DNA from: Bacteroidia bacterium
GTDB taxonomy: Bacteria; Bacteroidota; Bacteroidia; Chitinophagales; UBA2359
NCBI GenBank assembly: GCA_030427245.1
Contig: JAUHXA010000044.1
Coordinates: forward strand, 1 to 60,718
Reading direction: 5' to 3'
DNA: 60,718 nt
Below the pieces are notes generated by a model. It made no database searches. It had not been told where the DNA came from and worked only from the letters and a program-made list of their open reading frames with translations. Both the position numbers and the translations under genes were made by a program. How positions within the stretch are numbered: position 1 is the stretch's first letter; each line of letters begins with the position of its first letter. Positions 1 to 60,718 of this stretch are shown piece by piece.

Positions 1-78
1 TTTTTGATATTCATCAAAGTCAAAACCATCCCCTGATATAGCTTTTTTCAATGCTGTATTTTTCTTTTTTAATGTCAT
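1..78 (-). CDS. 5' end of a leftward gene, cut by the window edge
   Basis: Reading leftward from an ATG at 78 gives 26 codons without a stop before the window ends, starting MTLKKKNTAL and then an acidic stretch with GDGFDFDEY. The product is too short to assign to a family. The start lies 35 bases beyond the stop of the decayed gene to its right, on the same strand, so it may be the next gene of an old transcript. A chance open frame is possible at this length. Confidence 0.35.
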   Translation of the reverse strand, partial: MTLKKKNTALKKAISGDGFDFDEYQK

Positions 79-112
79 AGCTCAAATCTATTGTTTATTT
101 TGCAGACACACT

Positions 113-497
113 TTAATTAACACTCTCTTCTGGAAAAGATGAATCCCCTTCCACTTCAAAAACAACAACAGGATACACCAAACCCCAATAAGAATCCAAC
201 TGATAGGGATTGATAAAATTTATTTCTCCAATTTTCACTCTTCCATAAATCTCATAAATATGTCCAAAAACGTGATATTGACGCTTGATTTACTTTCCCT
301 TCTCTAATATTTTTTTCAAATCAGGAATAAATACTTGCCATTAAACAGCATTTTTTCGAGGTCACACATTAAAAAAAAATCGTTTTTCTCAAAAAAAATC
401 CTTATTTTCACCAACATAATGAAGTGATATACTCCCCCACAATATCTCCATTATATTGTATTTTTTTGTCTAAAAGTGAAGTAACGTATTCCTTCAT
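113..497 (-). pseudogene. Decayed leftward gene of unknown family
   Basis: The leftward strand holds protein-like pieces that no single frame joins. An ATG at 497 opens 29 codons (MKEYVTSLLDKK...) ending at a stop at 408-410. Further along, one frame reads QVFIPDLKKILEKGK, then an in-frame TAA, then about 57 residues including HVFGHIYEIYGRVKIGE and ending SFPEESVN at the stop at 113-115. The last piece has the composition of a folded protein, and the in-frame stop plus shifts between pieces suggest a gene broken by point changes. I do not recognise the family. Together with the space up to 588, this accounts for the gene-free left end; nothing else is visible there. Confidence 0.35.
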
Positions 498-588
498 AAT
501 ACCTTCATTTAATTATATAGGATGCTTTTCAGGTTCCTTCTAAATAGACAATAATTCCCCTTTATTCACATACAAAATAATTACCCCA

Positions 589-3500
589 ATGTGTAAAAGT
601 CCAACTTTCAGTGTATTTCTATGTCTAATTTTCACTTCGGTTCTATTTTCTTCCACATTAAATGCACAAATCAACACACCCAATGGTGCAGCGACTCCAT
701 TTGGTAGCAACATCACGTATGCAGAAACCACAATGATGCCCACTAACTTACCAACTGGTGGAACTTACAGTCAAGCGCAAGACGCTGCCAATGCCTACAA
801 CAGTTGGAAATCAACCTATGTAGAGTCTTGCGGCGGTACCCCCGAACGTTTTCGTGTCAAATTCGACAATCCTTCCGAAACTGTATCAGAAGGCATTGCC
901 TATGGAATGTTGCTAGCTGCTTATGCCGCAGACAAAGCCCTATTTGATGGACTGTGGGACTACTACAAAAATTTCATGGATGGTAATGGTGTCATGAATT
1001 GGAAAATAAATGGATGTTCGGGAGTCATTGGCTCAGGTGGTGCGACAGATGCCGAATTAGATGCGGCTATGGCACTTTTAGTTGCCAATCACCAATGGCC
1101 TAACTCCACTTCACCCCATGATTATGAAGCAGATGCAACCGACCTCATCAATGCCATCAAAGAACATGAAATTCAACCTACAAATGCTACGGGACCTTAC
1201 CAAACCAACAACGGCGACAACTGGGGCTTTGGCAACAATTGCAGAAATCCTTCGTATCAATCGCCCGCTTTCTACCAAGTATTTGGGGAATTTTTAACAT
1301 CCCAAGCTACTTTTTGGGACAATTGTAGAGATGCAAGTTATACCTTACTCAATGCCAATGCTCACCCAACAACAGGCTTGGTCAGTAATTGGTCTGACCC
1401 CAATGGCACTCCAAACAGCTGCAATGGAGCGAATGAATACGGTTGGGATGCTTGCCGCAATCCTTGGCGAATGGGTACTGCCGTTGCATGGTATGGTGAT
1501 GCTGATGCAGCAGTTCTTTGTAATAAAATGGCTGCATGGATGCAAGGCGTAGGTGCAAGCAACCTGCGTGGTCCACTTCCCCAAAATGGTACAGGAGGTG
1601 CCTACCACAGCCCTGCTTTCGTTTCGACTTGGGCAGTCGCTTTGATGGGTGCAAACAGCAGCTACCAATCCTTGCTGAATAGCGTTTACACCGAAACCGT
1701 TGCTACGATGGATTCTCCGCCTTATTATTTCGGAAATACCTTGCGAGTGCTTTCTCTATTCAATTTGACAGGTAATTTTTGGAATCCCTTCAATGTTGCG
1801 CCTCCTGGTCCTCAAGCCCCAATCGTTTCAATTAGCAATCCTGCCGATGGTGCGACTCTTCAATTGGGCAACGATGTCACCATCACTGCAACTGCTTCAG
1901 ACAATGATGGAAGCATTACCAATGTTGTGGTAACATTAGATGGTTCGCCTATCTCCTCCTCCAATACGAACGGGAACACTTATCAAGCTACTTGGTCACC
2001 TGCTGCAATTGGCACTTATACCATTGAAGTCACTGCAACGGACAATGATGGAATGACCACCAATGTCAGCGTAAATGTGACAATTTCCAATGATCCTCCT
2101 CCAACAGCCGATTACAATTATGGAGAAGTGTTGCAGAAATCTCTGTTTTTTTACGAAGCACAGCAGTCAGGCCCACTATCTGCGGACAATCGAGTACATT
2201 GGCGAGGTGATTCCGCATTGGGTGACAGTGACGGTAGTGTAGATTTGACAGGAGGTTGGTACGATGCAGGCGATCATGTGAAATTTGGTTTTCCGATGGC
2301 GTTCTCTGCCACCATGTTGGCGTGGAGTGGCATTGAAGACGAGGCTGCTTACAATTCAATTGAACAATGGGACATTCTGCAAGACAATTTGAAGTTTGTT
2401 TGTGATTATTTTTTGAAGTGTCATATCCGAAACAACGATGGTTCGACCAACAAATTTTATGGACAAGTTGGCAATGGAAGTGCCGACCATGCCTGGTGGG
2501 GACCTGCCGAAGTCATGCAAATGAACCGTCCCGCTTATTTTGTGGATGCAGCAAATCCTGGGTCAGATTTAACGGGAGAAACTGCGGCAGCTTTGGCGGC
2601 TGCAAGTATGATTTTTGCAGACAGCGACCCAACTTACAGTGCCTTGTTGTTGGACAATGCCATTGCCTTATATACTTTTGCAGACACCTATAAAGGCAAA
2701 TATTCCGATGCCATAACCGATGCCTCTTCTTTTTACAATTCTTGGAGTGGTTATCAAGACGAATTGGTTTGGGGAGCAATTTGGTTGTACCGTGCCACAA
2801 ATGATCCTGCTTGGCTCACCAAAGCAGAAACAGAGTATGCCAATTTAAACACCGAACAAGGGAGCAATGTTCCATCCTACAAATGGACATTGGCTTGGGA
2901 CGACAAAGCTTATGGTTGCTATGCATTGATGGCGCAATTGACAGGAGAACAAAGCTACAAAGACGATACCGAACGCTGGTTGGATTATTGGACAACAGGC
3001 TACAATGGGCAGCAAATCAACTATTCACCAGGAGGACAAGCTCACTTAGATACTTGGGGTTCTTTGCGATATGCGGCTAACACAGCTTTTGTAGCCTTAC
3101 TATACAGCGACCTGATTGCCAGTTCTAATCCCACCAAAAGCCAAACCTACTTGGACTTTGGAACCACTCAAATCAACTATACTTTGGGCGACAACCCGAA
3201 CAATCGAAGCTATGTTTGTGGCTTTGGAAACAATCCGCCCATCAATCCTCACCATCGAACAGCACATGGTTCTTGGTCGAATAGCATTAATACTCCTGCC
3301 GACAATCGACATATTTTGTATGGTGCATTGGTCGGTGGTCCCAGTTCAGCCAATGACCAATATACGGACAGTAGAACCGATTACATTGCCAATGAAGTTG
3401 CCTGTGATTACAATGCAGGTTTCACTGGTGCAATTGCCAATTTGTTGGGAAAATTTGGAGGTTCTGCATTGGAGGATTTTCCACAGCCAGAAGTATATGA

Positions 3501-6500
3501 TGTTTGTGAGGAATACTTCAATGAAGCAAAAATCAATGCTTCGAGTAGCACTTTTACAGAAATAGCTGTTTGGGCAACCAATCATTCTGCTTGGCCTGCA
3601 ATGGAAACCAACCAAGTTTGTTACCGTTATTTTGTGGACATCAGTGAAGGAATTGCAGCAGGATATACTTCAACAGATTACAGCATTACCATCAACACAG
3701 CTCCTAGTGGTACCACTTCCTCACCTTTGATCCTTTGGGATGGAAGCGTTTATTATGTAGAAGTTTGTTTTCCAAATACAAACATCTATCCTGGCGGGCA
3801 ATCGGAATCACACAAAGAAGCACAATTGCGGATTGCGTTACCCAACAATGCGCCCTCTTCGGCTTGGGACGCAACCAATGACTGGTCGTATTACATTGCC
3901 GAAAACAGCCCACTAAACAATACTTTACAAACCAATCCTCGGATTCCATTCTACAATAATGGTCAATTGTTGTGCGGTGAACTTCCCACAGGCGGCAATC
4001 AAAACAGCCCGCCCGTCGCCCATATTGCGGCGACTCCTACTTCGGGAGATGCGCCTTTATTAGTAGCCTTTGACGCTTCGGCTTCGAGTGATGTCAATGG
4101 AGATGTTTTAACCTACCATTGGGATTTTGGAGATGGAAATTCTGCAATAGGCATAACTGCCAACCATACATTTACCAATCCAGGCATTTATCAAGTAACG
4201 CTAACCGTCAATGATGGAAATGGCGGAACAGACATCGAAACCGTCAATATCACGGTCATAGATGCCACTCCTCAGCCTCCAACCGCCAATTTGGTGGCCA
4301 ATCCTACCAATGGAGGCGCACCACTGACAGTGGCATTTGATGCTTCTGGTTCAACTGACCCAAATGGAGATGTTTTGACCTATTCTTGGGATTTTGGAGA
4401 TGGAAATTCGGGAGCAGGAGCAAATATCAACCATACCTACACTACTATTGGAATCTATACAGCAACGCTGACCGTCAATGATGGAAATGGCGGAACAGAC
4501 TCTGAAACCGTCAACATTACCGTCACGAATACAGCTCCAACTGCCAATTTTACTGCTACACCCACGTTTGGACAACCGCCTTTGTATGTCACTTTTGACG
4601 CATCAAGTTCAACGGATGCCAATGGCGACAATTTGACGTATAGTTGGAATTTTGGTGATGGCACATCAGGAACAGGCATTACCGCAAATCACACCTATCC
4701 AAGTGAAGGGGTATATACGGTTACTTTGACTGTCAATGATGGCAACGGAGGAACAGCTACCAAAACTACCAACATCACCGTCAGTTTGACCACTTGCAGT
4801 GTAAGCCTAAAATACCGCACTTTCGACAACAGTAGTTCGGGTGCTATGGACAATCAAATTCGCCCGCATTTTATTGTCGAAAACAATGGCACTTCTCCTA
4901 TCAACCTCAACGAAATAACAATTCGGTATTGGTACACCAAAGAAGGTACACAAGCCCAAAACGCTTGGATTGATTATGCTCAAATGGGCAGCAATAAAAT
5001 CACCACTAATTTTGTAGAAATGGCAAGTCCTGCTACGAGTGCAGACCACTACTTTGAAGTAGGTTTCACTGCAAATGCAGGTTCAATTTTGGCTGGTGGC
5101 AATAGTGGAGAAATTCAAACCCGTTTTGCCAAAACGAACTGGTCTAATTACGATGAAACGGACGACCATTCTTACAATATGAATGCTTCTACTTTCCAAA
5201 CGTGGGACAAAGTGACGGTTTACTGCAATGGGGTCTTGGCTTGGGGAAGCGAGCCGAATGGTGCAACAGGCGGAGGCAATACACCCCCAATTGCAGCAGC
5301 AACTGCTACTCCAATATCAGGAACGGCCCCTTTAAGTGTTGTTTTTGATGCTTCGGGTTCGAGTGACGCAGATGGCGATGGCTTGACCTATTATTGGGAT
5401 TTTGGAGATGGCAGCACCGCAACAGGTAGTAATCCAAGTCATACTTTTACAAGTGTTGGTACTTACACTGTTACTTTAACCGTCAATGATGGAAATGGAG
5501 GAACAGACACCACTACTTTCACTATACAAGTAAACTCGTCTGCGCCAACCGCTTGTTTCTCTGCCACTCCAACATCCGGAACAGCACCTTTGACAGTTGC
5601 TTTCAATGCCAATTGTTCGACAAGCCCGTCAGGTGCAACATTGACTTACGATTGGGATTTTGGAGATGGCAGCACTGCAACAGGTAGTAATCCAAGTCAT
5701 ATTTTTACAAGTGTTGGTACTTATATGGTCACTTTGACGGTCAGTAATAGTGGAGGAACAGATACATCTACTTCAACGATAACCGTAATTTCTGCTACTC
5801 CAACCGCTTGCTTCACCGCTACACCAACATCGGGAACAGCACCTTTGACAGTTGCCTTCAATGCCAATTGTTCCACAAATCCGACAGGTGCAACATTGAC
5901 TTATTCTTGGGATTTTGGAGATGGTAGCACTGCAACAGGTAGTAATCCAAGTCATACTTTTACAAGCGTTGGTACTTATACGGTTGCCTTAACAGTTAGC
6001 AATGGTGGAGGAACAGATACCACAACCTCAACCATAACCGTAACTGAACCAACAAGCAGTGGAGGTGTGGAAATTGTTTTTACGGTTAATAATTCCTGGA
6101 ATACAGGCTATTGCGCTACGGTAGAAATCTTCAACAATACAAATGCAACGATTAATGGCTGGACTGTGGGTTTTTCCCTCAATGCAAACATCAACAATCT
6201 TTGGAATGCGAATTGGAGTAATACGGGTGGCAACAACTATACGGCGAGCAATTTGAGTTGGAACGCTAATATTCCTGTGGGAGGTAGCAAATCCTTTGGT
6301 TTCTGTGCTTCCTATTCAGGCTCAATAACAGCACCAACGAATGGGACTTTCAATGGTAGTCCGATTGTATTTACTTATGTGAACAATACACCCAACGGTA
6401 TTGCTGTGGATATCAACAATCCCTCCATTACATTGAAAGACAACTTATTGATTCAACCCAATATTACGAGTAGTTCCGCCACTTTGAAATACCAACTATC

Positions 6501-6693
6501 CGCTCCTTCTTCTCTCCGCATTTTACTTTTTGACCAAACGGGTAAATTGGTACAAACGCTTGTGAATAGACCTTACAAAAGTGGTGTTCATTCATTGGAG
6601 TTGTCCACGCAGGAATTAATTGCAGGTAGTTATATCGTACAAATGGTCGCAGAAGGTGTAACGGTTGTGAAAAGATTGGTTGTGGTGAAGTAA
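589..6693 (+). CDS. Secreted bifunctional GH8-GH9 cellulase with CBM3, PKD, CBM2 and T9SS sorting domain
   Basis: Large secreted glucanase of 2,034 residues, predicted to cut cellulose or related beta-glucans outside the cell. Residues 1-27 are a signal peptide ending LNAQ. A GH8 domain (about 28-400) has the acid Glu101 in SEGIAYGM and Asp154 in GGATDAELD. An Ig-like domain (405-503) leads to a GH9 domain (about 505-965) with Asp559/Asp562 in GGWYDAGDH, the late His-rich NPHHR motif and acid Glu936 in ANEVACDYNAGF. Then come a CBM3c-like module (968-1134), three PKD domains (1141-1399), a second CBM3 (1403-1557), three more PKD domains (1565-1820), a CBM2 (1825-1934) and a C-terminal T9SS sorting domain (about 1945-2034). 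GH9 followed by CBM3c is the usual processive endoglucanase arrangement; carrying a GH8 as well is unusual. The ATG at 589 is chosen because it gives an intact signal peptide. Activity is inferred from motifs. Confidence 0.93.
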   Translation: MCKSPTFSVFLCLIFTSVLFSSTLNAQINTPNGAATPFGSNITYAETTMMPTNLPTGGTYSQAQDAANAYNSWKSTYVESCGGTPERFRVKFDNPSETVSEGIAYGMLLAAYAADKALFDGLWDYYKNFMDGNGVMNWKINGCSGVIGSGGATDAELDAAMALLVANHQWPNSTSPHDYEADATDLINAIKEHEIQPTNATGPYQTNNGDNWGFGNNCRNPSYQSPAFYQVFGEFLTSQATFWDNCRDASYTLLNANAHPTTGLVSNWSDPNGTPNSCNGANEYGWDACRNPWRMGTAVAWYGDADAAVLCNKMAAWMQGVGASNLRGPLPQNGTGGAYHSPAFVSTWAVALMGANSSYQSLLNSVYTETVATMDSPPYYFGNTLRVLSLFNLTGNFWNPFNVAPPGPQAPIVSISNPADGATLQLGNDVTITATASDNDGSITNVVVTLDGSPISSSNTNGNTYQATWSPAAIGTYTIEVTATDNDGMTTNVSVNVTISNDPPPTADYNYGEVLQKSLFFYEAQQSGPLSADNRVHWRGDSALGDSDGSVDLTGGWYDAGDHVKFGFPMAFSATMLAWSGIEDEAAYNSIEQWDILQDNLKFVCDYFLKCHIRNNDGSTNKFYGQVGNGSADHAWWGPAEVMQMNRPAYFVDAANPGSDLTGETAAALAAASMIFADSDPTYSALLLDNAIALYTFADTYKGKYSDAITDASSFYNSWSGYQDELVWGAIWLYRATNDPAWLTKAETEYANLNTEQGSNVPSYKWTLAWDDKAYGCYALMAQLTGEQSYKDDTERWLDYWTTGYNGQQINYSPGGQAHLDTWGSLRYAANTAFVALLYSDLIASSNPTKSQTYLDFGTTQINYTLGDNPNNRSYVCGFGNNPPINPHHRTAHGSWSNSINTPADNRHILYGALVGGPSSANDQYTDSRTDYIANEVACDYNAGFTGAIANLLGKFGGSALEDFPQPEVYDVCEEYFNEAKINASSSTFTEIAVWATNHSAWPAMETNQVCYRYFVDISEGIAAGYTSTDYSITINTAPSGTTSSPLILWDGSVYYVEVCFPNTNIYPGGQSESHKEAQLRIALPNNAPSSAWDATNDWSYYIAENSPLNNTLQTNPRIPFYNNGQLLCGELPTGGNQNSPPVAHIAATPTSGDAPLLVAFDASASSDVNGDVLTYHWDFGDGNSAIGITANHTFTNPGIYQVTLTVNDGNGGTDIETVNITVIDATPQPPTANLVANPTNGGAPLTVAFDASGSTDPNGDVLTYSWDFGDGNSGAGANINHTYTTIGIYTATLTVNDGNGGTDSETVNITVTNTAPTANFTATPTFGQPPLYVTFDASSSTDANGDNLTYSWNFGDGTSGTGITANHTYPSEGVYTVTLTVNDGNGGTATKTTNITVSLTTCSVSLKYRTFDNSSSGAMDNQIRPHFIVENNGTSPINLNEITIRYWYTKEGTQAQNAWIDYAQMGSNKITTNFVEMASPATSADHYFEVGFTANAGSILAGGNSGEIQTRFAKTNWSNYDETDDHSYNMNASTFQTWDKVTVYCNGVLAWGSEPNGATGGGNTPPIAAATATPISGTAPLSVVFDASGSSDADGDGLTYYWDFGDGSTATGSNPSHTFTSVGTYTVTLTVNDGNGGTDTTTFTIQVNSSAPTACFSATPTSGTAPLTVAFNANCSTSPSGATLTYDWDFGDGSTATGSNPSHIFTSVGTYMVTLTVSNSGGTDTSTSTITVISATPTACFTATPTSGTAPLTVAFNANCSTNPTGATLTYSWDFGDGSTATGSNPSHTFTSVGTYTVALTVSNGGGTDTTTSTITVTEPTSSGGVEIVFTVNNSWNTGYCATVEIFNNTNATINGWTVGFSLNANINNLWNANWSNTGGNNYTASNLSWNANIPVGGSKSFGFCASYSGSITAPTNGTFNGSPIVFTYVNNTPNGIAVDINNPSITLKDNLLIQPNITSSSATLKYQLSAPSSLRILLFDQTGKLVQTLVNRPYKSGVHSLELSTQELIAGSYIVQMVAEGVTVVKRLVVVK

Positions 6694-6730
6694 ATTCAAA
6701 GTATTTACTTTTGAATATGAATTATTTGGC

Positions 6731-6763
6731 AAGGGATATCGAATAGGTATCCCTTGTTTTTTT
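6731..6763 (+). terminator. Intrinsic terminator of the cellulase gene
   Basis: An 8-bp perfect stem (AAGGGATA with TATCCCTT, 6731-6738 and 6748-6755) encloses a 9-base loop and is followed by G and eight T. It starts 38 bases after the cellulase stop. The T run exists only in the rightward direction, so it should not end the convergent cysS transcript. Confidence 0.8.
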
Positions 6764-6793
6764 CACTGCCAATTTCCAAAAAGGTATATTGTC

Positions 6794-8293
6794 TTACAAA
6801 ACACTCCAACTACTTCCCTCTTTACTGTCTTTTACCAGTAAACCAATTTCCTTTAATTCATCTCGAATCTTGTCAGAAGTCGCCCAATCTTTGTTCGCCC
6901 TTGCCTCTTTACGGATATTCAAAAGCAAATCCATCACTCCATCCATCAAACCGTCATTAGAATTGTCAGAAGCTTCGTCTTTTAAGCCCAATACATCCGT
7001 TACAAAAGCATGGAAAGTGGTTTGTAAGCGATTGAAGGTAGCTTCACTGATGGAAGCCAAAGGCAATTGTTTGTTAGAGAAGGCATTTATTTTGTTGGAG
7101 AGTTCGAACAAATCTGCCAAAGTCATTGCTGTATTGAAGTCGTCATCAATGTGTTTGTAGCAGTTTTCACACGCCTCGTTGATTTGATTATCCAATTCGA
7201 CATCTACCGTTCCTACATTTGTGTAGTTGAGTTTTGAAAGCAAACTTTGAGCATTCATCAAGCGTTTGTAGCCTTTCTCGGCAGCCTTTAGCGCTTCATT
7301 GGAAAAGTCAACTGTGCTGCGGTAATGTGCTTGTAGGAAGAAAAAGCGGACGGTCATGGGAGAATAACCTTGCTCTAAACTTGGGTGACTCCCTGCAAAA
7401 AGTTCGTGGGGCAAAAAGGAATTGCCCAGAGATTTACTCATTTTTTTTCCTTCAACAGTCAACATATTCGTGTGAATCCAGTATTTCACGGGCACACAAC
7501 CAATGCCGGCTACTGATTGAGCAATTTCACACTCATGATGTGGAAACTGCAAATCCATTCCGCCACCATGTATGTCAAAAGTTTCACCAAGGTATTTGGT
7601 ACTCATGACGGTACATTCCAAATGCCATCCTGGAAAACCTTCACCCCAAGGTGAATTCCATCGCATGATGTGTTCGGGAGAGGCTTTTTTCCAAATAGAA
7701 AAATCGACAGGATTGCGTTTTTCGCCTTGTCCTGAAAGTTCACGGCTGTTGTTTTGAAGATCCTCTAAGACCTTGCCTGACAATTCGCCATAAGGGTATT
7801 TTTCCGCGTATTTTAAGACATCGAAGTAAATCGAACCATTGGATTCATAGCCATAACCCGCATCTATAATTTTTTGAACCAATTCAATTTGTTCCAAAAT
7901 ATGTCCCGTTGCTGTCGGTTCAATACTTGGAGGGATTGTGTTCATTTGGCGCATGACATGGCGAAAACCGTTGGTATAATTCTGTACGATTTCCATGGGC
8001 TCAAGCTGTTCTAATCTGGCTTTTTTTGCGATTTTATCTTCGCCTTCTCCTGCAAGTTCATCTTCGAGGTGCCCTACATCAGTGATGTTGCGAACATATC
8101 GCACTTTGTATCCCAAATGTTTTAAATACCGATAGACCACATCAAAAAACATAAAGGTACGACAGTTACCCAAGTGAGCATCACTGTAAACCGTTGGACC
8201 ACATACATACATACCTACGTGTGGTGGATTTTGGGGTACAAAAACCTCTTTCTGTCTTGTTAAACTATTGTATATCTTTAATTCGCCTTTCAT
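6794..8293 (-). CDS. cysS: Cysteinyl-tRNA synthetase
   Basis: Class I aminoacyl-tRNA synthetase of 499 residues that charges tRNA-Cys in the cytoplasm. The HIGH-type motif reads HLGN at residues 40-43. KMSKS is intact at 284-288, followed by LGN. Zinc ligands expected for the family are visible as Cys31 in CGPTVY, the Cys of WHLECT and the His/Cys of HHECE. The C-terminal third is the helical anticodon-binding region. Length matches the family. The gene converges with the cellulase gene, with about 100 bases between the stops. The ATG at 8293 lies only 4 bases after a TATATTTG box, so the transcript may be leaderless. Confidence 0.97.
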
Positions 8294-8297
8294 GCCG

Positions 8298-8305
8298 CAA
8301 ATATA
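8298..8305 (-). promoter_or_regulatory. TAnnTTTG promoter box of cysS
   Basis: The leftward strand reads TATATTTG, an exact match to the Bacteroidota -7 element TAnnTTTG, then CGGC and the cysS ATG. No clear TTG is seen at the usual -33 distance. If used, transcription would begin at or next to the start codon. Confidence 0.4.
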
Positions 8306-8590
8306 GGAATAAATTGAAATGAAAAATTAAAAACAACCTGAAATTTGTAAGAGGATAGAATTGGGCAGTTCAAAGTTATATCTACGGTTGAAATCCTCGT
8401 AGACAATTTAGAGTTAGAGGATCCAGAGGGCATAACTATACATTTTATGCACAAAATAGGTTTGTATGATTGATAAAAAAACTATCTTCGCTGTATAATC
8501 AGAATGTAATTTATCTTAGATTAAACAATTGAAGGTAAAATATAAATAATTTCAATTTATTACTATTATTTGTCAAATTGACCTATTCAA

Positions 8591-9070
8591 ATGGAAAATT
8601 CAAATCAACTTGCAAATCGTTTTAGAGAAGTCCTTTTAAATGGCCTATGGATTGCCAATACCAACTACACAGACCAATTGTCCCAAACAACTTGGCTGCA
8701 AGCAATACACAAAATTGGGTCTTTGAATACGATTGCTGCACTGACCTATCATGTGAATTATTACATAGCAGGAGTTCTGGTTGTTTTTGAAGGGGGGAAG
8801 CTTGAAATAAGGGATAAATACAGTTTCGATTGTCCCCAAATAGGTTCAAAAGAAGAGTGGGAAAATCTGAAGAACGACTTGTTGACAAATTCAGAGAAAT
8901 TCGCAAATCAAATTGAAAATCTGTCAAAAGAAAAATTAGATGAACCTTTTGTGGATGAGAAATACGGAACTTATCGAAGAAATATTGAAGGAATGATTGA
9001 ACATTGTTATTATCATTTAGGGCAAATCACCCTGATTAGAAAGATGATAGTAGAATCAACAAAACCATAA
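8591..9070 (+). CDS. DinB-like four-helix protein
   Basis: A 159-residue protein resembling the DinB/YfiT-like superfamily of metal-binding four-helix bundles, several of which are thiol-dependent transferases. Two histidine-bearing helices match the family's metal site: LTYHVNYY in the first third and CYYHLGQITLIRKM near the C-terminus. The substrate cannot be inferred. The stop lies 3 bases before the start of the PLP-enzyme gene, so the two are almost certainly co-transcribed; whether this protein serves the same pathway is unknown. The 297 bases upstream (8294-8590) hold no gene and presumably carry the promoter, though I found no exact TAnnTTTG box for this direction. Confidence 0.75.
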   Translation: MENSNQLANRFREVLLNGLWIANTNYTDQLSQTTWLQAIHKIGSLNTIAALTYHVNYYIAGVLVVFEGGKLEIRDKYSFDCPQIGSKEEWENLKNDLLTNSEKFANQIENLSKEKLDEPFVDEKYGTYRRNIEGMIEHCYYHLGQITLIRKMIVESTKP

Positions 9071-9073
9071 TAC

Positions 9074-10138
9074 ATGAACATAAGAGACCTAATCAATACC
9101 AATGAAATCAAAGTATCCAAAGAAACAAGAACTTTGAGTGAGCTAGTAAAAGATACAAGCCTAAGTTTGCGAGAACGGTTGGTAGCTTTTGAGGATATTT
9201 TGAACATTGAAGTGGGTGACACTGGGATGTCAAGAGCCAAAATTTCGGAGCGAGAATACGATATTCGACAACTCTATCTTAAAACGGAGGGTGACAATCC
9301 TACGGGTACACAAAAAGACCGAATTGCATTTGCACAAGTTTATGACGCATTGCGAAGACAATACGAAATTATCAGTTTGGCGACCTGCGGCAATTACGGT
9401 TCGGCAGTAGCCCTTGCAGCCAACCTTGCAGGAATCCAATGCAAAATTTTCATACCCAAGTCTTATCACACTGTTCGGATTACTGAAATGGAGCAGTTGG
9501 GTTGTGAAATTATCAGATTGGAAGGCAGCTACGAAGACAATGTGACACAAAGCAGTGTACTTGCCAAGAAAAACGAGTGGTACGATGCCAACCCTGGAGG
9601 GATGAACACTTCTCTTCAAATTTTTGCGTACAGCCAAATTGCTTTTGAAATTTATGACCAACTCAGGGATGCACCAAAAATCTGTGCCGTGCCTATCTCC
9701 AATGGGACATTGTTAGCAGGCATTTATCGAGGTTTTGTATCGCTCTACAAACGAGGAAAAACTTCACGCATACCACACATGCTCGGTGCCTCTTCGGCCG
9801 GAAAAAACCCAATTGTTTACTCCTTCAATAGAGAATTGGCGCATTGTGTGGACTTGAATCCCGATATGATTAAGGAAACCAAACTCAACGAACCGCTTAT
9901 CAATTGGCACAGCTTTGACGGAGAGGAAGCATTGGAAGCCATTAGGGAAAGCAAAGGAAGTGCCTTCAATGTGAGTGACCGATCCATGAGTTCGATGTCT
10001 AAGTATCTTTCAAAGAAAGAATCCATTAACATTTTACCCGCTTCAACCGCAGGACTTATTGGCTTACTCAAAATGCACGAAAACAAGGCTTTAGAACCTG
10101 ATCGGTATGTGGCGATTTTAACAGCTAAAAACAGCTGA
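9074..10138 (+). CDS. Fold-type II PLP enzyme, threonine-synthase-like
   Basis: A 354-residue PLP-dependent beta-family enzyme. The internal aldimine lysine is predicted as Lys81 in GTQKDR. A glycine-rich segment, ATCGNYGSAVALAA, resembles the cofactor/substrate loop of threonine synthase and threonine/serine dehydratases, and ISNGTLLAG resembles the phosphate-binding loop. It lacks the N-terminal extension of classical threonine synthase, and the neighbours are not threonine biosynthesis genes. It sits first among three catabolic-looking enzymes, 113 bases before the DUF1611 gene. A role as an amino-acid lyase, dehydratase or epimerase in that route is an inference. A true threonine synthase is the main alternative. 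Confidence 0.8.
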   Translation: MNIRDLINTNEIKVSKETRTLSELVKDTSLSLRERLVAFEDILNIEVGDTGMSRAKISEREYDIRQLYLKTEGDNPTGTQKDRIAFAQVYDALRRQYEIISLATCGNYGSAVALAANLAGIQCKIFIPKSYHTVRITEMEQLGCEIIRLEGSYEDNVTQSSVLAKKNEWYDANPGGMNTSLQIFAYSQIAFEIYDQLRDAPKICAVPISNGTLLAGIYRGFVSLYKRGKTSRIPHMLGASSAGKNPIVYSFNRELAHCVDLNPDMIKETKLNEPLINWHSFDGEEALEAIRESKGSAFNVSDRSMSSMSKYLSKKESINILPASTAGLIGLLKMHENKALEPDRYVAILTAKNS

Positions 10139-10251
10139 TCATGGATTATAATGACTTTTGAAGTTTTGGGTGAAAGGGCATAAAATAATTCTTATTTTTC
10201 ATGAAGAAAAAATTCAAAAGTCTATAAACAAATTAAACAATCAACAAAAAA

Positions 10252-11322
10252 ATGAAACAACGAATAGACGGACAAGCAATTGTCTATTGTGAAGGAGCCT
10301 TCAATACGCCCAATGGTAAAACGGCACATGGTTTGGTGAGATTCACCGAGAGGTATGAAGTTGTCGCTTTGATTGACCCCAAATATGCTGGTCAAGATAC
10401 AGGCGAAGTTTTGGATGGCAAAAAGAACGGTATTACAGCTTTTGCTAGCTTTGAAGAGGCTTACAATCAAGCAATAGAAGCGGGTAAACAACCAACTCAT
10501 TTTGTGATTGGCTTGGCTCCAGATGGTGGAAGATTGCCGAAGGAAGCAAAAGCGGTTATCAAAGAAGCCCTCAAGCGGGGTTTACATATAGATTCTGGTT
10601 TGCACGATTTTTTGACTAACGATCCACAATTAGTCGAATTGGCAAAATCGCACAACTGTGAAATCAGAGATGTCCGCAAAACGCCAGATAGGGACAAATT
10701 GCACTTTTTTACGGGAGATATTGAGAGAGTCAAATGTCTTAAAATAGCAGTTTTGGGTACGGATTCTGCCATCGGGAAACGGACAACTTCTTGGCTCTTA
10801 GTGCATGGAATGAGAAATGCAGGTTACAAAGCCGAAATGGTGGGTACAGGACAAACAGCCTGGATGCAAGGTGCAAAGTATTCGATGATTATGGACAGTT
10901 GTATCAACGATTTTGTGTCGGGTGAAATCGAACACGCCGTAGTCAGCGCATGGCGATTGGAAAAGCCCCATTTGATTGTTATTGAAGGGCAAGGCAGTTT
11001 GATGAATCCAGCTTATCCTGGAGGGTTTGAGATTTTGGCGGCAGGCAGACCCGATTATGTGGTGTTGCAGCACGCTCCCAAAAGAATGGAATACGATGGT
11101 TTTCCAGGCTACCGACTGCACTCAATTCAAGAGCAAATCAATGCCATCAAAGTCATTTCGGGTAAGGACGTAATCGCTATTACCCTCAATCACGAAGACA
11201 TGACCGAAGCTGAAATTTTGCCTGCTTGTGATGCGATTACGCAAGAAACAGGCTTACCTTGCTATGATGTATTGAAGTACGGGGTAACAGAATTGATCGA
11301 GCTATTAATCGAGAAATTGTAG
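10252..11322 (+). CDS. DUF1611 family protein, DgcN-type D-glutamate N-acetyltransferase candidate
   Basis: A 356-residue DUF1611 protein. The N-terminal half is Rossmann-like with LIDPKYAGQDTG and LAPDGGRLP. The second half starts with a P-loop-like GTDSAIGKRTT at residues 169-179, followed by GTGQTAWMQG and IEGQGSLMNPAYPGG, all typical of the family. DUF1611 includes DgcN, reported to acetylate D-glutamate with acetyl-CoA so that an enolase-superfamily partner (DgcA) can racemise the N-acetyl form. Here such a partner follows after only 28 bases, which supports the assignment. The actual substrate may differ. Function is by family and context, not shown by the sequence alone. Confidence 0.8.
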   Translation: MKQRIDGQAIVYCEGAFNTPNGKTAHGLVRFTERYEVVALIDPKYAGQDTGEVLDGKKNGITAFASFEEAYNQAIEAGKQPTHFVIGLAPDGGRLPKEAKAVIKEALKRGLHIDSGLHDFLTNDPQLVELAKSHNCEIRDVRKTPDRDKLHFFTGDIERVKCLKIAVLGTDSAIGKRTTSWLLVHGMRNAGYKAEMVGTGQTAWMQGAKYSMIMDSCINDFVSGEIEHAVVSAWRLEKPHLIVIEGQGSLMNPAYPGGFEILAAGRPDYVVLQHAPKRMEYDGFPGYRLHSIQEQINAIKVISGKDVIAITLNHEDMTEAEILPACDAITQETGLPCYDVLKYGVTELIELLIEKL

Positions 11323-11350
11323 AATTAAAACTTTTTCACAAAAAACACAA

Positions 11351-12406
11351 ATGAAAATTACAGACCTTTCATTGGAGCGCTACGACCTTCAATTAACAGA
11401 ACCCTATACGATTGCTTACGAAACCATCTCAACCTCCTGCAATTTCGTTTTGCGGCTCAAGACAGATATAGCTGAAATTGAAGGTTTTGGATGTGCCGCA
11501 CCTGATATACCTGTCACGCACGAAACACCCGAAGAGATAGAAGCCAATTTTGAAAACGTGCTTCTTCCTGCTTTGAAAGGCGCAAACCCTTTTGACTTTA
11601 CCCGCATTGTTCACGACTTCAAATCACAGAAGCTACTTAAATCTTCTGCCTTGAACATGGTGGACATGGCCTTGTTTGATTTGGTGTCCAAATTTGCAGG
11701 AGTCCCCTTGTATCAGTATTTGGGAGCTTTTCGCAAGAGTATTCCAACCAGCGTAACCATCGGTATTTTGCCATTGAAGGAAACCCTCCGAAAAGCGGAC
11801 GACTTTGTGGAACAGGGTTTTTACATCCTCAAAATCAAGGGCGGCTTAAATATCGAAGAAGATATTTCCAAATTGACCGCCATCAAAAAAAAATACCCTC
11901 AAATTATACTGCGTTTTGATGGTAATCAAGGTTATACATTGGAGGAGACAATCTATTTTGCTTCAAAAGTGGAAAATCTCGACATAGATATTATTGAACA
12001 ACCCATGACCACAAATCAAGAGGAAGATTATACGACCTTGAGTGCTGCAATTTCTCAGTCGGTGATGGCGGATGAAAGTCTAAAAACCTTGAAGGATACC
12101 TTCCGTTTGGCAAAAAACAGTCGGGTCAATATGATAAACATCAAGCTCATGAAAGTAGGCGGACTTCAAGAAGGTTTTCACATCAATTCGGTCGCTAAAT
12201 CAGCAGGTTATGAGGTGATGGTGGGTTGTTTGGATGAATGTCAATTGGGTATTTCGGCGGGTTTACATTTTGCGCTTTCTCGACCGAATATTGAGTTTGC
12301 AGACTTAGACAGTTTTTTGGACTTCAATAACGACCCTTATACGGGTTTGTTTCAGCTCAAAAAAGGAATTTTGTATCCAAGTGAAAAGTCGGGTTTGGGG
12401 GTTTAA
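11351..12406 (+). CDS. Enolase-superfamily dipeptide epimerase / N-acyl-amino-acid racemase (DgcA-type)
   Basis: A 351-residue member of the muconate-lactonizing subgroup of the enolase superfamily. All catalytic elements are visible: KIK at 161-163, metal ligands Asp190 (FDGNQG), Glu216 (IEQP) and Asp241 (ADES), and the second general base Lys265 (INIKLMKVGG). Two bases on opposite faces of the site fit 1,1-proton transfer, i.e. epimerisation. The closest families are L-Ala-D/L-Glu epimerase and the DgcA N-acetyl-D-glutamate racemase. The preceding DUF1611 gene favours a DgcA-like role; murein dipeptide recycling is the alternative. It is the last gene of the cluster. Confidence 0.87.
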   Translation: MKITDLSLERYDLQLTEPYTIAYETISTSCNFVLRLKTDIAEIEGFGCAAPDIPVTHETPEEIEANFENVLLPALKGANPFDFTRIVHDFKSQKLLKSSALNMVDMALFDLVSKFAGVPLYQYLGAFRKSIPTSVTIGILPLKETLRKADDFVEQGFYILKIKGGLNIEEDISKLTAIKKKYPQIILRFDGNQGYTLEETIYFASKVENLDIDIIEQPMTTNQEEDYTTLSAAISQSVMADESLKTLKDTFRLAKNSRVNMINIKLMKVGGLQEGFHINSVAKSAGYEVMVGCLDECQLGISAGLHFALSRPNIEFADLDSFLDFNNDPYTGLFQLKKGILYPSEKSGLGV

Positions 12407-12475
12407 GGCATTTTTTTTTGAAATTGCTAATATTTTATCTATTTTGTTGTTTTTTTTAGATAAAAACCAACTTCA

Positions 12476-13153
12476 ATGCAAACAACACACATCTCTCCTT
12501 CCACTCTTCAATTCCTCAGAGATCTTTCAGAAAACAATAATCGTGAATGGTTCAAAGAAAACAAAAAACGCTTTGAAGCTGCCAAAGCCAATATGAAAGC
12601 CTTTGCAGAAATCTTACTGCATGAAATGCAAAAACATGACAAAATTGAAAGCACGAAACTTTACCGCATTTATCGAGATGTGCGATTCTCCAAAGATAAA
12701 ACCCCCTACAAAAACTCGTTGAGCGGCAATTTTACAAGAGCAACGAAACTGTTGAGAGGAGGTTATTACTTTCACATTGAACCCAATAATTCATTTATTG
12801 GAGGGGGATTTTGGCAACCCAGTACAGCAGATTTGAAGCGACTTCGACAAGAATTTGCGGCTGATCCTGAGCCACTCCGAACCATTATCCAATCCGAAGA
12901 TTTCAAAAGGGCATTTGGTACTTTGCAGGGAGAACAGTTGAAGTCTTCCCCAAGAGGTTACGCCAAAGACCATCCTTCTGTCGACCTTTTGCGCTACAAA
13001 CAATTTTTGGTATCTCAGACTTTTACGGATAAGGAAGTTCTTTCGGAGGATTTTGCATTGAAGTTGTCCGAAGGGTTCAAAGCAATGCGACCCTTTTTTG
13101 ACTATATGAGCGAGGTTTTGACAACAGATGAAAATGGCGTTCCGATTGTGTAA
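12476..13153 (+). CDS. DUF2461 family protein
   Basis: A 225-residue protein of the DUF2461 (TIGR02453-type) family, widespread in Bacteroidota and without a known function. The diagnostic start is present: a helix with FLRDLSENNNREWF, then KLYRIYRDVRFSKDKTPYK and the aromatic-rich GGYYFHIEP segment. Length fits the family and no signal peptide is seen. It follows the epimerase gene by 69 bases and could be read through from that cluster, but nothing links the functions. It converges with the transporter gene, leaving 26 bases between the stops. Confidence 0.85.
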   Translation: MQTTHISPSTLQFLRDLSENNNREWFKENKKRFEAAKANMKAFAEILLHEMQKHDKIESTKLYRIYRDVRFSKDKTPYKNSLSGNFTRATKLLRGGYYFHIEPNNSFIGGGFWQPSTADLKRLRQEFAADPEPLRTIIQSEDFKRAFGTLQGEQLKSSPRGYAKDHPSVDLLRYKQFLVSQTFTDKEVLSEDFALKLSEGFKAMRPFFDYMSEVLTTDENGVPIV

Positions 13154-13179
13154 TACAATACCTAATTTCTGAAATCTCT

Positions 13180-15426
13180 TTATAACTTCAACAATACAGG
13201 CACTCCACTATTCATTGCCGCATTGTGTACAAATACCGTAGTTTTCAGGTTCTTAGACAGTTCATCCAAAGTCGAAGCATATTTTTCGGCTTGCTCTATT
13301 TCGGGAATCCCCATACCAATAAAAACCACATCTGACTCGCCACTGTATTGCTGCATAATTATAGCAGTGCTTCTCTCTGCAATTCTCACCTTGACTTCAA
13401 TTTTAGCTCTGATACGAGCCTGTGAAACCACTTTTTTCAAAGCACTCAACCGTTCGGTCTGCTCTTCTGTGCTGCCAACAATGGAACGGATTGTCAAAGT
13501 TGCCTTCTCCCATTCGGGGTTAATCCTGAGCAAATACGCCAATAAAAGCATCAAATCGCCATTGTTTTGCTGACCACCCCACCAAATATCTATTTTCCTG
13601 TCTTTCTTATTCGTATTCAAAGGCTGATTGAAGCGAGCGATCAAACCGCTTTTCCCCATTTTAGAAACGGCTCTTAGGATACTCAAGTGTGTAGTCAAAC
13701 CTTTTATATCGGGAGACCAACCAAACATAATCGTATTGGGTTTTAGGCCCACAATACCATTTGCCAGTGCCATTTTGATTGCGCCTTCTTCAAAATCTTG
13801 TACTATATTGACCTCACTAAAAGCTTCCAGGTTTGCATTCTGAATGGTTTTTCGCATCTTTTCTTGAGTTTCCAAGGCTAAGGATAAATTATCTTCATAA
13901 GAATCTGCCACAATAAACTGACAAGCAGTCACCATGCCTCGATTTTGGCCAAACCAACTTGCCAACTGAACCAATTCAAGGCGTTCTGTAGTATCTCTTA
14001 CAAATAACAACAATCTTGGTCGCCAATTGCGAATAGCAATGCCCTGTTTTTGCAGTTGAAGCAAAGAATAGCGTGCCATCACCTGCCACAATCCGCCTCT
14101 CACATCTCCAAAGGTTTTTTCTATAGATTTGGTTTTCAAGAAAAAATAAAGAGAACTGACCAAGACCAAAGCAACCACACAAGCTGTTGGACTGACCAAA
14201 AACATCACCATTATAGCGCCAATTGCCCCCAAAATTGAAATCCACCAAGGCACTTTGATGGTCGGTCGGTAGGAAGGATCCCCCACCAACTGCTCGACTA
14301 CGGCACTCAAATTGACCATTACATAGAGGGTCAAAAACAAGATACTGACCAACTTAGCTACATCATTTAGCCCTCCCAAACCTACAGCCGCTAATGCCAA
14401 CAAACCACTTATCCAAGTCGCCCTAGTAGGTTGTCCCGTGGGACTCAATTTACTAAAATATTTGGGTGCTAAACCGTCATTTGATAAGGCTTGTAAAACT
14501 CTTGGACCGCCTAAAATACTACCAAATGCAGAGGATAAGATGGCTCCCAATATGGCTGGATAGACAATCCAAGCTCCCAAAAAAGCAATTTGCGTCCACG
14601 TTTCAACGCCTGAATTGGCGAGGGCTTCTGGGCTCATTATGATAGATATACTCAACAAAATTGGAATCAATATATACAACCCTGCTCCTGTTAGCACTGC
14701 CAAAAGTGTTCCTGTAGGAATGGATTTTTGAGGATTGGCAAGGTCACCACTCATTCCGATTCCTGCGGTAAAGCCTGTGACGGCAGGAAAAAATACGGCA
14801 AATACATACCAAAAGCCTTCAGGTGCAGTGCGATAGGTTGGAGTCATTTCGGGCGTGGTCAATCCGTTTGTCAATACACCTATGGCAAGAGCTACAACGG
14901 ATAAAACAACGGCAATAAAAATCGGGATTTGCATTTTCAGCACCAAATTGGCACTTTTGCCAGACAACAAGGTGATAAAAACAATCGTGCCTGCTGCCAA
15001 CAATTGTATCATATAGCCAGGCATAACGCCCCATTCAGGAGGCCAAAACAAAACCAAGGCTTCTGCCAATCCAAAACAATAAAAGGTGATACTCAAAGTC
15101 CGACACAGGTACAATGGAATTCCTATAGCTCCTCCTAACTCCAAGCCCAAACTCCTCGAAATCAAGAAGTATTCACCTCCTGCTCCTACTCGCATGTTGG
15201 TCGCAATGGCGGAAGCGCTTAGACTGGTTATGAAGGTAATCGAACTTGCCATTAAAACAATTACTATCGTCAAGCCTAAGCCGACATTTCCCAAAACCCA
15301 TCCAAAACGCAAATACATTATCAGACCTAAAATGGTCAGTACACTCGGCGTATAAACACCGAGAAAGGTGCCAAATTTTTTGATTTTACTTGGAGGCGAA
15401 GGAGTTGAGGTATTATTTGCCGACAT
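13180..15426 (-). CDS. SLC12-type cation-chloride cotransporter / APC-superfamily permease
   Basis: A 748-residue inner-membrane transporter. Residues about 18-435 carry roughly 12 hydrophobic helices of the APC fold, opening with GVYTPSVLTILGLIMYLRFG, the characteristic first helix of Na-K-Cl cotransporter homologues. VGAGGEYFLISRSLG and FAVFFPAVTGFTAG match helix 3 and helix 6 regions of the same family. The C-terminal 290 residues are soluble and resemble the regulatory tail of SLC12 proteins, with a nucleotide-binding-like core. The ion it moves cannot be read from the sequence. It is followed leftward by DUF2461 in convergent orientation. Next upstream on the same strand is a CDF-family transporter, giving a local group of ion transport genes. 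Confidence 0.85.
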   Translation of the reverse strand: MSANNTSTPSPPSKIKKFGTFLGVYTPSVLTILGLIMYLRFGWVLGNVGLGLTIVIVLMASSITFITSLSASAIATNMRVGAGGEYFLISRSLGLELGGAIGIPLYLCRTLSITFYCFGLAEALVLFWPPEWGVMPGYMIQLLAAGTIVFITLLSGKSANLVLKMQIPIFIAVVLSVVALAIGVLTNGLTTPEMTPTYRTAPEGFWYVFAVFFPAVTGFTAGIGMSGDLANPQKSIPTGTLLAVLTGAGLYILIPILLSISIIMSPEALANSGVETWTQIAFLGAWIVYPAILGAILSSAFGSILGGPRVLQALSNDGLAPKYFSKLSPTGQPTRATWISGLLALAAVGLGGLNDVAKLVSILFLTLYVMVNLSAVVEQLVGDPSYRPTIKVPWWISILGAIGAIMVMFLVSPTACVVALVLVSSLYFFLKTKSIEKTFGDVRGGLWQVMARYSLLQLQKQGIAIRNWRPRLLLFVRDTTERLELVQLASWFGQNRGMVTACQFIVADSYEDNLSLALETQEKMRKTIQNANLEAFSEVNIVQDFEEGAIKMALANGIVGLKPNTIMFGWSPDIKGLTTHLSILRAVSKMGKSGLIARFNQPLNTNKKDRKIDIWWGGQQNNGDLMLLLAYLLRINPEWEKATLTIRSIVGSTEEQTERLSALKKVVSQARIRAKIEVKVRIAERSTAIIMQQYSGESDVVFIGMGIPEIEQAEKYASTLDELSKNLKTTVFVHNAAMNSGVPVLLKL

Positions 15427-15482
15427 AAGAGTTGATTTGATTTTGCAGGACAGATTAAACCTTTAAAACATATTATGTTTGA

Positions 15483-15490
15483 CAAATATA
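15483..15490 (-). promoter_or_regulatory. TAnnTTTG promoter box of the SLC12-like gene
   Basis: The leftward strand reads TATATTTG 56 bases before the ATG at 15426, a normal leader length. The -33 TTG is not evident. The assignment rests on the exact -7 match and position. Confidence 0.4.
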
Positions 15491-15637
15491 GCTTTTTTTA
15501 TTGAAATTTCATTTATATCTTATTTAAATATTCGAGATTGGTAAAAGCTTAAATTCAAATCGTACTAAAATTTAGGGATGGTTTGAATTGCTAGTGAGTT
15601 TGGTTTACATAGAAAGTTTCACCTATAAAAAATTGTT

Positions 15638-16630
15638 TCACTTTTTAGTCTTACAATGCTTTTTATTCTCTAAAACATTATCAAGTGTCCATTCCACTTT
15701 TCCTTTAAAAATACCCTGTCGGAGATGGCAGTCATGTTTGCTACAAATTTCGCACGCAAGAGGTGGCTCACAGGGATCGGTATGGACAAACAGTTCGACA
15801 CTTCTCGAAGTATCGCTTCTGACTATTTCCTCCAAATGACTGACTTCATAATGGACTTTTTTCAAATCAAAATACCAAGGCAAGGTCAAATGACAATCAA
15901 TATGAATGGCTTCTCCATACTGTATAATCCGTAGGTTGTGAATATCTATCCAGTTGTCTTCTCGGTTTTTGTGGAGAAACTGTACCAAAGATTGCAGCAA
16001 ATCCCTATCGTATTCATCCATTATACCTGCTAATGCTTTCCGCAAAATTTGAAAACCCGTTACGGCAATGACTCCTCCTAAAACCAAGGTTATCAAGTGA
16101 TCTATCCAATAGATTTGAGTCCATTTCATCAATCCCAAACCCAGCACCAAACCTACTGTTGAATAGGCATCTGATTGAAGGTGTGTCCCACTTGCTTGTA
16201 GTGCCAAAGAACTTCCTTTTTTGCCTTGTCTCACCAACATCCACCCCATTCCATAGTTAATAACTCCTGCCATTGCAGTAAGGGCAATTCCTATATCCAA
16301 TTCTTTGATTTCAACAGGATAAAATACATTGTAGCCCATCTTTACCATCATTCCGATTCCCACTAACAGAATCAAACTCCCTTCAAAAGCGGCTGATAAA
16401 AATTCGATTTTTCCATGACCATAGGGGTGATTGCGATCTTTGGGTTGGGCGGCAAAATATAGGCTTACTAAGGTGAATAGTCCTGCCAACACATTGATGA
16501 TTGACTCTAAAGCGTCCGTCAAGATGGCATTGGACTGGGTCAAAAAGTAGGCAATAAATTTTGCTATCAAGAGTACGATACCTACAAAAATCACCACATA
16601 TTGAAACTGAATATTGGCGTTTTTTTTCAA
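15638..16630 (-). CDS. Cation diffusion facilitator (CDF) family transporter
   Basis: A 330-residue CDF metal exporter with six membrane segments in the first 200 residues and a cytoplasmic C-terminal domain. AILTDALESIINVLAG in TM2 carries the metal-binding Asp, HPYGHGKIEFLSA is the conserved loop after TM2, and the TM5 region contains GTHLQSDAYSTVG. These point to efflux of Zn2+, Fe2+ or a similar divalent metal by proton antiport. A Cys-rich tail near the C-terminus (CEPPLACEICSKHDCH) is an added likely metal-binding element. The only in-frame start is TTG at 16630: an in-frame stop lies nine codons upstream and no ATG intervenes. Confidence 0.9.
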   Translation of the reverse strand: MKKNANIQFQYVVIFVGIVLLIAKFIAYFLTQSNAILTDALESIINVLAGLFTLVSLYFAAQPKDRNHPYGHGKIEFLSAAFEGSLILLVGIGMMVKMGYNVFYPVEIKELDIGIALTAMAGVINYGMGWMLVRQGKKGSSLALQASGTHLQSDAYSTVGLVLGLGLMKWTQIYWIDHLITLVLGGVIAVTGFQILRKALAGIMDEYDRDLLQSLVQFLHKNREDNWIDIHNLRIIQYGEAIHIDCHLTLPWYFDLKKVHYEVSHLEEIVRSDTSRSVELFVHTDPCEPPLACEICSKHDCHLRQGIFKGKVEWTLDNVLENKKHCKTKK

Positions 16631-16699
16631 ACTATTGAAGTGATTAGTGAAAAATTAACCTTTTAAAATCTGATGTATAAATTTACTTTTGGGCTTTAC

Positions 16700-17650
16700 T
16701 TAGAACAACTTCATTCTCCTAAAAAACCATGTCAATGCAAAACTCATTAAAATAGAAAAGATGATGATCAAGGGAAAAGCAAAAGGCTTTTCTTGCCCCC
16801 AAACTGGTACATTCATTCCATAAAAACTTGCTACCAAAGTAGGCACCATGAGGATGAGGGTGATGGAAGTTAGCCGTTTCATGACTGTATTCAGGTTATT
16901 GGAAATAATGGAAGCAAGCGCATCCATGGTTCCGTTGAGAATATCGGAGTAGATTTGTGCCATGTCCTGTGCCTGACTTGTATCAATAATGATGTCTTCA
17001 AAAAAATCATCCATATCCTCGTTTTGGCGCACCTTCAAAAAATCAATGCGCTTGATTCTCATTAACAATAACTCGTTGTCCCTCAAGGTAGTCATAAAAT
17101 AAACCAAACTTTTTTGGATGTCGAGTAAGTTAGACAATTCTCGATTTCGGCTCGAATTGTAGAGTTCTTTTTCGTATTCGTTTCGACGGCGATTGAGGCT
17201 TTTTAAGTATTGAAGGAAAAAATGATTGGTTCGATCAAACAACAATAGGACAAAGTGATTGTGAACGGTTGTATCAAAGGTTTTAACGTTTTTTTCAAGA
17301 AAATGATCAATCACTGGGTTTTTAAAGCCGCTGATAGTGAGTATGTAATTGTCGACTTCCATAATTCCTACAGGAACGGTGATGTAATGTGCCTCATTTG
17401 CCTCTTCTGATTCATTGCGAATCGGGATATTCCACATAATAAGTTGAACCCCATCTTCTTGCTCAAATCTCGAACGCTCGTCTATATCCAAAGAATCAAT
17501 AAAAAAGTCCAAAGGAATGTCCAATGATTCGCTCAGTTTTCTCAATTCCTCATTGTTGTAGGGAGGATAAATATTTATCCAACAGCCTTTTTGAGCTTTG
17601 GCAAGTTCTTCAAGTGGACTGTTCGCTTTTTTTTTGTAGAACTTAATCAT
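16700..17650 (-). CDS. corA: CorA-family magnesium transporter
   Basis: A 316-residue CorA-type channel for Mg2+ (possibly Co2+). The long N-terminal cytoplasmic funnel contains the stalk helices (RRNEYEKELY region), and two C-terminal membrane helices are joined by the signature YGMN at 277-280 followed by a periplasmic loop. The positively charged end RRMKLF is usual for CorA. The stop is 69 bases from the CDF start, and the gene lies between that transporter and dapF on the same strand. The neighbouring SLC12-like and CDF genes make this a small ion-homeostasis group. Confidence 0.93.
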   Translation of the reverse strand: MIKFYKKKANSPLEELAKAQKGCWINIYPPYNNEELRKLSESLDIPLDFFIDSLDIDERSRFEQEDGVQLIMWNIPIRNESEEANEAHYITVPVGIMEVDNYILTISGFKNPVIDHFLEKNVKTFDTTVHNHFVLLLFDRTNHFFLQYLKSLNRRRNEYEKELYNSSRNRELSNLLDIQKSLVYFMTTLRDNELLLMRIKRIDFLKVRQNEDMDDFFEDIIIDTSQAQDMAQIYSDILNGTMDALASIISNNLNTVMKRLTSITLILMVPTLVASFYGMNVPVWGQEKPFAFPLIIIFSILMSFALTWFFRRMKLF

Positions 17651-17706
17651 GTTTTAATTTTTATCTATAAGGAATCATGAATGAAATGTGACAGAAATTT
17701 GCTGGT

Positions 17707-18507
17707 TTAGACTAAAGAAAATTGTCCTTCAAAAACATATTCAGCAGGTCCGGTTAACCATACATTGCGGAAATGTCCTTTTGATGTCTGTTCAAAAGAT
17801 ACCTTTAGATTTCCTCCTTTTGTTTGAATATTAAGACTGTGATTTCCTACTTCCAATTTATTTTGAGCAATTGCGGCAATACTTGCAGCAACAACTCCTG
17901 TTCCACAAGAAAAAGTTTCGTCTTCGACTCCTCTTTCATAAGTAGCTACTTGAATATTCTCGGCCGTTTCTTGCACGAAATTAACATTAATCCCCTCTTT
18001 TCTGAACCTTTCACTGTTTCTAATCGTCCGTCCATCTGTGAAAACATCTACGGCAGATACATCTTCTACAAACTGAATGTAATGTGGTGAACCTGTATCT
18101 AATACCCAATCGCTGTTCACTTGTTGAAGGGCAGTTACGTTCTTCATTTGCAGTGAAACCAATCCTTTTTCATCAATGGTAGCATGGTGAATTCCATCAA
18201 TCGCCAAAAAAGTAAATATTCCATTTTCATCACCTTCAATGCCCAGATGATTTGCAAAAGCTACAATACATCTCCCCCCGTTGCCACACATTGAAGTCGG
18301 ACGACCATCGGCATTGAGGTAGACCATTTCAAAATCAAAATCGGGGTGGTTTTGCAGAAAAATAACTCCATCTGCTCCTATTCCAAATCGTCTGTGACAG
18401 AGTTTTTCGTAGAAATCGGGTAAATCGGTTTTCATCTTCAACTCACGATTGTCTAACATGACAAAGTCATTTCCTGTACCATGATATTTGCAAAAAGAAA
18501 TGTTCAT
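17707..18507 (-). CDS. dapF: Diaminopimelate epimerase
   Basis: A 266-residue cofactor-independent epimerase converting LL- to meso-diaminopimelate for lysine and peptidoglycan synthesis. The two catalytic cysteines are Cys74 in MCGNGGRC and Cys201 in SCGTGVVA, and the N-terminal KYHGTGNDF is the family hallmark. Length is slightly short but complete. The ATG at 18507 lies 17 bases after the stop of a small membrane-protein gene, so the two are probably co-transcribed, with corA 56 bases downstream. Confidence 0.97.
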   Translation of the reverse strand: MNISFCKYHGTGNDFVMLDNRELKMKTDLPDFYEKLCHRRFGIGADGVIFLQNHPDFDFEMVYLNADGRPTSMCGNGGRCIVAFANHLGIEGDENGIFTFLAIDGIHHATIDEKGLVSLQMKNVTALQQVNSDWVLDTGSPHYIQFVEDVSAVDVFTDGRTIRNSERFRKEGINVNFVQETAENIQVATYERGVEDETFSCGTGVVAASIAAIAQNKLEVGNHSLNIQTKGGNLKVSFEQTSKGHFRNVWLTGPAEYVFEGQFSLV

Positions 18508-18524
18508 TTTGATTTGATTTTAGA

Positions 18525-18731
18525 TCATTTAAGGCTGTCAATTTGTTCGATTCCAATGCTATCTACCATTGTTGAAGGAACTTGCATTTGGATTTTACTC
18601 TTATGATTTTCGGAGACAATAACCGCTACCAAAGTCACTAAGATGATGCCCAAAGAGATAAAAGAAATCCGCCAACCAAAAATATTTCCACTCTTATATT
18701 CGATATCTTCTGGTGAATTTGAGTTTTTCAT
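18525..18731 (-). CDS. Small single-pass membrane protein
   Basis: A 68-residue protein with a hydrophilic start, one membrane helix at about residues 20-41 (ISFISLGIILVTLVAVIV) and a short basic then polar tail. It has no recognisable family. It lies 17 bases upstream of dapF on the same strand and is probably the first gene of that transcript. A real gene is supported by the clean TM design and the tight spacing; function is unknown. Confidence 0.6.
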   Translation of the reverse strand: MKNSNSPEDIEYKSGNIFGWRISFISLGIILVTLVAVIVSENHKSKIQMQVPSTMVDSIGIEQIDSLK

Positions 18732-18918
18732 GTTTAGGATAATTTGATAATAAATAAATTCAGAAATCTGTTATTGTGGCATACATTTTGACATATAAGC
18801 TTAGTAAGAAAAAAACTAATAGTAAAGCTATTTCTACAATTTCCTCCCATAGGATTCGAAATTACTATCATACTACCCATATTTTTCCCAAGCCACTTTT
18901 TCCCATTGCTTTAAGACC

Positions 18919-20436
18919 ATGTTAAAGACTCTTACCATGAATAGAATTGTACTCACTGTAATAGTGTCAGTAATTAGCTCTGTATTAACGTTTTGCATTT
19001 GTATCCATTGGATGCTATTTCAAATTGATAATCAGGCATATAACTCCTTTACCTCTACAGGATTTATAAAAAAAATAAATTATAATAGTTCTCCAACTCT
19101 GCAACGAACTTATTATAGCAATTATTCAGAGGACTTTATTAGAGCTTCAAAAATTTCTAGTCCTACGGTTGTTTCCATCACAAAGATAAAAAATAACTCC
19201 CACCAAGACCTAAGCGAATTTCCAGGCCTTAAGAGTGATGAATCAAACAACAGAACTTGGAACAGCAGAGATGAGATATCATCAGGCTCGGGAGTGATTG
19301 TATCAAGCGATGGTTATATTGTTACTAATTATCATGTCATTGAAGGAAGTGACGAAATTCAGGTAAATCTTTCTAACAAAGAAAAATACACTGCTCAGTT
19401 AGTTGGTGTAGACGCTAGTACAGATATTGCTCTTATCAAAATTAATGCGTACAACTTGCCTGCCATCAAATATGGTGATTCAGATAGAGTTGAAGTCGGC
19501 GAATGGGTCTTGGCTGTGGGCAATCCTTTTAATCTTACTTCAACCGTTACGGCAGGCATTGTGAGTGCTAAAGCTCGAAGCATTGATATTTTGGAGGCAG
19601 ATTTTGCCATTGAGTCTTTTATACAGACTGATGCTGTCATCAATTCTGGAAATAGCGGAGGAGCCTTGGTCAATACGCAAGGGCATTTGATAGCTCTGAA
19701 TACGGCTATTGCTACTCCTTATCAATCTGGGACTTACGCAGGCTATTCTTTTGCTATTCCCGTTAATATTGTTCGCAAAGTGGTAGATGATTTGCGGACA
19801 CATGGTACCGTACAAAGAGCTTATTTGGGCGTAACCATCAAAAATATAGACAGCGAATTGGCAAAAACCATGCACTTAAAAAACATGGCAGGCATCTATA
19901 TAGAACAAGTCATCAAGCACAGTGCTGCTTATGATGCTGGCTTGCGAAAAGGAGATATTATTATTGAAGTACATGGTAGAAAAGTAAATTCTGCACCAGA
20001 ACTGGATGAGCGCTTGGCTCGTTATCGTCCTGGCGATCCAATTTCTCTTACCTACATTAGAAGTGGTGTGGAACAGTATGTTCAAGTAGTTCTAAAAAGC
20101 ATCAATCACCAAACAGGTATCATCAAGAATACCCATTCTCAATCCGAAATCAGAAAAAGTTTTGGAGCAGAATTTGAACAGTTGGAAGTGGTGGAACTCA
20201 AGCGAATGGGCTTGAAAAATGGCATTCGAGTGACTCGCCTTTTTGACGGTGTGTTAAAGGACAATACCGAAATGAAACCCGACTTCATCATCCTAAAATT
20301 CAATGGAGAGGATGTGCTCAATGACAAACAACTGCATGAAGCTTATCAAAAGCTGAAAAAAGGGGATAGAGTCCAAATTGAAGGTATTTATTCAGGTGGC
20401 AAACGAAAGACCGTTTACGCTTTTAGTATTCGATAG
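18919..20436 (+). CDS. HtrA/DegP-family periplasmic serine protease with two PDZ domains
   Basis: A 505-residue envelope quality-control protease. An N-terminal hydrophobic segment (about residues 8-30) is a signal peptide or anchor. The catalytic triad is His139 (TNYHVIEG), Asp169 (ASTDIALI) and Ser246 (SGNSGGAL). PDZ1 lies at about 295-385, starting at AYLGVTIKN, and a less typical PDZ2 occupies about 410-500. The family degrades or refolds misfolded exported proteins, which fits a genome exporting very large T9SS proteins. The ATG at 18919 is used; an in-frame ATG at 18937 is a possible alternative. It is transcribed away from the dapF group and converges with the DUF4159 gene. Confidence 0.94.
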   Translation: MLKTLTMNRIVLTVIVSVISSVLTFCICIHWMLFQIDNQAYNSFTSTGFIKKINYNSSPTLQRTYYSNYSEDFIRASKISSPTVVSITKIKNNSHQDLSEFPGLKSDESNNRTWNSRDEISSGSGVIVSSDGYIVTNYHVIEGSDEIQVNLSNKEKYTAQLVGVDASTDIALIKINAYNLPAIKYGDSDRVEVGEWVLAVGNPFNLTSTVTAGIVSAKARSIDILEADFAIESFIQTDAVINSGNSGGALVNTQGHLIALNTAIATPYQSGTYAGYSFAIPVNIVRKVVDDLRTHGTVQRAYLGVTIKNIDSELAKTMHLKNMAGIYIEQVIKHSAAYDAGLRKGDIIIEVHGRKVNSAPELDERLARYRPGDPISLTYIRSGVEQYVQVVLKSINHQTGIIKNTHSQSEIRKSFGAEFEQLEVVELKRMGLKNGIRVTRLFDGVLKDNTEMKPDFIILKFNGEDVLNDKQLHEAYQKLKKGDRVQIEGIYSGGKRKTVYAFSIR

Positions 20437-20489
20437 TTGTAAGAATCGAGTAGCAATATTGTTGCAATGTAGTTTCCTACTGTTTGTTT

Positions 20490-21158
20490 CTATTGTGTAA
20501 ATGCAAATTGCACTAAATTGGCTCCCATTTGCAAAGCTTTTGTACGAACTTCAGGTGGGTCGTTGTGAACCGCTGGGTCTTCCCAACCATCTCCCAAATC
20601 TACTTCAAAGGTATAGAAACAAACCATACGTCCTTCAAAGAACAATCCAAAAGCTTGTGGAACTTTGCTGTCGTGTTCATGGATTTTCGGAACTCCATTC
20701 GTAAAAACATAAGGTTCTTTGTAAATCTGATGCGAAAAGGGAATTTCTACAAATTCCAATTCGGGAAAGACTTTCTTCATACTCGGTCGGACAAAAGGAT
20801 CCATTCCATAGTTATCGTCAATATGCAAAAACCCACCACCTTCCAAATAGGTACGTAAATTTTCAGCTTCATCGTCGGAGAATACTACATTTCCATGCCC
20901 TGTCATGTGCAAAAGCGGAATATTGAATATTTCGGGGCTACCAACTTCAACGGTTACAGGATCTTCTGCAATGTCCATCTGCAATTTGTCATTACAATAT
21001 TCAATCAGATTGGGTAAGGAAGTCGGATTGGAATACCAATCTCCTCCCCCATTGTACTTCAATAAACCAATGGAAATGGTTCCTGAACTTCCTTTTTGGG
21101 CTAAAAGTTCTCCCATAAATAAGCTCATCAATAAGGTTAACAATACTATTTTTTTCAT
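20490..21158 (-). CDS. DUF4159 domain-containing exported protein
   Basis: A 222-residue exported protein. Residues 1-20 form a signal peptide ending LLAQ. The rest matches DUF4159: LLKYNGGGDWYSNP, LLHMTGHGNVVFSD, LEGGGFLHIDDNYG and a C-terminal FTFEVDLGDGWED. DUF4159 has a glutamine-amidotransferase-like fold and is common in Bacteroidota, often near genes for MoxR, DUF58 and aerotolerance proteins; none of those is present here. Function is unknown. The gene converges with the htrA gene, with 53 bases between stops. Confidence 0.85.
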   Translation of the reverse strand: MKKIVLLTLLMSLFMGELLAQKGSSGTISIGLLKYNGGGDWYSNPTSLPNLIEYCNDKLQMDIAEDPVTVEVGSPEIFNIPLLHMTGHGNVVFSDDEAENLRTYLEGGGFLHIDDNYGMDPFVRPSMKKVFPELEFVEIPFSHQIYKEPYVFTNGVPKIHEHDSKVPQAFGLFFEGRMVCFYTFEVDLGDGWEDPAVHNDPPEVRTKALQMGANLVQFAFTQ

Positions 21159-21196
21159 CTGTTTATTTTTCTTTTTGAAGGTCAGATGGAACTTAC

Positions 21197-21313
21197 CATG
21201 AATTAAATAATCATTTCCCTTTGTGTTTTAATAATGATTTAATCATGGACGTTTCATTTGTTTATTTTTGATTGCCTTTTGTGTAATAATGATTATTTAA
21301 TCATGGACGTTTC
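21197..21313. repeat. Direct and inverted repeats upstream of the DUF4159 gene
   Basis: ATTTAATCATGGACGTTTC occurs at 21237-21255 and again at 21295-21313. A near-perfect inverted copy of its left part lies at about 21197-21215. The three copies sit between the DUF4159 start and the rsmE stop, just upstream of the DUF4159 start. They could be operator sites or a small local duplication; no known binding site is recognised. Confidence 0.55.
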
Positions 21314-21368
21314 CCATTAAAAAGGATTTGGATAACGAATGAACAAGAAAAGGCAATAAAGTATGGCG

Positions 21369-22103
21369 TTATTGATTGACCAAGTGCAGGGTGTGACAAG
21401 CTACAATACCTGCTGTCTCAGTACGTAAGCGGCTTTCTCCCAAACTTACTCCTTCAAAACCATGTTGCAGCGCAAAGTTAATTTCTTCGGAGGTAAAATC
21501 GCCTTCTGGCCCAATTAATATTAGGGCATTTTCGCCTTTTGTATAAACTTTGGAAAGCGGAAGATTGTTGTCGGCTAAGTGGGCAATCCCTCTGAAAAGT
21601 TCATTTGGAGCAGTGCTACCTGTATCTAATTTGGAGTTTTCTGCTTTCTGGACAATGAATTTCTTAAAAGGAATCAGTTCATTCAATTGCGGTAAATGTG
21701 CTTTAACAGATTGTTTCATAGCCGTTATGAGGATTTTCTGCAAGCGGTCGGTTCGCAGTTTTTTGCGTTCTGAGCGTTGAGTAAGGAGAGGCGTAATTTG
21801 GGTAATGCCTATTTCAGTTGTTTTTTCTAAGAACCACTCAAAGCGATTGATATTTTTGGTAGGAGCAATCGCAATGTGAATTTGAAAAGGTTGGCTTGAA
21901 AAAGTAAGGGTTTCTTCAATGCTGAACGCACACTTTTTGGGATGTGCATTTGTGATAACTGCTTTGTACATCCCTCCTTCCCCATCTACTATTTGAAGTG
22001 TATCTCCAACTTTTCTTCTCAATACTTGCACACAGTGTCTTGACTCTATTTCATCCAGCACAAAATTGTTTCGGGTGATTTGAGGAGCATAAAAAAGCTG
22101 CAT
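21369..22103 (-). CDS. rsmE: 16S rRNA (uracil(1498)-N(3))-methyltransferase
   Basis: A 244-residue SPOUT-class methyltransferase that methylates U1498 in the decoding region of 16S rRNA using SAM. The C-terminal trefoil-knot motifs are clear: LIGPEGDFTSEEI followed by SLGESRLRTETAGI. The N-terminal PUA-like domain contains HCVQVLRRKVGD. Length is normal. The start is 22 bases after the stop of the putative anti-sigma gene, so the two are likely transcribed together. Confidence 0.95.
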   Translation of the reverse strand: MQLFYAPQITRNNFVLDEIESRHCVQVLRRKVGDTLQIVDGEGGMYKAVITNAHPKKCAFSIEETLTFSSQPFQIHIAIAPTKNINRFEWFLEKTTEIGITQITPLLTQRSERKKLRTDRLQKILITAMKQSVKAHLPQLNELIPFKKFIVQKAENSKLDTGSTAPNELFRGIAHLADNNLPLSKVYTKGENALILIGPEGDFTSEEINFALQHGFEGVSLGESRLRTETAGIVACHTLHLVNQ

Positions 22104-22125
22104 TTAGAAGCGTATTTTTTGTTTT

Positions 22126-23628
22126 TTACAATGCACAACTAACTCCCAGTTGTAAGCCAAGCGTATGTAACCCTTTGCGATTGTTGAATTTATTTTCACT
22201 GATCTTCGATCCTACATTCAGTTCTGCTTCGGGAATAGAACGATCCAATTTGTGCTTAACCAGACTTGTTTTTATTTGCCCTTCTACATGAACGTTCACA
22301 CGATTGGACAATCGAACATTCACACCAGTATTGACATTTGCAATTCCCAGATAAGGCTTTTGAGAACCACTTGTATGTTCTCCTCGAATTTCCAAACCTA
22401 CATTTGCTTCTGAAATATATCCCGCACCTTCAATATTTTCTTGATTTGGAGGGATTGAGGCAGCATAAGTTTGGTCCCAATTGCTGGTTGATTGATAAGT
22501 GTATTGCTGATTTACAGGCACATATACCGTTGCTCCAGCTTCGATGTATGGCTTCACTTTCTTGGATTCTTTGCCCAATTCATATTGCAGTAAAAGAGGC
22601 ACTTCTACTACTTCCATTTCGGAGGTAAAAGTGCTGGTAACGTTTTTGTCTGTCTCATTTCCAAAACCTTCAACATTCAAAAAACTCATTAAAGGATTGT
22701 TCGGAACATCTGTTGTTTTGAATTTTTTACGAGAATAACCTACTCCCGTTACAATGGCAATTTTTCCTTCTTTTTTGGGTTTAATCTTCAATTCAACACC
22801 TGATGAAGTTCCACTTTGCATGGCAGTACTGAAATCTACAAAGTTTAAATCAGCTGAACCAAACACTCCTATACTCACACTCCCTTTATCTTTTCCTACA
22901 ACTGTGGGAATGGATGTTTTGGAGGTTCTGATAGTTGTTTTTACAGTTCTTTTACCAGGCATCCTCCGACTCGAACGTGTAGTAAAATTCTCAACTTTTA
23001 CTAATGTTTCATTGTAAGGAATGGCTAAGGGTATCCTCGACATTCTCCTTTCTGAATGAGCCGCCAAACTTATAAAGTTGTCGGCAGACTCATGGAAATT
23101 CCCCAAATCAGATGCCTCAGAATAATTATTTCCTTTACTCTTTTTTGCATATTGATTCCGACTACTGTTATTTGAAGCCAACATAGAAAAATTGGAAAGA
23201 CCATCACTGTTAGGTCCACTTCCCTGCTTACTTATTGAAGTAGAAGAGGTTTTAGAGGAATGTTCATTTTTGTTGTTTAAGACATCTTGAACTCCCACAA
23301 CTTTTGAACCTTCTGCAATTGTATAAGTATTGTCGTTGGTGTTATCCTCTACTGAAAGCGTATTCGTGTAAGAAGTATTTTCATAGGCAGGCGAAAAATA
23401 AGTGCTGATTAAGGATTCGACTCCATACAAGGAAGTCAGTAAAAAAAGTGCTGCTGCAGCTAATCTGAAATAAGGATGGCGTGAAAAAGCGAAGTAAGAA
23501 ACATCTGCATTGTCCAGCTTTTCCTCCATCAGTGTCCAGTCGTCAGGCTCAAAGGAGGCTTCGTACTTCAAGAGTTCACGTCGAAGTTTTTCCTCCATCA
23601 TTTCGTATTGATTTAATTCGTCCCTCAT
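22126..23628 (-). CDS. Sigma-linked membrane protein with C-terminal beta-barrel-like domain (putative anti-sigma factor)
   Basis: A 500-residue protein in three parts. Residues 1-50 are a charged cytosolic segment with a helical EEKLRRELLKYEASFEPDDW stretch. A membrane helix lies at about 53-72. A long Ser/Asn-rich periplasmic linker is followed by about 250 residues of alternating beta-strand pattern (SIGVFGSADLNFVD, GVGYSRKKFKT, PLLLQYELGK, YIEAGATVYVPV) resembling an outer-membrane barrel or PorT-like domain. It lies 52 bases after the ECF sigma gene, a common Bacteroidota pairing in which such a protein sequesters the sigma factor. The anti-sigma role is inferred from architecture and position; an envelope sensor without sigma binding is possible. 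Confidence 0.65.
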   Translation of the reverse strand: MRDELNQYEMMEEKLRRELLKYEASFEPDDWTLMEEKLDNADVSYFAFSRHPYFRLAAAALFLLTSLYGVESLISTYFSPAYENTSYTNTLSVEDNTNDNTYTIAEGSKVVGVQDVLNNKNEHSSKTSSTSISKQGSGPNSDGLSNFSMLASNNSSRNQYAKKSKGNNYSEASDLGNFHESADNFISLAAHSERRMSRIPLAIPYNETLVKVENFTTRSSRRMPGKRTVKTTIRTSKTSIPTVVGKDKGSVSIGVFGSADLNFVDFSTAMQSGTSSGVELKIKPKKEGKIAIVTGVGYSRKKFKTTDVPNNPLMSFLNVEGFGNETDKNVTSTFTSEMEVVEVPLLLQYELGKESKKVKPYIEAGATVYVPVNQQYTYQSTSNWDQTYAASIPPNQENIEGAGYISEANVGLEIRGEHTSGSQKPYLGIANVNTGVNVRLSNRVNVHVEGQIKTSLVKHKLDRSIPEAELNVGSKISENKFNNRKGLHTLGLQLGVSCAL

Positions 23629-23680
23629 TATGATGAATCGTTCGTCTAATTATTGTTAAATTTACTAAAAACTAATCAAA

Positions 23681-24265
23681 TCACCTTGAATATTCTTTGA
23701 GTTCTTTTTGTATCATTGCACGCAATTTACCTCTCGCCTTCGCCAAATTGGATTTTGACGTACCTTCACTGACTCCTAGTTTTTCTCCAATTTCTCGGTG
23801 ATTATACCCCTCAATGACATATAGATTAAAAACAGTTCGATAGGCGGGCGTTAATCGCTGAACCAATTTCAAAATTTCTTCAGCAGACAACTGACTAACA
23901 ATATCAACATTTCCTTTAGCAGGCGTAGTAGAAGCATATTCGATATCTACATTGTTTCGGAGTTTCTTGTTTTTGCGGTAGTGATCAATAGATGTGTTGA
24001 TCATGATTCGTTTGATCCATGCTTCAAGTGAGTGATTCGGCTGATACTTTGCCAAGTTTTTGAATACTTTCATAAATCCTTCATTCAGAATATCCCTGGC
24101 TTCCTCTCTGTTATTGGTGTATCGCATACATACCGCCATCATCCTACCATAATACTTTTGGTACAGCTCCTTTTGGTATATTCTTTCTCCTCGAATACAC
24201 CCTGCAAGTAGTTCTTGACTTTTACTAAGTGCCTGTTGTTTGTAAAGTTTCAAAGCAATATCCAT
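23681..24265 (-). CDS. ECF-type RNA polymerase sigma factor
   Basis: A 194-residue sigma-70 family factor with region 2 (MMAVCMRYTNNREEARDILN and FMKVFKNLAKY, with the W-I-K-R-I segment after) and region 4 (RLTPAYRTVFNLYVIEGYNHREIGEKLGVSEGTSKS, a helix-turn-helix contacting the -35 region). It belongs to the extracytoplasmic-function group common in Bacteroidota. It is followed by the membrane protein that probably restrains it. The giant T9SS protein gene ends 281 bases upstream on the same strand but is separated from it by a strong terminator. Targets are unknown. Confidence 0.93.
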   Translation of the reverse strand: MDIALKLYKQQALSKSQELLAGCIRGERIYQKELYQKYYGRMMAVCMRYTNNREEARDILNEGFMKVFKNLAKYQPNHSLEAWIKRIMINTSIDHYRKNKKLRNNVDIEYASTTPAKGNVDIVSQLSAEEILKLVQRLTPAYRTVFNLYVIEGYNHREIGEKLGVSEGTSKSNLAKARGKLRAMIQKELKEYSR

Positions 24266-24440
24266 GAACTTGTGTTGATTCTATTTTTTTCAACGAATAG
24301 ACGATTCAAATGGTTGCTTATTTTCAAAAAGCTTCCATTTTATTAAGTCAATAATCATAACACTAACGCATTCATACTTCAAAACAATATGTCCAGATGG
24401 GTTAATTTATCAAAATTGTCCTAAAAAGACGATTTCTATA

Positions 24441-24481
24441 AAATAAAAAGCCCTCAAAACCAATAAATAGTTGTGAGGGCT
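24441..24481 (-). terminator. Intrinsic terminator of the giant T9SS gene
   Basis: On the leftward strand AGCCCTCA (24474-24481) pairs perfectly with TGAGGGCT (24449-24456), giving an 8-bp GC-rich stem with a 17-base loop, then TTTTATTT. It lies about 65 bases beyond the giant gene's stop and separates it from the sigma factor gene. Confidence 0.85.
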
Positions 24482-24546
24482 CTTAGATGAGATGTGTTAG
24501 ATTCTATCAACCTAACACATCTTTTATTATTCAGTCACGGTCATTA

Positions 24547-27500
24547 TTATTCTTTAATAACCTTCGTACTAAGCTGTTCATTACCATTGTTGATAGTCAA
24601 TAGATAGACACCGATTGGGTATCTGCTCACATCTACCTTGATGGTATTCAAACCGCTGTTTGCGTTCACTTTGAAAGTAGCCAATACTTTACCATTTACA
24701 CTATGCAACTGACCAGTTACTTCAGCATTTTCTTTGCTGGTAAAGGTAAGGTTCACATAGTCTCTTGCAGGTACAGGCAATACTTCAATGATACCGAAGC
24801 CTCCCTCGCCACGAATCAAACTGATAACATTAGACGAAGTAGTAGTTCCGTCAAAGTCGGTTTGGTCTAAGCGGTAGTAGCTTACGCCATTTGGAGCTTC
24901 TCTGTGTAAGAAGTTGTAGCTATTTGCAGCAGAACTGTTTCCAGCACCGTCCACAACACTGACTGCCTTGAAGTTCACTTTATCCGTTGAATGGTAAAGT
25001 GTAAAGAAGTCGTTGTTGATTTCACTTGCAGTAATCCAATTCAACATGTTACCGTTTTCTTGAACCTCACCAGAGAAGTCAAGCAATTCGATAGCAACAG
25101 TGACTTCTACAAATCCTTCTACCATATCCTCACAGTCACTACCATCATTCGCCACTACAGAGTAAGTAGTATTGATAGGTAAGCCTTCAATTCTAATAGC
25201 ATCATCTCCTTCAGTGTAAGGCAATACTTCTTGATACACGATGTTACCATCCGTATCTGTCACTATCACAGTCAAAGAATAAGTACTACTGTTACCTCCA
25301 GTTACATTCAATACAAGGGTATAACTATCAGAAACTTTGTCTTCAATAGCACTTCCCAATACAAGACCATCCAATATAGTAACGGCAGTACCGCTTGCTA
25401 CTTGTGTACATGGATCATCCAAATCAGGTAATCCATCGCTGTCATTGTCAGGACCTACTACAGAAGAGATGTAGAATGTTCCAAAACCACCTGCTTGTTC
25501 AGCAGTAAATGCGCCATTGTTTTCATTCACAGCAACAACATTACCTAATGTCGCACCAGAACCATCGTGTAAGACGTAAATCTGAGCATATCCATCAGGA
25601 ACATTAAATCCACTTGCCGCTACGGCTGCAACTTGATCGCCTGCACAAAGCGCAAGAGCTTCACTAGGCATTACACCCGCATTACCCGCACATCCTTCAA
25701 AGTACATACCTGCGTTCACACCTGACAAATCATCACCTTCATTGATAACAAAATTATCAGTACGACCGCCTGCATCCACATCACTATCGAAGTTTTCGTC
25801 AGCAATTTGATCAGCAGGAGAAACGATGAATCCTTGTGGAATATCAAACAATACATAGTAAGTACCTACATCCAAGCCATCAAAAACGTAAACACCTTGA
25901 GCATTTGTGAACTTAGTGCCTACATTGATTTCTTCACCAGTTTCTGCCACTTTGAATAAGCGTACCAAAAGGTTAGGAATACCAGGCTCTATTTCAGCCG
26001 CCAAACCAGGACCTTCTTCAGTTGATTGCCAGATACCGTTTTGATCTAAATCACGGAATGCAATACCACTGATACTACCCAATTCTTGACCGAAACACTC
26101 AAACGCAGCAGGAATAGCCAAGTTACCACAACCGTTTGTACTCGTTACGATGAACTCAACATCTACTTGTGATATCTCGCCAGGAGCAGGTGCAGTAGCA
26201 GTATAAGTATTTCCTACCTGAAGAGGACCACCATTAGCTCTGTGAACAATTGTAAATCCTTCACAAACACCCAATATAGATACCGTACAACCATCTTGGA
26301 TAACTGCAATATTCGTACCCGCATCAGGAAGCACATTCACTTCAAAAGCAGCACTAACCTCGTTATCACAACTTGGAACCGTACCACCCGCAATAGAAGC
26401 GGTGTAAGTCTCTAATTGACCACTACAATTTGAAGCATTTTCGATTTCACCTGTATTGATAGTCGTACCAGATCCAACAACATCACCTGCACTGTTTGTC
26501 CATACAATATCGGAAGGATCCGCATTGACAACACTTACAGAAAGTTCCGTAGATTCACCAGAACAGATAGATTGTGCTTCAGAACTCACCGCACTCAATT
26601 GAGGCGCAGGGAATACAAACACAGTACCTGCATCAACCGTAGTTGCATCAGCAAATTCGATGATTTCATCCTCATCCTGAACCGTACAAGAACATACAGA
26701 TGTCAAGTTGTAAGCAGTTGGCTCAACAATATCAGAAGAAGATATAGTAGACTGGTAAACGAATCCAACAAACCCTGTGGATTCACCATTGATAAACCAT
26801 TCACAAGTGGTCGTAGAATTCACACCTCCTGAAACAGCTACCGCAGCCAATACATCAACATCTGATGCACAGAACTCACCACCAATTCCTGCCGCCAATT
26901 CAGTCTCGGCACATTCAGGACAGTTGTAGAAGTAGAATCCAGTTGAAGCACATCCTGTTGGAGCACCTTCTACACCGATAGTATAAGCCACAATTGCACC
27001 ATTGGCAACATCTGTTGGCTCTCCATCTACAGGAAGACCATTCACACTATAACTTACGCTTACACCTTCACAAACATCTTGTAAAGAAGCAGAGCAGAAA
27101 TCTGGTAGCATAAAGTCTTCACGTACGACAGGCAATCCATAGACAGTAGCGCTACCTGCAGGAACTACAATTGTTGCATCATCCAATGAACACACAACAC
27201 GTGCAGTCAGCTCATATGTAACCGATGAACAACCATCGACTTCTGGCAACTTATCATCAAAAGTAGTACCTGTAATACCTGTACTCTCACCATTGATAAA
27301 CCATTCAACCGAAGTTGGAGCGATAAATGTACCTTCCAAATTAATTTCGGCACTTGCATCCAACTCACCAGCACATCTCTCACCGGAAATACCAGTAACA
27401 AGTTCAGGGAATGGACATTGAGTACACGTAATAGTGAATTGACCTTCAGCTACACAATCTGTATCAAATGGAGGAAGTCCGTCACCTCTTGCAGCAACTC

Positions 27501-30500
27501 TGTAGAAGAATTCAGCAGAAGTACCTTGCTCTAAGTCATCAGGAACAGTAGTAGAGAAACTTACATTGTCTGTAGAGTAGAACGCCACAAATGGAGTATC
27601 CTCACCACAACCGTCTGTAATAGTTATTTCAGGAGAACAGCTGTTTGGAGCAGGCAACTCAAAATCCCCTTCCTCAAGAGGAGGATAAACAGTTACTATA
27701 TAAGACCCGCCAAATGCAACGAAGTCAGGATCTTCAGAACAGGTAACCTCTACTACAAATGTTCTTGCTTGAACACCTGCACATCCGCCAGGATGTTCCA
27801 TTGTAAATTCAACTCCAGCTGGAACAACTTCACCAGTAATGAAATCAGTCCAAGTAAATACAGACAACTCATCATTATCAACAGGAATGCTTGTTGGCAA
27901 CATATATGTTACTGAACCACAACCTATTTCATTATGACCATAAAGTGGATCAAGCGGCTGACCACAAAGACAACTGTAATCTACCTCTACCAAAGCTTCT
28001 GGGTTGCTATAGTCACAATCTGTATTTATTTCAACATCGTCAATACCAAAGTTGGTATTGCCACCATTTCCGTAGAAATGACCGTGGAAACTAAATACGT
28101 GCTGGAATCCATCTGCCCAAGGAGTTACATCTATTTGAACTAAACTATATCCACCGCTACAAGGAGCACTGTCTTCATCCGCAGCAGCAGGATCTGTTGT
28201 TTGCAACCATACTTGTTCTCCATCTATAGTCAATTCGATAAAATCAAACTCAGGACCAGCGGTAGAACAAGAGTTATTCAAGTAGCTAAATTCAATTACA
28301 TTTGCATTTACAGGTACACGTATGCCCTGAGTAGCAAACTCTTCATACTCAACATCACTAAAGGCTGCATTCGCATTGATACCTCCAAACCACAAGTATC
28401 CCCAGTTGTTGAAAGGTTTGGTAACACTCAAACCAGGACTATTCGGACCTACATTAGTCGCAGGATTCAATACAGAACCACCACCATTACAGGTCAAGTT
28501 ATCACAGTGAGGTAAGAAAGTCTGACCACTTGAAGGAAGTGTCGGCGCATCTGAACTGACGTATTGTAGACTCCAGTTAGGTAAGTCAATACCTGGAGGT
28601 GTAGCTTCAAAACTACCATCAGAAATTCGATTGAGTTCTACACCAGGCGCACAACAAGGACCACCATCCCAAGTCAATTCATAGAGGGCTGTGCCTTCAT
28701 CATTTACTTGTAGTGGGAAAGTTGGAACATCTAATTCAACAATACCAACCAAATCACATCCTACACCTTCTGCATCTTCGATAATGATTCCTTTACATCC
28801 ATCAGTAGAGAAAACCAAGAAGTCAGCAGGATTTGCAGGTGGTAATGGATGAATATCTACCACGATATTAATAGTTTGTGGGAAGAAAGCAGCAGCACCA
28901 GTTGGGAAACTACTAACACAATCCAAGATAACCGTTGCAGAATCTTTTGCAATCTCACAGAAAGCATTGCTTTGAACAGGGTAAGACTGTGACAAAAGTG
29001 TTCTTTGCAATGGATTTGGTTGTTCACCATTTGGTCCAAACCATTGAGTTGTATAGTTTGGAATACCCAATCCTGGAATGATATCAAAGTCAATATTAAT
29101 AGAGAAGGTTGCCGTAGTATTTGAACATGCCTCTCCAATTTCTGGTGTACTTACACCGTTCACTGTACTAAAGTTGTAAGTAGGACATTCTGTTCCTCCA
29201 TCCGAACCATCAAAATCAACACATACTTGTCGGAACGAACCTGAACCTGTTTTACAAGCTGTTGGTGCGCCAGGTCTATCAATTTGATAGAAAATCAAGG
29301 CTCCCTCGCCTGTTTCTAAGGTTGCATCGTCTTTGTCGCCCAAGTCGAAGTCTGTACCTGGATTATTCACAGGAGTTTGAGCATCGAATAAGTCGTCTAT
29401 GGTATAAGACTCATCTACATCTGCTGTATTCAAATCATCTTCCATCAACTCAAAGAAGTTAACTCCATCCAAAGAGTATTCTATATCCAATTCGGTATCT
29501 GTATCCAAGCACAAGTCGAAGATGAGATCTACCGAACATTGATCTGTACCAGGAAGCCCAGGTGCGATACCTGATGGGTCAGGTATGAAGTAGTTCGCCA
29601 ATGGAGAAAGAACTGGATAAACCGTTAATTCAATCGTTGTATCCGCAAGTAACTCTTGACTACCTCTACAAACTACTTCCAAGCTAACGTTCTGCTTAGC
29701 AACACCACAAGATTGCTCATTGATAATCGTGAAGGTAGTTTCGCCAGCATTAGAACCTTGGAAACCATACAACCACTGTAAATCATACACTTGCAAGAAT
29801 GGAGATACACCAGGAGTGAAAGTAGTTGTGAAGTTTCCTTCAAATCCACTTCCATCACTAAAGAATCCCAAAGGATCGGCATGACCCGCAGTCACTAAGT
29901 AATAAGTAGTACCTGCAGTTAAATTAACTGCCATCTGAGAAGTTCCAATTCCTCCAGGACCATTGTCATTCTGGAAGACAAGATTCGTATTAGGACTATT
30001 GGCATCAAAACCGTCTTCATACAGGTTAAGAACTCCATCAAAATCTTGGGTTTGATCGATAATATAAACGTTAGATACAGGCACTGTAAAGATGAAGATA
30101 CTATAAGGACTTGTCCCAAATATCTGACCTAAGTTGACCAATGATCCACCTACATTCGTTCCAGAAATGCTTGAAATTGTACCTTGTACTTGCAACAATC
30201 CATCTTCAATATCCGATTCAAATGTCACATCCGTATCCGTACACATATTAGTAATAGAAGCGGTTGCCTCATTGAAGGTAGGGCAATCTGGACAAGCTAC
30301 AATATAGCTATCACCTGTAATGCCACATCCAACAGGACCATCAATAAGGTTTGCTGTATAATAAACCACAATACCTGTACCATCAGCCAAAGCAGGTGGT
30401 GTTGAAGAAAATGGTCCATTAGGATTGGTAGAGTAAGCAAATTCTATTAATTCACTAGGACACTGCGTATTGATCAAAGCAGAACTACAACCTTTGTTTT

Positions 30501-33500
30501 GATCTTGATAAGTATCAGGAACAGCAAAATCTACATTTACTTCCAATTGAGAGAATACATCAACTCTGGCAATATCCCAGTAAATACCTGCACCAAGAGA
30601 AGTACAATTTACAGAGTGATAGACTGCTTGTGTTTCTTTACCACAAGCTGCATCTAATACTCTCATTCTAAGCGGTGTTGGGAATCCACTCGTATATTGT
30701 TGGTTATTGTAAGACCAAGTTGTTTCAATTGTTGGTACTCTGTGAATCACGGAGTTCAAAGCACCAGAAATATCCATAGTGAAGCTACCTACATCAGTTG
30801 GTGTATTACCACTTACCACCAAGTAATAAGTTTTACTTGCTGATAGGGTACCTACTATTGAAGCACTTGTACCTGTACCATCTTCCGCAGCAATCAAGCC
30901 TGAGAAAGGTGCAGTTGGGTCAAACGCACCTTCATAAAGATGCAAGTATCCATTAAAATTATTGAAGTCTACACTAAAAGTATAGTTCCCATTTACTGAC
31001 GCTCTGAAAGAGAATATGTCAAAACGTACATCTTCAGAGGTCACATTAGGACCGACACCAATAGGACGTGCCCATAATGGTCGGCTAACTGTTGTACCAT
31101 TGTAGCTATTAACTGCTGATTCTGCAAATGGAATATCAGCTTCTACACTGAACAAAGTAAGGTTGTTTCCACATGCCTCTAATGCAATATCTGAACTTAT
31201 GATAGCAGGACATTCTACAGGACAACTAGCCGTATAAACACCCGTTGCAGCACACTTCGCAGGTGATTTGAGGGTATTTACTTGATAGAAAATGGTTTGA
31301 GCACCACCCGGTGTAAGTGCAGCAGGAACTTCAGGCTCAAAGCTATTAGCCTCTCCAGTTGCAGAATACAAGACCTGAATGTTTCCTTGCGCTCCACAGT
31401 TGGTTTCAATTTCCAATTCACAACCTTGCTGTTCTGGTAAATCAAAATGAATACCTTCTGTCAATGTTGGGAATACTTCAACTGTCACAGTTCCTTCCTC
31501 TACAACTTCTCCATTGTCCAAACAAACAACAGAATAAGCCACGTCTTTTGTCTCTGATAAACAGGTGTTACCAAGGTTACCAGTAAGGGACAATGGAATT
31601 TCTACTTCCAAACCGTCAAAAGTATTGCCATCTGGATCCGTCCAAGTCACTGCATACGTCACATTGCCTCCTTCAAAGTCATCAAAGAATATTTGGGCTT
31701 CTTCAGGAGCGGCCGCATTGTTGTCTACAATTTCAATATTATCTATACCTACCCCTTGAGAGAAAGTATCTCCATTGTCTGAATAGACATATTGTAGTTG
31801 GAACCCTTCTGTCAAATAAGCAGGGTCTGTGATATTGTAAGTAAGGGTTGTTCCACACACATTAGGGAAGAAACAACTTGGAGGAGTATCCTGTGTAAGT
31901 GTTTCCTGAGTATCCCACATGCCTGTTGTTGCATTGAAGAACTGTATCTCCAATTGGTCGTCAAGGAAAGTGCCGAAACCAGATTGTTGGAAGTTAATGT
32001 CAAAACTCAACGTAACATCTGTAAAATCACTCAAATCAATAACAGGAGAAGTCAATGCAGCATTGTCCGCATTACCAACACCATTGGTACCCGTAAAATA
32101 AGCTGCAATGTTACTCGGTAAAGTAAAGATGGTAAAAGTAGATGTACCAGACGGAAATCCGTTTGAATTGAACTCCCAGTTATTGTCATTATTGTTAGAC
32201 ACCAACCACTTTTCTGTATTCGTAAGCAATACTTCAAATACACCTGGTTCCCCTTGACACAACTCTTCTTCTGCCGGCAAAGCCGCAATAAAGTTAGGAC
32301 AGTTTCCTGTGTTGCAATCTTCGGTAATCGCTATGGTCACACAAGTCGGAGCCGTTTCTACGTCTGCACAGATACCTCCGTTAGAGTTGGTATCTTCTAT
32401 CAAAGCAGTATAAGATGTTCCTATCAATGTGGCAGGATCGGTAACTCCAGTAACATAAGAGAAACCACATACAGAATAGAGGCCTTTAGGGAATCCCGTA
32501 AGATCCGTACCCGTAGCAACAATCATATCTGTATCTAAATTGGTGATAATGTACTCTAAGCTATATACATTGGGATCCGCACAGTCTGTACTCACAGTCA
32601 AAAGATCACCAGGCCCTTCAAAAACAGTCTCATAAACACCACTTCCAGCAGCTGTAAATCCAGACCATGTAGTGTGAACCAAGATGTAGTCTACACCTGC
32701 AGTCAAAGTCACGCCTGGAATCTGAGAACCACCTGTTCCGTTAAAGTCATCATCAAAAGCAATCATATTAGTACACGACTGAGCAGTAGTGCTTGGAATA
32801 AACTCAATCTCATAAAGGTTCAAAAATCCATCTGCGTTTTCCCAATCTGTAGTAATTGTATAAGCACCTGTTTGACTCACTTGGAAAGAAAATGACTCAT
32901 AAGGATAATTACCAAAAGTAGAACCGCCATTACAACGAATATGGTTCAAACCTGTAGCCAAGAAGTCTCCTTCAATGGTGCTTTCCAATACAGAGAATTG
33001 ACCAGAGAAAATATCCAATACAATCGGATCGTCAACACATGCTACAAAAGAATAATCACCTGTAATGATGCTACAAGCATCGGCAAGACAAGGACACGTT
33101 TGGACATAAGAGCCTTCCGTTGCACATGCCTCAGGTACGCCATCAACAGATACTCGGTAAGTTACCACTCGGTCTACATCGCCAATCTCCAAATCATCAG
33201 GAGCTGTCTCAGACCAAGAATCACCGCCATCCAACGAATATTCAATAGTCACGTTAGAACACAATTGAGTAATTTCACCCGCACAACCTTCAGGTAATAT
33301 AAAATCATCTCCCTCTTGTGCACTGTCGTAGATATCTACTGTCGTATCACTCGTCAATATATCTTGAGCAAGAACAGGAGGTTCATTTGTAATCCAATCA
33401 ATAGACATCGTAACGGAGGTAACAATCCCTTCAGGAAATGGGAAACCGCCATTCTCAACAAAATCACCATCATATACAGCAACGGTCCATACACCTGCTA

Positions 33501-36500
33501 CAATTTCAACATTGGAAAGATCAGTCAATACCTCATCAATCGTCCATGCAGCAGCTGTTCCGCCAGCACCCGAAAGAGTCGTCACATAATCAGGAGCATT
33601 GTCAGCATCACTTCCATCAGGAGAGAATATATCCACTCTTGCATCAGCAGCTTCTGCTCCACTTATCGCCTGTCCTTCTACCACAATTTTAACGTTTTGA
33701 GCAATTGATTGTAAAGGCACAGTTGCAAAATTGAAGATAAACTCTGTTGCATTCGTAGGAGGTGCAAAATACCCAGTTACGATATCACTGTAACTGCTGT
33801 TGTCAGATGCCTTTCCGATACAAGACAATTGCACTTCGTATTCATTAGATGAAATAGAAGTCGTGCAGTTACCTGAATCGTGATCAGCAGGATGCGTGTA
33901 TTGTTCTACCAATACCTCGTCTTCTGTACCATAAATGCCATCCTCACCTGCACCAGTTTGTGCAATTTGAACACCATTTTCAAACCAAGTAAGAATGAAG
34001 TTGATACCTTCTACTTCTTTATCTACCAATACATAGTTGGCATCTAAGTCCAAATCATCGTCTTCACAAATAGGTTCAGCACCCCCCAAAGTAAAGGTAG
34101 GTGCGACTGTTCCACAAGCAATTGCAGCACAGTTATAAACACCCACACAGTAAGTTTTGTCTGGAGTGACGGTTTCGTAACACAAAGCACATTCGCCAGG
34201 CAACAAGTTACACAAGCTATTCAATGCATCATTGATAGTAGATACATTATATGGAGAGACTCCAGCAGTCGGGTCAATAGCCGCAATAAATTCTTGTAAA
34301 GTAGCGCCACAACCAATTCCTTTTGCAGCCCAAAAACCAGCATTGGCAGGGTCACACAATATGGCTTGTACGCTTATAGGGTCGTAAACGATACCCGTAA
34401 AACAGTAATTGGTTCCGATGATGTTTGGCAAAGGAAAAGCCCCATCTTCAGAAACACCCACATAACTACTAGCATTGGACAAATCTGTTACAATATAATT
34501 GTAAGCCAAATCACTTGCTCCAACCAATAAAGCATCTGCAGGAGGATTCACTGCTACTGCTTCAGAACTTACAAACGGTACAGCAGGATCAGGAACAACC
34601 AAAGGCAACTGATCCTCATCAAATTCTACACATACTTGTTGATTCGGTGCTACAGGAGTTCCTGCTTCCGAACCACAAGGAATTTGTTCAATTGTCAGCG
34701 TAAAATCATAACAAGAATTTATCTCATCTACTTGTATATAATAAGTCGTTCCAGCTAATAATACCAATTCTAATATTTCCAAATCGGTATTAATACCTTC
34801 AGCATACTCAATACAGTTTGCAGTCGCTTGGTCGGGACAATCATCGTAAATATACAAACCAGGATCATCAAAGGTTGTTACGATGTCCAAAAATATGTTT
34901 ACAACCATGTCTTCAACTGGCGTAATTGTATAAATTTTATCTTCATCACCAGAATTAGAGTTGTCATTACAAGGTCCTGAATCGTAATCTTCTCCGTACC
35001 CACAAGTTGTTCCCAGACCTCCACCTGGAACTTCAACATATGGCAAGTCAAGAGGATCAACGACCGTAGCCGTAGCACAATCAAAACCTGAAATACAACT
35101 AGGATTGGCCAAATCGAAGGTAAATGTATCTTCTAAATCAGGGCCAAAACCAATATCATCTACACAGGTAATGTCCGTAGGTTCTACTATATTACCACCA
35201 AGAGACCCATTGTTAGGATTGTCCGCAAAACCTATAATACACCCTGCATCAGGACCTGTTATTATTTCAACAACATAACTACTTCCAAATCCCCATCCGT
35301 CACCGAAACTATCGAAAGCATTGAAGGTATAGACGCCTTCGGGAAGACATGCTTCAAACAATCCACTTGAGGCACTTCCACAATTTGCATTTAGGTCAGT
35401 CCCTACTATTTCCCAACCCGCATCTTGTGGGCTAAATCCCAGAATAATCTCAACGGCAACACCAACTTCTCCTTCAGGACAAGTCAATGGAACGTTTTCG
35501 CTAATTTCTAAATCGAATAAAAAGGGTGTAGTTGGAAAACCATCTCCCGATACTAAAATATAATAAGTGACACCTCCTGTCAATTCGACACTCGGTAGTC
35601 CTCCATTTCCAAAAAACTCATCTCCTGCAATGCAAGTCCCCACATCAGGGCATCCTTCATAAACGGCTAAATCAAAACCAGCTGTAAGAATGTCAGTAAT
35701 CGCTATCTCCATGTCAATATTTGAAGTAGGTGTAAATTCATATACCTTTTCTTCTACGCCGTTAGCAGGAAAAGGTATATTCGCACACCCAAACGCATAA
35801 TTATCTCCATAACATTCCGTTGTACCCTCTCCGCCGCCATTAGCATTGTTTTCGACATAAGGCAGGAAAGGCTGTGATATCACAATAGGATCCTCACAAC
35901 TACTACCCGACGGAGGCTCAAAGGCTATCATATTGAACAATCCCTCAGCATTGCCACCAAATTCCCATACCAATAAGTAAATGGTTTCGCCAGGAGTCAA
36001 ACCCGACAAAGTAATGGAAGGAAACAAGCCAGGACCATCGTCGTCGTCACACTCTATAAGTGTCAATCCATCACAGCCGCCTGAGTAAGCAGCCATCCCC
36101 ATATCCGTAGGACCACCAGGAAAAGCGTCCATTGACAAACCGACACTCCCAGAAGGAGGCACAGTAACTGAAAACCACACATCAGGGTCAGGACCAGCAG
36201 CGGTATAACCCGCACAACCAGGAGTAGGGAATCCCGTAGAAATAGAAGCGCCAATATTTCCTCCTGTATTGGGAGTCGTACAAGTTCCTCCGACTTCTAC
36301 TGGTATTGCAATGGCATCAACACATTCGTCGTTTGTTGCAGGAAGCAGGCAAGTACCATCGTCTACAACGGCACAAGACACATAGTTGGTAGCGGCTGGA
36401 TCCGTACAACCTGTTAATACATTCAGTGTAAAAACATATTGCCCTTCCAAATCACCGTTACCACTGTTGCCAGAACCAGTAGAACAAGTATTGGTCGCAT

Positions 36501-36969
36501 TACACACACCCGCAGGAAGTGTTACACTCAACTCACCATCACCAATAAAATCTGGCTCCATGTGTTTGAATACACAACCATCGTTGGGCCCTGAAGTGAT
36601 CTCCAAATCAACAAATGCTCCATCCCAACCATCTCCAAAAGAGTCGTAGGCATTGAAGGTGTATTGAGTGCCTGTCGAAATACAAATTGATTCCGAAACA
36701 GGGTCGTTACAATCCTCACATCCAGCAGCAATTGGTGCAAATGGATCACAATCATAATCCCCACAAGTAGGGCCGGCAACACTTGTTCCCGTATTGTCTA
36801 ATAACTCCCAACCAATCTCACCGGGGAAAGAGGTTCCTGTAGGAGTGACAGTAATTGTAATTTCCGTCTCGCCTGCTCCACATTGAGCAAGCAAATTAGG
36901 AGAATTACAATAAAACAGAAATAGCATTAGAATTAATGCAAATAGTCTTTTCGTATAAGTCCTTATCAT
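24547..36969 (-). CDS. Giant 4,140-residue T9SS-exported surface protein with repeated Cys-rich modules
   Basis: Cell-surface or secreted protein of 4,140 residues. Residues 1-28 are a signal peptide. The first 1,100 residues include PPC-like jelly rolls, each starting with a Cys-pair/Asp-rich segment and ending in a pattern such as YYILVSG. Six copies of a roughly 75-150-residue Cys-rich module follow at about 1207-1295, 1827-1920, 2137-2230, 2447-2597, 3093-3185 and 3277-3352. Each reads roughly FxLP, a Cys pair, YSxDG, PxDL, YxV, GxP, CAxxG and ends CPxC. An SdrD-type B repeat (SGIAFRDLDQNGIW) lies at about 3633-3760. An FN3-like segment leads to the T9SS sorting domain at about 4057-4140, ending LSTKVIKE. 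No enzyme motif was seen. An adhesin or matrix role is an inference. Confidence 0.85.
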   Translation of the reverse strand: MIRTYTKRLFALILMLFLFYCNSPNLLAQCGAGETEITITVTPTGTSFPGEIGWELLDNTGTSVAGPTCGDYDCDPFAPIAAGCEDCNDPVSESICISTGTQYTFNAYDSFGDGWDGAFVDLEITSGPNDGCVFKHMEPDFIGDGELSVTLPAGVCNATNTCSTGSGNSGNGDLEGQYVFTLNVLTGCTDPAATNYVSCAVVDDGTCLLPATNDECVDAIAIPVEVGGTCTTPNTGGNIGASISTGFPTPGCAGYTAAGPDPDVWFSVTVPPSGSVGLSMDAFPGGPTDMGMAAYSGGCDGLTLIECDDDDGPGLFPSITLSGLTPGETIYLLVWEFGGNAEGLFNMIAFEPPSGSSCEDPIVISQPFLPYVENNANGGGEGTTECYGDNYAFGCANIPFPANGVEEKVYEFTPTSNIDMEIAITDILTAGFDLAVYEGCPDVGTCIAGDEFFGNGGLPSVELTGGVTYYILVSGDGFPTTPFLFDLEISENVPLTCPEGEVGVAVEIILGFSPQDAGWEIVGTDLNANCGSASSGLFEACLPEGVYTFNAFDSFGDGWGFGSSYVVEIITGPDAGCIIGFADNPNNGSLGGNIVEPTDITCVDDIGFGPDLEDTFTFDLANPSCISGFDCATATVVDPLDLPYVEVPGGGLGTTCGYGEDYDSGPCNDNSNSGDEDKIYTITPVEDMVVNIFLDIVTTFDDPGLYIYDDCPDQATANCIEYAEGINTDLEILELVLLAGTTYYIQVDEINSCYDFTLTIEQIPCGSEAGTPVAPNQQVCVEFDEDQLPLVVPDPAVPFVSSEAVAVNPPADALLVGASDLAYNYIVTDLSNASSYVGVSEDGAFPLPNIIGTNYCFTGIVYDPISVQAILCDPANAGFWAAKGIGCGATLQEFIAAIDPTAGVSPYNVSTINDALNSLCNLLPGECALCYETVTPDKTYCVGVYNCAAIACGTVAPTFTLGGAEPICEDDDLDLDANYVLVDKEVEGINFILTWFENGVQIAQTGAGEDGIYGTEDEVLVEQYTHPADHDSGNCTTSISSNEYEVQLSCIGKASDNSSYSDIVTGYFAPPTNATEFIFNFATVPLQSIAQNVKIVVEGQAISGAEAADARVDIFSPDGSDADNAPDYVTTLSGAGGTAAAWTIDEVLTDLSNVEIVAGVWTVAVYDGDFVENGGFPFPEGIVTSVTMSIDWITNEPPVLAQDILTSDTTVDIYDSAQEGDDFILPEGCAGEITQLCSNVTIEYSLDGGDSWSETAPDDLEIGDVDRVVTYRVSVDGVPEACATEGSYVQTCPCLADACSIITGDYSFVACVDDPIVLDIFSGQFSVLESTIEGDFLATGLNHIRCNGGSTFGNYPYESFSFQVSQTGAYTITTDWENADGFLNLYEIEFIPSTTAQSCTNMIAFDDDFNGTGGSQIPGVTLTAGVDYILVHTTWSGFTAAGSGVYETVFEGPGDLLTVSTDCADPNVYSLEYIITNLDTDMIVATGTDLTGFPKGLYSVCGFSYVTGVTDPATLIGTSYTALIEDTNSNGGICADVETAPTCVTIAITEDCNTGNCPNFIAALPAEEELCQGEPGVFEVLLTNTEKWLVSNNNDNNWEFNSNGFPSGTSTFTIFTLPSNIAAYFTGTNGVGNADNAALTSPVIDLSDFTDVTLSFDINFQQSGFGTFLDDQLEIQFFNATTGMWDTQETLTQDTPPSCFFPNVCGTTLTYNITDPAYLTEGFQLQYVYSDNGDTFSQGVGIDNIEIVDNNAAAPEEAQIFFDDFEGGNVTYAVTWTDPDGNTFDGLEVEIPLSLTGNLGNTCLSETKDVAYSVVCLDNGEVVEEGTVTVEVFPTLTEGIHFDLPEQQGCELEIETNCGAQGNIQVLYSATGEANSFEPEVPAALTPGGAQTIFYQVNTLKSPAKCAATGVYTASCPVECPAIISSDIALEACGNNLTLFSVEADIPFAESAVNSYNGTTVSRPLWARPIGVGPNVTSEDVRFDIFSFRASVNGNYTFSVDFNNFNGYLHLYEGAFDPTAPFSGLIAAEDGTGTSASIVGTLSASKTYYLVVSGNTPTDVGSFTMDISGALNSVIHRVPTIETTWSYNNQQYTSGFPTPLRMRVLDAACGKETQAVYHSVNCTSLGAGIYWDIARVDVFSQLEVNVDFAVPDTYQDQNKGCSSALINTQCPSELIEFAYSTNPNGPFSSTPPALADGTGIVVYYTANLIDGPVGCGITGDSYIVACPDCPTFNEATASITNMCTDTDVTFESDIEDGLLQVQGTISSISGTNVGGSLVNLGQIFGTSPYSIFIFTVPVSNVYIIDQTQDFDGVLNLYEDGFDANSPNTNLVFQNDNGPGGIGTSQMAVNLTAGTTYYLVTAGHADPLGFFSDGSGFEGNFTTTFTPGVSPFLQVYDLQWLYGFQGSNAGETTFTIINEQSCGVAKQNVSLEVVCRGSQELLADTTIELTVYPVLSPLANYFIPDPSGIAPGLPGTDQCSVDLIFDLCLDTDTELDIEYSLDGVNFFELMEDDLNTADVDESYTIDDLFDAQTPVNNPGTDFDLGDKDDATLETGEGALIFYQIDRPGAPTACKTGSGSFRQVCVDFDGSDGGTECPTYNFSTVNGVSTPEIGEACSNTTATFSINIDFDIIPGLGIPNYTTQWFGPNGEQPNPLQRTLLSQSYPVQSNAFCEIAKDSATVILDCVSSFPTGAAAFFPQTINIVVDIHPLPPANPADFLVFSTDGCKGIIIEDAEGVGCDLVGIVELDVPTFPLQVNDEGTALYELTWDGGPCCAPGVELNRISDGSFEATPPGIDLPNWSLQYVSSDAPTLPSSGQTFLPHCDNLTCNGGGSVLNPATNVGPNSPGLSVTKPFNNWGYLWFGGINANAAFSDVEYEEFATQGIRVPVNANVIEFSYLNNSCSTAGPEFDFIELTIDGEQVWLQTTDPAAADEDSAPCSGGYSLVQIDVTPWADGFQHVFSFHGHFYGNGGNTNFGIDDVEINTDCDYSNPEALVEVDYSCLCGQPLDPLYGHNEIGCGSVTYMLPTSIPVDNDELSVFTWTDFITGEVVPAGVEFTMEHPGGCAGVQARTFVVEVTCSEDPDFVAFGGSYIVTVYPPLEEGDFELPAPNSCSPEITITDGCGEDTPFVAFYSTDNVSFSTTVPDDLEQGTSAEFFYRVAARGDGLPPFDTDCVAEGQFTITCTQCPFPELVTGISGERCAGELDASAEINLEGTFIAPTSVEWFINGESTGITGTTFDDKLPEVDGCSSVTYELTARVVCSLDDATIVVPAGSATVYGLPVVREDFMLPDFCSASLQDVCEGVSVSYSVNGLPVDGEPTDVANGAIVAYTIGVEGAPTGCASTGFYFYNCPECAETELAAGIGGEFCASDVDVLAAVAVSGGVNSTTTCEWFINGESTGFVGFVYQSTISSSDIVEPTAYNLTSVCSCTVQDEDEIIEFADATTVDAGTVFVFPAPQLSAVSSEAQSICSGESTELSVSVVNADPSDIVWTNSAGDVVGSGTTINTGEIENASNCSGQLETYTASIAGGTVPSCDNEVSAAFEVNVLPDAGTNIAVIQDGCTVSILGVCEGFTIVHRANGGPLQVGNTYTATAPAPGEISQVDVEFIVTSTNGCGNLAIPAAFECFGQELGSISGIAFRDLDQNGIWQSTEEGPGLAAEIEPGIPNLLVRLFKVAETGEEINVGTKFTNAQGVYVFDGLDVGTYYVLFDIPQGFIVSPADQIADENFDSDVDAGGRTDNFVINEGDDLSGVNAGMYFEGCAGNAGVMPSEALALCAGDQVAAVAASGFNVPDGYAQIYVLHDGSGATLGNVVAVNENNGAFTAEQAGGFGTFYISSVVGPDNDSDGLPDLDDPCTQVASGTAVTILDGLVLGSAIEDKVSDSYTLVLNVTGGNSSTYSLTVIVTDTDGNIVYQEVLPYTEGDDAIRIEGLPINTTYSVVANDGSDCEDMVEGFVEVTVAIELLDFSGEVQENGNMLNWITASEINNDFFTLYHSTDKVNFKAVSVVDGAGNSSAANSYNFLHREAPNGVSYYRLDQTDFDGTTTSSNVISLIRGEGGFGIIEVLPVPARDYVNLTFTSKENAEVTGQLHSVNGKVLATFKVNANSGLNTIKVDVSRYPIGVYLLTINNGNEQLSTKVIKE

Positions 36970-37086
36970 ATTACAGTGTTTTATTGAGTGAATATTTCAA
37001 TTATATCACACATTATGTTAAAAAAATTAATCTTTGGCATTTTTTTTGATAGACAGTAGGTTCTACAAATGTCTACACTTTGCCAC

Positions 37087-37094
37087 CAAATATA
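37087..37094 (-). promoter_or_regulatory. TAnnTTTG promoter box of the giant T9SS gene
   Basis: The leftward strand reads TATATTTG 117 bases before the ATG at 36969. The nearest well-placed TTG upstream is 24 bases away, slightly more than usual. The predicted leader is about 110 bases. Confidence 0.35.
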
Positions 37095-37693
37095 AAAACA
37101 ATTATTTTATTTCAGAATCAATTGGGTTTTATTATTCAATAATGCAGATAGAAGACTACAAGCCACCACACCCTTTACTCTCCCCTATATTAACACAATA
37201 AACATATAAAATAAAAAATATTAGTTAATAAAAACCATTATTTATCTCTAATTATCAGATAACAACAACAATCTTCCCTTTTTTGTCGCCTTGCAACTAA
37301 TTTAATATTGTTTTTTTGTTTTTACTTTTCATTTTAGTCAAAAAAAAAAAATAAACTACACAAAAAACTACTCTCATTTTGTAAAAAAACCTATTATCTC
37401 CAAACGCTTTGCCTGTCATTTATTCGTCATTTTTTTTACCTTGCCATTCTTTTTTAGGCTCTTTGGAAAGCTAGCCGGTATTAGGAAAAACACTTTTGAA
37501 AGTCTGTCCTTAAATCTCAAAGGTTAAAGCTAAAGGATTGAGGAGCTTTAAAATAAGCACCCTTTTTCCAGAAAGAAAAACTTCAAAAGCCCAAACCGAC
37601 CTTTTCCTCCAAAAATCTTTTTTCGGTTCTTGATGATTTCATTTGGTTTGAAAAACTTAGGTATCCGATACCTTTTGACCAAAGAGATTCATT

Positions 37694-37715
37694 TAGAACC
37701 CTTTTTTGGGTTCTA
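37694..37715 (-). terminator. Hairpin after the FG-GAP lipoprotein gene
   Basis: TAGAACCC pairs with GGGTTCTA around a six-base loop immediately after the stop of the leftward FG-GAP gene. No T run follows on that strand, so an intrinsic terminator is not certain. A second small palindrome (AGGTAT and ATACCT, 37659-37673) lies 20 bases further and is followed leftward by AAGTTTTTC, which looks more like a terminator. Confidence 0.35.
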
Positions 37716-37717
37716 GT

Positions 37718-40700
37718 TTATCTCCCAGAAAACAACTTCACCTTCCCATTATTTTCTGTCACCAAAACGCCCCATTTACTGCTACTCAATTGCAGTCCAG
37801 CCAAATCTTTCACATTTCCATCTGCCATAAAACCACTCAAATTGACAGGCATAAAATCAAACTCTCCTTTTCCATCCCCCATCAAAGTTGTTCCAATTCC
37901 TGCATCATATCGCATTGTTTCCACTTCGGTATCGTACATATTTCCAGCAAGAAGCAAATCCAAATTGCCATCTTGATTGATGTCTTTTACCAAAATCGCT
38001 GTATTTGGAGCTATTTGTGCATGATTAGGTAATGATTTCAAAGAAAAAGTACCTTCAGCATTACTCAACAATACCATAGACCGCAGTTCTTTTGCCGTCA
38101 AATGTAGGGCATTTTCCAGTTTGTCCTCCCCATAAATTGCGGCCATATCTGCCAATGCGAATTCTTGGAAAGTGGGAAACTTTTCAGCCACAAAAGGCAT
38201 TTGTTCGGATGTACATTCTCGTCCACGAACAGGGAAGCGATTGCCTTGGTAATTGGTCGCCAAAACAATATCCGTTGTTCCAGTACCATCAAAATCATCT
38301 GCAAATACTTCAAAAGGTTTGTATTCATCTGCTTTAAACTTACTGTTTAAACCCAAATTCCCGACCACATAATCCATGCGACCATCCTTATTGAAGTCTC
38401 CTTCGGCAACCGAAAACCACCAACCTTCTGTATTCTTCAATCCCATTTCGGCACTCACATTGGTAAGCTTTCCGCCTTTATTTTCAAAAAACTGCAATGG
38501 CATCCACTCTCCTACTACTATCAAATCTTTGGTTCCGTCTGCGTCAAAATCAGACCAAATCGCATCGTTTACCATACCGATGTTAACCAATTCCGGTGCA
38601 ACTTTTTTGGATACATCCGTAAATTTTCCACCTTCGTTTTGCAGCAAAAAACTTCTTTCTGCAAAGGGATATTTGCTGGGTACTCCTCGTCCTCCCACAA
38701 AGATATCCTCATCTCCATCATTGTCAAAATCGTAGACAGCAATAGCTTGTCCACTGACTGACATCTGCGGCAAAGCCTCTTTTGCTTTTTGGAAATTGCC
38801 TTTGCCATCATTGATGTAAAGTCTATCCTGCAAGTTGGCATCTGCCACTGCAAATTCTCCTCCGCCTCCACTCACCACATAAATATCCAAATCTTCATCC
38901 CCATCTGCATCAAAAAATGCAATCCCCATATCCTCACAAGCTTTATCAGCTTCCCAAGCCATTCCTTTTGTTTTCGCAAACCTACCATTAGACTTCTGCA
39001 AATACAAAACTGCTGCCTGTCCTTTTGCTCCTCCTATCATACAGTCTTCCATATTGTCTCCATTCACATCTCCTATACCAATAAAAGGTCCATTCCTTGA
39101 TTGCTTTTGGGGCAACAATGTTTCTTTGGCAAAATCATCGTAGTCGTTTTCTTCATGTTTGAAGTCCAAGTGGGCTTGTGTGGTTAGGTCCGAAAATTGG
39201 GTGCGAATTTTTGGAGTTGAAGGGGTTTCATTGGCATCGTTTTGCTTCAAAGTAAGGGTTTGATTGGCGGCAATGTCAGACAAAGATTGCTGTTTACCAT
39301 TTCCCCAAATCACTTCAATGGCGGTCACTTTTGCAGCCTTGCCTATACCAAAATGCAACACATTGTCGCAAGAGGACTGATAGCCCCTTGTGAGTGTCTT
39401 TTCGATGTATTGTTGTTCGCCATTGACGGTGACTTTTACTTTGGCATTGAAACCCATATTGTTACCTTCTGCTCCTTCGAGTTGGATTCGTAGAAAGTTG
39501 CCTTTTTGTTGTTCTACGGCATTGTTTTGTAAGACAAAAGCAGGTTCGTCAATATTGTTGATCAACAAATCCAAATCCCCATCGTTGTCTAAGTCCACAT
39601 AAGCTGCCCCATTAGAAAAACTCGCTTTGTCTAATCCCCATTCATTTATCTTTTTGGAGAATGTGAGGTCGCCATTGTTTTTGTAGATGAAATTTTTGGT
39701 TTTGTGGGACTTCATTTTCACCACCCAGTCCATGACTTCTTCTTTAGGAATCTTTTTCACCCCCAAAGCTCTCTTGCGTTGTTGAATTTGGTTTAGAAAA
39801 TCATTGTCTTTCGTGTCTTGCTTGAAGCCATTCGTAATCAAGATGTCTTTGTAACCATCGTTGTCAAAATCCGCCATCAGATTTGCCCAGCTCCAATCCG
39901 ATTTGTGCAAGCCTGCTAGCTGAGAAATCTCACTGAATGTCCCATTGCCATTGTTCAATTGAAAAGTATTGAACATGTATTGATAGTGCAAATTATGGCT
40001 GTTGATCAATGCCCAAAATAAGCGGCTGTCCATTGAAGGCATGAGGGTTTTGGAACGATAACGATCTTCGGCGGTCATATCTACCACACTGATTTCGGGA
40101 TAAGTATCATTGTTGATGTCTGCAATGTCGCAGCCCATTCCGTAATAAGAAATGTGTCCTGTCATTTCTTTTATGGCATCTCGAAAGGTTCCGTTTTGGT
40201 TGTTGAGGAATAGGTAATCGGGCGTAGAAAAATCACACGAAACATATAGGTCTGTCCAACCGTCGTTGTTCAAGTCGCTTGCCACGACTCCCAATCCGTA
40301 TCCATATCGCAGCAAACCTACATCTCTTGTTGCTTCCCTAAATTTCCCGTTGCCTTGATTCTCATAAAAATGACTGCTTACTTTTTGTAATTCTTCTTGA
40401 TCTTGTTCTGTTCTCAAAAAAGCTTCTCCCATGCTGATGTTGGTAAAATAGACCGCATGGTTCAGAACGTACAAATCCAAATCCCCATCTCGATCGTAAT
40501 CAAAAAAGGTGGCTTGTGTGGAATGTCCTGTATCATCAATACCGTATTCCTTGGCTTTTTCAGTGAATTTCAAACCTCCACTTTTTTCACCATCGTTCAC
40601 AAATAGGAGATTTCTTCGTGCCTCATCATTTTCATAGGGTCCCGATTTGCATACATAAATGTCCAACCATCCGTCATTGTTGATGTCGACTATCGTTGCG

Positions 40701-41131
40701 CCACTTGACCAAGTACTTCGTTTCTTGCCATCAGGCAGTACATACCATCCATCTACTTTTGCTCTGTCAGTGATGTCTTCAAATCGAAAATCTCCTTTGT
40801 TCAAATACAATTTATTTGGTACAAAATTACCAGTGAAGTAAGCATCTTGTAGTCCGTCTCTATTGAAGTCTGCAACGGCGATTCCTCCTCCATTGAAGAG
40901 GTAATCATAATAAATAATGTTGAGGTCTTTGCTTTGTTGGATTTCATTATTAAATGAAATTCCCGTTTTTTCGGATGAAAGGAAGGTAAACAACTTGGAA
41001 GTATTTGAAGGGTTGTTCTGCTCTTCCTCAATGAGAGAAGTTGTTTTATCCACATCAGTATTGGAGTCTGATTCACAAGAATTTAAGCCCACACAACAAA
41101 TAATGAGTAGAAATATTGCAAGCCTTGACAT
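37718..41131 (-). CDS. FG-GAP/VCBS repeat lipoprotein with ASPIC/UnbV domain (CRTAC1-like)
   Basis: A 1,137-residue surface lipoprotein candidate. The signal peptide ends in a lipobox-like LNSC, with Cys19 as the lipid site. Many FG-GAP/VCBS-type calcium-binding repeats follow, seen as D-x-D/N-x-D-G loops (DFNRDGLQDAY, DINNDGWLDIYV, DYDRDGDLDLYV, DFDNDGYKDILI and others), spread over the whole length and consistent with beta-propellers. A central ASPIC/UnbV domain (LRIQLEGAEGNNMGFNAKV, then TRGYQSSCDNVLHFGIG) separates two repeat blocks. Such proteins are abundant in Bacteroidota and often accompany SusC/SusD loci, which are absent here. Function is probably adhesion or ligand binding at the surface. 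Confidence 0.88.
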   Translation of the reverse strand: MSRLAIFLLIICCVGLNSCESDSNTDVDKTTSLIEEEQNNPSNTSKLFTFLSSEKTGISFNNEIQQSKDLNIIYYDYLFNGGGIAVADFNRDGLQDAYFTGNFVPNKLYLNKGDFRFEDITDRAKVDGWYVLPDGKKRSTWSSGATIVDINNDGWLDIYVCKSGPYENDEARRNLLFVNDGEKSGGLKFTEKAKEYGIDDTGHSTQATFFDYDRDGDLDLYVLNHAVYFTNISMGEAFLRTEQDQEELQKVSSHFYENQGNGKFREATRDVGLLRYGYGLGVVASDLNNDGWTDLYVSCDFSTPDYLFLNNQNGTFRDAIKEMTGHISYYGMGCDIADINNDTYPEISVVDMTAEDRYRSKTLMPSMDSRLFWALINSHNLHYQYMFNTFQLNNGNGTFSEISQLAGLHKSDWSWANLMADFDNDGYKDILITNGFKQDTKDNDFLNQIQQRKRALGVKKIPKEEVMDWVVKMKSHKTKNFIYKNNGDLTFSKKINEWGLDKASFSNGAAYVDLDNDGDLDLLINNIDEPAFVLQNNAVEQQKGNFLRIQLEGAEGNNMGFNAKVKVTVNGEQQYIEKTLTRGYQSSCDNVLHFGIGKAAKVTAIEVIWGNGKQQSLSDIAANQTLTLKQNDANETPSTPKIRTQFSDLTTQAHLDFKHEENDYDDFAKETLLPQKQSRNGPFIGIGDVNGDNMEDCMIGGAKGQAAVLYLQKSNGRFAKTKGMAWEADKACEDMGIAFFDADGDEDLDIYVVSGGGGEFAVADANLQDRLYINDGKGNFQKAKEALPQMSVSGQAIAVYDFDNDGDEDIFVGGRGVPSKYPFAERSFLLQNEGGKFTDVSKKVAPELVNIGMVNDAIWSDFDADGTKDLIVVGEWMPLQFFENKGGKLTNVSAEMGLKNTEGWWFSVAEGDFNKDGRMDYVVGNLGLNSKFKADEYKPFEVFADDFDGTGTTDIVLATNYQGNRFPVRGRECTSEQMPFVAEKFPTFQEFALADMAAIYGEDKLENALHLTAKELRSMVLLSNAEGTFSLKSLPNHAQIAPNTAILVKDINQDGNLDLLLAGNMYDTEVETMRYDAGIGTTLMGDGKGEFDFMPVNLSGFMADGNVKDLAGLQLSSSKWGVLVTENNGKVKLFSGR

Positions 41132-41600
41132 AGTAGCAAAGGTGGTTATTTATGAAATTGAGAAATCAAAAATACAATTTCTTTTATGAAAATCATTAGA
41201 TAAGCGATGGCGAAAAAATAACTTTGCATTTTTTTAACTCAACCAGCCCTACTATCATTCCAAAAGAAATTTTGGTCAAGTCAATAAAAAATCTTACTTT
41301 TAGGAAGTTTTTAAGGAAAAAACAAACTCTCCTACCCCTTCAAACTTCCACTAAACAAATCAGTCAAACAATACACTCAACTTTCGTAAAAACTTAGGCA
41401 AATTCAAAACCTGTCCCGAAACCTCGGGATTAAAAACTCAAATGCAAGCTCAAACAATACTTTATAAGAGAATTGTTTGGATTTTCTTAATGGCTTTTTA
41501 GTTTGCCTTATTGAAGCACACTCATATTTCAAATATCAATTCATGCGGCCCCCTTATTTACTTCAATTCAACACTTAACCATAAAATTATTTTTTCAGCA
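41132..41600. other. Divergent intergenic region
   Basis: These 469 bases separate two genes transcribed apart. They hold the promoter box of the FG-GAP gene and a perfect hairpin (TCCCGA, loop AACC, TCGGGA at 41414-41429) of unknown role, about 170 bases upstream of the peptidase start. An open frame continues upstream of that start to a TTG at 41511, but that extension precedes a complete signal peptide and is not considered coding. Confidence 0.5.
41167..41174 (-). promoter_or_regulatory. TAnnTTTG promoter box of the FG-GAP gene
   Basis: The leftward strand reads TATTTTTG 35 bases before the ATG at 41131, fitting the Bacteroidota -7 consensus and a short leader. No clear -33 TTG is visible. 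Confidence 0.35.
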
Positions 41601-42800
41601 ATGTCAAAATATAGCTTTGTATTGTTTGTGATTACTTTGCTCACCCTTTCTACATTTATTCGGGCAGAAAACTTTTCTTATGATTATAATATGTCCTCTT
41701 TGGACAGTTTGATTACCGTAGATACAACTTCTATAGGTGACGGTATTTTGGTTATTCGAGAAATCACTCGCTTCAATGAGGTTATCTTGGATGACTCCTT
41801 GATGCAGGGGAATAAACTTCAAATCAAAAAAATCATTGTAGAACATACGACTATCTCTCCTATTGATACCATTTATTTAACCAACAAGCGACCAATAAAA
41901 AAAGAGGTCATCACAAAAAATGCCCCAATTGAGTCCCAACAAATAGCTTCTCCTGAATCGGAAACAGAAACGGTAACAGTTTCCTCTGAAAAGTCCCAAA
42001 ACCCTTATTCGTCTAATTACTACTTTGAAAGTCTATATAAAGCACAAGAGCCTGTGGTTGTGGCAGAATCTACAGGAGAACCCATTGATATGAATGTAGA
42101 TAAAAAAGAAGCAGATGAATTGGCCCCTGCAAGTCGTGCAGGATTGCCTGGAGCAAAGGTACTAGAACGGAGATCTATTACATCGAAAGAAGCATATAGT
42201 TTGACACTGACGGATATTGAAAAGAGACGTAAGGCTTTTGCGAATGATTTACTGAAAGCCACAAATGAGGCGCAAAGACAACAGGTTCTTCAATCGGCCG
42301 CTACATTTTTGGAGGAATCTATTGCAATTGATGTGGTTCACTATTGGTATGGAACGACCTTTGACAAGGAAGGTATGGCTAAAAATCCACAGGAAGGAAA
42401 AATTGCTTGCAGTTATTTCATTACCACTGTTTTGGAAGATGCAGGTCTTAAACTCAATCGGGTCAAACTTGCTCAACAAAGTGCGGCAAACATCACCAAA
42501 ACCCTTTGCAATCGAAGCCAAATGAAACGGCTCACAACTCCTTCACAAGTAAAGAACTATGTTCAGAAAAAAGGAAAAGGGTTGTATGTCATTGGGTTTT
42601 CTTTTCACGTTGGATTTCTATACAACGATGGGTTAGAGACCTATCTAATTCATGCCTCACCTCTCCCGCCCGGTACAGTTGCACGTCTTCCTATGCAGGG
42701 CGCACGTTCTTTTGACTACTCCAAGTTTTACGACATTGGCAAGTTGTCCGATAACAAAGATTTGATAAAAAAGTGGTTGAAAAAAGAAAGGATTTATTGA
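41601..42800 (+). CDS. Exported NlpC/P60-like cysteine peptidase with long N-terminal region
   Basis: A 399-residue exported protein. The ATG at 41601 is chosen because it starts a textbook signal peptide (MSKYSFVLFVITLLTLSTF); an upstream TTG at 41511 would put 30 extra residues before it. Residues about 25-215 are low-complexity and Glu/Ser/Thr-rich. The C-terminal part has the NlpC/P60 layout: Cys270 in ACSYFITTVLEDAG, His336 in FHVGFLYNDG and His351 in YLIHAS, in the order and spacing of the Cys-His-His triad. The family usually cleaves peptidoglycan peptides, but the divergent Cys motif (ACSYF rather than DCSGF) leaves other amidase activity possible. The gene stands alone between a divergent lipoprotein gene and a convergent Fur-family gene. 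Confidence 0.7.
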   Translation: MSKYSFVLFVITLLTLSTFIRAENFSYDYNMSSLDSLITVDTTSIGDGILVIREITRFNEVILDDSLMQGNKLQIKKIIVEHTTISPIDTIYLTNKRPIKKEVITKNAPIESQQIASPESETETVTVSSEKSQNPYSSNYYFESLYKAQEPVVVAESTGEPIDMNVDKKEADELAPASRAGLPGAKVLERRSITSKEAYSLTLTDIEKRRKAFANDLLKATNEAQRQQVLQSAATFLEESIAIDVVHYWYGTTFDKEGMAKNPQEGKIACSYFITTVLEDAGLKLNRVKLAQQSAANITKTLCNRSQMKRLTTPSQVKNYVQKKGKGLYVIGFSFHVGFLYNDGLETYLIHASPLPPGTVARLPMQGARSFDYSKFYDIGKLSDNKDLIKKWLKKERIY

Positions 42801-42849
42801 AATACGAGGTGACATCGGTTTTTTCCTCCAAAAAAAGTCCATTAGTAAT

Positions 42850-42940
42850 GGTAAAAAAATAACTCCCCGCTTTTTTTGCTAACATACCCCACCCCCTTTC
42901 AAAAGGGGAGTATTGGTCGGGAAGTTATTTTTTCTTTTTT
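42850..42940. terminator. Bidirectional terminator between the peptidase and Fur-family genes
   Basis: AAAAAATAACT at 42854-42864 pairs perfectly with AGTTATTTTTT at 42923-42933, extended by three G-C pairs. A nested CCCCTT/AAGGGG hairpin occupies 42893-42908. In the rightward direction the outer stem ends in TTTTTTCTTTTTT; leftward it ends in a run of seven T. It lies between the two convergent stops and can serve both. Confidence 0.7.
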
Positions 42941-42942
42941 AC

Positions 42943-43425
42943 TTAATTTCTATCCTCCTCTCTATTCCCGCACAATTCATTGGTACATTCTCCATACAAG
43001 TTCAGCGAATGATGGGTCACTTCAAAGTTAAGCAACTCTCCTACCATGCTTTTGATTTGTTGGATTCGTGGGTCACAAAATTCCATGACCTTTTTGCAGT
43101 CTACACAAATCAGATGATCGTGTTGTTTGTAGCCATACGCTTTTTCGTATTGAGTGACATTTTTTCCAAATTGATGCTTCGTTACGAGATCACAAGCCAC
43201 CAATAATTCCAAGGTATTGTAAACCGTTGCCCGACTAATATTGTGGTGATTGTTCTTCATTTGAATATACAAGGTCTCTGCATCAAAATGATCATTGCGG
43301 GCATAAATCTCCTCCAATACAGCATAACGTTCTGGCGTTTTTCGCTGTCCATTTTTCTCCAAAAAAGCAATAAATATATTTCTTACCTCTTGAAGTTGTC
43401 GTTTGTGTTTGGGTATCGCAGGCAT
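42943..43425 (-). CDS. Fur-family metal- or peroxide-responsive transcriptional regulator
   Basis: A 160-residue repressor of the Fur/PerR/Zur superfamily. The N-terminal winged helix contains [15 protein letters not shown] and the recognition helix [16 protein letters not shown]. The dimerisation domain has the metal site HDHLICVDC and a second CxxxxC pair in CTNELC, giving the structural zinc site. Which metal or peroxide it senses cannot be decided here. No target operon is adjacent; it lies alone between the peptidase and a relic region. The product is probably a global regulator. Confidence 0.93.
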
Positions 43426-43783
43426 TGGTTAAGAAACGTTAATGAGTGTTAAATTAATATATAGATTTTAAAACTTGCAAAGGATTGTTTACTTTCGCTA
43501 TCACAATACTGTTATACTTACCATCTCATCTTCAAATGCTGTTTCAAGCATTGAAGCTTACCATCAATCTAAAAAGTTTTAACACTTATTATCCTACAAT
43601 GTTTTGTGGTTTAGTAGTGTATGAACCATGCTTCATTCAGTTTACCTTATAAAAAATTGAATACAATCAAAAATGGAGTAAAGTGATTTGTTTCAAACAC
43701 AATCAATGATGGGAATAGTATAAGCTTTTGAAGTCTAAAACCAAAACAATAGAATTGACCAAAATTCAAATTTATAAAGAAAA

Positions 43784-43879
43784 CCCGAAAGCGATGCCTT
43801 TGGCAAAGTAAATTCATACTTCCTTTTTCCGCCATTTGGCTATGGCATACATGATTGTCATTGGCATTTCGCCTTCGGG
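43784..43879. other. Structured inverted-repeat element
   Basis: CCCGAA-A-GCGATGCC at 43784-43798 pairs with GGCATTTCGCCTTCGGG at 43863-43879 through about 14 base pairs with one mismatch and a small bulge. Inside, GCCAT at 43831-43835 pairs with ATGGC at 43842-43846. Leftward, the outer stem is followed by TTTTCTTT. It may be a structured RNA, a terminator or the remnant of a palindromic repeat. It lies in the 766-base gene-free stretch 43426-44191, where no credible intact gene was found. Confidence 0.45.
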
Positions 43880-43906
43880 AAAAAAAGAAACAAAAATAAA
43901 CATCTA

Positions 43907-44078
43907 ATGGCAGAAAGTCAAATTTTGATTGGCCGTTGGTGATGATATTGATGGAACGTTTATTGATGGTAAACGTGTAACAGGGGGGCTGTCGAGAGAT
44001 AGTCCCTTTTTTTTTACAAAAATTCAAACTCAAGTTTCAAATACAAATACAATTTTGAATTTGCGCCTTAGTATTTGA
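43907..44078 (+). pseudogene. Possible frameshifted gene fragment
   Basis: An ATG at 43907 opens MAESQILIGRW and then meets stops. Ignoring one base at that point, the adjacent frame continues DDIDGTFIDGKRVTGG, then LSRDSPFFFTKIQ, and runs to a stop at 44076-44078. The joined reading has the composition of a real protein N-terminus. No family is recognised. The rightward terminator-like hairpin lies inside this reading, so chance coding is also possible. Confidence 0.25.
43985..44015 (+). terminator. Strong rightward intrinsic terminator with no upstream gene
   Basis: A 9-bp stem (43985-43993 with 43998-44006, two G-U pairs) is capped by a GAGA tetraloop of the GNRA class and followed directly by nine T. 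No annotated rightward gene precedes it; the nearest rightward gene ends 1.2 kb away, beyond another terminator. It implies an unannotated rightward transcript within about 43430-43985. Confidence 0.55.
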
Positions 44079-44087
44079 AGGTAGGAA

Positions 44088-44123
44088 TTAAAAAAGGCTG
44101 TACTACTTTCGCAATACAGCCTT
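44088..44123 (-). terminator. Intrinsic terminator of clpC
   Basis: On the leftward strand AAGGCTGTA (44115-44123) pairs with TACAGCCTT (44094-44102), a 9-bp stem with a 12-base loop, followed by a run of T. It lies about 70 bases after the clpC stop. Confidence 0.8.
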
Positions 44124-44191
44124 TCCAATAAATCTATTATTTCGCACTAGCTAAAATCAAATATACTAATTTTTGGCGACATTAGAAAATA

Positions 44192-46729
44192 TTAAACGTT
44201 CTCTGTCTTCTTTTCAGCATGAATTACGATTTTCTCGTCATCATCCAAGTCTATCACCAAAATATCTCCTTTCACCAATTTTGAACCCAAAATTTCTTCT
44301 GCTAGAGGATCTTCGATATAGCGTTGGATCGCTCGGTGAAGTGGACGTGCGCCAAACTGAGGATCGTAGCCTTTTTCTGCCAAGAAATCTTTGGCTTTGT
44401 CGCTAAGTTTCATGGTATAACCCAACAACTCGATTCGTCTATACAAATCTTTCAGAGCAATGTCAATAATCTCAAAGATTTCTTGTTTACCCAAAGAGTT
44501 GAAAATCACCACATCGTCAATACGGTTCAAAAACTCGGGAGAGAAAGTACGTTTCAATGCCTTTCCAATCGTGTTTTTGGTGAGGCTATCCAATTGACCT
44601 TGTTTTGCAGAAGTGTTGAAGCCGACTCCCGAACCAAAGTCTTTCAATTGCCGCACCCCAATATTGGAGGTCATGATGATCAAAGAGTTTTTGAAGTCAA
44701 TTTTTCTACCCAAACCGTCCGTCAATTGCCCATCATCCAATACTTGCAATAAGATATTGTAAACATCGGGATGCGCCTTTTCGATTTCATCCAAAAGAAT
44801 CACCGAATAGGGTTTGCGACGTACTTTTTCGGTCAGTTGTCCACCTTCTTCGTAACCCACGTAGCCCGGAGGCGCACCAATCAAGCGAGAAATAGAGAAT
44901 TTCTCCATGTACTCACTCATGTCAATGCGAATCAGCGCATCTTCGGTATCGAATAGGTAACGAGCCAAGGCTTTTGCCAATTCCGTTTTACCAACACCCG
45001 TTGGCCCCAAGAAAATAAAAGAACCAATCGGTTTTTTGGGGTCTTTCAATCCCACTCTATTTCTTTGAATCGCCTTGGTGACCTTTTCGACTGCGACATC
45101 CTGACCTATGATTTGCTTCTTTAGGTCGTCTTTCATGTGCAGCAAACGATTGCTTTCGCTTTGAGCCACACGCTTGACAGGAATCCCCGTCATCATGGCC
45201 ACGACTTCTGCAATTTCTTCTTCGCCTACAGGATAGCGCATCGTTTTGGCTTCGTCTTCCCAACGCTGCTTTGCTCGCTTCAATTCGTCAATCATTTTCT
45301 TCTCACTGTCTCGCAATCGAGCTGCTTCTTCATATCGCTGGCTTTTGACCACTCGATTCTTCTCCAGCTTGATGTTTTCGATTTCCTCTTCCAACTTCAC
45401 GATGTCTTCTGGAACGTGAATGTTTTTCAAGTGAACCCGTGCACCTACTTCGTCCAATACGTCAATCGCTTTGTCTGGAAGAAAACGGTCGGTAATGTAT
45501 CGGGTACTCAAAGTCACACACGCTTTGATGGCCTCATCGTCGTAATTGACGTTGTGGTAATCTTCGTATTTTTCCTTGATGTTTTCTAAGATGTTGATGG
45601 ATTCCTCAATGGAAGGAGGATCTACGATTACCTTTTGGAAACGGCGATCCAATGCACCATCTTTCTCAATGTATTGTCGGTATTCATCCAATGTTGAAGC
45701 ACCGATACATTGCAGTTCGCCACGCGCCAAAGCGGGTTTGAAGATATTGGAGGCATCCAAAGAACCTGTTGCGCCACCTGCACCTACAATGGTGTGAATC
45801 TCGTCAATGAACAAAATCACATCTCTGTTCTTTTCGAGTTCGTTCATGATGGCTTTCATGCGCTCTTCAAACTGACCACGATACTTTGTGCCAGCTACCA
45901 AAGCAGCCAAATCAAGCATCACGATTCGTTTGTCAAACAAGACTCTGGAAACCTTTCGCTGAATGATTCGCAGCGCCAAACCTTCAACGATAGCGGTCTT
46001 ACCCACTCCCGGCTCTCCAATGAGAATTGGATTGTTCTTTTTACGACGGCTGAGAATCTGCGAAACTCGCTCTATTTCTACTTCTCGCCCTACAATAGGG
46101 TCAAGTTTGTTTTCTTCGGCAAGTTTGGTGATGTCTCGCCCAAAATTGTCTAATACGGGTGTACGAGATTTTGCACTGGATTTGCTGCTGCGACCAGAAG
46201 AAGAGAAGCTTCCGCCTCCACCTCCGCCGCCTCTCTGACGTTCTTCATCGAATTCGTCATCAGATTCATTGGAGTATTCTCCTTTGATTTCGTGTTTTAC
46301 ATAATCCAACTCTGTTTTGAACGCCTCGTAGTCAGCGTCAAACTGGTGCAATATTCTCGTAGCTATGTTTTCTTTGTTCTTCAAAATTGATAGCATTAAG
46401 TGTTCTGTGTCAATTACTTCGCTCTTGAGCATTTTGGCTTCAAGAACGGTTACTTTCAATACCTTTTCCACCTGTCGAGTCAGTGGAATATCGTTGGCAT
46501 TTACGATTCGTCCCGAATGATTGCCTTTCACAGCATCTTCAATGGATCTTCTGAGCATAGTCAAGTCAATTTCGAGAGAGCGCAGCACTTTGATAGCCAA
46601 ACTGCCTCCTTCTCTCAAAATGCCCAAGAGCAAATGTTCTATTCCCAAATAATCGTGACTAAGTCTCAAGGCTTCTTCCCTACTAAGAGAAATCACCTCT
46701 TTTACCTTTTGTGAAAATTTTGCTTCCAT
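44192..46729 (-). CDS. clpC: ATP-dependent Clp protease ATP-binding subunit ClpC
   Basis: An 845-residue HSP100 unfoldase that feeds proteins to ClpP. The N-terminal Clp repeat domain occupies about residues 1-150. A Gly/Ser-rich linker (seven consecutive Gly) at about 165-190 is longer than usual. AAA1 carries GEPGVGKT and FIDEIHT. A UVR motif lies in the middle region ([13 protein letters not shown]), marking ClpC rather than ClpB. AAA2 carries [17 protein letters not shown] and the sensor TSN. The gene has its own terminator and stands apart from aroB by about 150 bases. No mcsA/mcsB or ctsR is nearby, so control differs from Bacillus. Confidence 0.96.
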
Positions 46730-46876
46730 ATTACGCTATTAGTGTCAAAAACTATTCCTAGCTTTCAAAAATGGATGTTATGGCATTAACACCTGTAATT
46801 TAGTCATGTTTTGCCAAAAAAAAATAAAACTTTCGGCAAATTCGTCACCTTGCATGAATTACAACAAACAATTCCT

Positions 46877-47935
46877 TCAAAAAGATTTTACAATATCCTC
46901 TTTTTTTAGGTATTGATTGATAACTGGTTTTCCGATTTTTTCCAATAAGGTAAAGTTGAGTTGCTTTCCCTTGTGTTTTTTATCGTTTTGTAGGTAGTTC
47001 ATGACCGCTTCTACATTTGCAGAATCTACTACATACTCTGCATATAGTTGACGCAAAAAAGCATTGATTTGTTGAAAATCATCTTCAGGAAAGTCGCTTA
47101 TTTGCATAGATAATTTCAATTCGGCAATCATTCCCAAAATGATGGCTTCCCCATGCAGCAATGGATCAGAGTCATGGGTCAGTGAAAAACTCTCAATCGC
47201 ATGTCCGACTGTATGACCAAAGTTCAATATTTTACGCCACCCTTTCTCAAACGGGTCTGCTTCAACAACTGCTTTTTTTATCTGCAATGACCGCATAATA
47301 ATATCCGACCAGTCTACTCCTTCAATGTTGGCTCGGTTGATGGTCAATAAGTCATTGAAGTAGTCGACATCTGCAATCAAAGCGTGTTTGATGATTTCTG
47401 CAAAACCGTTGCGAATTTGTCGGGCGGGAAGGGTCTTTAAAAAAATGGGGTCTATCAGTACGGCTTGTGGATTCTGAAAAAAACCAATCACATTCTTCAA
47501 GTTGTCAAAATCAATGCCCAATTTTCCGCCAATCGAAGCATCTACTTGCGCCAAAAGCGTTGTCGGAATCTGTATAAAATGTATGCCCCGCTTGTAGGCT
47601 GCGGCGGCAAAACCGCCCATATCACCAATGACTCCTCCTCCCAGATTCAACATCAAAGCATTTCTATCTGCTTGTGCCTTCAACAATTCAGACCATATAT
47701 ATTGACAGGTTTGAATGTTCTTGTGGATTTCTCCGCTTTGTATTTCTATTACTTTCGCCTCCTTCAATGTCGGCACTCTTTGCAGCAACAGCGGCAAACA
47801 ATGTTCTCTGGTGTTTTCATCTACCAATATAAATACCTGTGAATAATCGCCTTTTTGGAGAGATTCGGTCAGGGCTTCTTGAAAGTCTCCAACGGTGATG
47901 TTGTAGTCGGATAAGGATAAGGTGTTTGTGGTCAT
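46877..47935 (-). CDS. aroB: 3-dehydroquinate synthase
   Basis: A 352-residue NAD- and metal-dependent enzyme that converts DAHP to 3-dehydroquinate, the second step of the shikimate pathway. The NAD/substrate region GGGVIGDMGGFAA is followed by the family signature IPTTLLAQVDASIGGK, and metal ligands lie in GHTVGHAIE and the later LLHGEA. Length is typical. It is transcribed alone, with a TATATTTG box 26 bases before the ATG, and no other aromatic pathway gene is near. Confidence 0.96.
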   Translation of the reverse strand: MTTNTLSLSDYNITVGDFQEALTESLQKGDYSQVFILVDENTREHCLPLLLQRVPTLKEAKVIEIQSGEIHKNIQTCQYIWSELLKAQADRNALMLNLGGGVIGDMGGFAAAAYKRGIHFIQIPTTLLAQVDASIGGKLGIDFDNLKNVIGFFQNPQAVLIDPIFLKTLPARQIRNGFAEIIKHALIADVDYFNDLLTINRANIEGVDWSDIIMRSLQIKKAVVEADPFEKGWRKILNFGHTVGHAIESFSLTHDSDPLLHGEAIILGMIAELKLSMQISDFPEDDFQQINAFLRQLYAEYVVDSANVEAVMNYLQNDKKHKGKQLNFTLLEKIGKPVINQYLKKEDIVKSF

Positions 47936-47961
47936 GTTGCTTGTGTTGGTGTTGGTTTGGG

Positions 47962-47969
47962 CAAATATA
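47962..47969 (-). promoter_or_regulatory. TAnnTTTG promoter box of aroB
   Basis: The leftward strand reads TATATTTG, ending 26 bases before the aroB ATG at 47935, giving a leader of about 20 bases. No -33 TTG is clear. Confidence 0.4.
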
Positions 47970-48136
47970 AGGGAATTTGTTGTTTGTGTACTTTGACAGG
48001 TGATTAGTTAGACTATTTTCCTAAAATAACAAATCAATATTGAAGTGATTTTGCAGCAATCAAAATATTTTATAGCTTTATACATCTATTATTTTCCTTT
48101 TAAGTATTTATGTGAAAATTATTTTAAAAGTAGAGT

Positions 48137-48451
48137 TTGACCAAAAAAAACACATATCGTTCTTTCAACAACTCGGACAGTTCAGCGAAAACTTGTCAAC
48201 AGTTGCAAACTTTGGCAACGGTTGAGCGGCACAACCTCACAACTCAACACCAAAGAGACTTCGAGACCAACTTCGACCACCGAGGGGCGAGATTGTACGA
48301 TGCGGATGCAGGGCGGGTTTTGAGTTTGGATCCTTTGACGGCGGATTTTCCGAGTTGGAGTGATTATAATTATGTGTTGGGGAATCCGATAGCCTACGAT
48401 GCACAAAACCGAAAATTTTGGCGTGAAGGGAATCTCTGTGAATCAGTTTAA
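48137..48451 (+). pseudogene. Orphan RHS-core fragment
   Basis: About 104 codons from a TTG include the RHS repeat-associated core signature: a GARLYDADAGRVLSLDPL stretch followed by DYNYVLGNPI. In a complete RHS/YD protein this core is preceded by more than 1,000 residues of YD repeats and followed by a variable toxin tip. Here nothing RHS-like precedes it and the frame stops about 20 residues after the core. It is best read as the remnant of a displaced polymorphic-toxin gene or orphan tip cassette. Confidence 0.75.
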
Positions 48452-48763
48452 AAGCATTTTCATCAGACTGTTAATACTTGGTGCAGCTGCACCTTTCATA
48501 ATTTTATCACCTCCATAACCCACATAATGAAGCGTGAGGGATGGATTTGAAGAGTATCTAAAACACAAAGCACGTTCTGTTTTTAAACGACATTCAACTA
48601 AGGCGACATACCCCAAACACTCCATCAATAAGAATTTTTCCTTTTGCAATCTGACAATATTTTATTATATTCACATCCCCCAAATGAATTCCAAAAGATT
48701 TTCCTGAAAACTTCTTCCTCATTTGGCATTCCTAATTCCAAACAAACTGAAAACCCCAACAAT
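48452..48763. other. Gene-free stretch with a leftward coding remnant
   Basis: These 312 bases precede mmsA. On the leftward strand, one frame between 48443 and 48649 ends RYSSNPSLTLHYVGYGGDK, then a hydrophobic tail, which has the feel of a protein C-terminus but has no credible gene upstream. Together with the RHS fragment it suggests that old insertions have decayed here. A promoter for mmsA is expected but no consensus box was found. The mmsA frame stays open upstream to a TTG at 48644, but that extension is unlikely to be translated. Confidence 0.4.
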
Positions 48764-50230
48764 ATGAACGATACGCTCACCCTTCCCAAAGTTAACAATT
48801 TCATTGACGGAAAATTTGAAGGCATCGGAAACGGCACAATGGATGTCGTCAGCCCATTGGATGGCAAAGTGATTTCCTCCGTTCCGATGAGTACGACCGA
48901 AGATTTGGACAATGCAGTTGCGGCTGCAAAAAGAGCCTTCAAAACTTGGTCAGAAAAAACCATCAAAGAACGGGTACAAGTATTTTTTACCTACCGCAAT
49001 TTGCTGGAAAAGCACCAAGATGAACTCGCCAAATTGGTGCAAATCGAAAACGGCAAAACCTACGGTGAAGCATTGGCAGAAGTATTGAAAAGCATTGAAT
49101 TGTGCGAGTTTGCCGTTTCGATGCCGCAAATCGTCACCAACGAAGTACAAGAAGTAAGCAAAGGGGTAGAATGTCGAATCGAACGAAAACCGATTGGCGT
49201 AGTTGCCTGCATCACTCCCTTCAATTTCCCCAATATGGTGCCACATTGGACAGTACCAAATGCCATTGTGCTGGGCAATACAGTCATTCTCAAACCTTCC
49301 GAAAAAGTGCCACTCAGCACCATTCGCATGGCGGAATTACTAAAAGAAGCAGGTCTTCCCGATGGTGTTTTCAATCTCGTCAATGGCGGTAAAGAAATCG
49401 TTGAAGCCATCTGCGACCACCCCGACATCAAAGCCACTTCTTTTGTAGGTTCTACGCATGTAGCCAAAATCGTTTACCGACGAGCTACCTCCAATCTTCA
49501 AAGATGTGTCGCTTTGGGAGGCGCAAAAAACCACCTCATTGTCCTTCCCGATGCCAACCCCCAAATGACTGCCGACAATGTGGTCGCTTCCATGTCAGGT
49601 TGTGCAGGGCAACGGTGCATGGCAGCCTCCGTAATGGTTGGCGTTGACCGAGTACAGCACATCATTGACCTTATGGTTGAAGAAGCCAAATCCATTGTTC
49701 CCGGCAAAAACTTGGGTTCGGTTATCAGCAAAGAAGCCAAAGAACGCATTGAAGCCTACATCACTGAAGCCGAACAACAAGGCGCAAAAATTTTGGTGGA
49801 TGGTCGAGGCGCAACCGTTGAAGGAAAAGAAGGTGGTTTTTATGTCGGACCGACCATCATTGATTATGTGACCCCCGATATGAAAGTGGCAAAAGAAGAA
49901 ATTTTTGGTCCTGTCATTTCCATCATTCGAGCCAAAGATGTGGATGAAGCCATTCTCATCGAAAACGGCTCCAATTACGGCAATGCAGCCGCAGTTTTCA
50001 CCCAAAGTGGAGGATTGGCAAGACGCATTATGGAAGGCGCAAGTGCGGGTATGATTGGAGTGAATATCGGTGTTCCTGTTCCGAGAGAACCGTTCTCTTT
50101 TGGCGGCTGGAACGAATCCAAATTTGGAGTAGGCGACATTACTGGCAAAAGTTCGATTGAATTTTGGACGCAAAATAAAAAGACGACGACTAAGTGGAAT
50201 CCAGAAGACAAAACGAACTGGATGAGCTGA
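48764..50230 (+). CDS. mmsA: CoA-acylating (methyl)malonate-semialdehyde dehydrogenase
   Basis: A 488-residue aldehyde dehydrogenase of the MMSDH type, which oxidises malonate or methylmalonate semialdehyde with CoA and NAD, releasing CO2 and acetyl- or propionyl-CoA. The catalytic Cys285 lies in GCAGQRCMA, the MMSDH form of the motif. FVGSTHVAKIVY and the C-terminal PFSFGGWNESKFGVGD are also typical. The ATG at 48764 (NFIDGKFEG just after) matches the family start. In valine degradation this enzyme works on methylmalonate semialdehyde. Here, followed by a beta-alanine-type aminotransferase and pyrimidine genes, malonate semialdehyde is the more likely substrate. A family A repeat begins 2 bases after the stop. 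Confidence 0.93.
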   Translation: MNDTLTLPKVNNFIDGKFEGIGNGTMDVVSPLDGKVISSVPMSTTEDLDNAVAAAKRAFKTWSEKTIKERVQVFFTYRNLLEKHQDELAKLVQIENGKTYGEALAEVLKSIELCEFAVSMPQIVTNEVQEVSKGVECRIERKPIGVVACITPFNFPNMVPHWTVPNAIVLGNTVILKPSEKVPLSTIRMAELLKEAGLPDGVFNLVNGGKEIVEAICDHPDIKATSFVGSTHVAKIVYRRATSNLQRCVALGGAKNHLIVLPDANPQMTADNVVASMSGCAGQRCMAASVMVGVDRVQHIIDLMVEEAKSIVPGKNLGSVISKEAKERIEAYITEAEQQGAKILVDGRGATVEGKEGGFYVGPTIIDYVTPDMKVAKEEIFGPVISIIRAKDVDEAILIENGSNYGNAAAVFTQSGGLARRIMEGASAGMIGVNIGVPVPREPFSFGGWNESKFGVGDITGKSSIEFWTQNKKTTTKWNPEDKTNWMS

Positions 50231-50232
50231 TT

Positions 50233-50658
50233 AAATCCAAATAAAGTGCAGTTTTTCCCTTCATTGAAGGCTCATATTTGGTGGATTTGCGAATTGCGAT
50301 AGATGAAGTTTGATTTGTGATTTAGCTTTGTTTGTTTTCAAATCAAACTTCGTAAATCATGTAATCATACATCTCAAATCCAAGTAAAGTGCATTTAGGT
50401 TCTTTTACTTTATACGCTCGTATTTGGTGGATTTATGAATTGCGATAGATGAAGTTTGATTTGTGATTTATCTCTGTTTGATTTGTGATTTAGCTTTGTT
50501 TGTTTTCAAATCAAACTTCGTAAATCATGTAATCATACATCTCAAATCCACCAAATACGAGGGGCAAAACTTAAGAATGTAAAAATTATGATTGAGCAAA
50601 AATAAATCACAAATCAAACTTCAAAAATCATACATCTCAAATCCACCAAATACGAGAC
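50233..50658 (+). repeat. Family A palindromic repeats, forward orientation, downstream of mmsA
   Basis: Two full units and one half unit of the family A repeat fill most of the 480-base gap between mmsA and the aminotransferase. The core of each unit is GAAGTTTGATTT, a 25-45-base loop, then AAATCAAACTTC. Conserved pieces ATCATGTAATCATACATC and GTGGATTTGCGAATTGCG flank it, and the spacer contains CTTCATTGAAGGCTC. The last half unit (about 50605-50656) repeats only the right arm. The same sequence recurs at 56.05-56.35, 56.79-57.19 and 59.94-60.72 kb. Confidence 0.9.
50417..50561. mobile_element. MITE-like element with 18-bp terminal inverted repeats
   Basis: CTCGTATTTGGTGGATTT at 50417-50434 is the exact inverse of 50544-50561, so this copy of the family A repeat is a 145-bp element with perfect ends. 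Its inner arms are also inverted (GAAGTTTGATTT/AAATCAAACTTC). No gene fits inside. A target duplication is not obvious. The right end is duplicated at 50639-50656. A miniature inverted-repeat element is the simplest reading, but no parent transposase is in the window. Confidence 0.5.
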
Positions 50659-50710
50659 GCAAAACTTGAAGGGTGAGATAAAAGATAAATCAAAAAAACA
50701 ACTTCAATCC

Positions 50711-52057
50711 ATGATAACAACTTTAGAAACCTCCAATACACAAATCCGCAAAAAAAACCTCGACCACACTTTATTCTCTTGGTCCAAACAAGGCGGATTA
50801 AACCCCATTCACGCCCAAAAAGCAAAGGGTGTCTATCTTTGGGATACAGACGGCAAACGGTACATTGACTTTTCTTCCCAATTGATGAACGTCAATATAG
50901 GTCATGGCGACCAACGGATTACACAAGCCGTAGCCGAGCAAATGCAAAAACTCAGCTTTGTCTATCCAGGCATGATAACCGATGTGCGAGGTGAATTGGG
51001 TGCATTGATTGCAGAAGTTACCCCAGGCAATTTAACCAAAACCTTTTTTACTTTAGGAGGTGCAGAAGCGATTGAAAATGCCATCAAAATCGCCCGAATT
51101 TATACAGGCAGACCCAAAATTATCACCCAATACCGTTCCTATCACGGTGCAACTTATGGAGCGATTTCGGCAGGTGGCGACCCCCGAAAATTTCCCGTTG
51201 ATGCCTATTCTGCCCCCAATTTTGTCCACATAGAAAACCCCTATTTCTACCGTTGTCCGTGGGGAACAAACAGCATTGAAGAATGTGGCGAAATGGCATT
51301 GGCGCATTTGGAGCGAGTCATTAAATTTGAAAATCCCGACAGCGTTGCCGCTATTCTGATGGAAGGAGAATCGGGTTCTTCGGGCTGCATCAAATACCCG
51401 CCAAACTACTGGCAAGGCTTGCGAAAAATTGCAGATAAGTATGGAATCTTGTTGATTGACGATGAGGTGATGAGTGGTTTTGGACGAACAGGTAAATGGT
51501 TTGGGATTGACCATCATGGTGTTACACCCGACATTATGGCAATCGCCAAGGGTTTGACCTCTGGTTATTTGCCCTTAGGCGGAACAGTTGTCACCGATAC
51601 CATCGCCCAACATTTTGAGGACAATGCTTTGGTCATAGGTTTGACCTACTCTGCACATGCCGTTTCTTGCGCTGCGGGCTTGGCAAATGTTCGCATTATG
51701 AAAGAGGAAAATATGGTCGAAAATGCGGCTCGAATGGGACACTATATTGAACACAAAGTTGCCGAACTCATTGCCAAACACCCTTCAATTGGCGATTTCC
51801 GAAATACAGGATTGTTAGGTTGCATCGAATTGGTTAAAGACCGAAAAACCAAAGAACCACTTGTCGAATGGAACACCGCTTCTCCCATTACCAACGAAAT
51901 TGCAGGTAAAATCCGTGAGTTGGGCATGTTTACTTTCGTCAAATGGAATTTCATTTTCATTGCTCCGCCATTGAACATCACCGAAGCAGAGGTGGACGAA
52001 GGAATGGAGATTATTTCTAAAGCGATTGGAGTAGCGGATGGGTATTATACAGGGTGA
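50711..52057 (+). CDS. Class III omega-aminotransferase, probable beta-alanine transaminase
   Basis: A 448-residue PLP aminotransferase of the AGAT-II/class III fold. The cofactor lysine is Lys280 in AIAKGLTSGYLPLGG, preceded by the cofactor Asp in LLIDDEVMSGFGRTGKW. The N-terminal LMNVNIGHG and TFFTLGGAEAIENAIK match beta-alanine:pyruvate and taurine:pyruvate transaminases. Placed between mmsA and a pyrimidine permease, it most likely turns beta-alanine (or 3-aminoisobutyrate) into malonate (or methylmalonate) semialdehyde, the substrate of MmsA. The ATG at 50711 is preferred over a TTG at 50666, which falls just past the family A repeat. A family B repeat array begins about 18 bases after the stop. 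Confidence 0.9.
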   Translation: MITTLETSNTQIRKKNLDHTLFSWSKQGGLNPIHAQKAKGVYLWDTDGKRYIDFSSQLMNVNIGHGDQRITQAVAEQMQKLSFVYPGMITDVRGELGALIAEVTPGNLTKTFFTLGGAEAIENAIKIARIYTGRPKIITQYRSYHGATYGAISAGGDPRKFPVDAYSAPNFVHIENPYFYRCPWGTNSIEECGEMALAHLERVIKFENPDSVAAILMEGESGSSGCIKYPPNYWQGLRKIADKYGILLIDDEVMSGFGRTGKWFGIDHHGVTPDIMAIAKGLTSGYLPLGGTVVTDTIAQHFEDNALVIGLTYSAHAVSCAAGLANVRIMKEENMVENAARMGHYIEHKVAELIAKHPSIGDFRNTGLLGCIELVKDRKTKEPLVEWNTASPITNEIAGKIRELGMFTFVKWNFIFIAPPLNITEAEVDEGMEIISKAIGVADGYYTG

Positions 52058-52074
52058 GAATTTGAGGTGATGAA

Positions 52075-52680
52075 ATAATGACCCCAAATCAAGTGCAGAA
52101 AATTCCCCCTTTGAAGGGGGTTAGGGGGATGTTTTCGTAAAGAGTTGAGAATAGCACAATTCAGTGAAAAATCAAAATGATTACCCCAAATCAAGTGCAG
52201 AAAATTCCCCCTTTGAAGGGGGTTAGGGGGATGTTTTCGTAAAGAGTTGAGAAAAGACAATTCAATGAAAAATCAAAATGATTACCCCAAATCAAGTGCA
52301 GAAAATTCCCCCTTTGAAGGGGGAATTTCCGCACTATATTTTGGCTGAGGTTAGGAAAGATTCGTTATTTTTAAAGCTAAATCGAAAGTACTACAACTCA
52401 GCCTTTATTTTTATTTGAGGGCATGAATTCAAATTCAAATAAGATATAAGAATATGCCGTATAAAATTGAGAGGAAATGTGATACAGTGGAATTTTCTAA
52501 ATAATTACTCTAAATAAAATTCAGAAAACTACCCCTTCAAAGAAGGGAAGGGAGATATTTTGGTAAAGAGTTGAGAATGACACAATTCAGTGAAGAATTA
52601 AAGTAATTACCCGAATTCAAACGCAGAAAATTCCCCCTTTGAAGGGGGTTAGGGGGATGTTTTCGTAAAGAGTTGAGAAA
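52075..52680 (+). repeat. Family B tandem repeats between the aminotransferase and permease genes
   Basis: Units of about 101 bp begin ACCCCAAATCAAGTGCAG and contain TTCCCCCTTTGAAGGGGG, a hairpin, followed by TTAGGGGGATGTTTTCG and AAGAGTTGAGAA. Copies start near 52080, 52182 and 52283, with a divergent copy near 52502 and a good one near 52605. The third is interrupted right after its hairpin by about 190 bases of unrelated sequence (about 52323-52510). All are in one orientation. CCCCCTTTGAAGGGGG-type motifs are, as I recall, common between genes in Bacteroidota. They fill the 675-base gap; no gene is present. Confidence 0.88.
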
Positions 52681-52732
52681 AAAAGAGACAATAAAAATAG
52701 ATAGTCAATTCACCCAATAAACAGCATTGCCA

Positions 52733-54403
52733 ATGCAAAACAAAGACATCGTAACCTTAAACGAAGACTTTTCCCAATCGCCATTATACAGCGAAGACCT
52801 TGCCCCCGTTCCGCCCGAAAAACGGACATGGACGATGTGGCATTTGGCTGCAATATGGGTTGGAATGGCAGTCTGTATTCCGACCTATTTGCTCGCTTCC
52901 TATATGATAGGCGCAGGAATGACTTGGCTCGAATCATTGATTATCATTGGAGTAGCCAATTTAATCATCACCATTCCGATGGTATTAAATGGACACGCAG
53001 GCGTAAAATACGGTGTACCTTTTCCCGTTATTGGCAGAACCTCCTTTGGCACAAAAGGCATTCACATCCCTTCCATTGTTCGGGCAATTGTTGCTTGTGG
53101 CTGGTTCGGGATTCAAACGTGGATTGGAGGATTGGCGGTTTATGCCATTTTCTGTTCGCTTACAGGCACAGAAGCAGCCATTGATTTGACAGTTGGTAAA
53201 TTTCTTGGGTTTGCGGTTTTCTGGTGCATCAACATCTACTTTATTTGGAAAGGAACAGAAAGTATCAAATTTTTGGAGCAATACGCTGCTCCCATCCTGA
53301 TAATCATGGGAATATTCCTGATTGGTTGGGGCGCAACACAGGCGGGAGGCTTCAAAATCGTTTTGGACCAAAGTGAGCAATTGGCAACTCCTGCTGCGGA
53401 AATCATAGAAAAAAATGGGCAAAATGTATTGGTTTTCCATCCCATTAAAGATAAAACGGGAAAAATCAAAGCAGATGCCTATCGCATGGATGCTGGAACG
53501 TGGACACCGATTACTGCAAATGAAATTCCCCTTACTGCAAACCAAGAAAATACCACCATTCAATTTAGAAAATCAGTCGGCGATACCTTCATTGAATCCT
53601 CTACTGTCACTCCCACAATAGCGACTCCCAATACTTCAAGTACAGGCGGCAAATTGTGGAGTTACCTGCTTTGGCTGACCATTATGGTTGGTTTTTGGGC
53701 TACGATGTCGCTGAGTATTGCCGACATTACCCGCTATGCCGCTACCCAAAAAGCGCAAGTTTTGGGGCAGTTTATTGGGCTTCCTGGGACGATGATGCTG
53801 TATTCTTTCGTCGGAATATTTGTCACTTGTGCTGCCGTAATCAACTTTGAAGGGATTTTGATATCCAACGATGCGCCTTGGGACCCTGTTTCGCTTTTGT
53901 CAAGATTTGACAACCCTGCAGTGGTGATTTTCAGCCAAATATTCATGATTATCGCTACTTTAAGTACCAACATTGCAGCCAATGTTATCGCCCCCGCTAA
54001 TGCTTTTTCCAATCTCAACCCCAAAAAAATCAGTTTCCGAACAGGAGGTATCATTACAGGAATTATTGGAATCATTATTTGCCCGTGGTATTTGATGGCT
54101 GAAATCAGCAATATCCTTATTTTTATCAGTGGATTGTTGGGACCTGTTTTGGGCATCATGTTGGCGGACTATTACGTTATCCGAAAAAAAGAAATTGCCA
54201 TTGCAGAACTGTACAAAGAAAACGGTGCATTTAGTTATTCATCGGGCTTCAATCCTGCTGCAATGATTGCGCTTTTTGCAGGTGTTGGAGTTGCTTTGAT
54301 TGGTTATTTTGTGCCTGCATTGGATGCACTTTACAAACTGTCTTGGTTTTCTGGTTTTGCAGTTTCTTTTGGTATTTATTGGGTATTGATGCGGAAAAAG
54401 TGA
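52733..54403 (+). CDS. NCS1-family nucleobase:cation symporter
   Basis: A 556-residue inner-membrane importer of the NCS1 family (uracil, thymine, cytosine, allantoin or hydantoin). About 12 helices are visible, with family motifs GVKYGVPFPVIGRTSFG after helix 2, ACGWFGIQTWIGG in helix 3 and FWATMSLSIADITRYA in the helix 7/8 region. It is about 60-70 residues longer than typical members because of a hydrophilic insert at about 213-305, between helix 6 and helix 7. The pyrimidine-degradation neighbours suggest uracil/thymine or a dihydropyrimidine as cargo. The ATG at 52733 is used; a TTG two codons earlier is an unlikely alternative. Confidence 0.93.
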   Translation: MQNKDIVTLNEDFSQSPLYSEDLAPVPPEKRTWTMWHLAAIWVGMAVCIPTYLLASYMIGAGMTWLESLIIIGVANLIITIPMVLNGHAGVKYGVPFPVIGRTSFGTKGIHIPSIVRAIVACGWFGIQTWIGGLAVYAIFCSLTGTEAAIDLTVGKFLGFAVFWCINIYFIWKGTESIKFLEQYAAPILIIMGIFLIGWGATQAGGFKIVLDQSEQLATPAAEIIEKNGQNVLVFHPIKDKTGKIKADAYRMDAGTWTPITANEIPLTANQENTTIQFRKSVGDTFIESSTVTPTIATPNTSSTGGKLWSYLLWLTIMVGFWATMSLSIADITRYAATQKAQVLGQFIGLPGTMMLYSFVGIFVTCAAVINFEGILISNDAPWDPVSLLSRFDNPAVVIFSQIFMIIATLSTNIAANVIAPANAFSNLNPKKISFRTGGIITGIIGIIICPWYLMAEISNILIFISGLLGPVLGIMLADYYVIRKKEIAIAELYKENGAFSYSSGFNPAAMIALFAGVGVALIGYFVPALDALYKLSWFSGFAVSFGIYWVLMRKK

Positions 54404-54466
54404 ATTTAGAAGTGGGAAGAGGGAAGTGGGAGAAGTCTGAGTAAAGGACAAAATATTTGTTGGATA

Positions 54467-54548
54467 AAACCTTATAGGTTTAAATTTTGATATTTTATAC
54501 ATTATTGTTGATAATCTGATTTCATATAAAGAAAAACCTATAAGGTTT
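54467..54548. repeat. Inverted repeat AAACCTTATAGGTTT / AAACCTATAAGGTTT
   Basis: Two exactly inverted 15-base arms (54467-54481 and 54534-54548) with 52 bases between them lie in the 267-base gap between the permease and hydA. Each arm is itself nearly palindromic. Leftward or rightward function is not determined by T runs. It resembles a REP-type palindrome. Confidence 0.6.
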
Positions 54549-54670
54549 AGGTTTTGAATCAAAAAACGTTTAACCTTCTACTGGGAAAGGAAATGTTTGA
54601 TAACCAAAACTCTGTGCCTCTATATTCAATAAAAATTTCACAAAATATTGAAGTCTAAAAAATAAACAAT

Positions 54671-56053
54671 ATGTCAATTTTAATAAAAAACGGAAGAGTC
54701 GTTACGGCGGAGTCCGATTTCATTGCGGACATCTACACCGAAGGCGAACAAATTGTAGCCATTGGAAAAGACCTGTCCTACAAAGCAGACAAAGTAATTG
54801 ATGCAACGGGGAAACTCGTTTTTCCTGGAGGAATTGACCCACACGTTCACTTAGATATGCCGTTTATGGGGACTTCTTCGAGCGACGATTATACCACAGG
54901 TACTCGTGCGGCTTTGCATGGCGGCACAACGATGGTCATTGATTTCATTTTGCAGACGCAAGGAAAATCGCTTTATGATGCCCTCCGAACTTGGCAGCAA
55001 AAATCGCAGGGGAAAGCGATTGGAGATTATTCATACCACATGGCTGTCACCGACTTCAATGACGATGTAGCAAAAGAGGTGGTGCAAATGATTGAAGACG
55101 AAGGCATCATTTCCTTCAAGACTTTCATGGCATACAAAGGCGCATTGATGATTGACGATGGGCAGATGGTGCAATTGATGAAGGTGGTCAAAGAAAATGG
55201 CGGCTTGGTAACGGTTCATGCGACAAATGGCGACATGATTGATTCCTTGATTGCCAAACACCGTTCGGAAGGCAAATTGTCACCACTTTACCACTACCTT
55301 TCACAACCCGAAGTGACCGAAGCCGAAGCCTCTGGACGTTTTGCGGACATGCTTCACTACACAGGTTGCCCTGGTTACATCGTACACATGACCTGCGAAG
55401 GCGCACTCAATGCTGTCCGAAACGCCACTCGCCGCAACCAAAAAGTGTTTGTGGAAACCTGCACACAATACCTCGTTTTGGATGCCTCACTATATGAAAA
55501 AGATTTTGAAGGTGCGAAATGGGTAATGAGTCCTCCTTTGCGGGAAAAAAAGGACCAAACCGCTCTTTGGTCGGGCATCAATCAAGGTTTGGTGCAAGTC
55601 GTTGGAACAGACCACTGTCCCTTCAAATGGGAACAAAAATTGATGGGAAAAGACGATTTCTCGAAAATCCCCAACGGTCATCCTGCAATTGAACACCGCA
55701 TGGAATTGCTCTTTACGGAAGGTGTCAACACAGGAAAAATTTCTTTGAACAAATACGTGGAAGTCACTTCAACAAATGCCGCCAAAATTTTCGGAATGTT
55801 CCCCAAAAAAGGAACGATTGCGATTGGCGCTGATGCAGATTTAGTCATTTTCGACCCCAACAAAAAACACACGATTTCGGTGGATACGCACCACATGAAT
55901 GTGGATTATTCGGCTTATGAAGGATGGGAATTGACGGGCAAAACAGAAACAGTTTTGCTGAGAGGTAAGGTAGCGATTGAAGGGGAGAAATGTTTGTTGG
56001 AGGCTGGTTATGGGCAGTTTGTGAAAAGAGGGAAAACATCGTTGGTTGTTTGA
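54671..56053 (+). CDS. hydA: Dihydropyrimidinase / D-hydantoinase
   Basis: A 460-residue amidohydrolase that opens dihydrouracil or dihydrothymine to N-carbamoyl-beta-amino acids. The binuclear zinc site is complete: His58 and His60 in DPHVHLD, carboxylated Lys150 in ISFKTFMAYKG, His in VTVHATNG, His in YIVHMTCEG and Asp in GTDHCPF. Length and motif spacing match dihydropyrimidinases. It is the second step of the reductive pyrimidine route whose other enzymes surround it. The TGA stop is part of the TTTGATTT of a family A repeat, which begins at the very end of the gene. Confidence 0.95.
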   Translation: MSILIKNGRVVTAESDFIADIYTEGEQIVAIGKDLSYKADKVIDATGKLVFPGGIDPHVHLDMPFMGTSSSDDYTTGTRAALHGGTTMVIDFILQTQGKSLYDALRTWQQKSQGKAIGDYSYHMAVTDFNDDVAKEVVQMIEDEGIISFKTFMAYKGALMIDDGQMVQLMKVVKENGGLVTVHATNGDMIDSLIAKHRSEGKLSPLYHYLSQPEVTEAEASGRFADMLHYTGCPGYIVHMTCEGALNAVRNATRRNQKVFVETCTQYLVLDASLYEKDFEGAKWVMSPPLREKKDQTALWSGINQGLVQVVGTDHCPFKWEQKLMGKDDFSKIPNGHPAIEHRMELLFTEGVNTGKISLNKYVEVTSTNAAKIFGMFPKKGTIAIGADADLVIFDPNKKHTISVDTHHMNVDYSAYEGWELTGKTETVLLRGKVAIEGEKCLLEAGYGQFVKRGKTSLVV

Positions 56054-56345
56054 TTTGGAAACAGAGCGAAATCAAAAATCAAACTTCGTCTATCGCAATT
56101 CATAAATCCACCAGTAATGAGCCTTCAATGAAGAAACAGTAATCGCACTTTGTTTGGATTTAAGATGTATGATTACATGATTTTTGAAGTTTGATTTGGA
56201 AACAGAGCGAAATCAAAAATCAAACTTCGTCTATCGCAATTCATAAATCCACCAGTAAAGAGCCTTCAATGAAGAATTTGAAGCCGCACTTTGTTTGGAT
56301 TTAAGATGTACGATTACATGATTTTTGAAGTTTGATTTGTAATAT
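56051..56345 (-). repeat. Family A repeats, inverted orientation, directly after hydA
   Basis: Two near-identical units (period about 142) in the orientation opposite to the copies after mmsA and preT. They carry GTTTGATTTGGAAACAGAGC, ATCAAACTTCGTCTATCG, AATCCACCAGTAATGAGCC, CTTCAATGAAG and ATGATTACATGATTTTTGAAG. The first unit overlaps the hydA stop codon and the second ends 28 bases before the four-helix-bundle gene. They fill the 319-base gap. Confidence 0.9.
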
Positions 56346-56372
56346 TTTTTTTGAAAATATAATTTTAGAATA

Positions 56373-56765
56373 ATGACGCCAGAAGAACTTGAGGAACGAC
56401 TGATAAATTTTGCTTCAAGAATTATCACTGTAGCAGAAGCATTACCAAAATTACCTGCTGCGAAACATCTTGGCGGACAATTGTATCGTTCAGGAACTTC
56501 ACCTGCACTGAATTATGGAGAAGCAAGAGGAGCAGAGTCAACAGCCGATTTTATTCACAAAAAGAAGATTTGCCTCAAAGAATTGAGAGAAACCTATGTG
56601 TGTCTTCGAATAATGGACAAAAAGAGTTGGTTTAAAAAGGGGCGACTTGATTCAATGCTTCGTGAAAACAATGAACTAATTTCGATTTTTGTATCAAGTG
56701 TCAAAACGGCTGAAAGCAATAGAAAAGCTGAAAAAGAAGGTCGAAGTAACAGGAAAAAGCGTTGA
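56373..56765 (+). CDS. Four-helix-bundle protein (S23/IVS-type)
   Basis: A 130-residue protein of the family named after ORFs in 23S rRNA intervening sequences (TIGR02436-like, distant relatives of the DGR accessory protein Avd). Diagnostic segments are LGGQLYRSGTSPALNYGEA in helix 2, then DFIHKKKICLKELRETYV in helix 3. A Lys/Arg-rich tail (KKR end) fits nucleic-acid contact. The function is unknown in general. It has no place in pyrimidine catabolism and is enclosed by family A repeats in the same orientation on both sides, so it probably arrived with or within the repeats. Confidence 0.85.
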   Translation: MTPEELEERLINFASRIITVAEALPKLPAAKHLGGQLYRSGTSPALNYGEARGAESTADFIHKKKICLKELRETYVCLRIMDKKSWFKKGRLDSMLRENNELISIFVSSVKTAESNRKAEKEGRSNRKKR

Positions 56766-56789
56766 GGTGTAAAACGAGAAATTGTAACT

Positions 56790-57187
56790 GCATTTTGTTT
56801 GGATTTAGGATGTACGATTACATGATTTATAAAGTTTGATTTGAAAACAGAGCGAAATCAAAAATCAAAATTCGTCTATCGTAATTCGCAAATCCACCAG
56901 TCACAAGCCTTCAATGAAGAAGTTAAAGCCGCACTTTATTTGGATTTAGGATGTACGATTACATGATTTTTGAAGTTTGATTTGAAAACAGAGCGCAATC
57001 AAAAATCAAACATCGTCTATCGCAATTCATAAATCCACGAGTAAAGAGCCTTCAATGAAGAAGTTAAAGCCGCACTTTATTTGGATTTAGGATGTACGAT
57101 TACATGATTTGTGATGTTTGATTTGGAAATAGAGTTAAATCAAAAATCAAAATTCAACTATCGTAATTCATAAATCCACCAGTTATG
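56790..57187 (-). repeat. Family A repeats, inverted orientation, after the four-helix-bundle gene
   Basis: About two and a half family A units in the same orientation as those on the other side of the four-helix-bundle gene. Boxes GGATTTAGGATGTACGATT and CAATGAAGAAGTTAAAGCC recur every 140-odd bases, with about 10% divergence between units. They fill most of the 481-base gap before the beta-ureidopropionase gene. A rightward promoter would have to lie in the last 60 bases, where TATTTATTTATAATATTG is the only suggestive stretch. Confidence 0.9.
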
Positions 57188-57246
57188 AGCAAGTAAAGTG
57201 AGAAGATACGACTGTTATTTATTTATAATATTGAAAAGGTACAACT

Positions 57247-58110
57247 ATGAGAAAAATAAAATCAGGTCTTATTCAGATGTCGCTTCCAATGACCGAAGGA
57301 GAAGGAAGTATTGAAGAAATCAAGCAGGCGATGCTTGAAAAGCACTTGCCGTACATTGACGAAGCAGGCAAAAAAGGAGTGCAAATATTGTGTTTGCAGG
57401 AAATCTTCAATACGCCTTATTTTTGCCCAGGTCAAGACCGAAAATGGTATGCTTCAGCGGAATCTATCCCTGGAAAGACCGTTGAGATGATGCAAGAATA
57501 TGCCAAAAAATATCAGATGGTCATGATTGTGCCGATATTTGAAAAAGAGCAGCCAGGAGTGTTGTACAATACGGCAGCGGTGATTGATGCGGACGGAACG
57601 TATTTGGGTAAATATCGCAAAAACCACATTCCACATACCACAGGTTTTTGGGAGAAGTTTTTCTTCAAACCAGGGAATTTGGGTTATCCCGTTTTTCAGA
57701 CAAAGTACGCCAAAATTGGAGTCTATATCTGCTATGACCGACACTTCCCCGATGGAGCGAGAATTTTGGGCTTGAATGGTGCGGAAATCGTTTACAATCC
57801 TTCTGCAACCGTTGCGGGGCTTTCACAATATTTGTGGAAACTCGAACAGCCTGCTCATGCTGCTGCAAATGGCTACTTTATGGGCTGTATCAATCGAGTG
57901 GGAGAAGAAAAACCGTGGGATTTGGGACGTTTTTATGGCACTTCCTATTTTGTCGACCCAAGAGGACAGCTAATTGCAGAAGCCTCCGAATACGATGATG
58001 AATTGCTGATTGCAGAATTTGATTTGGATATGATTGATGAAGTGCGTTCTACTTGGCAGTTTTTTAGGGATAGAAGACCTGAAACTTATGGCAGATTGAC
58101 GGATTTATAA
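57247..58110 (+). CDS. Beta-ureidopropionase / N-carbamoyl amidohydrolase (nitrilase superfamily)
   Basis: A 287-residue CN-hydrolase that splits N-carbamoyl-beta-alanine into beta-alanine, CO2 and ammonia. The Glu-Lys-Cys triad is Glu52 in LQEIFNTPYFCPGQ, Lys125 in YRKNHIPH and Cys162 in YICYDRHFPDGAR. The residues around Cys162 are those of beta-ureidopropionases and N-carbamoylputrescine amidases; the pyrimidine neighbours favour the first. It is 64 bases upstream of a small DUF2786-like gene and, with preT, forms the tightest part of the operon. It supplies the amine used by the class III aminotransferase. Confidence 0.92.
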   Translation: MRKIKSGLIQMSLPMTEGEGSIEEIKQAMLEKHLPYIDEAGKKGVQILCLQEIFNTPYFCPGQDRKWYASAESIPGKTVEMMQEYAKKYQMVMIVPIFEKEQPGVLYNTAAVIDADGTYLGKYRKNHIPHTTGFWEKFFFKPGNLGYPVFQTKYAKIGVYICYDRHFPDGARILGLNGAEIVYNPSATVAGLSQYLWKLEQPAHAAANGYFMGCINRVGEEKPWDLGRFYGTSYFVDPRGQLIAEASEYDDELLIAEFDLDMIDEVRSTWQFFRDRRPETYGRLTDL

Positions 58111-58174
58111 TTTAGGACTTTTGATTTACAGGACACATCGTAATGGGTCATTTATAAATTAATAGAATTGAATA

Positions 58175-58591
58175 ATGCAGGACTTACTTGATAGAATCAA
58201 AAAGATTGAGAACCTAATACTTGGTGCAGCTACAACAGGGGAGAAGAATGCAGCTATGTCTGCCAAAGAAAGGATTTTAAAGAAGTATCCAGAACTTGAA
58301 ATTTATAAAAACCCCACAGAATACAATTTATATACTTCTAATGTGTGGCAGAAAAAATTACTCCTCGCTATTTGTAGAAAATATGGAGTAAAACCGTACA
58401 GGTATCATCGACAAAAATATACCACAGTTATGGTAAATATCAATGAAGAATTTTTAAAAAAGGTTTTATGGAAGGAATATTTGGAATATTCCTCACACCT
58501 TGAAAAATTGATTGCAGGAATAACGGACGATTTAATCAGTAAAATTCACAAGCATCAAGAGGAAGATGTAATTCACAAAACCCTTAACTAA
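58175..58591 (+). CDS. Small DUF2786-like protein of unknown function
   Basis: A 138-residue basic cytosolic protein. The N-terminus (DRIKKIENLILGAATTGEK, then AAMSAKERILKKY) resembles the short DUF2786 helical pair. The C-terminal half has the pattern YGVKPYRYHRQKYTTVMV and a helix with VLWKEYLEY. I do not recognise a function. It lies 64 bases after the beta-ureidopropionase gene and 15 bases before preT, so it is translated from the same transcript. No nucleotide-binding or catalytic motif is visible. It may be an insertion tolerated in the operon or an accessory factor. Confidence 0.6.
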   Translation: MQDLLDRIKKIENLILGAATTGEKNAAMSAKERILKKYPELEIYKNPTEYNLYTSNVWQKKLLLAICRKYGVKPYRYHRQKYTTVMVNINEEFLKKVLWKEYLEYSSHLEKLIAGITDDLISKIHKHQEEDVIHKTLN

Positions 58592-58606
58592 AAAAAGATA
58601 AAAAAA

Positions 58607-59938
58607 ATGTCTGAATACAAACGCCCTTTATCGGAAGCCGAATTTGAGAAGAATTTCAAGCAAAAAAAGCCTTTGATGAATCAGACCGAAGCTTTTTACG
58701 AAAGCTCACGTTGTCTTTTTTGTTACGATGCTCCCTGTATGAATGCTTGCCCAACTGCAATTGACATTCCTTTGTTTATCAAGCAAATAAATACGGGAAA
58801 TGTGACGGGGGCTGCAAAAACCATTTTTGATGCCAATTGGCTGGGAAATGCTTGTGGAAAAGTGTGTCCAACGGGTGTGCTTTGTGAGGGAGCTTGTGTG
58901 TATAATCTGCAAGATGTGCCTGCCATTCAAATCGGACGCTTGCAGCATTATGCCACCGAAAAGGTGATGCGAGAAGATATTGAGTTGTTTAGGGCGGGTG
59001 AACCGAATGGTCGAAAAGTTGCGGTTATTGGAGCGGGACCTGCGGGGATTGCTTGTGCGTGCGAATTGCGGGTGATGGGTTATGAGGTGGATATTTTTGA
59101 AGCGAAAGAAAAACCTTCGGGATTAACAGTTTACGGCATTGCACCCTACAAAATAACCAATGAAGAAGCATTAGACGAAGTGGAATACCTGCAAAAGCAA
59201 TTGGGTTTTTCTATCCACTACAATCATCCGATTTCTGATGAAGCAGCATTGAAGGACTTGGAAAATGACTATGCTGCAATTTTTATTGGAGTGGGGTCTG
59301 GTCCGACACGGAGTTTGTTATTGAAGGGAGAGGAAAAGGAAAATGTGGTGGGGGCTGTGGAGTGGATTGAAGATTTGAGGATGAAACACCACGAATTGTA
59401 CGTGCCTGAACGTGTGGTCGTTATTGGCGGTGGAAATACAGCAATGGATGCAGCTTCTGAATCGGCTCGAATGGGTGCGAAATCGGTGATTTTGGCGTAT
59501 CGAAGGGACAAGGAACGAATGGGGGCTTACAAGTTTGAATACGAAACGGCAATCAGTGCGGGTGTGCAAAGTTGGTTTGGTATTCAGCCTGTTGAGATTT
59601 TAGGGAATGGAAAAGTGGAAGGGATTCGGTTTGTCAAAACTACTGACCAAAATGGTCGATTGGAAATCATTGAAGGAAGTGAATTTGATGTGCCTTGCGA
59701 TATGGTTATCAAAGCAACGGGACAAGCGAAACTTGGGGGTTTTTTGAAGCAAATCTCTGGGCTGGAATTGGATAGTCGCAATCGAATCAAGGTCAATTCG
59801 ACTACTTTTCAAACGACTAATCCGAAATATTTTGCAGGCGGCGATGCTGTGAATGGTGGAGCGGAAGTGGTGAATGCTTGTTTTGATGGGAAAATGGCAG
59901 CGAAAGGGATTGATTTGTGGTTGGATTCGCTTTTGTAG
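58607..59938 (+). CDS. preT: NAD-dependent dihydropyrimidine dehydrogenase, PreT subunit
   Basis: A 443-residue GltD-like flavoprotein that transfers electrons from NAD(P)H towards the PreA subunit for reduction of uracil or thymine. The N-terminal 110 residues hold clustered cysteines for [4Fe-4S] centres (SSRCLFCYDAPCMNACPT and CGKVCPTGVLCEGAC). The FAD-binding Rossmann motif VIGAGPAGIACACE lies at about 141-155 and the NAD-binding motif VIGGGNTAMDAASE at about 270-285. The C-terminal FAD motif reads FAGGDAVNGGAEVV. PreA normally follows preT; here the window ends in a repeat array before it. The family A array begins about 4 bases after the stop. Confidence 0.93.
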   Translation: MSEYKRPLSEAEFEKNFKQKKPLMNQTEAFYESSRCLFCYDAPCMNACPTAIDIPLFIKQINTGNVTGAAKTIFDANWLGNACGKVCPTGVLCEGACVYNLQDVPAIQIGRLQHYATEKVMREDIELFRAGEPNGRKVAVIGAGPAGIACACELRVMGYEVDIFEAKEKPSGLTVYGIAPYKITNEEALDEVEYLQKQLGFSIHYNHPISDEAALKDLENDYAAIFIGVGSGPTRSLLLKGEEKENVVGAVEWIEDLRMKHHELYVPERVVVIGGGNTAMDAASESARMGAKSVILAYRRDKERMGAYKFEYETAISAGVQSWFGIQPVEILGNGKVEGIRFVKTTDQNGRLEIIEGSEFDVPCDMVIKATGQAKLGGFLKQISGLELDSRNRIKVNSTTFQTTNPKYFAGGDAVNGGAEVVNACFDGKMAAKGIDLWLDSLL

Positions 59939-59941
59939 TTT

Positions 59942-60718
59942 GCAGTTTCTTCATTGAAGGCTCATTACTGGTGGATTTGCGAATTACGATAGTTGAATTT
60001 TGATTTGTGATTTATTTGCTTGGTTTTCAAATCAAACTTCAAAAATCATGTAATCATACATCCTAAATCCAAATAAAGTGTGCTGCACCTTCTTCATTGA
60101 AGGCTCATTACTGGTGGATTTGCGAATTACGATAGTTGAATTTTGATTTGTGATTTATTTGCTTGGTTTTCAAATCAAACTTAAAAAATCATGTAATCGT
60201 ATATCCTAAATCCAAATAAAGTGCGATTACTGTTTCTTCATTGAAGGCTCATTACTGGTGGATTTGCGAATTAAGATAGACGAATTTTGATTTGTGATTT
60301 TGCTCTGTTTTCAAATCAAACCTCAAAAATCATGTAATCATACATCCTAAATCCACATAAAGTGCGGTTGCAGTTTCTTCATTGAAGGCTCATTACTGGT
60401 GGATTTGCGAATTAAGATAGACGAATTTTGATTTGTGATTTTGCTCTGTTTTCAAATCAAACTTAAAAAATCATGTAATCATACATCTTAAATCCAAATA
60501 AAGTGCGATTACTGTTTCTTCATTGGAGGCTCGTAGTTGTTGGATTTGCGAATTAAGATAGTTGAATTTTGATTTGTGATTTATTTGCTTGGTTTTCAAA
60601 TCAAACTTAAAAAATCATGTAATCATACATCCTAAATCCAAATAAAGTGCGGTTGCAGTTTCTTCATTGAAGGCTCGTAGTTGGTGGATTTGCGAATTAA
60701 GATAGACGAATTTTGATT
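59942..60718 (+). repeat. Tandem array of family A repeats, forward orientation, running off the window edge
   Basis: At least 5.4 tandem units with starts (TTCTTCATTGAAGG) at 59947, 60090, 60234, 60375, 60516 and 60660, giving periods of 143, 144, 141, 141 and 144. Each unit has GGTGGATTTGCGAATT, TTTTGATTTGTGATTT, AAATCAAACTT, ATCATGTAATCATACATC and AATCCAAATAAAGTGC. Two subtypes alternate in the loop: TTTGCTTGG (units 1, 2, 5) and TTGCTCTG (units 3, 4). No gene is present in these 777 bases. The array continues past the right edge. Confidence 0.93.

Follow-up and report, generated by a model that had tools for sequence, protein, structure and literature searches.

Why does a small four-helix-bundle gene lie between two arrays of one and the same repeat, and is that repeat its particular partner? 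The question is posed by a locus in the window, which is the whole 60,718-nt stretch of DNA that was analysed and an entire contig (C127) of a 7.58-Mb genome in 187 contigs. The sequence-only reading of this DNA had described an S23-type gene nested between same-orientation arrays of a palindromic repeat, here termed family A, with part of a repeat unit duplicated around the gene, and had taken gene and repeats together for a cassette whose spread the repeat might explain.

The nested gene and its arrays

One ORF lies between the two arrays, and its product matches both PF05635 (23S_rRNA_IVP, 44.7 bits against a cut-off of 33.8) and TIGR02436 (four helix bundle protein, 72.3 bits against a cut-off of 24), the nearest solved chain being 2rld_A (E 4.5e-12). 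The gene is therefore of the S23 type, as had been proposed. The features of the locus, with the basis of each in brackets, are as follows.

54671-56053, + strand: upstream co-directional amidohydrolase gene (Amidohydro_1)
56048-56342, + strand: left array, two 141-bp hairpin units and part of a third (repeat analysis, unit fold)
56296-56338, + strand: left arm adjoining the gene (inverted alignment)
56373-56765, + strand: S23 / four-helix-bundle gene, 130 aa (PF05635, TIGR02436, 2rld_A)
56777-57190, + strand: right array of the same 141-bp hairpin unit (repeat analysis; 56777-56846 repeats 56273-56342)
56855-56896, + strand: right arm, complementary to 56296-56338 (inverted alignment)
57247-58110, + strand: downstream co-directional carbon-nitrogen hydrolase gene (CN_hydrolase)
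50231-50648, - strand: oppositely oriented family A array without a detected S23 gene (repeat matches, PF05635 search)
59945-60718, - strand: oppositely oriented family A array that runs to the end of the contig, without a detected S23 gene (repeat matches, PF05635 search)

Tandem Repeats Finder delimited a 141-bp tandem array on each side of the gene, at 56048-56339 (2.1 copies, 94% matches) and at 56790-57183 (2.8 copies, 89% matches), the latter extending to 57190 by single-unit match. Repeat clustering placed both arrays in one family and in the same orientation, and a 70-bp part of the unit does occur on both sides of the gene, 56273-56342 aligning with 56777-56846 at a local score of 95. 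The description of the arrays as same-oriented therefore stands, but it is incomplete as a picture of the locus, each unit being itself a hairpin: the RNA fold of 56150-56260 reaches -25.8 kcal/mol (z -2.98, with 1 of 200 shuffles as good). Since every unit is a hairpin, the left arm is also the reverse complement of an arm to the right of the gene, and the alignment of 56296-56338 with the reverse complement of 56855-56896 scores 33, compared with a maximum of 26 among 400 random slots of the window contig. As RNA, the 616 nt from 56290 to 56905 gained no stability over shuffled versions (z -0.48; 7 of 20 shuffles did as well), although in the minimum-energy structure of this segment the arms are paired with each other.

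On the upstream side, the left array sets in right at the amidohydrolase stop codon (56051-56053); on the downstream side, 56 nt separate the end of the right array from the carbon-nitrogen hydrolase start codon. We take the amidohydrolase to be a dihydropyrimidinase and the carbon-nitrogen hydrolase to be a beta-ureidopropionase; upstream lies a gene for a cytosine/purine-type permease, and downstream one whose product has a dihydropyrimidine-dehydrogenase domain, both on the + strand. Given these domains and the shared strand, the setting of the S23 gene looks like a pyrimidine-degradation operon. A 138-aa ORF without a Pfam match (58175-58591) lies between the carbon-nitrogen hydrolase and dihydropyrimidine-dehydrogenase-like genes.

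At least 54 family A matches were counted across the genome, some candidates having gone unscored; the two further window arrays are among them, and four of these matches make up the arrays beside the window S23 gene. A profile search of the contigs detected three PF05635 genes in all, and by coordinates no other family A match falls within 28 kb of the two copies outside the window, on contigs C31 and C135. The C31 copy, which carries one in-frame TAA and is preceded by an acetaldehyde dehydrogenase gene, has a different 46-bp repeat on both sides, with left and right arrays mutually inverted (score 54). The C135 copy, which is co-directional with both neighbours, has only short octamer runs nearby and no family A, and its inverted flanks are weak (score 24, the 99th percentile of random slots). 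The proposed link of the four-helix gene to family A specifically is contradicted by these two copies, and family A was rejected as the special partner of S23 genes. What survives of the cassette is its general form, PF05635 genes often lying inside inverted arms of their own, with arms that differ in sequence from case to case.

Both the window, at 60718, and another contig of the genome (G000:C125:1-401) end or begin in family A arrays. The assembly therefore seems to be broken by this repeat, and copy numbers are lower bounds.

Inverted flanks and operon gaps across the PF05635 family

Inverted flanks were scored by aligning the left 300-bp flank of a gene to the reverse complement of the right one, with a local score of at least 30 as the threshold. 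The 79 test loci comprised 39 named loci, 7 of the original 46 (L101, L111, L113, L128, L131, L133, L136) having been dropped because the gene lay near a sequence end, and 40 regions hand-picked from search matches, 26 of them from one genus, so that the regions are not independent. The threshold was reached by 59 of the 79 S23 loci, compared with 8 of 446 control ORFs (3 of these 8 look by eye like S23 genes) and 10 of 1920 random slots. Relative to small genes with gaps on both sides the result was 59/79 vs. 4/163, and for the named loci alone it was 27/39 vs. 3/50. Flanks of 60-120 nt gave a less clear picture than 300 nt, with control sets that were small and partly unclean. Direct repeats were rejected as a general signature (7/79 vs. 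18/446, p 0.54).

When the set was widened by 36 short loci and the three copies of the source genome, 76 of 118 loci reached 30 and 42 fell below, the added group alone contributing 17 of 39. The 36 were drawn from 57 short loci (L036-L092), of which 16 are the same genes as regions and 5 (L041, L046, L049, L064, L086) were excluded for being weak or truncated by a contig end. Additionally, 30 loci were held out, being the best-scoring matches of a phylum-wide search; 13 of them reached the threshold and 17 did not, vs. 0 of 720 slots, with a median score of 25 vs. 18. The inverted-flank signal thus repeats in held-out loci, but it is weaker there.

Named loci above the threshold extend beyond Bacteroidota to some labelled as Deltaproteobacteria (L102), Akkermansiaceae (L103), Planctomyces (L114 and L119) and Cloacimonadota (L121); named loci below it include those from Caldilineaceae (L096), Phycisphaerae (L097), Abditibacterium (L104) and Cloacimonadota (L095 and L106). 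Autocorrelation of the flanks is raised at lags of 7, 14, 21 and 28 (0.354 vs. 0.270 at lag 7), and the sequence of the heptamer differs from locus to locus. PF05635 genes, which were found in 176 of 247 Bacteroidota genomes in up to 15 copies, therefore sit in inverted arms of their own far more often than controls, in Bacteroidota and in some other phyla.

The gaps that hold these genes tend to lie within operons. Both neighbours ran in the same direction as the gene for 59 of 79 S23 genes, compared with 225 of 516 control genes. Among the 28 held-out loci where both neighbours could be identified, this was so for 25. Ten neighbour pairs were scanned, and six were judged to be partners in one complex or pathway, the pairs at L098, L105, L109 and L138 not evidently so. 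The six are two CoA-transferase subunits (L117), the T2SS E and F proteins (L102), two oligopeptide-type ABC ATPases (L103), an aminotransferase and a 2-hydroxyacid dehydrogenase (L123), a PAPS-reductase-domain protein and an EF-Tu-like GTPase (L116), and an FtsX-type permease and a LolA-like protein (L121). Further pairs are the small and large chains of ribonucleotide reductase (nrdB/nrdA), two aconitase-family subunits read as leuC and leuD, and an NMN transporter with an AAA_28 protein (L174). In Flavobacterium columnare, a four helix bundle gene is listed between the genes for guanylate kinase and nicotinate mononucleotide adenylyltransferase (PMC5524665, in excerpt), a gene order that agrees with operon placement.

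Combined, these results suggest that the small four-helix-bundle genes are part of a hairpin element and not lone orphans. Very probably, the combination of gene, heptamer arms and operon gap, present or absent as a unit, is a tendency of the whole family.

Presence, absence and selection in genus g57

The empty sites that the earlier reading had proposed to look for were sought in related species, and they exist. Among 14 g57 species, the leuC/leuD gap holds the element in nine, where it measures 516-895 nt; in the five without S23 it measures 17-19 nt in three, 130 nt in one and 738 nt in one (G217, L234). At nrdB/nrdA, the element is present in eight of the 14 species and absent in six, where the gap is 120-304 nt. 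In the loci inspected at the two sites, the arms run from the upstream stop codon to near the downstream start codon.

The 738-nt insert (L234, G217:C136) appears by eye to contain other small ORFs instead of S23, one of whose products we take to be PIN-like. Small accessory genes may use the leuC/leuD gap as a landing site.

No internal stops occur in the 17 S23 ORFs of the two sites, where mean pN was 0.21 and 0.27 vs. pS of 0.76 and 0.83; dN/dS could be estimated for just two sufficiently similar pairs, at 0.10 and 0.01. The left arm matched its own right arm with a mean score of 58, vs. 43 against the arms of other species, at one site and 41 vs. 25 at the other, and its own partner held first place, alone or shared, in 4 of 8 cases at the one and 6 of 9 at the other. 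Because the own-species match is better on average, the arms tend to change together, though not at every locus. The S23 protein is thus under purifying selection while its arms turn over.

All six S23-less nrdB/nrdA gaps (L225-L230) hold a stable RNA structure (z -2.1 to -11.2 against single-base shuffles), and these structures differ in sequence; the gap of G134 (L228) looks heptamer-armed by eye. At leuC/leuD, the idea that the arms represent a pre-existing target hairpin was not supported, three of the empty gaps being too short for one.

A proposed IVS-like hairpin element and its alternatives

The reading that we favour, whose chances we judge to be about even, proceeds by analogy: the S23 element would act at the RNA level like the 23S rRNA intervening sequence (IVS), in this case in operon mRNAs. 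The S23 gene is taken as the coding part of a hairpin element made up of left arm, gene and right arm, with arms of imperfect 7-bp repeats, placed between the genes of one operon. This anatomy is what the data show in many genomes, together with presence or absence at one gap, selection on the protein and arm-only copies elsewhere; its mode of action is the inferred part. The arms would pair in the polycistronic transcript and RNase III would cut the paired stem, freeing the S23 segment; because the cut would fall between cistrons, the host might tolerate the cleavage. The S23 oligomer would probably bind the hairpin and promote the persistence or spread of the element and of its arm-only copies. 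The window element is embedded in tandem copies of its own hairpin unit, so that its flanking repeats look same-oriented.

In the sense-strand arms of 76 loci, G.U outnumbered A.C pairings by 132 to 79, GG+TT and AA+CC being even (61 vs. 59), and this wobble excess did not repeat in the held-out loci (G.U 11 vs. A.C 17). Duplex stability gave the sense strand a borderline advantage, at 31 vs. 22 loci (p 0.05), the named loci being even (11 vs. 12). RNA-level action is therefore weakly supported, and our leaning towards RNA derives from operon placement and the IVS precedent rather than from the wobble and stability tests.

The precedent is the Coxiella rRNA IVS, described as a stem-loop with an S23 ORF that is cut by RNase III (PMC4990558, in excerpt). 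The elements found here share with it a protein of the same family in a stem-loop with complementary ends within a longer RNA, the S23 ORF lying between such ends both in the window (33 vs. a maximum of 26) and in 59 of 79 relatives. They differ in lying in gaps between protein-coding genes, with no Rfam match in the window and no rRNA in 13 other loci scanned, and in having heptamer-repeat arms that vary by locus. Additionally, S23p seems not to be produced in vivo from the Coxiella IVS, which counts against the IVS-like reading, and the S23p ORF there is described as undergoing reductive evolution (both PMC4990558, in excerpt), unlike the S23 ORFs at the two g57 sites. In CPR bacteria, too, 23S_rRNA_IVP ORFs are reported within rRNA insertions (PMC11270868, in excerpt).

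Repetitive extragenic palindromes and their RAYT genes, together with TIRtrons, offer a second likeness, a gene flanked by (inverted) repeats that are also dispersed without it (PMC3733652, in excerpt), and family A is a palindromic repeat that is both dispersed and present on either side of the gene. The nested protein is a four-helix bundle and no tyrosine (Y1/HUH) transposase, PF05635 being its only Pfam match at E 0.001, and the arms are heptamer repeats. Since the IVS differs in location and REP/RAYT in enzyme, the S23 element is filed as IVS-like and as a member of neither. PF05635 also resembles Avd of diversity-generating retroelements (PMC10053308, in excerpt), and no reverse transcriptase was found among five neighbouring window proteins that were scanned. 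Intergenic heptanucleotide repeats (TAACTGA) have been reported in some Bacteroidetes as well; these share the 7-base unit and the intergenic position, but they are reported as direct repeats, and neither 's23' nor 'four helix' occurs in the text available for that source (PMC4679880). No account of PF05635 genes lying within inverted heptamer arms at non-rRNA sites was found in the searchable part of open PMC full text, a collection that leaves subscription journals mostly and preprints wholly outside.

The likeness to REP/RAYT also underlies the first alternative, which we consider rather unlikely: a DNA-level system in which S23 serves to maintain or move dispersed hairpin DNA, one nested gene copy serving many arm-only copies in trans and acting on single-stranded or cruciform DNA with host enzymes. 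Besides the dispersal of family A and the similar flanking of RAYT genes by REPs or inverted repeats (PMC3733652, in excerpt), it draws on the arm-only copies of g57. One g57 arm matches 13 of the 14 genomes, 1-55 times each with S23 arms counted in. Twenty match places fetched from the 13 genomes were intergenic in 12 cases and in predicted ORFs in 8; tblastn found no S23 gene at any of them, and the self-hairpin score was at least 30 at ten, a count made without a control set. Three (L236, L238, L240) are gap-filling hairpins, and L240 lies between convergent genes, a placement that leaves no operon message for it to act in and counts against the IVS-like reading. The DNA-level account also draws on period-7 arrays, which were 11 of the 116 tandem arrays in sampled stretches of ten S23-rich genomes (L340, 4.9 kb, was left out of the count), compared with none of 65 where a PF05635 match at E 1e-10 was lacking (nine genomes); with a genome-level p of 0.045 and kinship unmatched, this association is suggestive only. 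Against the DNA-level system, only four of the ten S23-rich genomes had such arrays, S23 is not known as a nuclease or transposase, and the bias towards operons and one orientation would need an extra reason.

In random stretches, 12 hairpins were counted in 500 kb of five S23-rich genomes, 1 of the 12 with strong 7-bp arms, and the single hairpin in 300 kb of three S23-free genomes was a masked-letter run.

A host regulatory device, in which the hairpin sets the ratio of the flanking messages and S23 is a dedicated RNA-binding regulator, is improbable in our estimation. It would account for the strong purifying selection on S23, for placement between subunits of one enzyme and for the other stable structures in all six S23-less nrdB/nrdA gaps, but closely related species manage without the element, with 17-19 nt at leuC/leuD, and the neighbouring genes are very diverse. 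That S23 genes have no special link to the arms and merely occupy repeat-rich gaps of repeat-rich genomes is the least credible account and can nearly be set aside: intergenic repeats are many in these genomes and clear arms are missing at 42/118 loci and 17/30 held-out loci, but only 4/163 small gap-flanked genes reach the threshold, the direct-repeat score shows no difference, and the signal was repeated in held-out loci.

Beyond the IVS-like reading, a wider one is put forward tentatively, as a possibility that we rate below an even chance: S23 genes with heptamer-armed hairpins may constitute a widespread, unnamed class of mobile elements between operon genes, spreading without a transposase, with arm-only copies as non-autonomous members in the way of REPINs to RAYTs. 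The rRNA IVSs would then be one instance of a wider phenomenon, the case in which an S23 element landed in rRNA. PF05635 is common in Bacteroidota, yet it is named after a rare rRNA site; if many of its genes belong to operon hairpin elements, the protein gains a concrete setting and some heptamer repeats of bacterial genomes a possible source.

Genes of the PD-(D/E)XK family PF13366, presumably those known as 'GxxExxY', may be a second cargo of such hairpins. PF13366 matches occurred in 134 of 198 genomes. Three PF13366-like genes were found in the loci analysed (L175:14038-14415, - strand; L324:16004-16390, - strand; L344:12841-13257, + strand), and two of the three have inverted flanks, scoring 33 and 63, as against 15 for the remaining one. 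L324 had earlier been picked up blind as a long-loop hairpin in the random-stretch count, and the L175 locus also carries strong direct repeats (score 302).
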